Source: Methylophaga sp.
GTDB taxonomy: Bacteria; Pseudomonadota; Gammaproteobacteria; Nitrosococcales; Methylophagaceae
Assembly (NCBI GenBank): GCA_030148085.1
Contig: JASBUF010000061.1
Location: forward strand, 1-64,000
Length of the DNA stretch: 64,000 bases
Reading direction: 5' to 3'
In this document: one piece after another, positions 1 to 64,000 of the stretch
Layout: each line of letters begins with the position of its first letter
How positions within the stretch are numbered: the first letter of the stretch is position 1
Translations under genes and position numbers: made by a program
The notes under the pieces: generated by a model
Databases searched by the model: none
Seen by the model: the letters and a program-made list of their open reading frames with translations, nothing else
What the model was told of the DNA's origin: nothing

Positions 1-1670
1 GGTTCATCCGCCGCAGGGGCATCGGTTAGATCATCGTCAATATCTGGTGTGACTACAGCAACAGTAGCTTTCTTGGCATCAGCCTTATCCAACTTCTTGA
101 CAGCTTCATCCCAGGTTACTTCCCGGTTGCTTCGACGGGCAATCAACCATAATACTAAGAGCACCAAAAGCAGACCCAGTATGGTCGGCATTTTGTTATC
201 AGCGATAAACTGCTTCACTTTGTCTAAAGTAGTCTGGACTTGCGTTTCGTCCAGATTCAATGCTTGGGCGACCTTGGTGACTACGGACGCTTCGTCCTCA
301 CTCGATGAGGCTGGCTGCTCTGCTGGCATAGCCTCTTCTGATGCAGCCTGTTCAGCATCATTTGGCTGCTCAACCGCAGCGTTCTCACTCTCTGCTTGAG
401 CATTGTCGCTTTGCTCTGCGGCGGGATCAGCCTCAGTTGGCACCTCTGACTGCTGTGCAGTATCGTTTACCGCTGCTGCTGACTCATCTTCAAGCATGGC
501 CTGCATACGCGCCAAATCGGTATCTTCAACAGAAAGCATGCGCCGCATGGTTTCAATTTGCTCTTCAAGCAGCGCCATACGCTCTTGTAAATCAATATTT
601 TCCTGCGCCTGGGCTTCTATCGTTTCCTGCGCAAGAGTGAGCTGTTCAGTCAGTTTGTTGATCTGGTTATCACCCTGCACATTAGGTGATGCGTCCTGTT
701 GTGCACTAACCTCTTCTTCAGGTGCAACCAGTTGCAAGCGGGCTTCATGCGCATCTGTGTTAGTTTCAGCAGTTTGAACTGGGCTGGCAGCTTGTTCAGC
801 CGCTTCACTACTTTCTACTGCTGGAGCCACCGTCTCTGGAGCAGCAGGTTCGGGCGCAACTTGTGCCACTTGAGTCGCCGCAGGACGGCTACGGTTTTTC
901 CAGGCTTCGTTTTGCTCTGCAAAAGCTTGTCGCGCAGCAGAACTTGATAAGGCTTCAATCTCACTTCGGGACGGAATTTGCAGTGTGACGCCCGCTTTTA
1001 ACCCATTCACATTGTCATTGGTGAATGCAGTAGGGTTACGTTTCTGTAAAGCCATCATCATCTGATGCACTGTCAGATCATCAGCGGGACGTGTCGCTAA
1101 TGCGACATTCCACAGCGTATCACTGCGTTTGACTTTATAGCTGCTGCCACTAAAGCCGCTGCTACTGTCGGCATATTGATAACGTGTTGTGGATGGGCTT
1201 GTTGTTTCTACCGGAGCAGTTTGTGTTGGAGCGGGTCGCGCACTGGCCGGACGGGTTTCTGCCAGTACATATTCCGGTGGATCCAGCAGGACTGTATATT
1301 CGCGCAACATCACGCCTGAGCCTGCTGTCGCCGTAACCAAAAAGTCCATGAACGGTTCTTTAATCGCCTGTTTGCTGGTGATTAAGATTTTATGTTGTCC
1401 GCCACGTTGCACAATATCGAACTGCATCTGGTTAAGCAGCATGCTGTGACTGAGTCCGGCCTTATCAAACTCGGACTGTGAGGCCATTTTGACCTGCAGA
1501 TTATCTTTTTCTTCAGGTCGTAATGCGGTTATGTCGATCTCAGCTTTGAATGGTTCATTCAAGGCTGACATCACATTTATTTTGCCAAGCCCAAAAGCAT
1601 GGCTGGTGAGAGGAGTCAAAACACCCATCGCGGCAGCTGCCACCATACTGGCAAGGACACGCTTCTTCAT
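1..1670 (-). CDS. fimV: FimV-like polar hub protein, 3' end cut by window edge
   Basis: Inner-membrane peptidoglycan-binding protein; in the FimV/HubP family it organises the cell pole, type IV pili and polar flagella. Read directly from the minus strand: 556 residues are visible before the window ends. Signal peptide (residues 1-25, ending in SHA), the conserved FimV N-terminal domain (about 27-130), a LysM domain (about 178-235, starting YKVKRSDTLWNVA), a coiled coil (about 337-395), a Glu/Ala/Pro-rich linker, a transmembrane segment (about 494-512) and the start of the cytoplasmic acidic region. The ATG at 1670 follows a GAGGGG ribosome site. It lies 30 bases downstream of asd, the usual Pseudomonas-type neighbour. 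The C-terminal TPR part is outside the window. Confidence 0.9.
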   Translation of the reverse strand, partial: MKKRVLASMVAAAAMGVLTPLTSHAFGLGKINVMSALNEPFKAEIDITALRPEEKDNLQVKMASQSEFDKAGLSHSMLLNQMQFDIVQRGGQHKILITSKQAIKEPFMDFLVTATAGSGVMLREYTVLLDPPEYVLAETRPASARPAPTQTAPVETTSPSTTRYQYADSSSGFSGSSYKVKRSDTLWNVALATRPADDLTVHQMMMALQKRNPTAFTNDNVNGLKAGVTLQIPSRSEIEALSSSAARQAFAEQNEAWKNRSRPAATQVAQVAPEPAAPETVAPAVESSEAAEQAASPVQTAETNTDAHEARLQLVAPEEEVSAQQDASPNVQGDNQINKLTEQLTLAQETIEAQAQENIDLQERMALLEEQIETMRRMLSVEDTDLARMQAMLEDESAAAVNDTAQQSEVPTEADPAAEQSDNAQAESENAAVEQPNDAEQAASEEAMPAEQPASSSEDEASVVTKVAQALNLDETQVQTTLDKVKQFIADNKMPTILGLLLVLLVLWLIARRSNREVTWDEAVKKLDKADAKKATVAVVTPDIDDDLTDAPAADE

Positions 1671-1700
1671 TATCATCCCCTCATCATCCTTATGCTGTGA

Positions 1701-2723
1701 TCAAAGATATTTCTCGACCAGGACTTCTGCGATCTGAACACTGTTCAAAGCCGCGCCCTTACGTACATTATCCGCAACTACCCACAAATTCAAACCCCTG
1801 TCATGCGAAATATCCTCACGGATACGGCCAACATACACCGGATCGTTACCTGAAGCTTCGGTCACTGCAGTCGGGTAACCACCATCATTGCGCTCATCCA
1901 GCACGACAATACCTGGCGCTGCTTTAAGCAGTTCCCTTGCTTTGTCAGCAGTGATTTTGTCACGGGTTTCGATATGAATCGCTTCAGAATGACCAAAGAA
2001 AACCGGTACACGAACGGCTGTCGGGTTAACCTGAATACTGTCATCACCCATGATCTTTCGGGTTTCCCAGACCATCTTCATTTCTTCTTTGGTGTAGCCG
2101 TTGTCTTGGAAGACATCGATATGCGGTAGCACGTTAAACGCAATCTGTTTCGGATATACACTGGCTTCTACTGGACGACCATTCAGCAGATCGGCGGTTT
2201 GTTTCGCCAATTCATCCATTGCCGGTTTACCTGAGCCGGATACCGCTTGATAGGTGCATACGTTAATGCGTGTAATACCCACCGCATCATAGATCGGCTT
2301 AAGTGCGACCATCATTTGAATGGTTGAACAATTCGGGTTAGCGATAATGCCACGATTTTTGTAGTCCGCAACCGCTTCCGGGTTCACCTCTGGTACGACC
2401 AAAGGAATATCCTCGTCATATCGGAACTGTGAAGTGTTATCGACTACGACGCAGCCAGCAGCGGCCGCTTTCGGGGCATATTCAGCAGAAACACTGGCAC
2501 CTGGTGAAAACAGGCCGACCTGCACCTTGGAGAAATCGAAGGTGGCCAGATCTTCCACAACCAGCGACTTATTACCAAAGCTTACTCTGCTACCAGCGCT
2601 GCGCTCACTGGCCAGTGCGTAGACCTTACCTACCGGGAACTGACGCTGGTGCAAAATTTCCAGCATGGCTTCCCCAACTGCACCAGTCGCACCTACAACG
2701 GCAACATCAACTTGTTTACTCAC
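1701..2723 (-). CDS. asd: aspartate-semialdehyde dehydrogenase
   Basis: Converts L-aspartyl-4-phosphate to aspartate semialdehyde with NADPH, the branch point to lysine/diaminopimelate, threonine and methionine. The 340-residue protein has the NADP-binding GATGAVG motif (residues 11-17) and the catalytic cysteine in NPNCS (Cys132). Length and motifs fit the bacterial asd family. It sits 25 bases downstream of leuB and 30 bases upstream of fimV, all on the minus strand, so it is probably co-transcribed with the leucine genes. Confidence 0.95.
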   Translation of the reverse strand: MSKQVDVAVVGATGAVGEAMLEILHQRQFPVGKVYALASERSAGSRVSFGNKSLVVEDLATFDFSKVQVGLFSPGASVSAEYAPKAAAAGCVVVDNTSQFRYDEDIPLVVPEVNPEAVADYKNRGIIANPNCSTIQMMVALKPIYDAVGITRINVCTYQAVSGSGKPAMDELAKQTADLLNGRPVEASVYPKQIAFNVLPHIDVFQDNGYTKEEMKMVWETRKIMGDDSIQVNPTAVRVPVFFGHSEAIHIETRDKITADKARELLKAAPGIVVLDERNDGGYPTAVTEASGNDPVYVGRIREDISHDRGLNLWVVADNVRKGAALNSVQIAEVLVEKYL

Positions 2724-2748
2724 ATTTCACCTTCACTAATTATCTGGT

Positions 2749-3819
2749 TTACAACGCTGCAACAACCGCATCGCCCATTTCAGAGGTCGATACTTTTGTC
2801 ATGCCTTCAGAGTAGATATCGGCTGTACGCAGCCCGTCATCCAGCACTTTACTAACAGCGTTTTCAATTCGATCAGCCATGGCTGGCTCATCCAATGTGT
2901 AACGTAACATCATAGCAGCTGACAAAATCGTCGCCAGCGGATTGGCGATATTCTGTCCTGCGATATCCGGTGCACTGCCATGAATCGGCTCGTACATGCC
3001 TTTGCTGTTTTCATCGAGCGACGCTGATGGCAGCATACCGATTGAACCGGTCAGCATAGAGGCACAATCTGACAAAATGTCACCAAACATATTGGTGGTG
3101 ACCATGACATCAAATTGTTTGGGTGCACGTACCAGTTGCATCGCAGCGTTATCGACATACATATGACTCAGTTCGACTTCCGGATGGTCTTTTGCCAATT
3201 CTGTCATAGTTTCACGCCATAATTCCGTGCACTCGAGCACATTGGCTTTATCAACCGAACAGACACGGCCCTGACGTTTAGCCGCGATATCGAACGCGAC
3301 TTTACCAATGCGCTGGATTTCACTTTCAGCGTAAACCAGCGTATTGAAGCCCTGCTTCTCACCATTTTCCAGTGTGCGCACACCGCGTGGTTGACCGAAA
3401 TAAATACCGCCGGTAAGTTCACGCACAATCATCAGATCCAGACCAGCAACCACTTCAGGCTTCAGCGTTGAAGCATCGGCCAGTTGCGGGTACAAAATGG
3501 CGGGACGCAGGTTTGCGAACAGATTCAGTTCACTACGCAGGCCGAGCAGACCTTTTTCAGGACGTACACTGATATCCAGTGATTCCCACTTGTAACCACC
3601 AACAGCGCCCAGCAGGATCGCATCAGCATCTTTGGCCAGGCTCAGCGTCGATTGAGGCAGCGGTGTACCGGTTTCATCGTAAGCGGCACCGCCAACCAGA
3701 CCGTAGTCGAGGCTAATATCCAGACCTTCTGCGCCCAGTTTTTCCAATACTTTAACCGCTTCAGCAACGATTTCAGGACCAATGCCATCACCAGGCAGAA
3801 CTGCAATTTTTTTTGTCAT
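2749..3819 (-). CDS. leuB: 3-isopropylmalate dehydrogenase
   Basis: Oxidatively decarboxylates 3-isopropylmalate to 2-oxoisocaproate with NAD in leucine biosynthesis. The 356-residue protein begins with the [10 protein letters not shown] motif of the isocitrate/isopropylmalate dehydrogenase family and carries the [14 protein letters not shown] segment near residue 280. Length is normal. It follows leuD by 32 bases and precedes asd, giving the order leuD-leuB-asd. Confidence 0.95.
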
Positions 3820-3851
3820 CTATATCTATCTTTAAGTATCTATATGTGAGA

Positions 3852-4490
3852 TCAGGAAAACAGCCAAGGCGCTTCCTGTTTACGTTTTTCTTCGTACGCT
3901 TCAATGTCTGCGGTGTGTTGCAGCGTCAGGCCGATGTCGTCCAGCCCTTCAATCAGGCAGTGTTTTTTGAAGCTGTCAATCTCAAATGAGATGGTTTCGC
4001 CATCGGGCAGTGTAATGGTCTGCGCAGGTAAATCAACCTTGAGCTGATAACCCGGTGTTGCTGCGACCTGTTCAAACAGCTTGTCGATGAGGGTTTCTTC
4101 CAGCTTGATAGCGAGAATACCGTTCTTGCTGGTATTGCTGAAGAAGATGTCGGCAAAACTCGGTGCCAGAATGACGCGGATGCCAAAGTCATCCAACGCC
4201 CAGACCGCATGCTCACGACTCGAACCACAACCGAAGTTCTCACGCGCCAGCAGAATGGTGCCGCCCAAATAACGTTGCTGATTCAGTTCAAACTCCGGAT
4301 TGAGTGGACGCTGACTGCAATCCTGACCGGGTTCACCATGATCCAGATAACGCCATTCGTCAAACAGGTTCGGACCAAAGCCGGTACGTTTGATGGATTT
4401 CAAAAACTGCTTGGGAATAATGGCATCGGTATCGACATTGGGTCTATCCATCGGGATAACAGTGCCGGTTTCAATAGAAAATTTTTGCAT
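3852..4490 (-). CDS. leuD: 3-isopropylmalate dehydratase small subunit
   Basis: Small subunit of isopropylmalate isomerase, which needs the iron-sulfur LeuC large subunit to interconvert 2- and 3-isopropylmalate. The 212-residue protein has the N-terminal [13 protein letters not shown] segment and the [13 protein letters not shown] loop typical of LeuD/aconitase swivel domains. AAGAGG lies ten bases before the ATG. LeuC, normally immediately upstream, is not here: the next gene upstream is a YceI-family gene, so leuC must be elsewhere. Confidence 0.95.
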
Positions 4491-4506
4491 AACGCGGACT
4501 ACCTCT

Positions 4507-5094
4507 TTACATCGCGTTGAGTGTTAAATAAAAACTGACTGGAACAGCATGACTGATACTCGGCAGCCCTGCCAATTCACGTAATTTTTCGACCCCCTGC
4601 ACCAGTTCAAACGCAGAGACATTCAAAACCAGCGGCTTCGCTGAGACCAGCATAAGCGTATTGTCACTCAGCTTACTGATCATCACTTCTATCGCCAGTG
4701 TTTGTTTCTGGCCATGCAGGCTCAATTTGGCATCAACCGTTGCTATCTGAGACTGACCCGCTGCAAGTGCGGCTACAACTGTCGGATCCACCTGCGCGCT
4801 CAAGGTAGCGGTCGGGAAATCAGCGACATTAAACAGGAACTCGCGCATTCGCTGGTCACGAATTTCAATGTTGGTGTTCACGCTTTCAAGATCAATTTCC
4901 ACCGTGAACAAGCCAGTATCAGACAAGCTCCCTGTCAGACGATCAAAATGATGTACTTCTGCAACATCACCTTTTTTAATCGAAACAAAATTAAGTTGTG
5001 ATTGGGCATTGTCTATCTGCCAACCTGCTGCCTGAACAGAGACAGCGGCCATTAACAGTGTCACGGAAGCTATAGTTTTCAAGATTTTCATCAC
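4507..5094 (-). CDS. YceI-family periplasmic protein
   Basis: A 195-residue secreted protein with a signal peptide (about residues 1-22, ending VQA) followed by one YceI domain, a lipocalin-like barrel that in characterised members binds isoprenoid-type lipids. Recognisable features are the [19 protein letters not shown] start, the [15 protein letters not shown] segment and the TATLSAQ strand. The true ligand cannot be told. It ends 16 bases before leuD and starts 11 bases after pomB, so it may be transcribed with either. Confidence 0.85.
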
Positions 5095-5105
5095 GTACTC
5101 CTTAA

Positions 5106-5999
5106 TTATTCGTAGAGCGGCGTGATTTCACTATCCACCGACTCATGTTCATACATCAGGTCATCAATCGAACGGATGAGTTCCTCTTCCACCGGCGATT
5201 TCAGCACAATAATCTCTACCCGTCGATTCTGTGCCCGATTCGCAGAGGTGTCATTCGGCACCAGCGGTCTGGTATCCGCATAGCCTTCAAGTACAAAACG
5301 TTCCGACGGCATATCGCCGGGGCCAAGCAACTCATGCACAACGGATGTCGCCCGTGACGTCGATAACTCCCAGTTAGAGCGGTAACGCGGAGTGCTGATG
5401 GGCACGTTGTCCGTGTGGCCCGCTACCGCAATGCGACCATCGGTATAAATCAGCACGTCATGAATTTTTCGTAGAATCGGAATAAATCCTGGATTCAAGC
5501 GTGCATCCCCTGAGGGAAATGAACCGTTTTCCCGAATGCGGATGACTATACGGCTAAACTGACTTTCAACCGTGATCAGCCCCTCTTCAATCTCATTTTC
5601 CAGCGCTTCCCTAAACTTTTGTGTTTCTTCAGCGACCTGCTGCGCCTGCTGTTGAGCGACTTGCTCAGCATCAGCAGTGACCTTCATCTCTTGCTGGGTA
5701 GCATCCATTGTATCCTGACGCACCACCTGTAATGGAGTGGGTTTAGGCTCACCCGGACTAAACTCCTGAGCAATGATGCTGCTACCTTCCGGTACTTCAT
5801 CCTCAAGCACCTCTCGCTGCACCCCAAAGGCATTCTCCAGCGACTTGACCACCATCTTATATTTCAGCGCATCCAGTTCTGCGAATGAGAGCAACAATAC
5901 AAAGAAACACATCAACAGCGACATCAGATCAGCAAATGTCGCCATATAGGCCGGTAAGCCCTCCGCGTCGCGCTTACGTCTATTTTCCGTTTCAGACAT
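5106..5999 (-). CDS. pomB: flagellar stator protein PomB/MotB
   Basis: Stator subunit that anchors the flagellar motor to peptidoglycan and carries the ion-binding aspartate. I start it at the ATG at 5999 (297 residues) rather than an in-frame upstream start at 6050 inside pomA, because this puts the conserved Asp at position 24 in TFADLMSLLMCFFVLLLSF, as in Vibrio PomB. After the single transmembrane helix comes the PEGSSIIAQEF-SPGEPKPTP plug/linker, a Gln/Ala/Glu-rich helix, and a C-terminal OmpA/MotB domain (GHTDNVP, NRRVEI). The plug region matches the sodium-type PomB much better than the proton-type MotB of E. coli. Confidence 0.92.
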   Translation of the reverse strand: MSETENRRKRDAEGLPAYMATFADLMSLLMCFFVLLLSFAELDALKYKMVVKSLENAFGVQREVLEDEVPEGSSIIAQEFSPGEPKPTPLQVVRQDTMDATQQEMKVTADAEQVAQQQAQQVAEETQKFREALENEIEEGLITVESQFSRIVIRIRENGSFPSGDARLNPGFIPILRKIHDVLIYTDGRIAVAGHTDNVPISTPRYRSNWELSTSRATSVVHELLGPGDMPSERFVLEGYADTRPLVPNDTSANRAQNRRVEIIVLKSPVEEELIRSIDDLMYEHESVDSEITPLYE

Positions 6000-6018
6000 T
6001 GTCGTATTCAGGAAAGAA

Positions 6019-6789
6019 CTAGGCCGCAGCCTGTTCCGGCTCAGCATCACGCTTGGAAGCAGGCAGGAAGTTCTTCAGAATCTCGCCCAGAATTTTCGGG
6101 TTCTGACCATCCTGAATGCCCAATACACTCTCTATGATAATGTTTTTCGTCATTTGCTCTTCGTTACTGCGTAGCGACAACTTGTCCGCTATCGGTAGAG
6201 CAAACATATTCGCCAACATAGCACCATATAACGTTGTCAGTAATGCAACAGCCATCGCCGGGCCGATAGATTTCGGGTCCGACATATTGCTCAGCATCTG
6301 CACAAGACCGACCAAGGTTCCGATCATGCCCATTGCCGGCGCGGCGTCACCAATGGCCTTAAAAATCTGTTGACCAATGCTGTGGCGGTTCAAGGTCTCA
6401 TTAAGCTCTGTCAGCAACGCTTTTCTGACCACATTCGGCTCGTGACCATCAACCAGCATGGTGACACCTTTGGCCAATATTGGATTACTGATTTCCTGGC
6501 GCTCCAATGCCAACAAACCCTCTTTACGGGCGATGGTCGCCAGTTCGACCACACGCTCGATAATCTCTTCTGGTGACTCAGATTTATGCAGGAAGGCTTT
6601 CATCGCTGTTTTTATTGAGCCGATAAACTGCCCCAGCGTAAAGCGCATCAGCACCACGGCAAAGGTGCCGCCGATGACAATCATCAAAGAAGGTGCGTTA
6701 ACAAAAGTACCGGCAGCAGCGCCGAGGGCAATCGTTGCAATGATCAGTCCCCAAGCGGTGGCAAGGCCCAGCAGCGTAGCAAGATCCAC
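6019..6789 (-). CDS. pomA: flagellar stator protein PomA/MotA
   Basis: Four-helix partner of PomB that forms the ion channel of the flagellar stator. The 256-residue protein starts MDLATLLGL, like Vibrio PomA, and contains APAMGMIGTLVGLVQMLSNM and the GPAMAVALLTTLYGA helix that lines the channel. The start is GTG, eight bases after an AGGGAG ribosome site. Its stop is 19 bases before pomB. No other flagellar gene is nearby, as is usual for stator pairs. Confidence 0.93.
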   Translation of the reverse strand: MDLATLLGLATAWGLIIATIALGAAAGTFVNAPSLMIVIGGTFAVVLMRFTLGQFIGSIKTAMKAFLHKSESPEEIIERVVELATIARKEGLLALERQEISNPILAKGVTMLVDGHEPNVVRKALLTELNETLNRHSIGQQIFKAIGDAAPAMGMIGTLVGLVQMLSNMSDPKSIGPAMAVALLTTLYGAMLANMFALPIADKLSLRSNEEQMTKNIIIESVLGIQDGQNPKILGEILKNFLPASKRDAEPEQAAA

Positions 6790-6802
6790 TCTATTTAGCT
6801 CC

Positions 6803-6816
6803 CTAAAAATTTTTAG
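6803..6816. promoter_or_regulatory. AT-rich perfect palindrome upstream of pomA
   Basis: The 14 bases CTAAAAATTTTTAG are a perfect palindrome just before the pomA ribosome site. It could be an operator or an RNA hairpin in the leader. A chance AT-rich palindrome is also possible. Confidence 0.3.
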
Positions 6817-6875
6817 CAGTAATCAGCCCAAATCGTTGGACATTTTACCGAATCACTGACAAAAAATCTGCCCGA

Positions 6876-9026
6876 CTAATTGACCGGTATCAGTTGTTTT
6901 TTGTGTTTTTTGTGTTTATAGACCATCACTGCCGGCATCACCATGATAAGTAGCAACAAAACTAGCAGCAGTAGCGGCCAAATCAAAGGCTGATTCCACT
7001 GTTGCTGAAACTCTTGTCGCATCAAGGTATCCAGACGCCGGTATTTCAAGGTGTTATTGGCCATGAGGTTAGGCTTGATGTTGTAATTCCACGCATGGTA
7101 GAGCGTAAACATCTTGGGGTGGAACCCCCAGATCCATGGGGAGTCTTCGCGGGCAATATCGGCCATTTTCTGAATAATCTTCAAGCGTTCGTCTGTATTC
7201 GGCATTGCCCGCATTTGTTCGAACAGGCGATCAAACTGTTTATTTTCGTAGTTGGCGGCATTCTCACCACTGTGATTAACCTTGCCGTTTGGCCCATACA
7301 GCAGAAACAGGAAATTTTCCGGATCTGGGTAGTCCGCATTCCAGCCCCACTGAAAAATTTGTGCCTGCCCGCGCCGCATTTTGTCCTGAAAGCGATTGTA
7401 GTCGGTGCTACGGATAACCAATTGGATATTCAGTTTACGAAACTGCTTACGCATCCAGTCGAGTTGGGCTTTACTATCCGGACCGCTGGCTGGTACATCG
7501 AAGTACAACACCAGTGGTTCCCCAGTTTTGACATCACGCCCACGCGGGTAACCGGCTTCAGCAAGCAAAGCTCGGGCTTCATCCAATGAGCGCCTAACTG
7601 GTTCACCTTGCTCCCAACGGTAAGTGTATGGGTTTATGCCCTGCTCCCCCTCAACATAACCGAAGATTCCCGGCGGCACTGGCCCCTGAGCCGGAATACC
7701 CCGCCCGTTGGCAAAGATAGAAATATACTCTTCATGATCGATGGCAATGGAAATCGCCTGCCGAAGTTTTTTCGCTCTATCTGTGTAGCCTCCGACAACC
7801 GGGTCAAGCATATTGAAGCCCATGTAGTAAGTCGATGTTCCGACCGCAGTCTCAAGCTGTATACCCTCCGCTTTCATGGCATCACTGAGACCGAACTCGC
7901 CTGAGGAAGATACCTGAACGGCCTGATCGAAGCTGTCTGAACTTATCCCACTAACATCGTAATATCCCTGAATAAACTTACCCCAGTAAGACGTACTTTC
8001 TTTTTCCAGAGTAAACACAATCTCATCAATCAGCGGTAAAGGTTTGCCAGCGTCATCCAGCAAACCTGCTTCAGCATCACCGGGATCGCCGTCAACAGGA
8101 TAGTACTCACCGTGGAAGTGTGGATTTTTGCTCAGCACCATACGCCGGTTCGGATCATTTTCTGTCATATAAAAAGGGCCAGTGCCCACGGGGTACCAAT
8201 CGATCGTAATGTTTTTATCAACCAGTCCCTGCTGTTGATAGAAGGCTTCGGCCTCCCAAGGTATTGGCGCAAAAAACGGCATTGCCAGCCAGAATCGCAG
8301 TTGCGGATACTTGCCATAGACTGTGATTTGATAGTGATAGTCGTCCAGTAGCTTCACACCATCAATCTCATGCGCACGAAGATCTATAGTGGCGTCAGAC
8401 TGACGCAACTCTCGTAATTGTGCGGCATAGTCGCTCAAGCCGACGATGTGTTCGCCCATCAGCCCAAGAATCGGTGAATGAACTTCAGGATGCGCCAGAC
8501 GCTTTATCTGGTAGACGAAGTCTTCAGCATGAAGCTCGCGGGTATCCGTTTCCGCAAAGTCTGACAGCGTTCGAATATCATCCAATTCAGCGGGCGTTAA
8601 ATTGTGATAACGAAACGCACCGGCTTCTGTTTTTACAAATGCGGGATGAGGCTGATAGAACAGACCATTCTTAATCGGAATGGTGTAGACGCTAAAAGCG
8701 ACATCATTGCTGTTCTCATCAACCGTCTGCCCTTCTTCATTCAAGTACGTTACATCCGGCATGGCTGCAGCAGTGAGGGGCTCTAATGTGTAGGGCCGTT
8801 TTAAGTAATGATATTGATACGGAGGCTCGTAGATTTGCCCTGTTATCGCAATTTCATTGGCACTGTAGGAGCGTGCGGGGTCCAGGTGCTTGGGCCGCAA
8901 GGTGAAGGATGTATACAACGTTGCCTTGTCAGCATCCTGATCCGGGTAAGGTGAATTCACGGCCTGAAATTCACAGCCAAGTAAAAGACTAAGTAACAGA
9001 TACGGTAGCAGGTGTTTGAGTCTCAT
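6876..9026 (-). CDS. peptide-type ABC transporter substrate-binding lipoprotein with C-terminal membrane anchor
   Basis: A 716-residue family 5 (oligopeptide/dipeptide type) solute-binding protein. It has a lipoprotein signal peptide with lipobox LLLGC (Cys18). The SBP_bac_5 fold is recognisable through TLYTSFTLRPKHLDPARSY, WYPVGTGPFYM and AQIFQWGWNADYPDPENFL. After the binding domain comes a strongly hydrophobic stretch (about residues 680-702) and a basic tail KHKKHKKQ, predicted as a C-terminal transmembrane anchor. That is unusual for this family, which is normally soluble or only lipidated. No permease or ATPase gene adjoins it. The substrate is unknown; peptide is the family default. 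Confidence 0.85.
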   Translation of the reverse strand: MRLKHLLPYLLLSLLLGCEFQAVNSPYPDQDADKATLYTSFTLRPKHLDPARSYSANEIAITGQIYEPPYQYHYLKRPYTLEPLTAAAMPDVTYLNEEGQTVDENSNDVAFSVYTIPIKNGLFYQPHPAFVKTEAGAFRYHNLTPAELDDIRTLSDFAETDTRELHAEDFVYQIKRLAHPEVHSPILGLMGEHIVGLSDYAAQLRELRQSDATIDLRAHEIDGVKLLDDYHYQITVYGKYPQLRFWLAMPFFAPIPWEAEAFYQQQGLVDKNITIDWYPVGTGPFYMTENDPNRRMVLSKNPHFHGEYYPVDGDPGDAEAGLLDDAGKPLPLIDEIVFTLEKESTSYWGKFIQGYYDVSGISSDSFDQAVQVSSSGEFGLSDAMKAEGIQLETAVGTSTYYMGFNMLDPVVGGYTDRAKKLRQAISIAIDHEEYISIFANGRGIPAQGPVPPGIFGYVEGEQGINPYTYRWEQGEPVRRSLDEARALLAEAGYPRGRDVKTGEPLVLYFDVPASGPDSKAQLDWMRKQFRKLNIQLVIRSTDYNRFQDKMRRGQAQIFQWGWNADYPDPENFLFLLYGPNGKVNHSGENAANYENKQFDRLFEQMRAMPNTDERLKIIQKMADIAREDSPWIWGFHPKMFTLYHAWNYNIKPNLMANNTLKYRRLDTLMRQEFQQQWNQPLIWPLLLLVLLLLIMVMPAVMVYKHKKHKKQLIPVN

Positions 9027-9084
9027 TGTCTCTAACTAATTTATAGAAGCAGATGTGTGACCAAGATTATCACGAGTTTACTGC

Positions 9085-9113
9085 TTGGTCGCCCTTCCCG
9101 TAAGGGGTAAAAT
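9085..9113 (+). promoter_or_regulatory. likely sigma-70 promoter of fabI
   Basis: TTGGTC and TAAAAT are separated by 17 bases, ending 43 bases before the fabI ATG, in the divergent gap between the solute-binding protein and fabI. It matches the consensus moderately well. An inverted repeat CCCTTcccgtAAGGG lies in the spacer. Confidence 0.45.
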
Positions 9114-9156
9114 CAGGTAAGTTATCGCGTTTCATCATGTAGTTTAGGAGAGACCT

Positions 9157-9945
9157 ATGGGTTTCCTGCAAGGCAAACGTGCGTTAATTGTGGGGGTTGC
9201 CAGCCCACGTTCCATTGCGTCAGGGATCGCTCATGCGATGGCCCGTGAAGGCGCTGAACTGGCATTCACCTATCAAAACGAAAAACTCAAGTCCCGCGTT
9301 GAGAAAATCGCTGAAGAATGCGGCTCTGATCCTGCCCTCGTCTTTCCTTGTGATGTCAGCTCAGATGAGCAAATCAATGCTGTCTTCGAACAACTGGGCA
9401 AGCACTGGGATGGCCTGGACAGCATCGTCCACTCGGTCGCCTTCGCGCCACGTGAACAGCTACAAGGCGGTTTCGTTGACAGCGTGACCCGTGAAGGCTT
9501 TTCCATGGCCAACGATATTAGTGCCTACAGCTTTGCTGCGCTGGCCAAAGCCGGTAAATCGATGATGGCAGGCCGTAACGGTTCCCTGCTGACGCTGAGC
9601 TACCTCGGTGCTGAACGTGCCATTGATAACTACAACGTCATGGGCGTGGCTAAAGCCGCGCTGGAAGCCACTGTCCGTTACATGGCCTACTCTCTGGGCG
9701 AAGAAGGCATTCGTGTGAATGCAGTATCAGCCGGCCCGATTAAAACCCTGGCCGCTGCCGGTATCGGTGACTTCGGTAAGATGCTCGCCTATGGAGAGCG
9801 CAATTCACCGCTGCGTCGTAACGTCACCATTGAGGAAGTCGGCAATGTCGGCGCTTTCCTCTGCTCTGATCTAGCATCCGGCGTCACCGGTGAAATCACC
9901 TATGTGGATGCTGGCTACAACATCGTCGGTATCGGCGACAAATAA
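9157..9945 (+). CDS. fabI: enoyl-[acyl-carrier-protein] reductase (NADH)
   Basis: Catalyses the last reduction of each fatty-acid elongation cycle. The 262-residue short-chain dehydrogenase-type protein starts [16 protein letters not shown] and has the FabI catalytic residues Tyr149, Tyr159 and Lys166 (Y-x6-K), with [13 protein letters not shown] in the substrate loop. TAGGAGAG lies a few bases before the ATG. A hairpin terminator follows directly. Confidence 0.96.
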
Positions 9946-9970
9946 GTCCAGACCAATCTGCTAGTATGAC

Positions 9971-10004
9971 AAACAGGGCATTTTTTAATGCCCTGTTTTG
10001 TTTT
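9971..10004 (+). terminator. Rho-independent terminator after fabI
   Basis: Inverted repeat AACAGGGCATT / AATGCCCTGTT with a short T loop, followed by TTGTTTT. Confidence 0.75.
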
Positions 10005-10024
10005 AAGCACAGGGAATCGCTCGA

Positions 10025-11227
10025 ATGTCACACACTCACGCCATGACCTTGCTGGTCTTCATCGTCCTCGGTGCCATTGGTGGCATCATCTTTGGCTGGT
10101 ATGCTGGTGAGGCCGCAACGAGTATCAGCTGGCTCGGCACCCTGTTTCTCAATGCACTTAAAATGACCATTATCCCACTGGTCATTGCATCCATTATCAG
10201 CGGCATCGGCTCGCTGGGTGATATCCGCCGCCTGGGGAAGCTTGGCGGCTATACGGTTATCTATTACACCATTACCACTGGTATTGCCGTGTTTATCGGC
10301 CTGCTGGTCGTGAATTGGATCCAACCCGGTGCCGGAGTACAGCTAACGCAAACTAGCGTACCGGAGCATATTCTGGAAAAACAAGGTACCGGTATCAGTG
10401 ATATCTTTTTATCGCTGATTTCACCCAACCTCGTGTCATCAGCGAGCCAGACGCAATTACTGCCACTTATCGTGTTCGCCATTATTTTTGCTATGGCACT
10501 GACTACCATCGGCGACAAATCCAAACCGGTATTTGCGCTGTTTGATGGCATCAATGAAGCGATGATGAAATTGGTCATATGGATCATGCATCTTGCCCCT
10601 GTCGGCATCTTTGCCTTAATCGCAGCCAGACTGGGCAGTGTCGGTGGCGGTGAACAGTTTATGGCTGAGATCAAAGCTGTCGGCCTGCATGTAGTGACCG
10701 TACTGACCGGCTTGTTTATCCATACTTTAGTATTGATCGCAGTTATGCTGTTTATTGCACGGCGCGGCTTTGATTACCTTGTTGGTATGGCCCGCGCGCT
10801 GATAACTGCATTCGGCACAGCGAGTTCCTCTGCCACCCTTCCGCTGACAATGGAGTGTGCCCGTGAGAACCGGGTTGATCCCAAAGCGGTGAAATTTGTC
10901 TTGCCTCTGGGCGCTACCATCAATATGGATGGCACAGCGCTGTATGAAGCGGCCGCGGTCATGTTTATTGCGCAAGCCTATGGCATTGACTTGAGCCTGA
11001 CACAACAAGCCATAGTCTTTATTACCGCTACACTGGCAGCAATCGGGGCTGCTGGTATTCCTGAAGCCGGTCTAGTGACCATGGTAATTGTGCTAACCGC
11101 TGTGGGCTTGCCACTCGAAGGCATAGCACTGCTACTGGCTGTTGACTGGTTTCTTGATCGTTTCCGTACCACCGTCAATGTCTGGGGCGATAGCGTAGGT
11201 GCCGCCGTCATTGATCGACTGACATAA
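10025..11227 (+). CDS. dicarboxylate/amino acid:cation symporter (DAACS family)
   Basis: A 400-residue multi-pass inner-membrane transporter of the GltP/DctA type, which takes up C4-dicarboxylates or glutamate/aspartate with protons or sodium. Family hallmarks are the serine-rich re-entrant loop TAFGTASSSATLPLTMEC and the NMDGTALYEAAAVMFIAQ substrate/cation segment. Which substrate it carries cannot be read from the sequence. AGGGA precedes the ATG by about nine bases. It stands alone between two terminators. Confidence 0.9.
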   Translation: MSHTHAMTLLVFIVLGAIGGIIFGWYAGEAATSISWLGTLFLNALKMTIIPLVIASIISGIGSLGDIRRLGKLGGYTVIYYTITTGIAVFIGLLVVNWIQPGAGVQLTQTSVPEHILEKQGTGISDIFLSLISPNLVSSASQTQLLPLIVFAIIFAMALTTIGDKSKPVFALFDGINEAMMKLVIWIMHLAPVGIFALIAARLGSVGGGEQFMAEIKAVGLHVVTVLTGLFIHTLVLIAVMLFIARRGFDYLVGMARALITAFGTASSSATLPLTMECARENRVDPKAVKFVLPLGATINMDGTALYEAAAVMFIAQAYGIDLSLTQQAIVFITATLAAIGAAGIPEAGLVTMVIVLTAVGLPLEGIALLLAVDWFLDRFRTTVNVWGDSVGAAVIDRLT

Positions 11228-11253
11228 AAAAAGCGCCTTCGGGCGCTTTTTTT
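11226..11253. terminator. bidirectional terminator between the symporter gene and ppiD
   Basis: AAAAAAGCGCC-ttc-GGGCGCTTTTTT: a six-base GC-rich stem flanked by A and T runs, suitable for both converging genes. The A run overlaps the symporter stop codon. Confidence 0.85.
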
Positions 11254-11273
11254 AGTGTTATCAATATAGCAAC

Positions 11274-13157
11274 TTAACGTAAAGTCTTATCGATAATTTC
11301 GATATCGGCTTCCGCTCGCAGAGCCGCAATAAAGGCCTGCATCTCGGCATTAGCCTGCATTTGTGTTAATTGTTGCTCCATCGCCTGTTTATCTTCGTCA
11401 GCGACATTGGCTATATCGCCATTTTCAGCAGCAATAAGCTGAATCAGAACATAGTTGCCGTTATCCGCTGTAAAGCCTGCATACTGAGCCTCACTTTGAG
11501 GTTTCGGCATGGCAAACGCACGTTGTAGAATTTGCGCACTGACCGCCTCATCATCACGGCTGTATGACTGGGCAGATTGCCAGTTATCAACCAATGATTC
11601 AGCCGCAGCACCGGACTTGAGTTCTGCAAGAATAGCTTCACCTTTTTCACGTGCAAACTGACTGGCTTGGTCAAACAACAGTTGTTGACGAATAGCGGGT
11701 TCAACTGACTCAAACGGCAACACCGATTCAGGGATGTGCTTATTCTTATGAACCACTACAAGGTGTGTATCAGAGAGTTCAATCACCGAACTGTTGAGTT
11801 CATTTTTCAATACATCATCACTGAAGGCAGCAGTTATAACCTTAGCTTCACTGCTGATGCCCACCTCTGTACCGGATTGAGTGAACAGCTCGGTAGTCTT
11901 GATATCAAGACCTAAGGCTTCAGCGGCCACATCCAGACTATCCGGGTTTTCGAAACTCAGGTTAGCCAACTGCTCTGCCGCGTCAAAGAAACGGTTTTCA
12001 GCCTGTTGCAGACGGTAGCGTTTTTCAACGTCGTTACGAACCTGTTCAAACGCCTGTACTTCAGGACGCTGAATATCGGTCAGTTTAATCAAGTGATAAC
12101 CAAACTCGCTCCGCACCGGCTCTGTTACATCCCCTACCTGCGCCAAAGCAAAGACCGCTTCTTCAAAAGCAGGATCCATCACGTCACGACCGAAATAGCC
12201 CAAATCACCGCCTTGAGTAGCTGAGCCTGTGTCCTGCGAGGTTTGCTTGGCGAGTTCAGCAAAGTCTTCGCCCTGCGCCAGACGTTCGGCAATCGCTTCG
12301 ATCTGTTGCAGCGCCTGTTCGTCATCACCTTCAATCAGAATATGGCTGGCTTTGCGTTGCTCTGAACCAACAAACTGGGCTTCATTATCAGCGTAGAACT
12401 GTTTCAGATCCGTATCATCGATTTCGATGCCGGCTGCAATCGTATCCAGATCCAGCTCAATAAAATTCAGCTTAACCTGTTCAGGCGCTATGTAAGCAGA
12501 CTGATTCGCTTCGAAGTAGTCACGTACAGCGCTATCATCAATACTGACCTGAGTCAGATAGTTCTGCACTGGCACCACACCATAAGCAATCTCACGTTGC
12601 TGGCTTTCCAGGGCTAGAAGACGGTTTAGTGTGTGTTCGCTGACAAATGCAGATCGCTCAATATTACGACTTAATTCCTGCGCCAGTAAGTCGGTACGTA
12701 ACTGTGCTTCATACATGGCCGGCGAGTAGCCTGCCCGTGCCAGCACCATTGCATAGTACTCGGAATCAAACTGACCATCACGCTGAAATGCCGGTGTGGT
12801 GCGAATCATCTCTGACACGGCGGTGTCACTGATGGTTTGTCCCAGTGAGGCATTGGCTTCACGTAATAATTGTTGCTCAATCAAGCCATCAAGAATATTA
12901 CGTTTAACCAGTGCACCCTCAAACATGGCTGGGTCAAACTGTTCGCCCAACACATTCCGCATCTGGTCACGATATTGTTGAACTGACTGCTGTAAGCTGG
13001 CCTGTGTGATTTCTTTGCCGTTGACTTCAGCGACGACGACGTCGGAAGCCCCGGTAAGGTATGAGTTAACACCCCAGAGGGCAAATGGAATACTAATCAG
13101 ACCGACGATGAACCAGGCGATCCACCCCTGAGCCCGATCACGAATGAAATGCAACAT
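11274..13157 (-). CDS. ppiD: peptidyl-prolyl isomerase/chaperone PpiD
   Basis: Membrane-anchored periplasmic chaperone near the Sec translocon. The 627-residue protein has one N-terminal transmembrane helix (about residues 12-32), a SurA-like N-terminal chaperone region, a parvulin domain (about 265-365: KASHILIEGDD ... GGDLGYFGRD ... EFGYHLIKLTDI) and a long C-terminal half. Length matches E. coli PpiD (about 620). As in E. coli it lies downstream of hupB, but here two tRNA genes sit between them. Confidence 0.93.
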   Translation of the reverse strand: MLHFIRDRAQGWIAWFIVGLISIPFALWGVNSYLTGASDVVVAEVNGKEITQASLQQSVQQYRDQMRNVLGEQFDPAMFEGALVKRNILDGLIEQQLLREANASLGQTISDTAVSEMIRTTPAFQRDGQFDSEYYAMVLARAGYSPAMYEAQLRTDLLAQELSRNIERSAFVSEHTLNRLLALESQQREIAYGVVPVQNYLTQVSIDDSAVRDYFEANQSAYIAPEQVKLNFIELDLDTIAAGIEIDDTDLKQFYADNEAQFVGSEQRKASHILIEGDDEQALQQIEAIAERLAQGEDFAELAKQTSQDTGSATQGGDLGYFGRDVMDPAFEEAVFALAQVGDVTEPVRSEFGYHLIKLTDIQRPEVQAFEQVRNDVEKRYRLQQAENRFFDAAEQLANLSFENPDSLDVAAEALGLDIKTTELFTQSGTEVGISSEAKVITAAFSDDVLKNELNSSVIELSDTHLVVVHKNKHIPESVLPFESVEPAIRQQLLFDQASQFAREKGEAILAELKSGAAAESLVDNWQSAQSYSRDDEAVSAQILQRAFAMPKPQSEAQYAGFTADNGNYVLIQLIAAENGDIANVADEDKQAMEQQLTQMQANAEMQAFIAALRAEADIEIIDKTLR

Positions 13158-13214
13158 GGAAGAGAACCTTCATTTCTTATGTGTTGAACAGACGGATAGT
13201 CTAAACCATCAGGC

Positions 13215-13246
13215 AAAAAAAAAGGCGCATACGATGCGCCCTTTTT
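13215..13246 (-). terminator. terminator of the hupB-tRNA unit
   Basis: Stem GGCGCAT-acg-ATGCGCC, with an A run on its left side that reads as a U run on the minus strand, just after tRNA-Asp. A short T run on the other side could also stop plus-strand reading. Confidence 0.8.
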
Positions 13247-13252
13247 CGTCTT

Positions 13253-13329
13253 TGGCGGAGCGGACGGGACTCGAACCCGCGACCCCCGGCGTGACAGGCC
13301 GGTATTCTAACCAGCTGAACTACCGCTCC
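13253..13329 (-). tRNA. tRNA-Asp (GTC)
   Basis: 77 nucleotides including an encoded CCA end. The seven-base acceptor stem GGAGCGG pairs with CCGCTCC. D-loop TAGTTCAGCTGGTTAGA, anticodon loop CTGTCAC with anticodon GTC, T-loop GGTTCGAGTCC. It follows tRNA-Val by nine bases on the minus strand. Confidence 0.97.
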
Positions 13330-13338
13330 AAAAATTCC

Positions 13339-13414
13339 TGGTGGGTGCTGAGGGGTTCGAACCCCCGACCCTCGCCTTGTAAGGGCGATGCTCTCCCAGC
13401 TGAGCTAAGCACCC
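13339..13414 (-). tRNA. tRNA-Val (TAC)
   Basis: 76 nucleotides including CCA. The acceptor stem GGGTGCT pairs with AGCACCC. D-arm TAGCTCAGCTGGGAGAGC, anticodon loop CTTACAA (anticodon TAC), T-loop GGTTCGAACCCC. It begins 11 bases after the hupB stop codon with no terminator between them. Confidence 0.97.
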
Positions 13415-13425
13415 CAGAAAAACGA

Positions 13426-13698
13426 CTAGTTTACAGCATCCTTCAGCGCTTTACCAGCTTTAAATGCTGGAATCTTAGCGGCAGCAATTTTGATTTCTTC
13501 GCCAGTACGTGGGTTACGACCAGTGCGTGCAGCACGTTCACGAACAGAGAAAGTACCGAAGCCAACCAGTGTCACTTGATCGCCTTTGCTCAGCGCTTTA
13601 GTAACAGCTGAAGTCATGCCGTCTACGGCTTGAGCGGCTTTTGCTTTAGAAATGTCTGCAGCTGCAGCAACTGCATCGATGAGTTCAGATTTATTCAC
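13426..13698 (-). CDS. hupB: DNA-binding protein HU
   Basis: Nucleoid protein that bends and compacts DNA. The 90 residues show the complete HU fold, starting [11 protein letters not shown], with [24 protein letters not shown] forming the DNA-embracing arms and the [13 protein letters not shown] tail. Length is exactly typical. It has its own 209-base upstream region. Downstream lie tRNA-Val, tRNA-Asp and ppiD on the same strand; lon, often upstream of hupB, is absent here. Confidence 0.96.
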
Positions 13699-13907
13699 AG
13701 CTTAATTCCTCATATCTTTATTAATCGTTATACGTCCAAGTACCGGCAGCTTTGCTGTCTGGCTCAGTGCAACCGGACTGTGAGTATCTAACTACAGCAA
13801 AAACAACGTGTCAAGACGAATAGTCTGTGTTTCTGGCAAGATTTTATCTGGGTTTTCGGCCACTTTAACGCAGGTGGTTGACAATCCAGTTCAGGCCATG
13901 AATATTG

Positions 13908-14711
13908 TCAGGTTCGCTCACTTTGTAAAAAAGCATGTGTCAGTTGAACAAACTGTTCCACTGAAACTGTCTCAGGTCTCTGTGCCGGGGCGATACCAAC
14001 CTGCTCAATCAGCTCTGAAGTTACCAGTTTTTTCAATGTGTTAGCGATCGTCTTGCGTCGCTGACTGAATGCCTGTGTGACGATTTTATTCAAGGCTTCC
14101 AGATCCACCTCTCCGCCCCGACGCTGTTGCAACGGCTGCAGATAAATAATCGCAGATTCGACCTTGGGTGCCGGATCAAAGGCTTCTGGAGGAACGATAA
14201 ACAGTTGTTCTGCGTAACACTGATGCTGCAGCATGATACTCAAACGACCATACTGCTTTGAGCCAGGCTGCGCACAGATCCGTTCCACCACTTCACGCTG
14301 TAGCATGAAACACATATCGTCGACACAGCTCGCCTGTTCCAGTAAGTGGAACAATAACGGGGTGGTAATGTTATAAGGCAGGTTACCGATCACTCGCAAC
14401 GATTCATCGCTAGTCTGCAGGCTGCGATAATCAAACCGCAACGCATCTGCTTCATGAATCTGCAACTGAGGATAGGCTGCAAGCTTTTTCCGCAAGAGCG
14501 GTACCAGATCCCGATCCAGTTCAATCACATCAAGTCTGTCACAACGCTGAAGTAGCGGTTCAGTCAACGCCGCACGTCCCGGACCGATTTCAACCAGATG
14601 CTGCCCGGGTGCAGGACTTATCGCATCAACTATGGCCTCAATAATGCCAATGTCTTGCAGAAAATTCTGGCCGAAACGTTTACGGGCGCGGGGGTATAAG
14701 CTTTCTGTCAT
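13908..14711 (-). CDS. rsmA: 16S rRNA dimethyladenosine transferase
   Basis: KsgA/RsmA dimethylates two adenines at the 3' end of 16S rRNA during 30S assembly, using S-adenosylmethionine. The 267-residue protein has the RKRFGQNFLQD start, SAM motif VEIGPGRAALTEPL and catalytic motif GNLPYN. It follows pdxA by eight bases, giving the conserved lptD-surA-pdxA-rsmA order. Confidence 0.96.
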   Translation of the reverse strand: MTESLYPRARKRFGQNFLQDIGIIEAIVDAISPAPGQHLVEIGPGRAALTEPLLQRCDRLDVIELDRDLVPLLRKKLAAYPQLQIHEADALRFDYRSLQTSDESLRVIGNLPYNITTPLLFHLLEQASCVDDMCFMLQREVVERICAQPGSKQYGRLSIMLQHQCYAEQLFIVPPEAFDPAPKVESAIIYLQPLQQRRGGEVDLEALNKIVTQAFSQRRKTIANTLKKLVTSELIEQVGIAPAQRPETVSVEQFVQLTHAFLQSERT

Positions 14712-14719
14712 TGTTGTAC

Positions 14720-15703
14720 TTAACTGTTTGCCATTACTAAAGCCATGTCGACAGCAGCCTGTAAACTACTTGCCGACGCCCTGCCGCTAGCGGCCAAATC
14801 GAGTGCTGTGCCGTGATCCACTGAAGTTCGGATAAAGGGCAGCCCCAAAGTCACATTAACAGCCTTACCAAACCCATGATGTTTCAGTACCGGTAAGCCC
14901 TGATCATGATACATTGCCAGCACCAGATCGTAGTCTACCAGCTTGTCCTGATTGAAAATCGTATCGGCAGGCCAGGCACCTGATAGCGCTATACCTTGTT
15001 GTAAAAGCGAGTCAATCGCTGGCTGAATGGTGTCGATTTCCTCACGTCCCAGATAGCCACCCTCCCCGGCATGAGGATTCAAGCCACACACGGCAATACG
15101 CGGCTGGGCAATGCCAAACTGCTGTTTGAGACTTGTATCAATAATCTGGATAACCTGAGTCAGGCTGTCTCTGGTGATGGCTGAGCTCACTTGCATTAGT
15201 GGCAAATGCGTTGTGGCCAATGCAACACGTAAGGTGTTGGTCGCCAGCATCATTACGACTTTACTGACACCTGCACCATCGGCAAAAAATTCGGTATGGC
15301 CACTAAAATCATAGCCAGCCTGATTGATCACACCTTTATGAACCGGCGCAGTGACAATGGCATCAAAGTCGCCATTCAAGCTACCGTCCAGAGCAGTCTG
15401 TAAGGTATCCAATACATAACGGCTATTGGCTGAATTTAACTGTCCAGCCTGTACCGTTTGGGCCAGCGCATGAGGCAAAACATAGAGTTGTCCGGGCTGT
15501 GCCGGCTGCACAGCATCATTTAGTGACAACTCAATAAGTTCAAGCGGAAGAGCTAGCTGTGACGCCCGCGCCGCAAGTAATTCGGGCGAGGCAATTGCAA
15601 CCAGTTGTGCCTGCTGTCGCTGCTGGGCTAATTGAATGCACAGATCCGGACCAATGCCTGCGGGCTCACCACAGGTCAATGCTATCCGTCGCGCTTCACT
15701 CAA
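14720..15703 (-). CDS. pdxA: 4-hydroxythreonine-4-phosphate dehydrogenase
   Basis: Oxidises 4-phosphohydroxythreonine with NAD in vitamin B6 synthesis. The 327-residue protein has TCGEPAGIGPDL at the start and the metal-binding histidine segments HTEFFADG, NPHAGEGG and MYHDQGLPVLKHHGFG. The start codon is TTG within TTGA, overlapping the surA stop, so initiation looks translationally coupled. No in-frame ATG lies nearby. Confidence 0.94.
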   Translation of the reverse strand: MSEARRIALTCGEPAGIGPDLCIQLAQQRQQAQLVAIASPELLAARASQLALPLELIELSLNDAVQPAQPGQLYVLPHALAQTVQAGQLNSANSRYVLDTLQTALDGSLNGDFDAIVTAPVHKGVINQAGYDFSGHTEFFADGAGVSKVVMMLATNTLRVALATTHLPLMQVSSAITRDSLTQVIQIIDTSLKQQFGIAQPRIAVCGLNPHAGEGGYLGREEIDTIQPAIDSLLQQGIALSGAWPADTIFNQDKLVDYDLVLAMYHDQGLPVLKHHGFGKAVNVTLGLPFIRTSVDHGTALDLAASGRASASSLQAAVDMALVMANS

Positions 15704-16965
15704 AGTTCACGATACTCCACATAGGCTTCGTCACGCATGGCACGCAGCCAGCTTTCCATTTCTTCATCAATCTTACGCTGACGCAGTTGTTCACGCGCCT
15801 TACTGCGTTTGAACTCATCAGCCATATTCTGTTCACGGCGGTCTTCAAGCAAGATCAAGTGCCAGCCAAAACGACTTTGAAACACATCACTCATCTCACC
15901 GATGGCGAGTTCATCCATTTTTTCCTGGAATTCAGGCACCATCACACCGGGGCTAGCCCATCCAAGACTACCGCCCTCAATAGCTGAGCCGGTATCTTCC
16001 GAGTGAGCTCGTGCCAACTCTGCAAATTTTTCACCATTCTCTACCCGCTGACGCAATTGTTGCAGACGTTTTTCTGCTTCTTCATCCGTCATCACTTCAG
16101 AAGTTTTAATCAAAATATGGCTGGCCAGTGTTTGTTTGACCAAATGGACTTCTGCACTTTTTTTGTCTTTCAATCGCACTAGGTGGAAACCACTACCGCT
16201 TCGCAGCGGCTGGCTGATCTCACCTACGGTCAACGCTGGAACAGCCTCAGCAAATAAGGATGGTAGCTCGCCCTGTTTACGCCAGCCAAGTTCACCGCCT
16301 TCTAGGGCATTCTGACCATCGGAATAGCCTGCGGCGACTTCTGCGAAGTCCCCCCCCTCAGCCAACAAGGACTGAATTTTTTCCAGTCGTTGCTGCGCAT
16401 CCTGTACCTGTTCCGGCGAAGCGGCGTCCGGCATGCTGATCAGAATATGCTGCAGTTGGTATTCTTCCTCGCTGCCGGACTGAATAGTCTGAGTGGCAAG
16501 GAAATTATCAACTTCGCGGTCTGACACCACAACACGGTCTTCTACCTGACTTTTACGCAGCCGAGTGATGATCATTTCCTCTCGGATGGTTTCACGGAAC
16601 TGACTAAAGTCATAACCATCTTCTTCAAGCACATCGCGGAACTGACGCAGATTCATATTATTGTTGTTGGCGATCTGACGCAGGGCGGCATTTAAGGCAT
16701 CGTCACCCACGCGCACACCCACCTCTTCTGCCCGTTGCAGTTGTAAGCGTTGAATGATGAGTCGCTCCAACACCTGTTTACGTAAAATATCTGCGGGAGG
16801 AATGGCCGCTTCACGCTGACGGAGCTGTTGACGCACAGTCTGTGACATGTCCATTAATTCACTTTCCAGAATGACCTCATCATTGACCACAGCAATGATA
16901 CGATCCATGGGTGCAGCCCAAACTTGCGTCGCCAGTACTAAACCGGCAATCAGATACTTGATCAA
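15700..16965 (-). CDS. surA: periplasmic chaperone SurA
   Basis: Escorts outer-membrane proteins such as LptD through the periplasm. It has a signal peptide (ending VWA), an N-terminal chaperone region and two parvulin domains (EYQLQHILISMPD ... and TLASHILIKTSE ...). Two starts are possible: a GTG at 16986 without a ribosome site, or a TTG at 16965 eight bases after TTTTGGAG. I prefer the second (421 residues, MIKYLIAGLVLATQVWA signal). The stop overlaps the pdxA start. Confidence 0.93.
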   Translation of the reverse strand: MIKYLIAGLVLATQVWAAPMDRIIAVVNDEVILESELMDMSQTVRQQLRQREAAIPPADILRKQVLERLIIQRLQLQRAEEVGVRVGDDALNAALRQIANNNNMNLRQFRDVLEEDGYDFSQFRETIREEMIITRLRKSQVEDRVVVSDREVDNFLATQTIQSGSEEEYQLQHILISMPDAASPEQVQDAQQRLEKIQSLLAEGGDFAEVAAGYSDGQNALEGGELGWRKQGELPSLFAEAVPALTVGEISQPLRSGSGFHLVRLKDKKSAEVHLVKQTLASHILIKTSEVMTDEEAEKRLQQLRQRVENGEKFAELARAHSEDTGSAIEGGSLGWASPGVMVPEFQEKMDELAIGEMSDVFQSRFGWHLILLEDRREQNMADEFKRSKAREQLRQRKIDEEMESWLRAMRDEAYVEYREL

Positions 16966-17053
16966 AACATTTACTCCAAAATTCACGCAGGCATTATAAA
17001 GGATATGAGCAAGCGATGCTTAAGCCTCAGAGACCGATATTTCTGCCTTTGGT

Positions 17054-19297
17054 TCAGTCAACCTCATAGCCACGGATACTACTTTCTAGCAATGTGTCTG
17101 ATTTCTTACCGAATGCCCCTAAACCTTTAAGTTCAATCTGGAAATAGATGGCAAGGTTTCTATCATCATCCAGTTCATCATTCACATAGTCACGAATAGC
17201 TAGTCGCGTTGCCCAGCAGCAGCTGTCATATTGAATGCCAGCAAGAGTTTCCAGAGTACGTTTTTGATCCAATGAACGATACCACCGACCAAATAATTGC
17301 CAGCGCTCTCCCATCGGAACCTGTGCTGAAATATCAACTTGTTCGAGGCCTTCTCTCCGGTTCGTGAAGTCATTCTCTTTACGATAACGATGCGAAATAT
17401 TAAAAATACCGCCTTCTTCACCACGATAACGCATGCCGACTGATGACATACTCGTTTGACTGTCCTCAGCATCCCATTGAATTTCCCCTGATGCTGACCA
17501 TTCGTTGTTTATGAAGGCTACCGCTTCAACAATCATGTCTGAATCATTGTCAGTTTCGACCTGCCCATTAGGCAAAGTGACTTCACGGTCATCAAAATAA
17601 CGAATCTGCCCTAATGTCAGACGTAGTGATTCATCACCTGTTGTCTGATTGATAAAACGGGATGTTATCGCGAGTGAGAGTTGATTAGCATCACCGATGC
17701 GATCACCACCGATAAATCGATCATAGCTAAACAGCCTTATCATATTGAAGGTGGACAACCTTGTGTCAAAGTCTGGAATATCTGATTGATCACGCTCGGG
17801 GATATACAGGTAAAAAGCACGTGGCTCCAATGTCTGTATGAAGCTATCGTTACCAATATTCAGATCACGTTCAAAAAATAGACCAGTGTCAAAGCTAGCG
17901 ATAGGTAATGATCGTGAAGCATCATTATCGAATTGGTTTAAGTCATCACTGTTAAGATTATAACGAGTGTGGTTGTAGGCAAAACGCGGTGTGGCAAAAA
18001 AAGCTGCTGTCCCCATTGGCAGGCTGACGGCTGGCTCCATATTAATACGCTGACCCTCGACCAGATCATTATGGTCAAATTCGACATATTCAGCCTCAAG
18101 TTCGTAACTCAGGCCAAATGCCTGGTCGGGTAAATAGCCACGCACCAAGAACTGAGGTAGACGCTTGTATTGTTCAGGTACATCTTCTAAAGTCTGATAG
18201 CCTTGTAACCTAGCAGTAAAATCCCAGATATCCCCCCTATACCTTGTCTCTAATTTGCGATTCAAGTGAGTACGGCTTGATGTGTTTAGACTCGAACCGA
18301 AATCTTCAAAATAATTATCATCTGAGACATAGTTGTAATCGACCGATGCGTGCCAACGTCTAGCGAGCTCACTACGGTGTTGCCAAAAAAACAGTTGACG
18401 GGCTTCTTGATAATAAGGATTGATGTCTTCCCCATCCTGACGTTGTTCATCTGAACTGAGGTAATTGGCTTCGATTTCCCCCTGACCCTGTTCGAATAGA
18501 TAGCGGAATTCGCCTCCGAGCATCATGCCGCGATCACTCATGTATCGAGGTACTAGTGTTGCATCGAGATTCGGTGCAATATTCCAGTAATAAGGTGTGG
18601 TCAAGTCAAAACCGGTTTCATCACTATTTCCGAAGGTAGGCGGCAACAAGCCGGACTTACGTTCATCATTTAAAGGGAAATTGATATACGGGGTATAAAA
18701 CACTGGCACACCTGCCAGTCTAAGAACAACGTCTTCAGCCTCACCTACAGCAGTATCATGATTTAAATGGACTTCGTCCGCTTTCAGCTGCCAAGCACCA
18801 TCACCTTCTGGACAGGTGGTATAGGTCGCATTTTTTAGATCAGTGCTACTGGTGCCCTTTCTAAGCAAATGGCTTGACTCGCCGCGGGCATGCCTCTGCC
18901 GGATTCGATATTCCGCATCCAGCATGCGTCCTTCATCGTTGCTCAGAGACCATTCAGCCTGGTCGGCATCGACAATAATCTCACTGTCTCGCAGACGCAC
19001 ACCGCCCGTCGCTGTGACATCGCCACTGCTTCTGTTGTATGTTGCTCGTTCCGAGCTTAACTGCTGACCTGCACGGGTGATATCGACATCGCCGGAAAAT
19101 ACCGAGGTGCCCGTTTGCAGTAACTGAACGCTATCGGCTTTAACGTCTACTTCGCTTTGTACTGGATCTTGGCTTACAGCAGGAAGGAACAAGTCTTCGT
19201 AGCCAAAGTGACAGCTTAGTCCCTGCTCCTGCTGGGCCAGCACCGTGCTACTGATGCAGGACACGATAAGCGTTGATAAAAGCGATAGTTTGCGCAT
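17054..19297 (-). CDS. lptD: LPS-assembly outer-membrane protein LptD
   Basis: Beta-barrel that inserts lipopolysaccharide in the outer leaflet, with LptE. I start at the ATG at 19297, six bases after GAGG (747 residues); in-frame starts up to 19309 are less likely. It has a signal peptide (about 21 residues), an OstA-like periplasmic domain (about 50-190) and a C-terminal barrel. The four conserved disulfide cysteines are present: GLSCHFG (Cys29), TTCPEG and the adjacent pair in DSCCWAT. surA lies 88 bases downstream. About 286 bases without a gene follow on the upstream side. Confidence 0.95.
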   Translation of the reverse strand: MRKLSLLSTLIVSCISSTVLAQQEQGLSCHFGYEDLFLPAVSQDPVQSEVDVKADSVQLLQTGTSVFSGDVDITRAGQQLSSERATYNRSSGDVTATGGVRLRDSEIIVDADQAEWSLSNDEGRMLDAEYRIRQRHARGESSHLLRKGTSSTDLKNATYTTCPEGDGAWQLKADEVHLNHDTAVGEAEDVVLRLAGVPVFYTPYINFPLNDERKSGLLPPTFGNSDETGFDLTTPYYWNIAPNLDATLVPRYMSDRGMMLGGEFRYLFEQGQGEIEANYLSSDEQRQDGEDINPYYQEARQLFFWQHRSELARRWHASVDYNYVSDDNYFEDFGSSLNTSSRTHLNRKLETRYRGDIWDFTARLQGYQTLEDVPEQYKRLPQFLVRGYLPDQAFGLSYELEAEYVEFDHNDLVEGQRINMEPAVSLPMGTAAFFATPRFAYNHTRYNLNSDDLNQFDNDASRSLPIASFDTGLFFERDLNIGNDSFIQTLEPRAFYLYIPERDQSDIPDFDTRLSTFNMIRLFSYDRFIGGDRIGDANQLSLAITSRFINQTTGDESLRLTLGQIRYFDDREVTLPNGQVETDNDSDMIVEAVAFINNEWSASGEIQWDAEDSQTSMSSVGMRYRGEEGGIFNISHRYRKENDFTNRREGLEQVDISAQVPMGERWQLFGRWYRSLDQKRTLETLAGIQYDSCCWATRLAIRDYVNDELDDDRNLAIYFQIELKGLGAFGKKSDTLLESSIRGYEVD

Positions 19298-19539
19298 GTT
19301 CATCCTCAAGCAACTGACCCAGTCAACAGTAACGTCCTGACCGAATGCAAAATAACGCTCAATTTATCGCATATATAGGATGATTCAGCAAATCGGCCCA
19401 TCCGTCTGGAGGCTCCTGTAGAGGCATATCCAAGCGTCATCAACAACTTAGCTTTTCAGCATTTATCCATCGCATTCTTGGTGAACGAACGGCTATCGCC
19501 AAACACTCCGAAACCCTGAAATTATTTTGTCATCATGTG

Positions 19540-19568
19540 TTGACAGGGTAGGCGTCAGTCCCTATGAT
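19540..19568 (+). promoter_or_regulatory. strong sigma-70 promoter of the tRNA-Ala/Glu cluster
   Basis: Perfect -35 TTGACA, a 17-base spacer and -10 TATGAT, followed by a GC-rich ATGCGC discriminator of the kind found at stringently controlled stable-RNA promoters. tRNA-Ala starts 16 bases after the -10 box. Confidence 0.85.
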
Positions 19569-19583
19569 ATGCGCTTCCTTTCG

Positions 19584-19659
<76 letters not shown>

Positions 19660-19683
19660 AGATTCTCGAAAGTAAAGTTTTAG

Positions 19684-19759
19684 GTCCCCATCGTCTAGAG
19701 GCCTAGGACACCGCCCTTTCACGGCGGTAACAGGGGTTCGAATCCCCTTGGGGACGCCA
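19684..19759 (+). tRNA. tRNA-Glu (TTC), first copy
   Basis: 76 nucleotides including CCA. Acceptor GTCCCCA/TGGGGAC, anticodon stem CCGCC/GGCGG around CTTTCAC (anticodon TTC), T-loop GGTTCGAATCC. It follows tRNA-Ala by 24 bases. Confidence 0.97.
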
Positions 19760-19812
19760 AACTTTAATGGCTCTGTTTGCAGAACCATGAATATCAAAAC
19801 GAAAGAACCTGG

Positions 19813-19888
19813 GTCCCCATCGTCTAGAGGCCTAGGACACCGCCCTTTCACGGCGGTAACAGGGGTTCGAATCCCCTTGGGGACGCCA
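19813..19888 (+). tRNA. tRNA-Glu (TTC), second identical copy
   Basis: Identical across all 76 nucleotides to the copy at 19684-19759 and 53 bases after it. The flanks differ. I see no clear hairpin terminator between here and lptG (19945). Confidence 0.97.
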
Positions 19889-19944
19889 CTTCTTAAATCT
19901 TACTAAACGCTTTCCGTCAGCATCAACTGTCTCAGTAAGTTCGT

Positions 19945-21009
19945 TTACCTCACTTGCTTATTCATCCACCAGGCAATACCCGCAAATAACATGGCCGGAA
20001 ATGAAGCGGCCAACCATGGTAACACCCCGAAAACTAAGCCCATATGCTGGAAACTCTGGTTAAACAGGTGAAAACCGATTCCGATTAAAGCTCCCGCCAG
20101 AATTCGGCCGCCTATCGGCGCTGAACGCAATGGCCCGAACACAAACGGCACCGCCAAAAGCACCATGACGGCGGTGCTTACCGGCATCATCAATTTACTC
20201 CAGAAAGCCAGTTCGTACTGTGCGACTGACTGATGATTCGCTTTTAAGTAGCTGACATAGTCAATCAAATCCCATACCGGCAGAAACTCCGGTGGCACAA
20301 CTACAATATTAACCATGCCCGGATTAAGCTGTGAGCGCCAGCGTGCATGTGATACCGAATGAACCTCTACCCCGCTTTCATCAATTGTACTCTGCACAAC
20401 ATCCGTTAATGTCCAGCTATCCTGTTGATACTCAGCACTCGTCGCCTTAGTGAGAATACGTAAGCGATGCTGCTCATCAAACTCGTAAATGGACACATTG
20501 GAAAAGCTGCCATCAGCGTTGATGCGATCAATATGATTGAAGTGATTACCATCACGGGTCCAGAAACCATATTCTGAGCGTGAGCCAACAGTGCCAGTCT
20601 GGGCAACCGACTGCATTTCACGCGCAGATTGTTCGGTAATCGGACGTAGTCCCTCCCCGATGACCAAGGCGACAAACATCAGAATGCCCGCCACAATCAC
20701 GACGGCTTTATTAATACCGGCAATGGAGATGCCTGCCGCGCGCATGGCCACAAGCTCACTCTGACTGGCTAGATTTCCCAAACCAATGACACTGCCGAGC
20801 AAGGCGGCTACAGGCAATAACTCGTAGATCCGCTTTGGCATCGTCAATGCGATGTAAGCTAGAATGCTGCTGATGCTGTAATCACCTTTGCCCAGATCAT
20901 CAAGCTCACTGATGAAATCCATAAAGGTATATAACGCCAGTAACACCAGTAGTACCAACAGGGTGCTGGAAAGTATGGTTTTGGCAAGATATTTGGACAG
21001 AATACGCAT
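19945..21009 (-). CDS. lptG: LPS export permease LptG
   Basis: One of the two transmembrane subunits of the LptB2FG transporter that lifts lipopolysaccharide out of the inner membrane. The 354-residue protein has the YjgP/YjgQ-family layout: helices near the N-terminus (YLAKTILSSTLLVLLVLLALY), the ELVAMRAAGIS segment, a periplasmic beta-jellyroll and three C-terminal helices. Its ATG directly abuts the lptF stop (TAA-ATG), so the two are coupled. Confidence 0.93.
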   Translation of the reverse strand: MRILSKYLAKTILSSTLLVLLVLLALYTFMDFISELDDLGKGDYSISSILAYIALTMPKRIYELLPVAALLGSVIGLGNLASQSELVAMRAAGISIAGINKAVVIVAGILMFVALVIGEGLRPITEQSAREMQSVAQTGTVGSRSEYGFWTRDGNHFNHIDRINADGSFSNVSIYEFDEQHRLRILTKATSAEYQQDSWTLTDVVQSTIDESGVEVHSVSHARWRSQLNPGMVNIVVVPPEFLPVWDLIDYVSYLKANHQSVAQYELAFWSKLMMPVSTAVMVLLAVPFVFGPLRSAPIGGRILAGALIGIGFHLFNQSFQHMGLVFGVLPWLAASFPAMLFAGIAWWMNKQVR

Positions 21010-22140
21010 TTATTGACTGAGCTTGTGTTTATAGAGTTTGAGGTAACGTTTAACCAATTGCTTGTTTAACAGCAATAGCAAAACCACGAGCATCAGGAGA
21101 TGAACCCATATCCCTCCCAGCCAGACCGGCATATCCCCTTTGCTGACCCAGGCACGACTCACACCCAGCAAATTGCTATAGATAATGTAAATCAACACTG
21201 CAGGGACGAAGCCCGCATAGCGCCCCTGGCGTGGCCCGGCATTAGCAAGGGGTATCGCAATCAGACATAACAACAGCGTCATCAAAGCCGACGCACTGCG
21301 CCATTGCACTTCGGCCATATCTCTCGGCTTGCCGCGCTGTAGCAGCTCTGAAGTCGGTAAGGCTTTGTGACGTTCACGTACCTCGCCTTCCTGCCCTTTC
21401 TCAATCAACAGGCTGTGCGTCGCAAACTGCGCGATAGTGAAATCCTGATCGCCCGCTTTCCCTTCATAGCGATAGCCTTTTTCCAGAACCAGAAACTTAT
21501 CACCAGTGACAGAATCAATTTCGAAATGGCCTGTTTCTGAGCGAAATATCAACGGTTTCGGTTCCCGCTGAATCTCAATAAACACGTTTTCCAGAAACTG
21601 CTTATCGTCGCTCAATCGTTCGGAATAAAACGTCCAGTCCCCTTCCTGACTTTCTTTAAAACTACCAGCAATAAGCCCTGTCGTATTGGCCGAAATTTTC
21701 GCCCGTTCCTGCAGTTCATAGCGCTCCGAAAGTACATTTGGCACGATCCACAAGGCCAGCACAGCCACGATGATAGAAATAGCACCAGCAAACAGCAGTA
21801 CATTGCGCATAATGCGATATTGGGAAATACCACAGGCGACCATCACGGTCAGCTCATTGTCCGAGCTCATTCGGCCCAAAGCCAACATCACCGCGAGAAA
21901 TGCACCAATCGGCAAAAGAATCGACAAAGCGCCCAGAGAACTCAAGCCCAGCAGGCTGAAAATCACATCCGCCGGCATGTTGCCTACTGCCGCATCAGCG
22001 AGATAACGGGCAAACCGCGTAGAAACGTAAATCAGCCACAATACACCCGTCACAGCAATCAAATTGATCACAAACTCTTTCAGCAAATAACGATCAATCG
22101 TGCTGAACCAGGCAAAGAAGCGGTGTGGAACGTTGGGCAT
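21010..22140 (-). CDS. lptF: LPS export permease LptF
   Basis: Second transmembrane subunit of LptB2FG. I start at the ATG at 22140 (376 residues, MPNVPHRFFAWF); a TTG at 22185 would add 15 residues with no homology and little upstream space. It has the DRYLLKEFVINL start helix, ELTVMVACGISQYRIM coupling segment, periplasmic domain and C-terminal helices. It is divergent from pepA, the classical gammaproteobacterial arrangement. Confidence 0.92.
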   Translation of the reverse strand: MPNVPHRFFAWFSTIDRYLLKEFVINLIAVTGVLWLIYVSTRFARYLADAAVGNMPADVIFSLLGLSSLGALSILLPIGAFLAVMLALGRMSSDNELTVMVACGISQYRIMRNVLLFAGAISIIVAVLALWIVPNVLSERYELQERAKISANTTGLIAGSFKESQEGDWTFYSERLSDDKQFLENVFIEIQREPKPLIFRSETGHFEIDSVTGDKFLVLEKGYRYEGKAGDQDFTIAQFATHSLLIEKGQEGEVRERHKALPTSELLQRGKPRDMAEVQWRSASALMTLLLCLIAIPLANAGPRQGRYAGFVPAVLIYIIYSNLLGVSRAWVSKGDMPVWLGGIWVHLLMLVVLLLLLNKQLVKRYLKLYKHKLSQ

Positions 22141-22237
22141 TGATGATGAGTCTTGGTTAGAATTAATCGTTTGTTTTTGGCACAATCTGATTCGAATCTA
22201 AGAAGTCTAAACTAATTCATCCATACAGGAGAAATCC

Positions 22238-23731
22238 ATGCAGTATTTCGTTACCTCCGACGCCTTGGCCTCTCAGCAGACTGATTGTCTGGCCGTCGCT
22301 ATTTATGACCAGGCCGAACTCAGCCCGTCTGCCGCACAATTGGATGAAGATACCCAAGGCGCTATCCAGCGCGTCCTCGACACCGGCGATATCAGCGGTA
22401 AAGCTGGTCAGACACTGTTTCTGCACCACCCTGCTGGCATCAGCAGCCCACGCATCCTGCTTGTGGGTGTAGGCAAAAAAGGCAAAACCACGGAAAACGA
22501 TTTCAACACAGCCACCACTGCCATGGCGCAGGCGCTGAACGAGAGTGGTGCCCAGGCTGCTCTCTGTTGCCTCGCTGAAGTTGAGGTGATGCAGCGCTCA
22601 AACGCATGGAAAATCCGTCAGACTACCGTCAATACTGAAACGACACTCTACCGTTACACCCAAACCAAGAGTGACAATAAGCCGATCGAAAAACCACTGA
22701 CTCAATTGCGTTTCACGACTGATGAAGCGGATACCGCTGCAGCTGGCCAAGCGATTGCTCAGGGCGCGGCTATTGGCCGCGGTATGAACCTCGCTAAAGA
22801 TTTGGGCAATCTGCCTGGCAATATCTGCACTCCAAGCTACCTTGCCGATCAGGCCATCAAAATCGGCCAGCAGTTTGATAGTGTCACCACGACCATCCTG
22901 GAAGAAGCCGAGATGGCCGAATTGGGTATGGGCTCGCTGCTTTCTGTCTCACGTGGAAGTCGTCAGCCTGCGAAGCTGATCACCATGGAATACAAAGGCG
23001 CCGGTGACTCTAAACCGGTTGTTCTTGTCGGTAAGGGTCTGACCTTTGACGCCGGTGGTATCTCACTCAAACCTGCTCAAGGTATGGATGAGATGAAATA
23101 CGATATGTGTGGCTCCGCCAGTGTGTTCGGTACTATCCAAGCTGTCGCTGAATTGGGTTTGCCTATCAATGTCGTTGGCGTGGTTCCAAGCTCAGAGAAT
23201 ATGCCGGACGGCGATGCCAACAAACCGGGTGATATCGTTACTAGCATGGCCGGTAAAACCATCGAAATCCTTAATACCGATGCTGAAGGCCGTCTGATCC
23301 TCTGTGATGCGTTGACTTACAGCGAGCGTTTTGAACCGGATACCGTGATTGATATCGCCACGTTGACTGGCGCCATCATTGTGGCTCTGGGTAATGTCAC
23401 CACCGGTCTGATGGCGAATAACCAAGATTTGGCTGATGCACTGCTTAAAGCGGGTAATGACAGCTTTGACCGCACCTGGCAGTTGCCAATTTGGGACGAC
23501 TACCAAAAACAACTTGACAGTAACTTTGCCGATATCGCCAATGTGGGCGGCAAAGAAGCGGGTAGTGTAACCGCAGCCTGCTTCCTCTCCCGCTTCACTG
23601 AAAAGTTTAACTGGGCGCATCTGGATATCGCAGGTACAGCCTGGGTCAGTGGCAAAGCCAAGGGCGCAACAGGCAGACCTGTCCCATTGTTGATGCAATT
23701 CCTGTTAAACAAGATTGAATCAAAAAGCTAA
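22238..23731 (+). CDS. pepA: leucyl aminopeptidase PepA
   Basis: Cytosolic M17 aminopeptidase that removes N-terminal residues from peptides; in E. coli it also binds DNA. The 497-residue protein has the metal-site motifs KGLTFDAGGISLKP, MDEMKYDMCGSA and the family signature NTDAEGRL. ACAGGAG lies seven bases before the ATG. The 97-base gap to lptF must hold both divergent promoters. holC starts two bases after its stop. Confidence 0.95.
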   Translation: MQYFVTSDALASQQTDCLAVAIYDQAELSPSAAQLDEDTQGAIQRVLDTGDISGKAGQTLFLHHPAGISSPRILLVGVGKKGKTTENDFNTATTAMAQALNESGAQAALCCLAEVEVMQRSNAWKIRQTTVNTETTLYRYTQTKSDNKPIEKPLTQLRFTTDEADTAAAGQAIAQGAAIGRGMNLAKDLGNLPGNICTPSYLADQAIKIGQQFDSVTTTILEEAEMAELGMGSLLSVSRGSRQPAKLITMEYKGAGDSKPVVLVGKGLTFDAGGISLKPAQGMDEMKYDMCGSASVFGTIQAVAELGLPINVVGVVPSSENMPDGDANKPGDIVTSMAGKTIEILNTDAEGRLILCDALTYSERFEPDTVIDIATLTGAIIVALGNVTTGLMANNQDLADALLKAGNDSFDRTWQLPIWDDYQKQLDSNFADIANVGGKEAGSVTAACFLSRFTEKFNWAHLDIAGTAWVSGKAKGATGRPVPLLMQFLLNKIESKS

Positions 23732-23733
23732 AC

Positions 23734-24162
23734 ATGACCCGCATCAGTTTTTACATACTGAAGTCGAATGAACTTGAACAGCGGCAGGCCTTCGCCTGCC
23801 GTCTGATCGAGAAAATCTATCATCAGGGTCAGCAGGTTTATATCCACACTGATAGTGCTGAAAACAGTGAAGCCTTAAATCAGGCTTTATGGGCTATTAG
23901 GCCTGAAAGTTTTATCCCCCATGACGTGATGTCTGCAGACAATACTGAAAACAGTCCGATTCTTATCGGCCATTCTAATAACGCTCCTCCCCGGCTAATG
24001 GACGTCATGATTAATCTCACCGCCGAGCAACCGCTGTTTTTCAGTCAGTTCGAACGCGTCTGTGAAATTGTTGATGATGATGCCACTATCAAACAGGCTG
24101 GCAGACAGCGCTTTCAGTTCTACAAACAACGTGGCTACGAACTCGATACCTTTCATATCTAA
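23734..24162 (+). CDS. holC: DNA polymerase III chi subunit
   Basis: Clamp-loader accessory subunit that links the polymerase to SSB. The 142-residue protein starts MTRISFYILKS, has ACRLIEKIYHQGQQVYIHTDS, and ends in the typical RQRFQFYKQRGYELDTFHI. Translationally coupled to pepA (two-base gap) and followed by valS, the standard pepA-holC-valS cluster. Confidence 0.93.
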   Translation: MTRISFYILKSNELEQRQAFACRLIEKIYHQGQQVYIHTDSAENSEALNQALWAIRPESFIPHDVMSADNTENSPILIGHSNNAPPRLMDVMINLTAEQPLFFSQFERVCEIVDDDATIKQAGRQRFQFYKQRGYELDTFHI

Positions 24163-24197
24163 GCAACCACCGCTTAACAGTAAACAGAATCCACCTC

Positions 24198-24217
24198 AGC
24201 AGGTATAATGCCCTGCT
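24198..24217 (+). promoter_or_regulatory. possible valS -10 box inside a small inverted repeat
   Basis: AGCAGG and CCTGCT flank the perfect -10 hexamer TATAAT (24204-24209). No good -35 is seen at 17 bases. It could be the valS promoter or a leader hairpin. Confidence 0.3.
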
Positions 24218-24246
24218 TATTTCACGACTCAGCCAATAACAACACC

Positions 24247-27069
24247 ATGGAAAAAACATACAGTCCTGACGCGATCGAACAACGCTGGTATCAGAAGTGG
24301 GAACAGAATGGTGAATTCAAGCCATCCGGCGAAGGCTCACCTTACTGCATTATGCTGCCACCACCGAATGTCACCGGCAGTCTGCATATGGGCCATGGCT
24401 TCAACAACACCATCATGGATACCCTGACTCGTTATCACCGCATGAAAGGTGATAACACTTTATGGCAGCCGGGTACCGATCATGCCGGTATCGCCACACA
24501 GATGGTCGTCGAACGTCAGGTTAATGCGGAAGGCAAAACCCGCCATGAGATGGGCCGTGTCGATTTCACCAAACGCATCTGGGAATGGAAAGAAGAATCC
24601 GGCGGTAATATTACCCGTCAGTTGCGCCGTCTCGGCTCCTCTTTGGACTGGTCGCGTAGCCGCTTTACCATGGATGACGATCTGTCTGAAGCCGTAAAAC
24701 ATGTCTTCGTCAAACTCTACAAAGAAGGCTTGATCTACCGCGGTAAACGTCTGGTCAACTGGGATCCGAAACTGCACACCGCCATTTCTGATCTGGAAGT
24801 AGAAAACCGCGAACAGAAAGGCCATATGTGGCACCTGCGCTACCCGCTGGCCGATGGTCTCAAAACCAGTGAAGGTAAGAACTACATCGTCGTTGCCACC
24901 ACCCGTCCTGAAACCATGCTCGGTGATACCGGCGTTGCGGTTAATCCTGAAGACCCACGCTACAAAGATCTGATTGGCAAAGACATTATCCTGCCTTTGG
25001 TAAACCGTCGCATTCCTATTGTCGGCGATGACCATGCGGATATGGAAAAAGGCACCGGTGCCGTTAAGGTTACCCCTGCTCATGACTTTAACGACTACGA
25101 AGTCGGTAAACGTTGTGGCCTGCCGATGATCAATATCTTCACCTTGAATGCCGATGTGCGCGATATTCCGCAGGTGTTCAACACCGATGGCAGTACCAAT
25201 ACAGAAGTGGAAGCCAGTATTCCCGAAGCTTATCGTGGGTTGGAGCGTTTTGCTGCACGTAAAGCGATTGTCGCTGACTTTGATGTGGCTGGTCTGCTCG
25301 AAGAAATCAAAGATCATGATCTGACTGTACCTTATGGTGATCGTGGCGGCGTGGTCATTGAACCGATGCTGACCGATCAATGGTACGTCGATGCCAAAAC
25401 CTTGGCTAAACCAGCCATTGAAGCGGTTGAGACCGGCAAAGTTCAGTTCGTACCAAAGACCTACGAAAACATGTACTTCAGTTGGATGCGTGACATTCAG
25501 GACTGGTGCATTTCACGCCAGCTCTGGTGGGGTCACCGCATTCCGGCCTGGTATGACGAGCAAGGCAATGTCTACGTCGGTCATGATGAAGATGCGGTTC
25601 GCGCCGAAAACAACCTGTCTGCCGATGTACAGCTCACACAGGATGAAGACGTTCTCGATACCTGGTTCTCCTCTGCATTGTGGCCGTTCTCAACCTTAGG
25701 TTGGCCGAAAGAAGATGAGGCCGTTAAAACCTGGTATCCGGGTAATGTTTTGGTCACCGGTTTTGACATTATCTTCTTCTGGGTCGCCAGAATGATGATG
25801 ATGGGTATTCACTTCCTCGGTGAAGTGCCGTTCAAGGAAGTCTATATCCACGGTCTGGTGCGTGACTCGCACGGCCACAAAATGTCAAAATCCAAGGGTA
25901 ACGTGCTCGACCCTATCGATATCATCGATGGTATCGATCTGGAAACTTTGGTTCAGAAACGTACCTCTGGCATGATGCAGCCACAACTGGCGGCAAAAAT
26001 TGAAAAAGCTACCCGCAAAGAATTCCCGGATGGCATTGAGCCGCATGGTACCGATGCGCTACGCTTCACCTTTGCTTCACTGGCATCAACTGGCCGTGAT
26101 ATCAACTTCGATATGAACCGTATTGCCGGTTACCGTAACTTCTGTAACAAGCTATGGAACGCGGCACGTTATGTGTTGATGAATACCGAAGGTCAGGATA
26201 CCGGTATCGACAATGATGATGTGGAACTGAGCTTGGCCGATCGTTGGATCATTTCCCAGCTGCAGACCACCGAACAGGAAGTCACTAAAGCGATCGATAG
26301 CTACCGTTTTGACCATGCTGCTCAGGGTATTTACGAGTTTATCTGGAATAACTACTGTGACTGGTATCTGGAGCTGTCTAAACCGGTTCTGACCTCAGAT
26401 ACAGCATCAGAAGCTGCCAAACGCGGTACCCGACGCACGTTGGTTCGCGTATTGGAAGCGACACTGCGTATGACGCATCCGTTTATGCCATTTATCACAG
26501 AAGAAATCTGGCAAACCATCGCTCCGCTGGCTGGTAAAGCAGGCGATACCATTATGTCTCAGGCATATCCTGTTGCTGATGAAAGCAAGGTTGATAAGAC
26601 GGCTGTCGCTGAGATGGAATGGGTGATGAACTTCATTACCGGTATTCGTTCCATTCGTTCGCAAATGAATATTGCGCCGAAAATAGCCTTGCCAGTATTG
26701 CTTAAGGACGCCCAATCAGATGATCGAGCCAAACTCGACAACAACCTTAACTTCCTGAGCCGCCTTGCTAATCTGGAGTCGATTGAGTTCCTTCAGGGCG
26801 AAGCGCCTGCCGCCGCTACTGCGCTGGTCGGTAAGATGGAAATTCTGATTCCACTGGAAGGCCTGATTGACAAAGACGCTGAAATTTCCCGTCTTAACAA
26901 GGAAATCAGCAAGCTGGATAAAGTCATCAAGCAATCGTCTGGTAAGCTCAGTAATGAAAATTACGTGGCCAAAGCACCAGCCGATGTCGTGGCTAAGGAA
27001 CGAGAAAAGCTTGAAGAAATGCAACAAGCCTATCAGCAGTTGCAACAACAATTAGCTGCTCTAAGCTAA
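24247..27069 (+). CDS. valS: valyl-tRNA synthetase
   Basis: Charges tRNA-Val and edits mischarged threonine. I start at the ATG at 24247 (940 residues, [14 protein letters not shown]); the in-frame ATG at 24208 lies inside a -10-like sequence. Class I motifs HMGHG (in [14 protein letters not shown]) and KMSKSKGN, the editing-domain [12 protein letters not shown] segment, the anticodon-binding domain, and the C-terminal coiled coil ([15 protein letters not shown]) are all present. Normal length. Confidence 0.97.
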
Positions 27070-27093
27070 GCATTTCTTTTCAGTCTAAAACCA

Positions 27094-27123
27094 AAAAGCC
27101 GCTGAACTCAGCGGCTTTTTTTG
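27094..27123. terminator. bidirectional terminator between valS and the malic enzyme gene
   Basis: AAAAAGCCGCTGA-act-CAGCGGCTTTTTTT: a strong stem with A and T runs, between converging genes. Confidence 0.85.
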
Positions 27124-27128
27124 TTTCT

Positions 27129-28823
27129 CTAAATACTAATACGCCGATATTCCCGGTACCGGGGTGACCAGAAATGCGCTTCGATAGCTGTTTTAAGCTC
27201 AACAGCAGACATCGCAGGAGCCAAACCTTGTTGTTGTGCCTGGCGAGCAACACTGAACGCGATGGCCTTACTGATGTCAGCCACCTGCTCTAGTGGTGGC
27301 AACAAAGCCCCTTTTCCGTCTATAGCTAACGGTGATGCCGTCGCCAGCACCTCACTGGCAACCATCATCATCTCATCGGTGAGTCGGCGGATACCTGCAG
27401 CGATAACGGCAAGGCCAATGCCCGGAAAAATATAACTGTTATTACACTGGGCTATCAGATAAGTCTGTCCCAGATAGCTTACTGGCTGAAAAGGGCTACC
27501 CGTCGCAATCAAAGCCTGCCCTTTAGTCCAGTTAATTAAATCTTCAGGTGTTGCTTCAACGCGCTTGGAGGGGTTACTTAATGGGAAGATAACGGGTTGC
27601 TCACAATGGACTAACATCTGCTCAATCAATGCCTGTGTAAATAACCCGGGCTGACCTGATACACCGATTAACACAGTCGGCTTCGCATGCTTGATTACGG
27701 TTGCCAGATCAATCTCGGTATCCTGCGTATTCCACTGTTGTCTGCACATTTCATCCTGAGCGAGTCGCTGCTGGAAGTCATACAGGCCCGTCATCTTTTG
27801 TGTGACCAGCCCATGTTTATCGACCATAAACATTTTTCGACGCGCTTCTGTTTCACTCAGGCCTTCTGCACACAGATGAGCAATCAATTGTTCCGCAATG
27901 CCGCAGCCCGCCGACCCCGCTCCGGCAAAGACAAAGACTTGTTCTGACAAACTTTGCTGCTTGGCCCTGCAGGCAGCGATAAGCGTACCAGCAGCAACAG
28001 CAGCAGTGCCCTGAATATCATCATTAAAACAGCAGATCTGATCTTGATAGCGCTGTAACAAAGGCAAGGCTTTTTTCTGCTCAAAGTCCTCAAACTGCAG
28101 TAAGACACCGGGCCAGCGTTTTTCCAGTGCCCGCACAAACAATTCCACGAACTCCTCGTACTGCTCATCATTGATACGTCGATGTGGCCACCCGATATAC
28201 ATCGGGTTATTCAGTAGCTCTTCATTGTCGGTACCCACGTCCAGCATGACTGGTAATGTGTAAGCAGGGCTTATTCCGGCACAGGCGGTGTAAAGCGACA
28301 ACTTACCAATCGGTATGCCCATCCCACCCACGCCCTGATCCCCCAAGCCAAGAATTCGGCTACCATCGGTCACAACCACGACTTTGACGTGACGTTTGGT
28401 GGCATTGTGCAGAATTTCATCAATACGATGGCGATCAGGATAGGCAATAAACAATCCTCTGGCACGCCGATAAATCTGAGAAAACTTTTCACAGGCTTCC
28501 CCTACTGTCGGCGTATAGATGATAGGCATCATCTCTTCGATGTGCTGTTCTATCATGTAATAAAACAGCGTTTCATTGGTGTCCTGCACCATACGCAGGT
28601 AGATGTGTTTGTTAATAGCCGTATCGAAACTTGAGTATTGCAGATAGGCACGCTCGGCCTGCTCTTCAATGGTTTCAAAGTGGTGTGGGATCAGCCCGGT
28701 CAGATTAAAATCCCGCCGCTCCTGCTCAGAAAACGCCGTTCCCTTGTTTAACAAAGAGACGGCCATCAAACCCGGTCCGGAATAAGGAATATAAACAGGA
28801 CGCGACGGTGACCCTTGGCTCAT
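27129..28823 (-). CDS. maeA: NAD-dependent malic enzyme
   Basis: Decarboxylates malate to pyruvate, linking the citric acid cycle to pyruvate. At 564 residues it matches E. coli MaeA (565). It has [27 protein letters not shown] (split here for length: [13 protein letters not shown], then [11 protein letters not shown]), the [21 protein letters not shown]-type metal and substrate region and the NAD-binding [16 protein letters not shown] good AGGAG site precedes the ATG. Single gene between two terminators. Confidence 0.93.
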
Positions 28824-28894
28824 CTGCTTGCTCCTTTCATGTCAGGTTTAGCTTCAGTATGACCGTGAGTCCAGAGCGAGTTCAAGCAGCAATT

Positions 28895-28926
28895 AAAAAA
28901 GCCTGGCAATGTCCCCACTGCCAGGC
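28895..28926 (-). terminator. terminator of the small heat-shock gene
   Basis: Stem GCCTGGCA / TGCCAGGC with an A run on the left that reads as U on the minus strand, just past the hsp20 stop. Confidence 0.8.
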
Positions 28927-28932
28927 TTAAGT

Positions 28933-29370
28933 TTACTCATCTACTTTTACTTCAATCCGACGGGGTTTTGCTTCTGCTGACTTAGGAATAGTTAACTCCA
29001 AAACACCATCACGTGTTTTCGCTGAGATATTGTCTAAATCTGCTCGCTCGGGCAATGTGAAGCGTCGGATAAAACTGCCACTAAAGCGTTCTATGCGTCG
29101 ATAGTTATCCTTATTTTCTTGCTTATTACTTTCACGCTGGCCTTTGATGGTGAGCACACCATTTTCAGCAGTGACTTCGATATCTTCAGATTTCACACCG
29201 GGCAGATCGGCATGAATAACGAAGCGGTCAGTATCTTCACTGATATCTACAGCAGGGCTCCACTCTTCGCTGTTAAAACTGCTTTCTAGAGCCGGTGAAT
29301 GAAACAGCGTGCTCATTTCACGCTGCAGTTCATCCAGCAGGCTAAGCGGTCTGTATCGTTGAATAGCCAT
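28933..29370 (-). CDS. small heat-shock protein, Hsp20/alpha-crystallin family
   Basis: ATP-independent holdase chaperone. The 145-residue protein starts MAIQRYRPLSLLDELQREM at the ATG seven bases after GGAGG; an upstream in-frame start at 29391 is unlikely. The alpha-crystallin domain (about residues 40-135) contains VHADLPGVKSEDIEVTAENG, SFIRRFTLPE and DGVLELTIPK. It has its own heat-shock-type promoter and terminator, so it is a single-gene unit. Confidence 0.93.
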   Translation of the reverse strand: MAIQRYRPLSLLDELQREMSTLFHSPALESSFNSEEWSPAVDISEDTDRFVIHADLPGVKSEDIEVTAENGVLTIKGQRESNKQENKDNYRRIERFSGSFIRRFTLPERADLDNISAKTRDGVLELTIPKSAEAKPRRIEVKVDE

Positions 29371-29426
29371 AATAAACCTCCGGAAAAACATTAAGTTAAT
29401 CAGAGAGACATGTCTTTCTAACTGAA

Positions 29427-29456
29427 ATAATGTGTCCTGCTTAAAGGCTTTTCAAG
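29427..29456 (-). promoter_or_regulatory. sigma-32-like heat-shock promoter of hsp20
   Basis: On the minus strand CTTGAAA (29450-29456), then 15 bases, then CACATTAT, close to the sigma-32 consensus CTTGAAA / CCCATnT. It lies about 57 bases before the hsp20 ATG. Confidence 0.55.
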
Positions 29457-29521
29457 GGGCTTATCTGATTATTTAATTCAAACTTGATCTCAATCAATAT
29501 CAACCACTTAAGGTAAAACCA

Positions 29522-30175
29522 TCACGGTTTTATGATGCCTAACACTACCGCAATATTGGCGAGCTCCGCTGCCGTGTTGACCTTGAGTTTGGCTTTTATC
29601 TGGGTGTTGTAATTGGCTACCGTTTTGTATCCAAGATGCATTTCAGCCGCGACTTCATGAGCTGTGTTTCCACGTGCCAAACGGCAGAAGACATCGAACT
29701 CCCTTGGGGATAATAAATCGACCACCTCGCGATAATGCTCGACATCGACAAAGCGGACATCATCCACTTCGGGCAACAGTTTTTCTTCGATGTATCGTTT
29801 ACCCTCAGCCACTGATTTTACTGCCTCAGCCAGCACCTCTGCAGCGCTGTTTTTGCTCACATAACCAGATGCGCCAGCTTGTAAAGCACGCTCGACATAA
29901 ATGGCTTCATCATGAATGCTATAAACTAATACCACCGCATTCGCATCCTGCTTGTGCAATCGACGAATCGTCTCAAGCCCGCCAATTCCAGGCATCGATA
30001 GGTCCATCACTACAACATCAGGCTGAACACGCTCATACTCCTGGGCGACCAGCTCACCACGGTCTACATCCATGATTTCGCCAATAAAAGGCTGAGTGGA
30101 CAGCAACATCCTAAATCCGGCCCTCACAACTTGATGATCATCGACCAGCAATACGCTGATCTTATTATTTGTCAT
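29522..30175 (-). CDS. LuxR-type response regulator (MoxX/MxaB-like)
   Basis: DNA-binding partner of the neighbouring kinase. At 217 residues it has a receiver domain (acidic pair Asp12/Asp13, phosphoacceptor Asp58 in VVVMDLSMPG) and a C-terminal LuxR helix-turn-helix (LSPREFDVFCRLARGNTAHEVAAEMHLGYKTVANY). The start at 30175 gives an ATGA overlap with the kinase stop, so the pair is coupled. Relation to methanol-oxidation regulators is inferred from the kinase partner; other NarL-family roles remain possible. Confidence 0.85.
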   Translation of the reverse strand: MTNNKISVLLVDDHQVVRAGFRMLLSTQPFIGEIMDVDRGELVAQEYERVQPDVVVMDLSMPGIGGLETIRRLHKQDANAVVLVYSIHDEAIYVERALQAGASGYVSKNSAAEVLAEAVKSVAEGKRYIEEKLLPEVDDVRFVDVEHYREVVDLLSPREFDVFCRLARGNTAHEVAAEMHLGYKTVANYNTQIKAKLKVNTAAELANIAVVLGIIKP

Positions 30176-31560
30176 ACTCTCTTCTCGATAAACGGCATCC
30201 ATACTCGCACCTTCACGCCCTGTCCTGATGTTGACTCAAATAAGAATTTCCCGCCCATGCTTTCAACGCGCTCTCGCATGGCCAGAATCCCAAAGCCTTC
30301 TCCCTCAGTGGCACCGCCAACACCATCATCTTCGACACGGATTACCACCTCACTTTTTTCTTTCACACTGTGCTGTTTTACTGTGACCATTGCATGGTTT
30401 GCTTTTGCATGTCGCACAACATTGGTCAGACTTTCCTGAATAATGCGATAGACATGGATAGCAACTTCATCATCTAGTTGGTCCAAAGATTCATCGATAT
30501 CCAACGCAATATCGAGCGCAGGATGGCGGCGCTTCCACTCATTAACCAGATCAGTCAATGTTGCAGACAGCCCAAGATCAGTGAGGCTGAGCGGGTGAAG
30601 AGTTCGCATCATTGAGCGCACAACACCAGATAAATGGTTACAAATATCAATAATAGAGTCGGCAATATCATTAATTTTTGCATTGGGCTGCTTAACAGCG
30701 ACGGACATCGCTTTTACAGCGGTCAAAGACTGCCCCATCTCATCATGTAATTCGCGAGACATATGCTGGCGCTCATTCTCTTGTATCTGCATCGTATGTC
30801 TCGCCAATGCCTGATTATTTTGCTTTGCTTTATTGAGTGCCGCGGATAGATGATTTACCTCGTTGGCAATTGCATCAAACTCACTAATCTGAAAGCGCGG
30901 AATTCGATAATCATAATCACCCGATTCCACCTGCCTGAGTGCAGAGAGGATGGTTCTTACAGCTCTCAACATGGAATGGAATACGAAATTAATGGCCAAA
31001 AAGATAAATGCCATCATTAAAACGATAGACCAGAAATACGCTTTTGATTCACTCCAGGCTTCTCTGATTTCATCCATCGGATCCGCACTAATAACGATCT
31101 GATGTTGGGTCTCCTCTGACAGATGAATGTCATAGGTTTTTTCAAGTGGCTCCGTCATCACGGCCTTGATAAACCAACTCGGTGGCAAATTTCTCTGTGA
31201 GTGCTCGATCTCACTGCTGAAATTTGACACCCCACCCTGATTGTCGGCGACGGTTATTTTCAGATGGCGAGTCTCCCGAAGACGATTAATCTGCCTCAAC
31301 CACGCAGCCTCCATATTTTCACTGTAAGTCAGCGAGCCAAGACCGAAATCGATCATCTGCAATGCTAAGTTGAAAGAGGAGTCCACTTCATCACGCACAG
31401 ATTCACGAGCCTGCCAGATGGCGAGTGAACCACCGACAACAAGAATAATGAATACGGATAGCACTATTCTGAGATTAATCAAACCTCGCAGACTCATTAT
31501 CCGCTTCCCATTTTCTATTACTTTCTTGGAGTCTGCTTCTGGATTTGCTGTTGTCATCAT
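30172..31560 (-). CDS. sensor histidine kinase with MoxY-type periplasmic domain
   Basis: A 462-residue inner-membrane kinase: transmembrane helix 1 (about 30-48), a periplasmic LapD/MoxY-like sensor region (50-175), helix 2 (about 177-197), a HAMP linker, a HisKA_3 dimerisation domain with phosphoacceptor His272 in SRELHDEMGQ, and a HATPase domain (QESLTNVVRHAKA, DDGVGG, GFGILAMRERVESMGG). MoxY/MxaY kinases of this build control methanol dehydrogenase genes in methylotrophs, in some cases in response to lanthanides. The signal here is unknown. Start ATGATG at 31560. Divergent from a small unknown gene across 184 bases. Confidence 0.85.
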   Translation of the reverse strand: MMTTANPEADSKKVIENGKRIMSLRGLINLRIVLSVFIILVVGGSLAIWQARESVRDEVDSSFNLALQMIDFGLGSLTYSENMEAAWLRQINRLRETRHLKITVADNQGGVSNFSSEIEHSQRNLPPSWFIKAVMTEPLEKTYDIHLSEETQHQIVISADPMDEIREAWSESKAYFWSIVLMMAFIFLAINFVFHSMLRAVRTILSALRQVESGDYDYRIPRFQISEFDAIANEVNHLSAALNKAKQNNQALARHTMQIQENERQHMSRELHDEMGQSLTAVKAMSVAVKQPNAKINDIADSIIDICNHLSGVVRSMMRTLHPLSLTDLGLSATLTDLVNEWKRRHPALDIALDIDESLDQLDDEVAIHVYRIIQESLTNVVRHAKANHAMVTVKQHSVKEKSEVVIRVEDDGVGGATEGEGFGILAMRERVESMGGKFLFESTSGQGVKVRVWMPFIEKRV

Positions 31561-31664
31561 TTACTCAATGCAATCGGTTTCGTATCACGAGGAAACCTCG
31601 AGTACACAACATTTCTTTATTAATGAGCCAAATATATATCACGATAAACGGCATAAAAAAGAAA

Positions 31665-31679
31665 AGGAATTTTTCCTAT
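31665..31679. promoter_or_regulatory. inverted repeat AGGAA-TTT-TTCCT in the kinase/small-gene divergent region
   Basis: The 15-base sequence AGGAATTTTTCCTAT is identical to the one upstream of the TonB receptor gene (43637-43651). It lies 105 bases before the kinase start and 66 bases before the small gene. It could be a binding site for the neighbouring response regulator. In isolation a 15-base repeat in 64 kb is not significant; placement and symmetry are the argument. Confidence 0.4.
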
Positions 31680-31744
31680 AACGCCTATCCTTTGCCCCAC
31701 CTATGATTCTAATCAACCTGATAAACAACAAACAAAAAGCACGA

Positions 31745-31942
31745 ATGAGTGAAACAAAACACAACACATCTCACAGCGTTAAATCCAAATTACTGGAATT
31801 GTTTGATGATGTCCTCGTTCACGATGGCTATGGTGAGATCAAGGTTGAAATGAAGATTCTCAAGCGTCAGCAGAAAGAGGTGATTCTGCACTGTGGGAAA
31901 CAGTATCGGTTTGTTATCGATACCCCTAACCTGTCGGCGTGA
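31745..31942 (+). CDS. small protein of unknown function, divergent from the MoxY-like kinase
   Basis: I do not recognise this 65-residue protein. I start it at the ATG at 31745 (MSETKHNTSHSVKS); an upstream in-frame ATG at 31703 would add 14 Asn/Lys-rich residues. It has no signal peptide or membrane segment. The core reads LLELFDDVLVHDGYGEIKVEMKI, then LKRQQKEVILHCGKQYRFVID, an alternating pattern suggesting a small beta fold with one Cys (HCGKQ). Mixed charge and good coding character suggest a real gene. Its position opposite the kinase suggests a regulatory accessory role, which is inference. Confidence 0.6.
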   Translation: MSETKHNTSHSVKSKLLELFDDVLVHDGYGEIKVEMKILKRQQKEVILHCGKQYRFVIDTPNLSA

Positions 31943-32014
31943 TTGAATTGAATGTGAGGCGGGTTCGCCTCGAAAACTAGCCACTCTTATAAACTAGCTA
32001 TGTCTTGCAGGACG

Positions 32015-32052
32015 AAAAAAGGCCTGTGAGCTTATTAAACCACACAGGCCTT
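32015..32052 (-). terminator. terminator of the suf operon
   Basis: Ten-base stem AAGGCCTGTG / CACAGGCCTT with an A run at its left that becomes a U run on the minus strand, 57 bases after sufT. It also faces the end of the small gene at 31942. Confidence 0.8.
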
Positions 32053-32109
32053 ATATCTAAGGGGCGAATACGGCAATATGTTTCGCTCCAAGTTCAGAAA
32101 CGCTGGTCT

Positions 32110-32439
32110 CTAGAACATACCTAACTGAAGCTGCGCTGCTTCACTCATCATGTCCTTGGTCCATTGTGGTTCCCAGACCAGCTCAACGTGGGCTTTTTTA
32201 ACAGCATCAATCGACATGACGCGTGATTCAACATCACCGGGGAAGGATTGTGCTACCGGGCAACCGGGAGCAGTCAACGTCATCTCAATATGCACATTGC
32301 CTGAGTTGCTGACTTCGATATTGTAGATAAGCCCGAGTTCATAAATATTGATCGGAATTTCAGGGTCATAAATCGTCTTCAGAACCTCAATGACCTCTTC
32401 TTTGAGTTGTTCCGGGCTAATTTGGTATTGATCGTTCAT
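32110..32439 (-). CDS. sufT: SufT, DUF59/MIP18-family iron-sulfur maturation protein
   Basis: Last gene of the suf operon. The 109-residue protein has the DUF59 pattern: YDPEIPINIYELGLIYNI, then MTLTAPGCPVAQSFP with the conserved cysteine, and a C-terminal VELVWEPQWTKDMMSE. SufT family members help mature or deliver Fe-S clusters. It begins 12 bases after the sufU stop. Confidence 0.9.
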   Translation of the reverse strand: MNDQYQISPEQLKEEVIEVLKTIYDPEIPINIYELGLIYNIEVSNSGNVHIEMTLTAPGCPVAQSFPGDVESRVMSIDAVKKAHVELVWEPQWTKDMMSEAAQLQLGMF

Positions 32440-32451
32440 GTTCTGCCCTGC

Positions 32452-32898
32452 TTATTCCGTACTGACCGAGATATCGTGGTCGTTGTCCATTGCTGCGTGG
32501 ACGGTATGCCATGACAAAGTGGCGCATTTTACGCGCGCCGGAAACTCTTTCACTCCGCCCAGTACTTGTAGCTTACCGGCCAGTTCAGCATTTTCAGATT
32601 CACCAGTCAGCGCATTGTGCACATTGTCATAAAGCTTTTCGGCTTCTTCCAGTGTTTTGCCTTTCAGGGTTTCTGTCATCAATGATGCAGACGCGACTGA
32701 AATCGCACAGCCACTACCCTGAAAGCTGACATCTTCAATCACACCGTCATTCAGCTTCACATAGACCACCAAAGCGTCACCACACAATGGGTTATTGCCG
32801 TGTGCCATATGGTTGGCATCGACGATCTCACGGAAGTTACGTGGATTTTTCTTATGATCCATGATCACTTGTTGATATAGATCGCGTAAATCACTCAT
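32452..32898 (-). CDS. sufU: SufU-type iron-sulfur assembly protein
   Basis: IscU-like protein of the SufU branch; in Bacillus SufU is a zinc-dependent sulfur acceptor that activates SufS. The 148-residue protein has Cys39 with Asp41 (PLCGDA), Cys64 (GSGCAIS) and Cys125 (VKCATLSW), plus the insertion between the last two that marks SufU. Its ATG shares one base with the sufS stop (TGATG). Confidence 0.92.
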   Translation of the reverse strand: MSDLRDLYQQVIMDHKKNPRNFREIVDANHMAHGNNPLCGDALVVYVKLNDGVIEDVSFQGSGCAISVASASLMTETLKGKTLEEAEKLYDNVHNALTGESENAELAGKLQVLGGVKEFPARVKCATLSWHTVHAAMDNDHDISVSTE

Positions 32899-34151
32899 CA
32901 GGCAAACAGCTCCTGTGTAGTTTTGATGGCGTTGACCAGCGCATCAATTTCTTGCTCGGTGTTATAAAAAGCAAACGACGCACGGGCGGTCGCGGCAATA
33001 CCGTAAAACTGCATCACCGGCTGTGCACAGTGGTGACCTGCACGGATAGCAACGCCTTGTTGATCAAAGATGGTACCGACATCATGCGGATGCACATCTT
33101 CAATCATAAACGACAGCACGCTGGCTTTATCTTTTGCGGTACCGATTATGCGAACACCGTCCATCGCTTCCAGTTTACGGGTCGCGGCGTCTAGCAAGTG
33201 ATGTTCATAAGCCGCCAGATTCTCAATACCCAGGCTGTTCATGTAATCAATCGCAGCGCCAAGACCAACAGCACCAGCAATATGCGGTGTACCGGCCTCA
33301 AATTTGTATGGCAAAGCGTTGTATATCGTATTGTCGAAGCTGACCGACAAAATCATATCGCCACCGCCCTGCCAGGGTGGCATCGCTTCCAATAAGGCCT
33401 GCTTACCGTAAAGCGCACCAATACCGGTTGGTGCAAACATCTTATGACCGGAAAAGACGTAGAAGTCACAATCCAGATCCTGCACATCTACCACCAGATG
33501 TGGCACGGCCTGCGCGCCATCAACCAGAACAGGTATCGATTTGGCTTTTGCCTTGGCAATGATGTCTTTGATTGGATTCACAGTACCCAAGGCATTAGAC
33601 ACATGACCAATGGCCAAGATCTTAGTGCGTTCGTTGAGCAGTTCATCCAGACCAGTCAAATCCAGTTCGCCGGATTCAACCATCGGAATGACTTTCAGCT
33701 TGGCACCGGTCTGCTCACAGACCATCTGCCAAGGAACGATGTTGGCATGATGCTCGAGATAACTAATAAGAACTTCATCACCGGCTTTAAGCTGTGGTCG
33801 AGCAAAGCTCTGTGCAACCAGATTAATAGCCTCTGTTGCACCACGAGTGAAGATAATTTCTTTATCTGACTTGGCACCCAAAAATCCGCGTACTTTGTCA
33901 CGTGCACCCTCGTAAGCATCCGTTGCACGCTGACTCAGACGATGGACACCACGGTGTACATTGGCGTTATCCAGACGATAGTAAGCATCAACCGCTTCAA
34001 TCACCTGAATCGGTTTCTGGCTGCTCGCTGCATTATCCAAATACACCAGCGGATGACCGTTCACTTCCTGATTCAGAATCGGGAAGTCTTGTCTTATCAC
34101 CTCAACATCAAGTGCAGTGCTGTCGACTACTTTTAATTCAGTTTGCGTCAT
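32898..34151 (-). CDS. sufS: cysteine desulfurase SufS
   Basis: PLP enzyme that removes sulfur from cysteine for cluster assembly. I start at the ATG at 34151, ten bases after AGGGG (417 residues); a GTG at 34160 overlapping the sufD stop is also possible but leaves no room for the ribosome site. The PLP lysine is in VFSGHKMFAPTG and the catalytic cysteine in RAGHHCAQP. Class V aminotransferase fold, normal length. Confidence 0.94.
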   Translation of the reverse strand: MTQTELKVVDSTALDVEVIRQDFPILNQEVNGHPLVYLDNAASSQKPIQVIEAVDAYYRLDNANVHRGVHRLSQRATDAYEGARDKVRGFLGAKSDKEIIFTRGATEAINLVAQSFARPQLKAGDEVLISYLEHHANIVPWQMVCEQTGAKLKVIPMVESGELDLTGLDELLNERTKILAIGHVSNALGTVNPIKDIIAKAKAKSIPVLVDGAQAVPHLVVDVQDLDCDFYVFSGHKMFAPTGIGALYGKQALLEAMPPWQGGGDMILSVSFDNTIYNALPYKFEAGTPHIAGAVGLGAAIDYMNSLGIENLAAYEHHLLDAATRKLEAMDGVRIIGTAKDKASVLSFMIEDVHPHDVGTIFDQQGVAIRAGHHCAQPVMQFYGIAATARASFAFYNTEQEIDALVNAIKTTQELFA

Positions 34152-34156
34152 ATCAA

Positions 34157-35458
34157 TCACGCCCCTTTCGGTAACCGTTTCTCTATGACATTAGACAGCG
34201 CCTGGCGAATCGGCTCGTCCTTGATGCGTTGCAATACATCAACAGCAAAGGCATAAGTCAGCAAACTACGTGCAGCGACTTCATCCAGACCACGGGCACG
34301 CAGGAAGAATAAGTGTTGCTCATCAATCTGGCCAACAGTGCTGCCATGGGCACACTTCACGTCATCAGCATAGATTTCCAGCTCTGGCTTGCTGTCAACT
34401 TCACAGCTACGTGACAGCAACAAGTTTTTATTGCTCTGGCTGGAATCGGTTTTCTGTGCATCCTTGTGCACAATGACTTTACCGTTGAAGACCGCGTGGC
34501 TATTGCCATCCAGCACGCCTTTGTAGACTTCATCACTGGTCGTGTTAGCCACAGCATGATCGATGCGCGTGTGGTTATCCACATGCTGATCCGCTTCAAC
34601 TAGATACAAGCCGTCCATGGTGACATGCGCACCTTCACCCAGCAATTGAGTGTGAATGTCGTTACGCGCCAGCTTGCTACCCAACGAGATGTTATTGGTG
34701 TTCCATACACTACCTGCTGCCTGTTTGGCTGCAAGCGTAGCAATATGGAATTGTCCCATTGACTCATGCTGCAATTTGAAGTGATTCAATGTCGCGTTTT
34801 CTGCCAGTTGAACTTCGCTCACGACATTGCTGAAACCTTTAGTCTCAGCCAGGCTGACATAATGCTCCACAACCGTTGCTTGAGCGCCCGCATCAATCTG
34901 AATTACATGACGCAAGTGGCTGGCTAGATCGGCGTTCTCAGCCGTGCTGATCACCAAGACCTCAATTGGCTTGGCAATCTTTTGTCCAGCCGCAACGTGG
35001 ACATAGACGCCATCCTGCATCAGCATGGTATTGAGCGCAGTCAGGCCTGGTTTATCGATCTCAACCTGCTGACCAATCACGCTTTCAACCTGCGCAAATG
35101 ACTCAGCGATAGATGCAATCGTCAGTCCGTCTTCAAGACCGTCCAGTTGTGACAGCGCAGCATTAAATTGACCGTCAATAATAACCAGTCGATAGGCATT
35201 TTCCAGCGCAGCTACTTGATTAACCTGCGCAGTATCAAGGCTAGTTTCGCTGGCCGTATGCGAGAAGGTTTGCTGACTCAAAGCCCACAATGAGGTGTAC
35301 TTCCAGTCTTCCACTTTCTTAGCTGGCAGACCTTGGCGGTCAAACTGAGCTTTCGCCTGCTGACGCAGCTGTGTCAGCCAGTTGAGCCCAGCGCCGGGCA
35401 ATGTAGCAGTCGCTGCTACCTCGCTAAATGGCGTTGTGATCTCGTTTAACTGTTTCAT
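34157..35458 (-). CDS. sufD: SufD, SUF scaffold subunit
   Basis: Partner of SufB and SufC in the SufBC2D scaffold that builds Fe-S clusters. The 433-residue protein has the C-terminal beta-helix core ([21 protein letters not shown] region) and [12 protein letters not shown] near the N-terminus, typical of SufD. Its ATG overlaps the sufC stop (ATGA). Confidence 0.93.
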
Positions 35459-36216
35459 GCTGTTTGACCTTCCGGTGCATCGTGGATCCAGCTGTAACCA
35501 GATTTCTCCAGTTCTTTCGCCAGCTCTTTATCACCTGATTTCACGATCTGGCCTTGTGACAGCACGTGGACAAAGTCAGGCACAATATGATCCAGCAGGC
35601 GCTGGTAGTGGGTAATCATCACGATTGAGCGATCTGCAGCACGCAGCGCATTCACGCCTTCAGACACGATGCGCAGCGCGTCGATATCCAGACCTGAGTC
35701 GGTTTCATCCAGAATCGCCAAAGCTGGTTCCAGCACGGCCATTTGCAGGATTTCGTTACGTTTCTTCTCACCGCCGGAGAAGCCTTCGTTCACGTTACGG
35801 TGCAGGAACTGTTCGTCCATTTTCACCAGCTTCATTTTGTCGCGAACCAACGTCAGAAAATCAATCGCATCAACTTCATCCTGACCTTGATATTTACGTA
35901 CAGCGTTCAGCGCGGCTTTCAACAGATAAACATTGCTGACACCGGGGATTTCAACGGGATATTGGAAAGCAAGGAAAACACCGCGCTGGGCACGTTCTTC
36001 CGGTTCCAGTTCCAGCAAGTTTTCACCTTTGTAAATCACTTCACCCTGAGTGACTTCATAACCATCACGGCCAGCTAAAACATTAGACAAGGTGCTCTTA
36101 CCGGCACCGTTTGGTCCCATGATGGCGTGTACTTCACCAGGATTCACTGTCAGGTTAATGCCGCGGAGGATTTCTTTACCGTCAACGCTGGCATGCAAGT
36201 TTTTAATTTCTAACAT
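35455..36216 (-). CDS. sufC: SufC, ATPase of the SUF scaffold
   Basis: ABC-type ATPase that drives conformational change of SufB-SufD. The 253-residue protein has Walker [10 protein letters not shown], signature [15 protein letters not shown], and Walker B with the SufC-typical [14 protein letters not shown]. It lies 44 bases after sufB and overlaps sufD by four bases. Confidence 0.96.
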
Positions 36217-36260
36217 GTTTACTCTCTAATCTCTGAAAATCCTAACGGGCTGGTCTGGGC

Positions 36261-37709
36261 TTAGCCGACCGAACCTTCTAATGACAAACCAAGCAGGTTC
36301 TGTGCTTCTACCGCGAACTCCATCGGCAGCTCACGGATAACCTGTTTACAGAAGCCGTTTACAATCATCGAGACGGCGTCTTCGGCATCCAGACCACGTT
36401 GTTTACAGTAGAACAACTGATCTTCACTAATTTTTGAGGTCGATGCCTCATGTTCTACCTTAGCCGTCGGGTTTTTCACCTCGATATACGGAAAGGTATG
36501 CGCGCCACATTTATCACCCATCAACAGTGAGTCACACTCGGTATAGTTACGGGCGTTTTCGGCATTCGGGCCAACACGAACCAGACCACGGTATGCATTT
36601 TGCGAACGACCAGCTGAAATACCTTTAGAAATGATGGTCGAGCTGGTGTTTTTACCCAGATGAATCATCTTGGTACCTGTATCAGCCTGCTGCATATTGT
36701 TGGTCACAGCGACCGAGTAAAACTCACCGACAGAGTTATCACCCTGCAACACCACACTTGGGTATTTCCAGGTAATCGCTGAACCGGTTTCAACCTGTGT
36801 CCATGAGACTTTCGATGACACACCACGGCAGGCAGCACGTTTGGTTACAAAGTTGTAGATACCACCCTTGCCGTTTTCATCACCCGGATACCAGTTCTGT
36901 ACGGTCGAGTATTTGATTTCAGCACGATCCATCGCAACCAACTCTACTACAGCGGCGTGCAATTGATTTTCATCACGCATCGGTGCGGTACAGCCTTCCA
37001 GATAACTCACATAGGAATCATCATCGGCAATAATCAGGGTACGCTCGAACTGACCGGTGTTGGCCGCATTGATACGGAAGTAGGTCGACAGTTCCATCGG
37101 GCAACGTACACCTTTAGGAATGTAGACAAACGAACCATCACTGAATACCGCAGAGTTCAGGGCGGCATAGAAGTTATCTTTGTAAGGCACGACGCTGCCC
37201 AGGTATTTTTCAACCAAATCTGGGTGCTCTTTTAACGCCTTAGAAATAGGCATAAAGATAATGCCCTCTTCCGCCAGTTTGTCCTGGAAGGTATTGGCGA
37301 CAGAAACACTGTCAAAGACAGCATCAACAGCCACACCAGCCAGACGCGCACGCTCATCGAGTGGCACACCCAGCTTTTCGTAGGTCTTCAGCAATTCTGG
37401 ATCGACTTCATCCAAGCTTTTCGGGCCATCGTCTTTTTTCTTAGGCGCCGAGTAGTAGCTGATTTCCTGATAATCAATTGGTGGATAATGCACATGAGCC
37501 CACTCAGGGGTGTCCATCGTCAGCCAGTGGCGATAGGCTTTTAGGCGGTACTCCAGCATGAACTCCGGCTCACCCTTGATGCGTGAAATCTCACGAATAA
37601 CGTCTTCATTCAGACCGGGCGGCAGGCTGTCGGCTTCAATATCGGTAACGAAACCGGCCTTGTATTCACGTTGTGTAATCGACTCAAGTTGTTGACTTTG
37701 ATCAGTCAT
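36261..37709 (-). CDS. sufB: SufB, SUF scaffold subunit
   Basis: Main scaffold on which the cluster forms. I start at the ATG at 37709 (482 residues), six bases after GGTGAG and overlapping the regulator gene by eight bases. It has [16 protein letters not shown] near the N-terminus and the conserved [20 protein letters not shown] region (about residue 390), then [17 protein letters not shown]. Normal length. Confidence 0.95.
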
Positions 37710-38190
37710 GGAACTCACCATCCTGTATTGTTGCATTACTCATCGTTGCTGATGAATAGAATCTAATCGGGCTCAGCCCTGGCACACGCTGTGGTGCCAA
37801 CATATCTGACAATTTCACTTCATCCAGTGCGTGAAAGACAGCATTGTTGATGCGTGTCCAGTTTGTCTGAACAGCGCAATGCGTTTCCTGTTCACAGTGG
37901 CTTTCATCACTGACGCACTCGGTCAGGGCGATCGGTCCTTCAATCGCGGTGATTATCTCAGCCACCGAAATCTTCTCCGGCTCACGACTCAGGCTATAGC
38001 CACCCGCCACACCTCGTTCAGAGAGCAGTAAACCGCCGTGCGACAGGGACTTCAGCACTTTTCTGACAGTAGGTAGCGGCACTTTTACTGCATCAGCAAT
38101 GGTGTGGGCACTATGCTGCTCTTGGCGGTTCGTGGCCAAGTAGCTCATCAATACGATGCCGTAATCTGTCAGTTTGCCCATACGCAGCAT
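37702..38190 (-). CDS. Rrf2/IscR-type regulator of the SUF operon
   Basis: First gene of the suf operon. The 162-residue protein has an N-terminal winged helix ([31 protein letters not shown]) and three cysteines at 92, 99 and 105, almost the same positions as the [2Fe-2S] ligands of IscR. It probably senses cluster supply and represses the operon. AGGAGG lies seven bases before the ATG. A near-perfect dyad sits over its own promoter. Related genes are called sufR or iscR; I leave the symbol open. Confidence 0.9.
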
Positions 38191-38205
38191 AGCTGGCCCT
38201 CCTAA

Positions 38206-38226
38206 TTGGTACTATTATAGTATCAA
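38206..38226 (-). promoter_or_regulatory. suf operon promoter with overlapping 21-bp operator dyad
   Basis: Read on the minus strand, TTGATACTAT-A-ATAGTACCAA is a 21-base dyad with one mismatch per arm. It contains a perfect -10 hexamer TATAAT; a -35-like TTGGTT lies 17 bases further upstream. A repressor bound here would block RNA polymerase, so it is the likely site for the Rrf2-type regulator encoded immediately downstream. Confidence 0.7.
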
Positions 38227-38378
38227 TTAAGTTAATAACCAAGTGAAATGCTCAGTTATTGTGATTGACTCAGTGAAAATTCTGTTGAATTCGCGTATGG
38301 TGATGAACTTTAAAACAGACAATTGTACTAAATTTCGGCAACACCTATTTAGACAAAATCCAACTTGAGAGCATTTAA

Positions 38379-39059
38379 ATGAAATTAAAAGCACTGATTT
38401 TTTTACCCTTGTTATTTGGAGCAAACGTAATGGCTGACGATCACGCCGCGTCTTTAGACACTGATAAACAAAAGCTGAGCTACATTTTTGGTATTCAAGT
38501 TGGACAAAACATGATGCAGGAAGGCGTTGAGCTTGACCTGGATGCATTTAAAGCTGGTGTAGCCGACATGATGGCTGGTAAACAACCGCAGTTGGATCAA
38601 GCGACAGCTGAAAAAGTCATCTCTGAATTCCAAACTCAAAAAGCGCAGGAAATGGCTAAGGTCATGAATGAAAAGCAAGCTGAAGCAAAAGCTTACATGA
38701 CTGAAAATGCGAAAAAAGACGGTGTCGTCACCACTGAAAGCGGTCTGCAATACGAAATTATCGAAGCAGGCGATGGTGCAACCCCTGGCCCTGAAGATAA
38801 AGTTATCGCGCACTACAAAGGCACACTGCTTGACGGTACCGTTTTCGATAGCTCATACGATCGTGGCGAACCAGCGACCTTCCCTGTTAATGGCGTCATT
38901 CAAGGTTGGCAAGAAACCCTGCAAATGATGAAAGAAGGTGCAAAATGGCGCATCGTCGTTCCAGCTAACCTGGCTTACGGTCCACGTGGTGCCGGTCAGT
39001 TGATTGGCCCGAACGAAACGTTAGTCTTCGACATTGAATTGATTGCCATCACCAAGTAA
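38379..39059 (+). CDS. fklB: FKBP-type peptidyl-prolyl isomerase, periplasmic
   Basis: Protein-folding helper of the FkpA/FklB/Mip group. The 226-residue protein has a signal peptide (about 19 residues, ending VMA), a dimerising helical FKBP_N domain (about 25-120, with Gln/Ala/Lys-rich helices) and a C-terminal FKBP domain (about 125-225: VIAHYKGTLLDGTVFDSSYDR, VIQGWQETLQMMKEGAKW, LAYGPRGAG). The signal peptide points to the periplasm, so the role is closer to FkpA or Mip than to cytosolic FklB; symbol uncertain. It is divergent from the suf regulator. Confidence 0.88.
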   Translation: MKLKALIFLPLLFGANVMADDHAASLDTDKQKLSYIFGIQVGQNMMQEGVELDLDAFKAGVADMMAGKQPQLDQATAEKVISEFQTQKAQEMAKVMNEKQAEAKAYMTENAKKDGVVTTESGLQYEIIEAGDGATPGPEDKVIAHYKGTLLDGTVFDSSYDRGEPATFPVNGVIQGWQETLQMMKEGAKWRIVVPANLAYGPRGAGQLIGPNETLVFDIELIAITK

Positions 39060-39074
39060 TCAATCTATGGTCTA

Positions 39075-39104
39075 CAAAAAAGCCGCTCGAAAGCGGCTTT
39101 TTTT
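39075..39104. terminator. bidirectional terminator between the FKBP gene and ampD
   Basis: AAAAAAGCCGCTC-gaa-AGCGGCTTTTTTT, a strong stem with A and T runs between converging genes. Confidence 0.85.
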
Positions 39105-39108
39105 ATGG

Positions 39109-39660
39109 CTAACCATCCAGTAACTGACGCAGATAGTCCCAATCAAAAAATGGCCCTGGATCGGTCTTTCGCCCGGGTGCAATATGCTCATGGCCGGTGA
39201 TCCGCTCATAATTTAATCGCGGATAGGCCTCGCACAGTCCATTGATAATTTTGGCGAGCTGGTGATACTGCTTGTCTTCAAAAGGCTTGTCATCACAGCC
39301 TTCGACTTCAATGCCGACGGTAAAGTCATTGCAGCGTTCCCTGCCCTGCCATGTCGATATGCCAGCATGCCAGGCCCGTTTATGAAAGGGGACAAACTGT
39401 ACAACTTCACCGTTACGACGCACCAGCAAGTGCGAAGACACCTTGAGATCATGTAAGGCTTCAAAATACGGGTGCGCACTACAGTCCAGTTGATTCAGGA
39501 ATAAATCATCGATAAACGTGCCGCCAAACTCACCAGGCGGAAGGCTGATGTTGTGAATCACAATACCTGAAATATCATTACTATCCGGCCGGTCGTCCTG
39601 ATTGGGTGACAGACACACATTAACATCCCGGCACAGACCTTCACTCGTATCTATCTTCAA
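39109..39660 (-). CDS. ampD: 1,6-anhydro-N-acetylmuramyl-L-alanine amidase AmpD
   Basis: Cytosolic zinc amidase of peptidoglycan recycling; cleaves the peptide from anhydromuropeptides and, in species with AmpR, keeps beta-lactamase low. The 183-residue protein has zinc ligands His36, His157 and Asp167 (GHEHIAPGRKTDPGP) and the catalytic glutamate in GIEVEG, aligning with E. coli AmpD His34/His154/Asp164. The start is TTG, eight bases after AGGA. It is divergent from nadC, as in E. coli. Confidence 0.94.
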   Translation of the reverse strand: MKIDTSEGLCRDVNVCLSPNQDDRPDSNDISGIVIHNISLPPGEFGGTFIDDLFLNQLDCSAHPYFEALHDLKVSSHLLVRRNGEVVQFVPFHKRAWHAGISTWQGRERCNDFTVGIEVEGCDDKPFEDKQYHQLAKIINGLCEAYPRLNYERITGHEHIAPGRKTDPGPFFDWDYLRQLLDG

Positions 39661-39742
39661 ACTCTGTTTCCTGTAAATCAGCGTGGATAAATCATCGCCC
39701 GCGCGTTACCCTATGGGCTTTTACTGCGCTTCTGAACCTAAT

Positions 39743-40585
39743 ATGGCTATTGAAAACCCCTTGCCCGCTTCGTTTATCGATTCTCAGGTCAAGCTTGCCC
39801 TGCTGGAAGATATCGGTCAACAGGATCTGACCGCGGACCTGATACCTGCTGAAGCCATGGCAAATGCACGCTTAATTACCAGAGAGCCAGCCGTATTATG
39901 CGGCTGCCAATGGTTTGAGTCTGTGTTTTCTCAACTGGAACCTGCTATACAGATTGAATGGTTGGCTGAAGATGGTGACACGCTTCAGGCTAACGATGTT
40001 ATTTGTAGACTTACAGGCCCTGCACGAGCCATTCTGACTGGTGAACGTACAGCCATGAACTTTCTGCAGACCTTGTCTGCTACCGCTACACGTGCCGGTA
40101 TTTATGCCAGTGCTGTAGCGGGCCTACCGGTTAAGGTGTTGGATACTCGCAAAACCCTGCCTGGCTGGCGTATGGCGCAGAAATACGCTGTACGTTGTGG
40201 AGGCTGTTATAACCACCGTATCGGCCTGTATGACGGCATCCTTATCAAGGAAAACCACATCAATGCGGCAGGTTCCATTGCTGCGGCCGTTCAACAGGCT
40301 AAAACATTGCATCCGGGTATCCAAATTGAGGTGGAAGTTGAAAACCTGGATGAACTAAATCAGGCATTGGATGCAGGCACGGATATTATCCTGCTGGATA
40401 ACTTCGATACCGAACTGCTAAGGCAGGCTGTAAAGATTAATAAAAACAGAGCTCAGCTTGAAGCATCTGGTGGTATCAGTCTGGAAACCATTCGTGAGAT
40501 TGCTGAAACCGGTGTAGACCGAATCTCAGTTGGTGCTTTGACCAAAGATATTATCGCTGTCGATTTATCCCTGCGTTTTGAATAA
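39743..40585 (+). CDS. nadC: nicotinate-nucleotide pyrophosphorylase
   Basis: Converts quinolinate and PRPP to nicotinate mononucleotide in NAD synthesis. I start at the ATG at 39743 (280 residues, MAIENPLPASFID); in-frame starts at 39713 and 39683 (GTG) add residues not typical of the family and would leave only about 22 bases to ampD. It has LEDIGQQDLTADLIPAE, TRKTLPGWRMAQKYAVRCGG (PRPP/quinolinate site) and GGISLETIREIAETGVD. Confidence 0.93.
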   Translation: MAIENPLPASFIDSQVKLALLEDIGQQDLTADLIPAEAMANARLITREPAVLCGCQWFESVFSQLEPAIQIEWLAEDGDTLQANDVICRLTGPARAILTGERTAMNFLQTLSATATRAGIYASAVAGLPVKVLDTRKTLPGWRMAQKYAVRCGGCYNHRIGLYDGILIKENHINAAGSIAAAVQQAKTLHPGIQIEVEVENLDELNQALDAGTDIILLDNFDTELLRQAVKINKNRAQLEASGGISLETIREIAETGVDRISVGALTKDIIAVDLSLRFE

Positions 40586-40624
40586 AAAAAACCGCAGGCC
40601 AATCACGCGATCGACGCTGCGGTT
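40583..40624. terminator. terminator between nadC and the PepSY gene
   Basis: ACCGCAG and CTGCGGT pair across a long (about 20-base) loop. The A run on the left would be a U run on the minus strand, so it most likely ends the PepSY transcript. Confidence 0.5.
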
Positions 40625-40638
40625 GAGAGTAAAACGGT

Positions 40639-41136
40639 TTATTCCAAGCCGATCTGCCAGAGCTCCTCGTTGACTTCAACGATTTCACCGGTCGATGCAT
40701 CGACTTCGAGTTTAATTTCAACACCATCCTCTGTGGCAATATCAAATTCATACGATGAGCGGCTATCCGCTTCTATCTCATACTCGACTTCAATAATCTC
40801 ACCCTGAAAGCGGGCTAAGGCAATCTGGCGAGCTTCACGCTCATTCACTTTGACGTTGGCCTTGAACAAAGGATGATTGGGGTGATCCACTTCCTTTTCT
40901 ATCTCAATGATTTCACCGGTGGCTTTGAGACACTCCAAATCCCAGTCAATCCCGTCCATGCCTCGAATATCAAACTCATACACCTCACGGTCCGCTTCAA
41001 GCTTGAGTTCGACTTTAATAACCTGGCCGAGTTGCTGCTGCATGGCCGCATCTAAACAACGCTCAAACGACTCGACCTGATGACTCAGTACAATGACAGG
41101 CCAGAAACCCAGTAAGGCTACAATACTTCTTTTCAT
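40639..41136 (-). CDS. periplasmic protein with two acidic PepSY domains
   Basis: A 165-residue secreted protein started at the ATG at 41136; a 16-residue upstream extension runs into a hairpin and is unlikely. Signal peptide about residues 1-18 (ending VLS). Two PepSY repeats follow (about 22-80 and 92-160), each ending in the TGEI-[IV]E-[IV] turn. Nearly a quarter of the mature residues are Asp or Glu. Cys27 and Cys69 could form a disulfide. It is downstream of the TonB receptor gene on the same strand. The build resembles the lanthanide-binding double-PepSY protein (LanPepSY) described from Methylobacillus; metal identity here is inference. Confidence 0.82.
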
Positions 41137-41146
41137 ATTCAACCCA

Positions 41147-41178
41147 GAAAAAAATTGGGCTGTCCGAAGACAGCCCAA
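41147..41178 (-). terminator. hairpin terminator/attenuator between the TonB receptor and PepSY genes
   Basis: Nine-base stem TTGGGCTGT-ccgaag-ACAGCCCAA, with a seven-A run on the left that reads as U on the minus strand. It ends 11 bases before the PepSY ATG, leaving no space for a separate promoter, so the PepSY gene seems to depend on read-through. Confidence 0.75.
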
Positions 41179-41198
41179 ATTCATTCAACAAAATCCAT

Positions 41199-43505
41199 TT
41201 ACAGGGTCAACTTAAAGCCAATCCAACCGGCCCTTGGCGAACTGGTTCCGACAAAACGTGGATCTTCAAAGTCGAATCCAGGCGCTTCATCCGGCTCACC
41301 ATAAAGACCGAAAGTGTCGTATTCACTATCAAACAGGTTATCGACCTTGGCAAAGAACTGCAGATTGTCAGTGACTTTGTAACGACCATGCAGATTCACG
41401 ACTTTGTAATGGCCGATTTTCTTGTCGACATTAGCTTCGTCACCACGGAAGTACTGGCTAGAGTGGTAGGACGCAGTAAAGCCTGCAGACAACTTCTGGG
41501 TGAAGGCGTAATCTGCACCAATCTTGATATTGTGCTCAGGAATACCCGGCAGACGGTCACCTTTATCCACGTTGAAGGTCACGACTTCATCGTCCACTTC
41601 ACGTGCATAGGCAAAGTCATCTTCAAACGCAGCGCGGATATAGGCATAATTCGCAAACCAAGTCAGTTTGTCATAGGCACCATCAGCACCCAGTTCCAAG
41701 CCTGCACGAGAGGTTTTATCGATATTATCGAAGATACCTACATTAAGACGCGGATCGGCCGGATCTTCCTCAGTAGCCGGGAAGAAGAACAAGTCATCTT
41801 TCAGCTCGGTATAAAACACACCAGCATTCCAGTTAACGTTACCGTTGGTACCACGGAAACCTGTTTCAATGGTTCTGGCGACAATATCATCCAGCGGTGG
41901 ATCAGCCAGGAACGAGTTAGGTAACGCGCAAGGATTATCCGGGTCGGCACAGGTCAGCTCTGATGGCGTCGGCGCACGGTTAGACTCACTGTAGTTTCCG
42001 TAAACAGTCAGGTTATCCTGAATCGCATAGGTCATACCCAGAGACGGGTTGAAACGGTTAAACACGTGTTTCTCACCAGTTTCATTCAGCTCCTGTTCAC
42101 CGCCTTCACTGGTACCGGAAATATCGATTTCGATACGGTTCCAACGACCAGCTACGGTCAGAGCCAGACGGTCAGTCAGGGAATGTGTATTGGTAAAGAA
42201 CAGGCTGTATGTTTCTGTATCGATTTCACCATCTACAACGCTTTCATCAATGATGAAGCCAGTCCCACTAGTGCCACGAGATGAGGTGAATTGTGCAATT
42301 TCAGACTGCGACGTGTGGTCAACTTTCGACTTGTCATAGCTGGCACCGACAATCAGTTGGTTTTCACGGCCAAACAGATCATCCAGGAAAGTCGTTTGCA
42401 GGCCAAAACCATAGCTATCCTGTTCGGTTTCACTGGTGTTGTTCAGTGCAACATCATCACCATTAGCAAAGCCCAGTCCGGCAGCACCGGTGATGACTTC
42501 ATCCAGCACGTCATCATCATCTTCATCTTCACCGATTTGGCCACCAATAACGGACAATTCTGAACCATCACCATTAAAGGTAGTGCGGTCACTCTTGCGG
42601 AAATAGGTGTTGGCTGACAACATGGTCGTGTCATCCAGCCAATGTGAACCATTCAGCGTAAACATACGCAGTTCATTTTGCGTGTTATCCGGGTGGGTAA
42701 ATACCGCTTCGCGATCCAGAGCAACCAGTTCTACTGGTGCAGCACCGTTACCATTCAGGTCACTGTCGACAGCAGTGATACCGAAATCCAGTGACGTGTC
42801 TTCATTGGCGTAGCTCAGCTTTGAGAAGAACTGCTCTACACGTGAAGGTGAAAAATCGCGCCAGCCATCTTCTTTCGTAATCGAACCCGTGACGTAGTAA
42901 GCGAAGTTACCGTCATTACCGCCACTTTCAACGGTACCTGAATCACGTCCAAACGAACCCGTGTAGGCTTCAAGGCTATGACCGGCGTGAGTGAAACCGT
43001 TCTTGGTCTGCATAGACAGAGCACCGCCAAGCGTATTCAAACCAAATACCGGATTAGAGCCAGGAATCAGGTTCATACTGGCAATAGCTGCCTCAGGAAT
43101 CAGCTCAAAGTTAATCGCATCACCAAAAGGCTCATTGATACGAATACCATCCATGTAGACAGACAGGCCTTGTGAGTTACCTACCAGCGGTGAGGCAGTA
43201 AAGCCACGGAATCTCAGGTCTGGTTGGAACGGGTTATTCTGTGCTTGGTTAAGGCTGACACTACCTAGCGTCTTATTCATAAAGTCTGAAATATCCAGAC
43301 CTTGAACACGCTCGATATCTTCATGATTGGCAGATTGAATATTCGCTGGAATTTCATCTTCCGGCAGACCAACACCATGCATTGGCGTTGTACCAAAGAC
43401 TTCGATGTCTTGTAGTTCGACTGACTCATCAGCCAGAACCGGAACGGAAACCAGCGCTGATGCCAGCATCAGGCTCAGTGCTTTTTTCTTATGTGGAAAC
43501 TGCAT
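41199..43505 (-). CDS. TonB-dependent outer-membrane receptor
   Basis: A 768-residue receptor that imports a metal complex or other scarce nutrient with TonB energy. Signal peptide (about 1-25, ending VLA), a TonB-box-like DIEVFG (33-38), plug domain (about 45-165, with NNPFQPDLRFRGFTASP and VYMDGIRINEPFGD), then a 22-strand-type barrel ending in the aromatic-poor WIGFKLTL. An external loop carries the acidic run GEDEDDDDVLDE (about 325-336). The substrate is not readable; the PepSY neighbour suggests a metal. The upstream region has the AGGAA-TTT-TTCCT repeat. Confidence 0.9.
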   Translation of the reverse strand: MQFPHKKKALSLMLASALVSVPVLADESVELQDIEVFGTTPMHGVGLPEDEIPANIQSANHEDIERVQGLDISDFMNKTLGSVSLNQAQNNPFQPDLRFRGFTASPLVGNSQGLSVYMDGIRINEPFGDAINFELIPEAAIASMNLIPGSNPVFGLNTLGGALSMQTKNGFTHAGHSLEAYTGSFGRDSGTVESGGNDGNFAYYVTGSITKEDGWRDFSPSRVEQFFSKLSYANEDTSLDFGITAVDSDLNGNGAAPVELVALDREAVFTHPDNTQNELRMFTLNGSHWLDDTTMLSANTYFRKSDRTTFNGDGSELSVIGGQIGEDEDDDDVLDEVITGAAGLGFANGDDVALNNTSETEQDSYGFGLQTTFLDDLFGRENQLIVGASYDKSKVDHTSQSEIAQFTSSRGTSGTGFIIDESVVDGEIDTETYSLFFTNTHSLTDRLALTVAGRWNRIEIDISGTSEGGEQELNETGEKHVFNRFNPSLGMTYAIQDNLTVYGNYSESNRAPTPSELTCADPDNPCALPNSFLADPPLDDIVARTIETGFRGTNGNVNWNAGVFYTELKDDLFFFPATEEDPADPRLNVGIFDNIDKTSRAGLELGADGAYDKLTWFANYAYIRAAFEDDFAYAREVDDEVVTFNVDKGDRLPGIPEHNIKIGADYAFTQKLSAGFTASYHSSQYFRGDEANVDKKIGHYKVVNLHGRYKVTDNLQFFAKVDNLFDSEYDTFGLYGEPDEAPGFDFEDPRFVGTSSPRAGWIGFKLTL

Positions 43506-43634
43506 TACTTCTTACTCTCCCGAAATTATCGTTATTGTCGTTATAAAAAAACCGTATACCAGTCTCGCCAGGAGCGACGATGTTCTGGAATTTTTAAACT
43601 CGGTATTTTTAACACGCAGTTCACAAAAACCAAT

Positions 43635-43651
43635 ATAGGAATTTTTCCTAT
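43635..43651. promoter_or_regulatory. perfect inverted repeat ATAGGAA-TTT-TTCCTAT upstream of the TonB receptor gene
   Basis: Seven-base arms, three-base spacer, 130 bases before the receptor start. Its right arm overlaps the cysG stop codon. The inner 15 bases are identical to the element at 31665-31679 in front of the MoxY-like kinase. It could be a regulator site; the position is somewhat far upstream for a repressor. Confidence 0.45.
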
Positions 43652-45039
43652 TCTTTAGTTCGGAACCAAGAGAGGGTCTTATGTAGTCGAGTGACTTCAC
43701 CGATGATCACCAGTGTTGGCGCTACTGGCTGCTCTTTCTCTGCCAGCTCGGGAAGTTCAGCAATAGTACTGATCCAGACGCGTTGATTTTCTGTTGTTCC
43801 CTGCTGAACCAGTGCTGCGGGTTTATCTGCGGGCATGCCATGGGCCTGAAGCTGACGACTCAGCTCAGGCAAGCCAGCCAGCCCCATATAAACAACAACC
43901 GTCTGCCGAGGCTGTACCAACGCTTCCCAATTCAGATCCAGCTCGCCTTCTTTCAACTGACCAGTAACAAACACACAGCTTTGTGCGTAATCACGGTGCG
44001 TCAACGGAATACCAGCATAACTCGAGCAGCCTGAAGCGGCGGTGATGCCTGGCACAACCTGGAACGGGATTTGTTCATCCGCCAAGGTCTCGATTTCTTC
44101 ACCACCACGCCCGAAAATAAATGGATCGCCGCCTTTTAAGCGCAACACCCGCTTGCCCTGCTTGGCGTGTTCTAACAGCAAAGTATTGATTTCTTCCTGA
44201 CGCACGGCATGCCAGGCGCGTTGCTTACCGACATAGACCATTTCGGCTTCTTTACGCACTAACGCCAGTACTTCTTTACTGACCAGACGGTCATAAAACA
44301 CTACATCGGCCTGCTGCATGAGGCGCAATGCTTTGAATGTGAGTAAATCCGGATCACCGGGACCTGCACCAACGAGATAGACTTCACCCTGACGAAAGTC
44401 ATTCTTCTCGGGGTTCTGCAATTGCTGCTGTAAAGTCTGTTCTGCCAATTCTTCGCGGCCAGCCAACATATGGTCAGTGACAGGGCCTTCTAACACCGAT
44501 TCCCAGAAACGTCGACGTTGTGACAGACGGCTGAACTGCTGTTTGACCGTTTCACGGTATTTCCCCATCAATTGGCCTAGTTTGCCGTAGTTCGGCGGAA
44601 TCAGCGTTTCCAGACGTGCTCGCAGGTTTCTTGCCAATACCGGTGAGTCGCCGCCACTGGAGACAGCCACAACGATAGGTGAACGATCCAGAATCGAGGC
44701 AAGGATAAAGTCACATTGCTCAGGACTATCTGCGACATTAACCAGGATATTTCTGGCTTTCGCAGCCTCATGCACAGCAGCATTGACGTCTTCATCATCC
44801 GTTGCCGCAATCACCAAACGCTGTTGTTCAACCTGAGCAGGGTCAAAATACCCTTGCAGCCAACTCAGTTCACCCGCATCGACCATTGCTTTACTGGTTG
44901 CTGATAGTTCAGGGGCAACCAAAGTCACTTTGGCCTGCGCTTTAATCAGCAGACTGGCTTTCCTGGCAGCGATATCGCCACCACCAACAACCAGACAATC
45001 CTGCTGCTTTAAATCAATAAATATCGGTAAATATTCCAT
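43648..45039 (-). CDS. cysG: siroheme synthase CysG
   Basis: Three-activity enzyme making siroheme, cofactor of sulfite and nitrite reductases, from uroporphyrinogen III. I start at the ATG at 45039 (463 residues, MEYLPIFIDLKQQDCLVVGGGDIAARKA in two pieces: MEYLPIFIDLKQ and VVGGGDIAARKA). The N-terminal half is the dehydrogenase/ferrochelatase, the C-terminal half the SAM methyltransferase (VGAGPGDPDLLTFKALRLM, KGGDPFIFGRGGEE). Length matches E. coli CysG (457). It lies four bases after the DUF1223 gene. Confidence 0.94.
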   Translation of the reverse strand: MEYLPIFIDLKQQDCLVVGGGDIAARKASLLIKAQAKVTLVAPELSATSKAMVDAGELSWLQGYFDPAQVEQQRLVIAATDDEDVNAAVHEAAKARNILVNVADSPEQCDFILASILDRSPIVVAVSSGGDSPVLARNLRARLETLIPPNYGKLGQLMGKYRETVKQQFSRLSQRRRFWESVLEGPVTDHMLAGREELAEQTLQQQLQNPEKNDFRQGEVYLVGAGPGDPDLLTFKALRLMQQADVVFYDRLVSKEVLALVRKEAEMVYVGKQRAWHAVRQEEINTLLLEHAKQGKRVLRLKGGDPFIFGRGGEEIETLADEQIPFQVVPGITAASGCSSYAGIPLTHRDYAQSCVFVTGQLKEGELDLNWEALVQPRQTVVVYMGLAGLPELSRQLQAHGMPADKPAALVQQGTTENQRVWISTIAELPELAEKEQPVAPTLVIIGEVTRLHKTLSWFRTKE

Positions 45040-45043
45040 GGTC

Positions 45044-45823
45044 TTATTCTGCGAGTGGCATTGACAGTCCCTGCAGGACATAGCCGTCATAAAGGTTTTG
45101 TACAACTGCAACCAGCGTCAAATCACGCTGTTTCCAGTCGGTTTCAAGTTCTAGTTCGGTTTTAAGTTCTGTACTGCCCGAAGCATCCAGTTCAAACGGG
45201 CCGAGCCAGCGGCGTACCAAATCCTGATGGTTAAAAACGGCACCAATATTATCACCACCGCGGATTTCGCTGACGATGTCATCTTCGATCAGCGCCAGAT
45301 AGAGCTTCGACTGCTGCCGGTTAGGCTCATCATGAACCTGCACCTGGGTTTGAATCATCAGTGTGTCAGCCTGTTGATTCACATCCAAAATAATGTCGGC
45401 TTCTGCATCATAGCCATTGATAAATTCAATCGCTTCTGTGCCGTGTTCCTCCCAGTTGTGCAGAATTTCACCACCGATAAAGACGCCCGGTGTGAACACG
45501 GTTTTGTATAGATTGATACGAGCCATCTGCTGCTGACGTTCAGTAAAGCGTCGTTTGGCAAAGCGATCTATCCAGCCTTTTTTATCGTTCAGGTAGTCCA
45601 CATGGAAACCCAGCACGATGAGTTTGTCTTGATCCAGCCCCTGCTCCGGCAACTCTTTGGCCCAGCGCTCCGCTGCAGGGCACAAACCACAGCCTTCTGA
45701 GACAAAAAGCTCCATCACGGCGACCTGCTTTTCTCCACTTCGTGCCTGCCAGTTTTCAGCTAGCACCATGTCGGCCATCAGGCCACTCAATAGGAACAAT
45801 CCAGTAAGTGTACGTTTGAGCAT
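45044..45823 (-). CDS. DUF1223 family secreted thioredoxin-like protein
   Basis: A 259-residue protein with a signal peptide (about 22 residues, ending VLA) and a thioredoxin-like region starting VAVMELFVSEGCGLCPAAER, where CGLC is a CxxC redox motif. GFHVDYLNDKKGWIDRFAKRR follows (split: GFHVDYLNDKKGW, IDRFAKRR), then the TPGVFIGG cis-proline loop. The function of DUF1223 is not established; a periplasmic redox or metal role is plausible. It is coupled to cysG (four-base gap) and starts 25 bases after truD. Confidence 0.85.
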   Translation of the reverse strand: MLKRTLTGLFLLSGLMADMVLAENWQARSGEKQVAVMELFVSEGCGLCPAAERWAKELPEQGLDQDKLIVLGFHVDYLNDKKGWIDRFAKRRFTERQQQMARINLYKTVFTPGVFIGGEILHNWEEHGTEAIEFINGYDAEADIILDVNQQADTLMIQTQVQVHDEPNRQQSKLYLALIEDDIVSEIRGGDNIGAVFNHQDLVRRWLGPFELDASGSTELKTELELETDWKQRDLTLVAVVQNLYDGYVLQGLSMPLAE

Positions 45824-45848
45824 TCAGCGTACCTCTTTCATCGACCTA

Positions 45849-46928
45849 TTAGTCAGAAACACCGCCTTCACCGGAGTTCCGCTCAGTTTGGCTAAGATCG
45901 GTCACTTCGGCCAGTTCCCGCATCACCGCCGTGGCATAACTTCCGGCGGGCAAGAAAAAGCGCAGACAAAGACTGTTTTCTTCAAACTCCCAACTCATGA
46001 CTTCGGGTCTGACTCGTAATGCACGTCGTTCCTGCTTCAGCCCGGCCTGTTCCAGACCTTGCTGCCAGGATTGCCACTCAGCCAGCGCTGCCTGCTCTGT
46101 AGCCAGGCAGTCGGCCTGACACATAGGTCGGCCCCGCCCCCATAATGGCCCCGTCGGGTGAATATCAAAGCTGGCGAGTCTCGCGGCGATATCTGCTTCA
46201 TCAGGCTCTGGAACAAACACACTGCCCGTACCGTTGAGCTGCATCACATCGCCTTGCAGCCAGTGTTGCCAGTTATTGTGCTCAATTCGGGCTGAGACAC
46301 ACTGATTAAACAGCCAGGAGCGGGCTGCCGACAGAATCATACTTTTTTGTTGGCGCTTTTTCGGCTTGCGACCAGTGCTGAACCAAGCCTCGGCTTTAGC
46401 GAGATTCGCCATCTGCCGTCCAAAACGTTGCTCGGCAAAATAATTCGGCACCCCTTCAGCGGCAATGCGTTCCAGGCTTTGTTCCCAAACGGCCTGTTCA
46501 CCCTGTAAATTGGTTAAGACCAGTTGAAAATGATTGCCGGACAGCACGCCACGTTTAAGTTTCTTGTTATGGCGCGAGAGCGTTACTATCTCACAGCCAT
46601 CGGCCTCAAACTGACTCCAGTCGGGCTCTTCGATGCCTTCAACCTTGACGGTAAACCATTGCGTCGTTACGGCATGTCGATCTTTTAAACCGGCATAACC
46701 AATCGCGACTTCATCAACACCGGCAAACTTCGCCAGTTGCTGGGCTATCCAGTCAGTATTGCTGCCAGTTTTACGGATCTGCAGCATTACATGTCCGCCT
46801 TCACCACTCGGTGAAAAAGGCAGTTGTTCATCTACCTGAAAATGTTCGGCTTGCTGACGAATAGTGGCAGCGCAGTTTGCTGCATCAGGATTGGCCCGAA
46901 GCAGCATGTTAAAATCAAAGTCTGTCAC
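45849..46928 (-). CDS. truD: tRNA pseudouridine(13) synthase TruD
   Basis: Makes pseudouridine at position 13 of tRNA-Glu. The 359-residue protein has catalytic Asp83 in [16 protein letters not shown] and the [12 protein letters not shown] segment. The start is GTG, in a GTGA overlap with the ispF stop. In E. coli and Pseudomonas surE and pcm usually follow truD; here the DUF1223-cysG pair does. Confidence 0.94.
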
Positions 46929-47404
46929 GTGTTCGCCTTTTTCAGCAGCACCACCGCATGTGCGGCAATGCCTTCTTTACGGCCGGTATAGCCGAGTTTT
47001 TCGGTGGTGGTCGCCTTGAGATTGACGACGTCTTCATCAGCATTCATATCGTCAGCCAATACTGTTTTCATCTGTGGAATAAAAGGCGCGAGTTTGGGCG
47101 CCTGAGCAACAACGGTCGCATCGATATTGTTGACAGCCCAGCCACGCTCGGCCAAATCCGCGATCACCTTGCGCAACAATATCCGACTGTCGATGTTTTT
47201 GAAGGCGTCATCGGTGTCGGGAAAATGATGCCCGATATCCCATAAGCCTGCGGCACCTAACAAGGCATCACAGATCGCATGAATTAAAACATCACCGTCG
47301 GAATGCGCTTCCAGACCATGCGTGTGGGGAATGGTCACACCACCGATGATCAGTGGACGGTTTTCAGCAAATCGGTGCACATCAAAACCATGCCCTATGC
47401 GCAT
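46925..47404 (-). CDS. ispF: 2-C-methyl-D-erythritol 2,4-cyclodiphosphate synthase
   Basis: Fifth step of the MEP isoprenoid pathway. The 159-residue protein has zinc ligands Asp8, His10 and His42 ([19 protein letters not shown]), and [21 protein letters not shown] near the end. It overlaps ispD by ten bases and truD by four, a tight translational chain. Confidence 0.96.
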
Positions 47405-48114
47405 GTTGCTTCTCCAGCCTGTTGTTGTAGATATAGCGCTGCCAGCACCAGATCCTGTGGCAAGGTAATCTTGATATTATCTGGATGGCCTTCCACCATC
47501 ATCGGCTGCCAGCCGGCCAGTTCCAGCGCACTCGCTTCATCCGTTACCGACAAGCCTTGTTGAGCAGCCACACTTAGGGCTTTGTGTAACAGACCTAAAC
47601 GGAACATCTGCGGCGTTGCCGCTCGCCAGAGACCCTGTCGATCCACGGTATCAATAATGCTGTTGTCACTCGCCACGCGCTTGACCGTGTCGGTTACCGG
47701 AACGCCAAGAATGCCACCGACCTGATGGGTCAGCAGTGTTGTCAGCATATGATCGATATCTTCGTGGCGTAAACACGGCCGTGCGGCATCATGCACCATG
47801 ACCCAGATATCGTTTTCACTCTGCTGCTTGAGCAGAGTAAGTGCATTTAACACGGAGTCAGCGCGAGCCTCGCCACCCTCTGCAATCAAGAGTTCACAGT
47901 CAAGTTGTAAATCTAGTTCTGGCCACCAAGGATCATTCGGTGCAAGGGCAACCACAATGCCCTCAATGCGGGGATGTGATGCTAGACGTTGCAGCGTGTG
48001 CTGTAACACCGGCTTGTTATCCAGTAGCAGATACTGCTTGGGTTTATCGGCTTGCATCCGGCTACCGATTCCTGCTGCCGGAACCACAGCCCAGACATGC
48101 TCAACGTGAGCCAT
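47395..48114 (-). CDS. ispD: 2-C-methyl-D-erythritol 4-phosphate cytidylyltransferase
   Basis: Third step of the MEP pathway, forming CDP-methylerythritol. I start at the ATG at 48114 (239 residues), within the last codons of ftsB. The nucleotide-binding [28 protein letters not shown] and TDEASALE segments are present. It is adjacent to ispF, as in E. coli. Confidence 0.95.
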
Positions 48115-48391
48115 CGTGTTCTTCGATGATATGAAAGAAGGTCTCGCCCTCACGGATCATACCCAGCTCACTGCGGGCACGCTCTTCCAAGGCATCGAGA
48201 CCACTTTTCAGATCCTGTACCTCTGCGGCCAGCACTTGATTACGTTCGCTCAGCTTGTCGTTATCAAGCCGCTGCTTTTCAACCTGATGATGTAAGCGCA
48301 GCAGAGACGGCAACCCATCATGACTGAGCCATAATCGGTATTGCAGCAATACCAGCATAATGGCCAGAACAATCATGATGGGTCTAGTCAT
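48101..48391 (-). CDS. ftsB: cell division protein FtsB
   Basis: Small divisome protein that links FtsL and FtsQ. At 96 residues it has one N-terminal transmembrane helix (about 4-22), a periplasmic coiled coil (about 30-70: VEKQRLDNDKLSERNQVLAA) and the EERARSELGMIREGETFF tail conserved in FtsB. Six bases after eno; its end overlaps ispD by 14 bases. Confidence 0.94.
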   Translation of the reverse strand: MTRPIMIVLAIMLVLLQYRLWLSHDGLPSLLRLHHQVEKQRLDNDKLSERNQVLAAEVQDLKSGLDALEERARSELGMIREGETFFHIIEEHDGSR

Positions 48392-48397
48392 CAGGCA

Positions 48398-49705
<1,308 letters not shown>

Positions 49706-49715
49706 CTATGAACGT

Positions 49716-50561
49716 TTATCGCTGTGCCAGCAAGGCATCTTCGATGTAGTCCTGTTGTTTAACTGTGCTATCAATGGCCTGCAGGATTTCCAGCAGAGCG
49801 GACAGCTTGGCCAGAGGCCATGAATTTGGCCCATCACTCAATGCTTTTTCAGGATCTGGATGGGTTTCCATAAACAGACCCGCGACACCGGTTGCCACAG
49901 CGGCACGCGCCAACACAGGCACAAACTCACGTTGACCGCCTGATGCACCACCCTGACCGCCTGGCTGCTGAACAGAATGAGTCGCATCGTAAACGACCGG
50001 ACAATCCATTTCACGCATGATGGGCAAACCACGCATATCTGAAATCAAGGTGTTGTAGCCGAAAGACGTGCCTCGCTCACACAACATGATCTGTTCGTTA
50101 CCGGTAGACTTGGCTTTGGCAGCGACATGTTCCATATCCCACGGTGCCAGGAACTGGCCTTTTTTGATGTTGACCGGTAAGCCCTGACTGGCAACATCAA
50201 CAATGAAATTGGTCTGTCTGCACAAAAATGCAGGTGTCTGCAGAACATCAACCACACTGGCGACTTCGGCCAATGGTGTGTCTTCATGTACATCGGTCAG
50301 AACCGGCACATTGAATTCTTTTTTGACCTTTTCCAGAATCGCCAGCCCCGCTTCAAGACCCGGGCCACGATAACTTTTGGTCGATGTCCGGTTGGCCTTA
50401 TCAAACGAGGATTTGTAGATAAACGAAATGCCCAATTTGTCGGTCATTTCTTTTAACTGACCGGCCACATCCATGGTCATCTGTTCGCTCTCGATGACAC
50501 AGGTACCGGCAATCAGAAACAGCGGCTTGTTGTTACCGACCTCAAAACCACACAAATTCAT
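49716..50561 (-). CDS. kdsA: 3-deoxy-8-phosphooctulonate (KDO-8-P) synthase
   Basis: Condenses phosphoenolpyruvate and arabinose-5-phosphate for the LPS inner core. The 281-residue protein has the [11 protein letters not shown] start, [19 protein letters not shown] and [19 protein letters not shown] (split naturally across the barrel). GAGGT precedes the ATG by about eight bases. Five bases after pyrG, the conserved pyrG-kdsA-eno order. Confidence 0.96.
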
Positions 50562-50566
50562 AGCTA

Positions 50567-52243
<1,677 letters not shown>

Positions 52244-52286
52244 TCAAAATACCGTATAAATTATCAGAATTGCCCTATTCGCTCAA

Positions 52287-53618
52287 TCAAAAACTGGTTG
52301 AATTGTGCTTAATAACTGCGGGCAAGCAGCCCTGTTCATCAGGATTCGCTGCATAGCCCTCAGCATAGCCGTAGCCGACCACGGCCACCAGTTCATTGCC
52401 TGTAAACAACAACGGTATCTGCTTGCGCTGCCACGGCGGCACGCCCCATTCCTGAAACAAGGTTTTTAAAGATTTATGGTGGGCCTGTCCCTGCAGGCAA
52501 ATCTTCTCCCCACCCTGGCGGTAACGCAGGCTCAGCCCATCTTCGACGACAGAGGGTTTCAGCCCTTGCCCAAAAACATGCTGCCAAAGCAGTGTATGCC
52601 CCGAATCCAACTCTAGTTTTGCCATACCATGCAATGTTTGCTCCGTCAGTGCAGACTCGACTGCTTGCTCTGCATCGATATAAATCGTATCGCGGTAACG
52701 TCTGATCAGAGCACCGGGCCAGCTCACTTCAGGCAATTTATCGACTGCCGCGTGACACACTTCAGCAACAATACGCTGAAGAATCACAGTGGATGGCAGC
52801 GTCAGCCCCTGCTTTTCAATCATATAGCGCAGCAGGTTTCGCTGCCGTTCCGGTGTTAAGGCCAGCAAGGCTGACAGTGACAGTTGACCAGCTTCCTTAA
52901 TGACCGTTCTGGCATCGATCTCGGCCAGTTCATGCATTAACACGACTGCCTCGCGACAGTGTTCCGCACTACGACTCAGCGTTTTATCCAGCGCAGGCCA
53001 ATATTCTTGCAGTTGCGGCCAGATCTTTTGGCGCAAGTAGTTCCGTTTAATTTGGGTGTCGTGGTTACTGGGGTCATCCACCCACGTAAGCTGATGCAGT
53101 TTGGCGTAGTCGAGAATGGCCTGTTTACTGACCGATAGTAAAGGGCGAAAAATAGAAAGACCGTTGTGGGCGGTTTCAGGCCACATCGCGGACAGTCCCT
53201 TCGGACCTGCTCCGCGCAGTAATTGCAACATCAGGGTTTCAGCCTGATCCTGCTGGTGTTGTGCGGTCAGCAAGACTTCATCAGCCGCAAGTTCCTGGCT
53301 AAACGCCTGATAACGTACCTTGCGGGCAGCAGCCTCAAGGCCCAGACTATCGATATCAGCCACCGTAACGCTGATAGCTTTGAAGGCAATACCATGCTCA
53401 TGACAGACCGCAGCGCAATGCTCAGCCCAACTGGCTGAAGCCGAGTTCAGACCGTGGTTGATATGAATCACGCGGAAGTTGGGCAGCGAAGGAGTAGCGT
53501 TAGCGAGAATATGCAGCAGCACATGCGAATCAATGCCACCGCTGTAGGCTAGACAGAACCGACGGCCTGTGGCCAGTCGGTTCAGTTCAACTAGAATTTG
53601 TTGGGGGTTAAGTGCCAA
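52287..53618 (-). CDS. tilS: tRNA(Ile)-lysidine synthetase
   Basis: Modifies the CAU anticodon of a tRNA-Ile to lysidine so that it reads AUA. The 443-residue protein has the PP-loop AYSGGIDSHVLL (SGGIDS at 26-31), the HINHGLNSAS segment and the QDQAETLMLQLLRG motif, then the C-terminal TilS domains. The start appears to be TTG at 53618 and lies inside a six-base GC-rich hairpin. Start confidence is only moderate. Confidence 0.92.
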   Translation of the reverse strand: MALNPQQILVELNRLATGRRFCLAYSGGIDSHVLLHILANATPSLPNFRVIHINHGLNSASASWAEHCAAVCHEHGIAFKAISVTVADIDSLGLEAAARKVRYQAFSQELAADEVLLTAQHQQDQAETLMLQLLRGAGPKGLSAMWPETAHNGLSIFRPLLSVSKQAILDYAKLHQLTWVDDPSNHDTQIKRNYLRQKIWPQLQEYWPALDKTLSRSAEHCREAVVLMHELAEIDARTVIKEAGQLSLSALLALTPERQRNLLRYMIEKQGLTLPSTVILQRIVAEVCHAAVDKLPEVSWPGALIRRYRDTIYIDAEQAVESALTEQTLHGMAKLELDSGHTLLWQHVFGQGLKPSVVEDGLSLRYRQGGEKICLQGQAHHKSLKTLFQEWGVPPWQRKQIPLLFTGNELVAVVGYGYAEGYAANPDEQGCLPAVIKHNSTSF

Positions 53619-53626
53619 CCCCGTTA

Positions 53627-54583
53627 TCAGCCCTCAAACTCGCCGTAGCTAAGAATACGCTGCTGACGACGTTTGATAAGGTTTTCATGTGAAACCGATT
53701 CCAGCTCTTTGAGCTTGGCTTCAAGGGATTTTCTGACACGTGAAGCCATCTCTTCCACATCACGGTGTGCGCCGCCCAGCGGTTCTGGCACCACTTCATC
53801 AATCAGTTTCAGTTCTTTCAATCTGTCCGAAGTAACGCCCAAGGTCGCTGCAGCATCAGAGGCTTTTTCTGCGCTCTTCCACAGAATGGACGCACAACCT
53901 TCAGGAGAAATAACGGAATAAATGCTGTACTGCAGCATCATGAGATGATCGGCAACGCCAACAGCCAGTGCTCCACCGGAACCACCTTCACCGATAACGG
54001 TACTGATGATCGGCGTTTTCAGTTGCGCCATTTCAAACAGGTTGCGGGCGATGGCTTCACTTTGACCGCGCTCCTCGGCACCGATACCCGGATAGGCACC
54101 CGGCGTGTCGATAAAGGTAATGACCGGCATACCAAAACGTTCGGCCATTTTCATAATACGCAAGGCTTTGCGGTAGCCTTCCGGGCGTGGCATACCGAAG
54201 TTACGGGCGACTTTTTCTTTGGTATCACGGCCTTTCTGATGGCCAATCACCGCAACCGGACGACCGTTTAACCGACCAATGCCCGTCACCAGTGCCGCAT
54301 CATCGGCATAAGTACGATCGCCGTGCAGCTCTTCAAAATCCGTGATGATGTGCTTGATATAGTCGAGCGTGTAAGGACGCTGAGGGTGACGCGCCATTTG
54401 TGTTACTTGCCAAGGTGTCAGCGACGCAAAGATAGATTTGGTCAGCGAAGCGCTTTTTTCCTTTAACTTCTGAATTTCTTCAGTGATGTTCAGATCACTG
54501 TCGTTACTCATATAGCGCAACTCATCGATCTTCGCTTCCAGCTCTGCGATGGGCTGTTCATAGTCAAGGAAGTTTAACTGCAT
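53627..54583 (-). CDS. accA: acetyl-CoA carboxylase carboxyltransferase subunit alpha
   Basis: Transfers the carboxyl group to acetyl-CoA to form malonyl-CoA, with AccD. The 318-residue protein has the [20 protein letters not shown] start, [14 protein letters not shown] and [25 protein letters not shown] precedes the ATG. accA-tilS-pyrG follows the Pseudomonas order, but dnaE, usually just upstream, is separated by two pilus ATPase genes. Confidence 0.96.
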
Positions 54584-54644
54584 CAGGTTACCTTTACTCT
54601 ACATCCAAAATTGTCGAATTATACACAGAGGTGACAAACAAAAC

Positions 54645-55748
54645 TCAGTTAAGGATCAACTCGTCCTCAACATCACTGTCCATTGAGCCTTCACCAAGGC
54701 GGATTGCCAGACTAAGGTCATTTCGCGAGTCCGCGTTATTCAGCGCTTCTTCCAGCGTGATCTTGCCATCTTTATAGAGTTTAATCAGCGCCTGATCGAA
54801 GGTGATGATGCCCGGTTCGGTAGACTCTTTCATTGCGTCCTTGATGCCGCCGATCTCACCTTTATTGATAAGTTCAGAAATGTAAGGTGTGTTGAGCATT
54901 ATCTCAACTGCCGGAACGCGGGCAGTGCCATCCACTGTTGGTAGCAAACGTTGCGAGATAATGCCCCGCAGGTTTAGTGACATATCCATCAGTAACTGAC
55001 GGTGAAGAGTTTCAGGGAAAAAGTTAACAATGCGGTCCAATGCCTGGTTAGCATTATTCGAGTGCAGCGTCGCCAAACATAAATGACCGGTCTCTGAGTA
55101 GTTGATCGCGTGCTTCATCGTATCCATATCACGAATCTCACCAATCAAAATCACATCGGGCGCTTCCCGCAGCGCGTTTTTCAACGCATTCGCGTAGGAC
55201 AAGGTATCGATACCGACTTCACGCTGCTGCACAATGGAGCGTTCGTGGTGATGAACAAACTCCAGTGGATCTTCAATAGTAAGAATATGCGAGCTGGAAT
55301 TACGGTTACGGTGGCCAATCATTGATGCTAGTGTAGTTGACTTACCTGAACCTGTTGCACCAACCACCAGAATCAAACCACGTTTCTCCATGATGATGTC
55401 ACCGAGCACCGGCGGCAGATTCATTTCTTCAAAACGCGGGATTTTGGTCTGAATGTAACGAATCACTATCGAGCATTCACCACGTTGACGGAAAATATTG
55501 ACCCGGAAGCGTCCCACCCCTTTTAGTGGCACGGCAAAGTTCATTTCCATCGTATCGTCAAACTCGGCCGCCTGCTCTTCTGACATCATCGAGTAGGCCA
55601 TTTCGCGCACATCACCTGGTGCCAGCTTTTGCGTGCCTACTGGCCGAATAACCCCCTGAATTTTGATATGGGGCTCAGTACCGGTACAAAAAAACATGTC
55701 TGAGGCTTCCTTGTCCGCCATCAGCCTGAAGTAAGGTGTCATATCCAC
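54645..55748 (-). CDS. pilU: type IV pilus retraction ATPase PilU
   Basis: PilT-family hexameric ATPase assisting pilus retraction. The 367-residue protein has Walker A GATGSGKST (about 130-138), the Asp box (TIEDPLEFVHHHE), Walker B (VILIGEIRD) and His box (GHLCLATLHSNN). The extended, acidic C-terminus (DSDVEDELILN) and MADKEASDMFF start favour PilU over PilT. The start is GTG, eight bases after GAGG. pilT itself is not in the window. Confidence 0.9.
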   Translation of the reverse strand: MDMTPYFRLMADKEASDMFFCTGTEPHIKIQGVIRPVGTQKLAPGDVREMAYSMMSEEQAAEFDDTMEMNFAVPLKGVGRFRVNIFRQRGECSIVIRYIQTKIPRFEEMNLPPVLGDIIMEKRGLILVVGATGSGKSTTLASMIGHRNRNSSSHILTIEDPLEFVHHHERSIVQQREVGIDTLSYANALKNALREAPDVILIGEIRDMDTMKHAINYSETGHLCLATLHSNNANQALDRIVNFFPETLHRQLLMDMSLNLRGIISQRLLPTVDGTARVPAVEIMLNTPYISELINKGEIGGIKDAMKESTEPGIITFDQALIKLYKDGKITLEEALNNADSRNDLSLAIRLGEGSMDSDVEDELILN

Positions 55749-55785
55749 GCGCGAATCCTCTCACTACGTTAAATGTGGTAATCAA

Positions 55786-57456
55786 TCAGTCTAATCGTAC
55801 ACGATAGACCTCAGCCAATGAAATCTCCTTGGCACGGGCCTTTGCTAGAGCATTGGCCGTTAGGGGCACCATGCCATCTTTGACTGCGTAATCGTGTATT
55901 TCATTGGCAGTGATATCAGCATGAATAAGTTTACGTAGACTGTCACTGACACCCAGCAGTTCATAGACTGCCATGCGCCCCGCTACGCCGGTGTGGTTGC
56001 AATGCTCACAGCCGGTGCTGGCATAGAACTGTTCCTTAAGATCCAGGTCCAGAGCATGGCGAATGAGTGGTTCAATAGGTTCGATTTCAAGGCAATGCTT
56101 ACAATTACGCTTGACCAAACGCTGCGCCAAGACTCCAAGTAAACTCCCTGTGAGCAGATAGGGTTCAATCCCCATCTCTAGCAGACGTGTCACAGCTCCG
56201 GCTGCATTGTTAGTATGTAATGTGCTGAGCACAAGATGACCAGTTAACGCACTTTCAACCGCGATTTTGCCGGTCTCGTGGTCACGAATTTCACCGACCA
56301 GAATCACATCCGGGTCGTGACGGAGAATATTACGTAAAGCCCGGGCAAAGGTGTAACCAGTCGCATTATTAATCTGGATTTGTTGAATCCCATCCATGTG
56401 ATATTCAACGGGGTCTTCTACCGTGAGAATATTCACATTCTGACGCTGCACCTCAGCCAGTGCCGCATACAAGGTCGTCGATTTACCGGACCCGGTAGGC
56501 CCGGTAACAAGAAAAATACCGTTACTTTTATGCAGCAAGTCGACAAACACTTCCTGATCATGCTCGGAAAAACCCAATTCTGATACTGACTTGAGACCAA
56601 CTTGCGAGTTAAGCAAACGTATGACCACACTCTCGCCTTCTACAGTAGGCATAATGGAAATACGTAAATCCACAGTGTTATTTTTGTGTTTCACACAGCA
56701 GCGCCCATCCTGCGGAATACGGCGCTCAGCGATATTCATTCCACCCAGGATCTTGATCCGACTGACCACAGCTGGTAACAGGCTTTTGCTGAAAAACCGG
56801 ATATTGCTCAGCACACCATCCAGCCGATAAATCAGTTCAATGTTTTTTTCACGAGGTTTGATATGGATATCGGACGCTCGACGCTCTATTGCATCGATAA
56901 TCAGATTGGCTACCAGTCGAACAATCGGCTTTTCAGCGCTAAGGCGCATCAACTCCTCTTGCTGATCCGGTGTTGCTACAGCACCATTTCCGTTAAGTGA
57001 CTCCAGCGCCAGCTCATCATCCTTTGCACCGTAATATTTTCTCACCGCCCACTGAATATCGCGTTTTGTTGCCACCACTATGTCGATATGAAAGCCGGTG
57101 ACAAAATTCAGTGTCTGGAATAGCTCCATGTCCATTGGCGTGGCGACAGCGACCACCAAATGGGTCTTATTAATACTCAGGGGGATGACATCTTGCTTGC
57201 GTGCGTAATCAGCGGGAATAAGGTTGAGGACACTCTCGTCAAAGTTATGATGCTTTAGGCGAAGAAACGGCAGGCTCAGTCGCTCTGCCAGAGCTTGTTG
57301 TGACTGCTCCTCTGCCGTAAGCAGTTCTTCTTTTTGATGTTTGGTGGAAGGTGGCGCTAGTGTCGGCTGAGTAATGTCCACTGCCTTATGCAGCCTATCC
57401 GTCATCATGTCACCGTTAACAACAGCAAAGGCTTGTTTTTCATCGTTAGCAGACAT
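55786..57456 (-). CDS. GspE/PilB-family assembly ATPase
   Basis: Motor ATPase that powers pilus or type II secretion pseudopilus extension. The 556-residue protein has an N-terminal GspE_N domain (about 50-145), Walker A GPTGSGKST (319-327), Walker B (VILVGEIRD), His box (GHLVLSTLHTNNA) and the four-cysteine zinc motif CKHC (452-455) and CEHC (483-486). It could be PilB or GspE. Being next to pilU favours a pilus role, but the usual pilB-pilC-pilD neighbours are missing. AAGGTGG precedes the ATG. Confidence 0.85.
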   Translation of the reverse strand: MSANDEKQAFAVVNGDMMTDRLHKAVDITQPTLAPPSTKHQKEELLTAEEQSQQALAERLSLPFLRLKHHNFDESVLNLIPADYARKQDVIPLSINKTHLVVAVATPMDMELFQTLNFVTGFHIDIVVATKRDIQWAVRKYYGAKDDELALESLNGNGAVATPDQQEELMRLSAEKPIVRLVANLIIDAIERRASDIHIKPREKNIELIYRLDGVLSNIRFFSKSLLPAVVSRIKILGGMNIAERRIPQDGRCCVKHKNNTVDLRISIMPTVEGESVVIRLLNSQVGLKSVSELGFSEHDQEVFVDLLHKSNGIFLVTGPTGSGKSTTLYAALAEVQRQNVNILTVEDPVEYHMDGIQQIQINNATGYTFARALRNILRHDPDVILVGEIRDHETGKIAVESALTGHLVLSTLHTNNAAGAVTRLLEMGIEPYLLTGSLLGVLAQRLVKRNCKHCLEIEPIEPLIRHALDLDLKEQFYASTGCEHCNHTGVAGRMAVYELLGVSDSLRKLIHADITANEIHDYAVKDGMVPLTANALAKARAKEISLAEVYRVRLD

Positions 57457-57465
57457 ACGGCCACC

Positions 57466-60400
57466 TTAGGGAGAGGGCTTGGTGTACCTCATTGTAACAG
57501 CAACCTGTCCCGGCAAGGAATTCAATTGGTGCAGTAAAGTATCGCTGGGCGTGACCTGCCAATCGTCACCGAGTCTGAACAAGGCACTGGCTTGTGTGTT
57601 CTGGTAAGTCAATTCCAGTCCAAGTCCGCCCCCTCTGAATGGCGACAACGTGGTTTTCAGGTGTTCCACCCATTGCCGAGCCTCATCTTGCTCACTGATG
57701 TTGATATGTAAGGATTGCCCAAACGCTTCACGGGCACCGGTCATATCAAACACTTTTTCGGCAGTAGCAGCCAAGCCACCGGTAAAGTTGTCCTGGCCAA
57801 TTTTGCCTTGAATCACCACCAGCTTATCGGGCTGAATAAAGCTCTGATACTGCTCGTAGACATCGGCAAATACCCGTACTTCAAGACGAGCACTTTGATC
57901 ATCCAAGGTGATAAAGGCCATGCGGCTGCCGTTTTTCGACTTCATCGTGCGAATCGCGACGATAAGGCCAGCGGTCAAAACCGGTTTCTCATTGCGCTGA
58001 TAGCCCTTGGATTCGGGCGCATCCAGATCGGTGATTTTTTTCGGAATAAACTCGGCGAGTTCGGCTTCGTAGCGATCTATCGGGTGGCCGCTGAGGTAAA
58101 GCCCCAAGGTTTCCTTTTCCGCCTGCAGCACATGCTCTTCACTCCATTCGGCAGCAAACTCCAGTGGTTCGTCTTGATCGGCTTCAGCCGCAGGACTAAG
58201 GCCGAACAGGTCATTCTGACCGCTATCTATATCGCGGCGATGCTGTTCTGCAATCTGCATGGCTTTGCTCAGACTGGCATTCAGGCTGGCGCGATGACCG
58301 CCCAGTGAATCCAGAGCCCCGGCCTTGACCAGCGATTCCATGACTCGGCGATTGATCTTGCGCATATCCACCCGACGGCAGAAGTCGTAGAGCGTGCCAA
58401 AAGCCTCGCCCTGCTGACGTTCAGCCACAATACCGGCCAATGCCGATTCACCCACGCCCTTAATCGCACCCAAGCCATAGCGGATGGTACGTTCGCCTTC
58501 GACAGTGAATTTGATCTTGCTGTGATTCACATCAGGCGGCAGCACGGTGAGTTTCATATCACGGCATTCATCGATAAGGCCTACCACCTTGTCCGTGTTA
58601 TCCATATCCGCCGACAGCACCGCAGCCATAAACGCGGCAGGATAATGTGCCTTGAGCCAGGCGGTCTGATAGGCCACCAGGGCATAGGCCGCCGAGTGCG
58701 ATTTGTTAAAACCGTATTCCGCGAATTTTTCCATCAAGTCGAAGATCGGGCCAGCCTCAGACTCTTCGATCCCCCTGTTACCTGAGCCTTCGAGGAAGAT
58801 CTGGCGCTGCTTGGCCATTTCTTCCGGCTTTTTCTTACCCATCGCCCGCCGCAGCATATCGGCACCACCAAGGCTGTAACCCGCCAGGATCTGCGCGATC
58901 TGCATAACCTGTTCCTGGTAGACGATTACTCCATAGGTGGGTTTAAGTACTGGCTCCAGATCCGGGTGCGGATAATCAACCTTGGCACGGCCATGCTTAC
59001 GGTTCACGAAGTCATCGACCATGCCCGATTGCAGCGGTCCCGGACGGAACAGGGCCACCAAGGCGACAATGTCCTCAAAGGTATCTGGTTGCAGGCGTTT
59101 GACCAGCTCTTTCATACCGCGCGATTCAAGCTGGAATACCGCCGTTGTTTCACAGCGCTTAAGCAAATCGTAGGTAGGTTTGTCATCCAGCGGCAGGTTA
59201 GCGATATCGATATTATCGACTTTATCGCCAATCAAACTACGCACATTATTCATCGCCCAGTCGATGACCGTGAGCGTTTTCAAGCCCAAAAAGTCGAACT
59301 TCACCAGCCCGACACTTTCGACATCGTCCTTATCAAACTGCGAGACCAGACCTGCACCGTTATGTTCACAATACAGCGGGGTATACTCGGTCAGTACTTT
59401 CGGCGCGATAACGACACCACCGGCATGTTTACCGACGTTACGGGTCAGGCCCTCCAGCTTAAGCGCCAGATCAATCAGATCCTTAACTTCTTCCTCATTG
59501 TCGTAACGTTCTTGTAGCAGCGGCTCCTGTGCAAGCGCCTTTTTGAGCGTCATTTTCAGCTCAAACGGCACCAGCTTGGCTAGCTGATCGACAAAGCCAT
59601 AAGGATGACCGAGCACACGACCGACATCACGTAATACCGCTTTGGCGGCCATCGTACCGTAGGTAATGATCTGCGAAACGTGGTCACGACCGTAGTGCTG
59701 AGAAACGTATTCAATGACGCGGTCACGGCCATCCATGCAGAAGTCGACGTCAAAGTCAGGCAGCGAAACCCGTTCCGGATTCAGAAAGCGTTCGAACAGC
59801 AGGTCATACTGCAACGGATCCAGATCGGTGATTTTCAGTGCATACGCCACTAATGAGCCAGCACCCGAACCCCGCCCCGGCCCCACCGGTACGCCATTAT
59901 TTTTCGCCCATTGGATAAAGTCGGCAACGATGAGGAAGTAACCGGGAAAGCCCATGCTGTTAATAACATCAAGCTCAATTTGCAGACGTTCTTCGTATTC
60001 AGCCCGTTTAGCCTGACGCACAGATTCATCCGGAAACAGCACCTGCAGACGCAGCTCCAGACCTTTAAAGGACTCTTCCGCGAAGAATTCTTCAATGGTC
60101 ATGCCTTCCGGCACGGGGAAGTCCGGCAGGTAATGTTCCCCCAAAGTCAGTTGCAGGTTGCAGCGTTTGGCAATTTCAACCGTATTTTCAATCGCTTCGG
60201 GAATGTCGGCAAACAGCTTTGCCATTTCTTCTGGGGTGCGCAGGTATTGATGCTCTGAATACAAACGCGGCCGCCGCGGATCATCAATCTGACGGCCATC
60301 ATGAATGCAAACCTTGGCTTCATGCGCGTAGAACTCATCGGCTTTCAGAAAACGCACATCATTCGTGGCCACTACCGGCAGTTGCATTTCAGCGGCCAGA

Positions 60401-60957
60401 TTGACTGCGGCGCGGATATAACGCTCTTCATCCTCACGGCCAGTACGAATCAGCTCCAGATAAAAACGATTAGGGAACAGGCGTTGCCACTCAGTCAGTT
60501 GGGCTTTGGCCTCATCCCGCTGATGATTCAACAGCGCTTTGGCGAGAATACCCTCACGGCCACCGGATAAGCAGATTAAACCATCGGTCTGCCCTTCCAG
60601 CCATTCCGGTTCCAACATTGGCACGCCTAAATGCTGACCTTCCATATAAGCACGGGAAAGCAATCGTGACAGATTATGAAAGCCGGCCATATCCATACAC
60701 AGCACCACGAAGCGGGTACTTTGCTTGGCATCATTCGGATCACGCAGGCGCAGGTCGGCACCGAGGATTGGTTTCACCCCGGCCTGCATCGCTGCGTTAA
60801 ACAGTTTTACAGCCGCAAATAAATTGTGCTGATCGGTAATCGCCACCGCCGGCATACCGGCTTCTGCCACCTGACTAACTAGTGGCTTAACCCTTACCAG
60901 ACCATCAATCAATGAGTAGTCAGTATGGAGGTGTAAATGAACAAACTGCTCGGGCAT
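57466..60957 (-). CDS. dnaE: DNA polymerase III alpha subunit
   Basis: Replicative polymerase catalytic subunit. At 1163 residues it matches E. coli DnaE (1160). It has the PHP domain (HLHLHTDYSLIDGLVRV), the catalytic aspartates in LPDFDVDFCMDGRD, FNKSHSAAYALVAYQTAWLK in the fingers (about residue 755), helix-hairpin-helix, and a C-terminal OB fold (VIQGKIGQDNFTGG). Its start has only a weak ribosome site. Ten bases separate its stop from the pilus ATPase start. Confidence 0.97.
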   Translation of the reverse strand: MPEQFVHLHLHTDYSLIDGLVRVKPLVSQVAEAGMPAVAITDQHNLFAAVKLFNAAMQAGVKPILGADLRLRDPNDAKQSTRFVVLCMDMAGFHNLSRLLSRAYMEGQHLGVPMLEPEWLEGQTDGLICLSGGREGILAKALLNHQRDEAKAQLTEWQRLFPNRFYLELIRTGREDEERYIRAAVNLAAEMQLPVVATNDVRFLKADEFYAHEAKVCIHDGRQIDDPRRPRLYSEHQYLRTPEEMAKLFADIPEAIENTVEIAKRCNLQLTLGEHYLPDFPVPEGMTIEEFFAEESFKGLELRLQVLFPDESVRQAKRAEYEERLQIELDVINSMGFPGYFLIVADFIQWAKNNGVPVGPGRGSGAGSLVAYALKITDLDPLQYDLLFERFLNPERVSLPDFDVDFCMDGRDRVIEYVSQHYGRDHVSQIITYGTMAAKAVLRDVGRVLGHPYGFVDQLAKLVPFELKMTLKKALAQEPLLQERYDNEEEVKDLIDLALKLEGLTRNVGKHAGGVVIAPKVLTEYTPLYCEHNGAGLVSQFDKDDVESVGLVKFDFLGLKTLTVIDWAMNNVRSLIGDKVDNIDIANLPLDDKPTYDLLKRCETTAVFQLESRGMKELVKRLQPDTFEDIVALVALFRPGPLQSGMVDDFVNRKHGRAKVDYPHPDLEPVLKPTYGVIVYQEQVMQIAQILAGYSLGGADMLRRAMGKKKPEEMAKQRQIFLEGSGNRGIEESEAGPIFDLMEKFAEYGFNKSHSAAYALVAYQTAWLKAHYPAAFMAAVLSADMDNTDKVVGLIDECRDMKLTVLPPDVNHSKIKFTVEGERTIRYGLGAIKGVGESALAGIVAERQQGEAFGTLYDFCRRVDMRKINRRVMESLVKAGALDSLGGHRASLNASLSKAMQIAEQHRRDIDSGQNDLFGLSPAAEADQDEPLEFAAEWSEEHVLQAEKETLGLYLSGHPIDRYEAELAEFIPKKITDLDAPESKGYQRNEKPVLTAGLIVAIRTMKSKNGSRMAFITLDDQSARLEVRVFADVYEQYQSFIQPDKLVVIQGKIGQDNFTGGLAATAEKVFDMTGAREAFGQSLHINISEQDEARQWVEHLKTTLSPFRGGGLGLELTYQNTQASALFRLGDDWQVTPSDTLLHQLNSLPGQVAVTMRYTKPSP

Positions 60958-60984
60958 GTATGTGTAGAACCTGTAATACGTTAT

Positions 60985-62736
60985 CTAGCGTGGAAACTCG
61001 ACCGGACCGGGGATTTCTTTCCCCAGGGTCTGACTGACAATGGCTTCGGCTTCCTGTCTGCCCCTCGCCAATGCGTCGTCATAAGACATGTTGGTTTTGA
61101 ACGGGCCAGCGGCTGTGTGCTCGGTGTCACCCTGCTTCAAATAAAGCGTCTGCGTCGGGAAGGCAAACTCCACATCCAGTTGCTTGGCCAGACGCAAAAT
61201 ATCCAGCAGGAAGCGATGGCGTTCACGCAGCTCCATGCTCCAATCCGGCGTTGCCCAGAATACATACACCAGAATATTCAGCGAAGCCGCACCATATTCA
61301 TTGAAGTAGACCTGATAAAAGTCTTTACGCATGTAAGGATGCAGTTGAATGATCTTGCGAATGCCTTCGCAGAACGCTTCAATTTTCTCAGGACTGGTGT
61401 CATAGGTTACTGACAAGACATGTTTCATTCGACGGTAACTACGCGCGCCCATATTGTCGATTTTGGTGGTCGTCAGAATCGAGTTCGGCATTGTCACCAG
61501 TGAGTTATAGAAGGTTCTTACACGGGTACTGCGAAAGCCCACCTGCTCTACCGTGCCTTCAATATCACCGATAACTACCCAGTCACCGATGCTGAATGGT
61601 CGATCCAGCAATACTGTGACTGAACCAAAGAAATTCCCCAACAAATCTTTTGCAGCCAAGGCAAAAGCCAGACCGCCCAGTCCCAGTCCAGCCAGCAGGC
61701 TTGTGACATCGATATTCAAATTATCAGCGGCAAACACAATCCCAATGACAACAACAAAGACTTTAAGACTTTTGCTGAGCATCGGCACCAGTAAATCATC
61801 AAATTTATTAGCCGTTTTCAGTGCCTTATTGGTCCAGAAGGCATCAAAAATATCGACAATACGGAAGGCGCTCCAGATGCCGGACAAAGACACCAGCAAC
61901 TTCACGGCTACCAGCAAAATGACCAAGGCTGTATCGGGCAGGCCCAGCATATTGAGACCGGACCACCACATCAGCGCCATTGCCATCAAACCGAGTGGAC
62001 GCAAAACAGTGCTATCCAGTCCTTCAAATGACGGATGTGTTTTTTGCCAACGGCTGACATTTACTTTCAGAATCCAGGCCAGCACCTTATCGGCAATCGA
62101 GCCGACAACAATAATCAGGAACAGAGCGATCCACTGCCAGTACTCCAGCAAAAAGCCTTGCTTCAATACCGAAGGCATATGCGCCCGTAACTGCACACTG
62201 GTCGGTAAGGCGACGACATTGCCGTTTTCCGGATCTAAAGCCTCATCCAGCGTCATCGCATCAAAAATAGCCGGGATATTTTCCACCGTACGGCTGCTGA
62301 ACAGCCAGCTCTGTTGCTGACTTAGGCGCAATACGATACTGCCCTGCTCGGTTTTCAGCAGGGTGTACTGCTCTTTGCTGACGCTTTGGGGAATGTCCTC
62401 CAGTTTGGGGATATCGGCAAGCTGCAGGATAGTAAAAAGCAAACGTGCACTCTGCTGGCCGCGCTCTGTACGGATCAATGGGCTGACATTGGACAAGTCC
62501 AGTGTTTCCAGTGCCTGCTCCATCGCCTCATGATCACCCGCCGTGACACGGGTCATGGCAGCCAGAAACTGTTTTACCGTAGCCTGAGGACTACGTAATT
62601 TACTACTGGGTGCTGCTTGCTCAACTGAACTTTTCTCAGTTTGCTGCTGGTTGATAATCGCAGCTTCCGGATACAAGGCTCCTGCCTGAATAGGCAAGCT
62701 CAGCATAAAAAGAATCAGAATTAATGCCTGCCTCAT
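60985..62736 (-). CDS. MscS-family mechanosensitive channel with periplasmic N-domain
   Basis: A 583-residue inner-membrane channel that likely releases solutes during hypo-osmotic shock. Signal peptide (about 1-19), a periplasmic region of about 150 residues, transmembrane helices from about 185, and the MscS core: pore helix DVTSLLAGLGLGGLAFALAA, then DLLGNFFGSVTVLLDRPFSIGDWV (split: DLLGNFFGSVTVLLDRP, FSIGDWV) and the beta/alpha-beta cytoplasmic domain. Longer than MscS (286), like YnaI/YbiO-type members. ATGA overlap with nagZ. Confidence 0.9.
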   Translation of the reverse strand: MRQALILILFMLSLPIQAGALYPEAAIINQQQTEKSSVEQAAPSSKLRSPQATVKQFLAAMTRVTAGDHEAMEQALETLDLSNVSPLIRTERGQQSARLLFTILQLADIPKLEDIPQSVSKEQYTLLKTEQGSIVLRLSQQQSWLFSSRTVENIPAIFDAMTLDEALDPENGNVVALPTSVQLRAHMPSVLKQGFLLEYWQWIALFLIIVVGSIADKVLAWILKVNVSRWQKTHPSFEGLDSTVLRPLGLMAMALMWWSGLNMLGLPDTALVILLVAVKLLVSLSGIWSAFRIVDIFDAFWTNKALKTANKFDDLLVPMLSKSLKVFVVVIGIVFAADNLNIDVTSLLAGLGLGGLAFALAAKDLLGNFFGSVTVLLDRPFSIGDWVVIGDIEGTVEQVGFRSTRVRTFYNSLVTMPNSILTTTKIDNMGARSYRRMKHVLSVTYDTSPEKIEAFCEGIRKIIQLHPYMRKDFYQVYFNEYGAASLNILVYVFWATPDWSMELRERHRFLLDILRLAKQLDVEFAFPTQTLYLKQGDTEHTAAGPFKTNMSYDDALARGRQEAEAIVSQTLGKEIPGPVEFPR

Positions 62737-63782
62737 ACCAGATTAAGCTCCATTTCCTGATCCGGCGCATACCCCGAAATCGTTTCCACCGCCATTTTCC
62801 ATTCGGCGCTGGCCAGCAGTTCATCCCGGTGTACGGCATGGCGGCCATGCAGTCTGACCAAACGCGCATGACGTAAGGGATCGGGTTTAATTCTGAGGCC
62901 ATCAATCACCTCAATCACGCTGCCCGGATTATTGCAGACCAGCACCATATCGCAGCCAGCTTCCAGTGCCGCTTCAGCACGTTCCAACGGACCACCGACA
63001 ATGGCCGCGCCTTCCATACTTAAATCATCACTGATGATGGCGCCCTGAAATCCGAAGCGCTTACGCAGCACTTCCTGCAGCCAAAAGCCAGAGAAACCGG
63101 CCGGCAAGTCATCACTTTGTTCAAACACGATATGCGCCGGCATAATGCCAGCCAGCTCTTTCTGACAAAGTTGTGAGAATGGCAGCATATCAGCCTGCAA
63201 CATATCTTCGAAGTAGCGTTTATCTACCGGCAGCCCAAGATGTGAATCAACCTCTACTGCACCATGACCGGGGAAATGCTTGCCCACTGCAGACATCCTG
63301 GCTTTCTTCATTCCATGAATATAAGAACGGGCAATGTCTATCACCACTTTTGGATCACGATGGAATGATCGGTCACCAATCACTTCGCTGACGCCATAAT
63401 CCAGATCCAACACCGGGGCAAAACTGAAATCGACGCCAACGGCGCGTAACTCTGCCGCCATCAGCCAGCCAGTCTGCTCAGCGCGCTCACGGGCTAGCTG
63501 AGGGTGCTGATGATACTGTTTACCAATCGCTGCCACTGGCGGAAGGCGGGTAAAGTCCTGTCTGAATCGCTGTACCCGCCCCCCCTCATGATCGACCGAG
63601 ATCAGCAAATGTGGAGAGCGCAGGGCATGGATTTCCTGACACAAAGCCTGAACCTGCGCGGCACTTTCAAAGTTACGGCTGAACAAAATAACCCCGCCAA
63701 CCAGCGGATGTTGCAGAATTTCTCTCTCTTCCTGACTCAGCGAAGTGCCAAGCAGATCGACCATTAATGGCCCTAGTGTCAT
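62733..63782 (-). CDS. nagZ: beta-N-acetylhexosaminidase NagZ
   Basis: Cytosolic glycoside hydrolase family 3 enzyme that removes GlcNAc from anhydromuropeptides in cell-wall recycling, acting before or with AmpD. The 349-residue protein has SVDHEGGRVQRFR, KHFPGHGAVEVDSHLGLP (with the catalytic His) and the nucleophile in ISDDLSMEGA. Starts 11 bases after the L,D-transpeptidase stop and is coupled to the channel gene. Confidence 0.95.
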   Translation of the reverse strand: MTLGPLMVDLLGTSLSQEEREILQHPLVGGVILFSRNFESAAQVQALCQEIHALRSPHLLISVDHEGGRVQRFRQDFTRLPPVAAIGKQYHQHPQLARERAEQTGWLMAAELRAVGVDFSFAPVLDLDYGVSEVIGDRSFHRDPKVVIDIARSYIHGMKKARMSAVGKHFPGHGAVEVDSHLGLPVDKRYFEDMLQADMLPFSQLCQKELAGIMPAHIVFEQSDDLPAGFSGFWLQEVLRKRFGFQGAIISDDLSMEGAAIVGGPLERAEAALEAGCDMVLVCNNPGSVIEVIDGLRIKPDPLRHARLVRLHGRHAVHRDELLASAEWKMAVETISGYAPDQEMELNLV

Positions 63783-63793
63783 AGCATTAAACC

Positions 63794-64000
63794 TTATTCA
63801 TGAATCCAGACTTTCAGACCGGGGTTAACCTGATCGAATAATGCCAGCAGCTCCGGATTATGCATTCGAATACAGCCATGGGAACGCGGCTCACCCATCG
63901 GCTCGCTGTCAGGACAGCCGTGGATGTATATGTAGCGACGCATTGTATCAACATTTCCTAGTCGGTTCGTGCCGACTTCGAGTCCGCTCAGCCAGAGAAT
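63794..64000 (-). CDS. L,D-transpeptidase (YkuD family), 5' part cut by window edge
   Basis: The last 68 residues are visible on the minus strand. They contain the YkuD active site: YIYIHGCPDSEPMGEPRSHG followed by CIRMHN, with the catalytic cysteine in SHGCIRM. These enzymes form 3-3 peptidoglycan cross-links or attach proteins to the wall. Upstream and signal sequences lie outside the window. It heads the ldt-nagZ-mscS group. Confidence 0.9.
   Translation of the reverse strand: MLWLSGLEVGTNRLGNVDTMRRYIYIHGCPDSEPMGEPRSHGCIRMHNPELLALFDQVNPGLKVWIHE

Follow-up and report, generated by a model that had tools for sequence, protein, structure and literature searches.

Paired dyads over the -10 and -35 boxes of the suf promoter of a Methylophaga sp.: candidate operators of the Rrf2-type regulators SufR and IscR

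How the suf operon is controlled is the question raised by a stretch of 64,000 nucleotides (the window) from a Methylophaga sp. (GCA_030148085.1, contig JASBUF010000061.1), in which the operon begins with a gene for an Rrf2-type regulator, sufR. A sequence-only reading of this region had described a near-perfect dyad of 21 bases at the promoter, and had predicted that the operon is autorepressed in a cluster-dependent manner. The features of the locus are listed in Table 1.

Table 1. Positions of the promoter elements and genes of the suf locus in the window
Feature	Position	Strand	Basis
Dyad 1, candidate SufR box (operator), AATTGATACTATAATAGTACCAATT, centre 38216	38204..38228	-	sequence, repeat search, conservation
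-10 box TATAAT, middle of dyad 1	38214..38219	-	sequence; class-wide -10 register at dyad centre
Weak -35 box TTGGTT, 17-bp spacer, within right half of dyad 2	38237..38242	-	sequence, conserved
Dyad 2, IscR type-2-like site, ATAACTGAGCATTTCACTTGGTTAT, centre 38247	38235..38259	-	conserved block, 31-bp offset
sufR ribosome-binding site AGGAGG	38198..38203	-	read from sequence
sufR, Rrf2-type regulator (TIGR02944), 162 aa	37702..38190	-	C92 C99 C105 + D9; 157.5 bits
sufB ORF; true start probably internal, past sufR stop	36261..37736	-	ORF list + profile
sufC	35455..36216	-	
sufD	34157..35458	-	
sufS	32898..34160	-	
sufU	32452..32898	-	
sufT-like SUF-associated protein (TIGR02945)	32110..32439	-	

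The suf operon and its first gene

The operon runs in the order sufR-sufB-sufC-sufD-sufS-sufU-sufT on the minus strand of contig C79 of the host genome (2.46 Mb in 95 contigs), and a scan of the operon end gave a single terminator-like site, which is weak and confined to the plus strand. Divergent from sufR is a gene identified by eye as that of an FKBP-type isomerase (38379-39059), and the intergenic region could serve both genes. Separate from suf, the host carries a cluster cysE-iscR-iscS-iscA. No match to iscU above the cut-off was found in the host genome, the assembly of which is about 90% complete, so that the ISC scaffold could be absent from the assembly only; two matches below the cut-off correspond to sufU and to a second NifU/SufU-like place on contig C12. 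Two more Rrf2 regulators of the host genome (L003 and L004) are of the NsrR/RirA type and score below the curated NsrR cut-off, and one of them is divergent from a flavohaemoglobin-like gene.

With 157.5 bits against a curated cut-off of 110.65, SufR is a member of TIGR02944, and sufR occupies the place specified for this family, the first gene of a suf operon, being followed by sufB, C, D, S, U and T. Its named relatives, with identities of 68-91%, are mostly from Methylophaga. Against the IscR model TIGR02010 (curated cut-off, 207.55), SufR gave 66 bits, below the cut-off, and the separate IscR of the host gave 201.2 bits, just below it. The score with the NsrR model was 47.9 bits, below the cut-off of 182 bits, and the NsrR ligand residues (Asp8 and three Cys) are present.

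Three Cys at the cluster positions of IscR had been claimed for the regulator. C92, C99 and C105 are indeed present, and the three are kept in 145, 144 and 145 of 145 SufR proteins. The fourth IscR ligand is absent: the position of IscR His107 is occupied by His in none of the 145 and by Q in SufR of the window, so that the IscR ligand set (C92, C98, C104 and H107) is incomplete and the cluster need not resemble that of IscR. An acidic residue stands at the position of NsrR Asp8 in all 145 (D in 143, E in 2), and most SufR have Val or Leu at that of NsrR Arg12. In NsrR, according to the available part of the source, a [4Fe-4S] cluster is held by three Cys and by Asp8 of the other subunit (PMC5411485). 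Because three Cys and an NsrR-type acidic residue are combined in SufR with the absence of His107, its residues suggest a [4Fe-4S] cluster.

In one relative with a genome of 1.1 Mb (G003; loci L241 and L242, contig 23), sufR is still an open frame, with Asp9 and two of the three Cys lost, and the suf genes downstream of it are well kept.

A palindrome over the -10 box

The dyad proved to be even longer than first described. The 21-mer TTGATACTATAATAGTACCAA (38206-38226, minus strand) lies within a palindrome in which 11 of 12 arm pairs match over 25 bp (dyad 1), or 12 of 13 over 27 bp, and a repeat search gave arms of 13 nt each (38203-38215 and 38217-38229), 92% complementary with a gap of 1 nt. 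TATAAT, said to be contained in the dyad, was located at its very centre (38219-38214). The distance of 16 bases given between the dyad and the ATG has to be corrected to 15 from the 21-mer and 13 from the 25-mer, the ATG being at 38190. No sigma-70-like site was found by a generic promoter scan because the -35 box agrees with TTGACA at only three of six positions, and it is conservation that supports the promoter register. Transcription would be expected to start near 38207, about 7 bases past the -10 box and within dyad 1, and a SufR dimer on dyad 1 would cover both the -10 box and this start site. With a weight matrix derived from other families, dyad 1 scored 25.9, against a maximum of 8.4 for the remaining 300-bp tiles of the window (426 tiles, both strands), and the 21-bp pattern with up to three mismatches had its sole match in the whole host genome at the suf promoter.

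The prediction had been made to depend on the presence of the dyad in orthologous suf promoters, and there it was found. One and only one copy of the core ACTATAATRGT is present in each of 46 related upstream sequences (the window and L034-L078), which were collected with the regulator's own peptides, so that this sample leans to close relatives. Where dyad 1 is the best palindrome within Methylophagaceae, it has 8-12 of 12 pairs and lies 12-17 bases upstream of the start codon. The site is present in L075 and L077, which were excluded from the column counts and from the 145 SufR. Four distant or partial loci stand outside the count of 46: a weak dyad is present in L079, a GGACTAAACTGGTCC-like stretch was seen by eye only in L080, and L081 and L082 have none. 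Each of 23 genomes of the genus with SufR has a match to dyad 1 at suf with no mismatch. The counts for L034-L078 and for the family genomes G002-G056 were not summed, since most of the genomes in the two sets are identical. In G003, the right half of dyad 1 is lost and TATAAT is retained.

Beyond the family, a total of 106 genomes with TIGR02944 were found among 370 gammaproteobacterial genomes with a completeness of 90% or more, and after four genomes of Methylophagaceae were dropped, 102 genomes from 56 families were left. By a symmetric matrix, the dyad upstream of sufR exceeds the 99th percentile of dinucleotide shuffles in 101 of the 102, and 99.9% of the shuffles in 100. The matrix had been fitted on these same 102 sequences, and for this reason the analysis was rerun by leaving out one family at a time: 100 of 102 exceed all 200 of their own shuffles, and the identical place was picked in all 102, the exceptions being G109, which has no site, and G222, a narrow miss. 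For the class, the consensus is approximately AAATAGKACTAAAATAGTMCTATTT. A five-of-six match to TATAAT is at the dyad centre on the coding strand in 41 of 101 sequences and on the other strand in 1 of 101, and the best mean match to a -35 box falls at a spacer of 17.

The site had been judged unlike the IscR motifs of E. coli, a judgement that does not hold as worded. The IscR type 1 site is given as ATASYYGACTRWWWYAGTCRRSTAT in the accessible part of a report (PMC6599224), and dyad 1 agrees with its core ACTRWWWYAGT at 11 of 11 positions. The two share the length and the full 11-bp core, and the flanks alone differ, with agreement at 13 of 25 positions altogether; the complete type 1 pattern with up to three mismatches has no match in the window, where the core alone does match. 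Upstream of iscR of the host, a site agrees with type 1 at 23 of 25 positions, and among 30 iscR upstream sequences including this one the agreement is 21-25 of 25 in all 30; Glu43 is present in all 30 IscR examined. Dyad 1 and a type 1 site in one and the same genome indicate that two distinct kinds of site coexist.

Residue 43 of the recognition helix, which is E in IscR and mostly S or R in SufR, was considered as a partner of bases -8/-7 of the site, which would have linked SufR to dyad 1, and this coevolution was dropped as evidence after 1255 residue-base pairs, scanned without bias, gave no clear lead (43/-6, Z 3.2; 43/-7, Z 2.3; 43/-8, Z -0.1). A targeted family-level permutation had given p values of 0.027 and 0.011 (sum, 0.001), which were discounted because the hypothesis arose from the same data. 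Three genomes (G027, G030 and G056) have R43, yet A at -8.

A second dyad over the -35 box

The first reading of the promoter took in dyad 1, and missed a conserved dyad over the -35 box that had gone unnoticed and is new here. When the promoters were aligned on dyad 1, a second block, AATAACYnAG-n7-CTTGGTTATT, appeared at a fixed distance; its centre and the sequence further upstream carry little information. This dyad 2, of the pattern ATAACYnAG-n7-CTTGGTTAT, has its centre 31 bp upstream of that of dyad 1 and, with the outer pair included, extends over 27 bp (38234-38260). The type 2 site of IscR has the outer halves WWWWCC-n13-GGWWWW and the inner bases YA/TR. Dyad 2 resembles this form in its length and outer halves, with C or T at position 7 and C at position 8 of the half-site, and differs in its inner bases, AG/CT. 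Bases 7 and 8 of the type 2 half-site are read by Glu43 of IscR, as stated in the part of PMC5411485 that is available. The copy in the window, ATAACT...GGTTAT, is one base off the outer-half pattern, which has no exact match there; in several relatives it is ATAACC...GGTTAT. Across 24 genomes of the genus, matches to dyad 2 with up to one mismatch are found at suf only, and those with two are scattered, in the reversed control too. Outside Methylophagaceae, none of 101 sequences scored above 12 of the 19 specified positions at the 31-bp offset. A scan at any position gave dyad-2-like sequences 26 bp upstream of the SufR box in G273 (16), G418 (14) and G174 (13) (L104, L095 and L086), where 99% of shuffles reach 13 and their maximum is 15, and where G273 and G418 belong to the same family.

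Relatives without IscR are natural knock-outs, in which the two operators are already separated. Of 57 family genomes, 47 have IscR as called by TIGR02010 with E up to 1e-20, and dyad 2 was scored over the 19 positions in 54 genomes, including G003 with its SufR below the cut-off; no SufR was obtained from G001, G011 and G043, which lie outside this scoring. Among genomes at least 94% complete, dyad 2 scored 15-19 in all 30 with IscR, and is degenerate in all three without IscR (G027, 10; G003, 12; G056, 13); the naive exact p of 0.00018 is uncorrected for kinship and reflects about three lineages. G030, 84% complete and without IscR, scored 9. SufR and dyad 1 are intact in G027, G030 and G056, and the decay of dyad 2 is mostly in the left half, that without the -35 box. 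Each dyad was seen to be lost together with its presumed regulator. Four other IscR-negative genomes, 55-88% complete, scored 17-19, and their IscR may be lost from the assembly only. Counter-examples are G009 (75% complete), with IscR and a score of 12, and G034, with IscR and 15. SufR and IscR are the only Rrf2 proteins detected in 13 genomes, and dyad 2 is intact in 12 of these, the exception being G009. The IscR-less genomes are small (1.1-1.9 Mb), few and partly related, and have lost other genes too. In the one-contig genome G037, iscR is split over two frames (G037:C1:462221-462615; a pseudogene or a sequencing error), and dyad 2 scored 19 despite this. Taken with the form of the half-sites, this pattern makes a site of IscR the best, and moderately probable, reading of dyad 2.

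Models of control and comparison with known systems

In the model that we infer, as to binding, the sign of each input and the cluster type alike, a cluster-loaded SufR dimer on the 25-bp palindrome would sit over the start site as well as the -10 box and keep sufR-sufBCDSUT from being transcribed; on a shortage or destruction of clusters, SufR would lose its cluster and leave the DNA, and the operon would be derepressed, which is negative feedback. Of the cluster-dependent autorepression predicted from the start, the autorepression by SufR through dyad 1 is highly probable, because it is supported by family-wide conservation, one site per genome, the position over the -10 box and the precedent of RisR (see below). 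The separate IscR would bind dyad 2, about 40 bp upstream of the start and over a weak -35 box, as a second input. At the suf promoters of Yersinia and E. coli, IscR is described as an activator in the accessible part of PMC8262890. Activation is the most likely sign here as well, which a weak -35 box and a site centred near -40 would suit, and repression could also apply. As a whole, this two-part reading, with SufR as repressor at dyad 1 and an IscR input at dyad 2, is judged probable from the sequence comparisons.

The fixed offset of 31 bp, about three turns, would also suit two dimers on one face of the DNA, as expected if SufR alone controls the promoter, with dyad 2 as a diverged second site of its own. 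Dyad 2, however, is devoid of the AC-n7-GT core and is degenerate in G027, G030 and G056 though SufR and dyad 1 are intact, and this alternative is distinctly unlikely. There is a small but appreciable chance that a different regulator binds dyad 2 and was lost along with IscR as the reduced genomes shed further genes; against this, its length, half-sites and bases 7 and 8 fit IscR type 2, and NsrR-type paralogues are unneeded because dyad 2 is intact in 12 of the 13 genomes with SufR and IscR only.

That IscR rather than SufR binds dyad 1 is suggested by a core equal to that of type 1 at every position, but is very improbable given that dyad 1 is intact in IscR-less G027, G030 and G056, that the flanks read by Glu43 of IscR differ, and that a near-canonical type 1 site is kept at iscR of the host. 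A conserved core promoter with a chance palindrome and no regulator would account for the -10 and -35 boxes sitting in the two dyads, and is hardly credible when conservation reaches 10 bases past the -10 box on both sides, symmetrically in 56 families, and the -35 box does not include the left half of dyad 2.

Within the two-part reading, a more specific form is put forward only tentatively: the suf promoter of Methylophagaceae may be a two-sensor gate, at which a [4Fe-4S] SufR represses at the -10 box and a [2Fe-2S] IscR acts at the -35 box. The two regulators would perhaps let the promoter listen to two cluster types, and a second input at suf suggests why a bacterium with SUF as the only detected scaffold system keeps IscR. 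If the gate is true, the two jobs of E. coli IscR are split between paralogues, one per cluster type, and each operator persists only as long as its own regulator. In E. coli, IscR has a type 1 site at isc and a type 2 site at suf. The likeness lies in the 25-bp length and core of dyad 1 and in a type-2-like site at the suf promoter; in E. coli, one IscR with His107 serves both site types, whereas here two paralogues appear to divide them and the suf regulator is without His107.

Fuangthong is said to have described in 2015 the IscR of Xanthomonas campestris, a SUF-only gammaproteobacterium (cited in PMC6599224 and PMC8593673). Unlike SufR here, that regulator is named IscR and linked to type 1, and its site is filed among the characterized type 1 sites in the available part of PMC6599224. 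The model name suf_reg_Xantho suggests that it belongs to the same family as SufR.

Autorepression of this type is a known kind of circuit. RisR of Myxococcus xanthus, an Rrf2 holo-repressor of the IS6 subgroup, occludes the -10/-35 region of suf, as shown by footprint and mutation in the accessible part of PMC9973013. Its operator is given there as T(t/g)GAC-N7-GTCC(t/a) (PMC9973013), to which the class consensus, about TAGKAC-N7-GTMCTA, conforms, the copy in the window, TAC-N7-GTA, being a variant. RisR and SufR are alike as Rrf2 repressors of suf, probably with [4Fe-4S], with GAC-N7-GTC and T/A flanks and with negative feedback; RisR differs by its C92-C102-C108 in place of C92-C99-C105 and by its control of isc and suf, with no second Rrf2 input described in that part of the paper (PMC9973013). 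NsrR of Streptomyces coelicolor shares three Cys and an acidic residue at position 8, but senses NO and differs in its targets and its operator; in this protein Arg12 pairs with Asp8 (PMC5411485, available part). The SufR of cyanobacteria and actinobacteria likewise autorepresses the suf operon through a palindrome, but is of the DeoR type with the motif CAAC-N6-GTTG, the name alone being common (PMC8593673, available part).

A search of an open-access library showed no paper on a TIGR02944 operator across Gammaproteobacteria, none on a two-Rrf2 suf promoter and none with the TIGR02944 accession or model name; dyad 1 offers a testable, class-wide candidate operator for this widespread regulator family. 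In four relatives (L045, L047, L053 and L073), cysE-iscR-iscA is located upstream of sufR on the same strand, with iscR-iscA directly next to it and cysE of L053 out of reach, and no iscS was found between iscR-iscA and sufR in these four. The order iscR-iscA-sufR resembles the isc-suf operons of Alphaproteobacteria, and its place upstream of sufR on the same strand fits a shared circuit.
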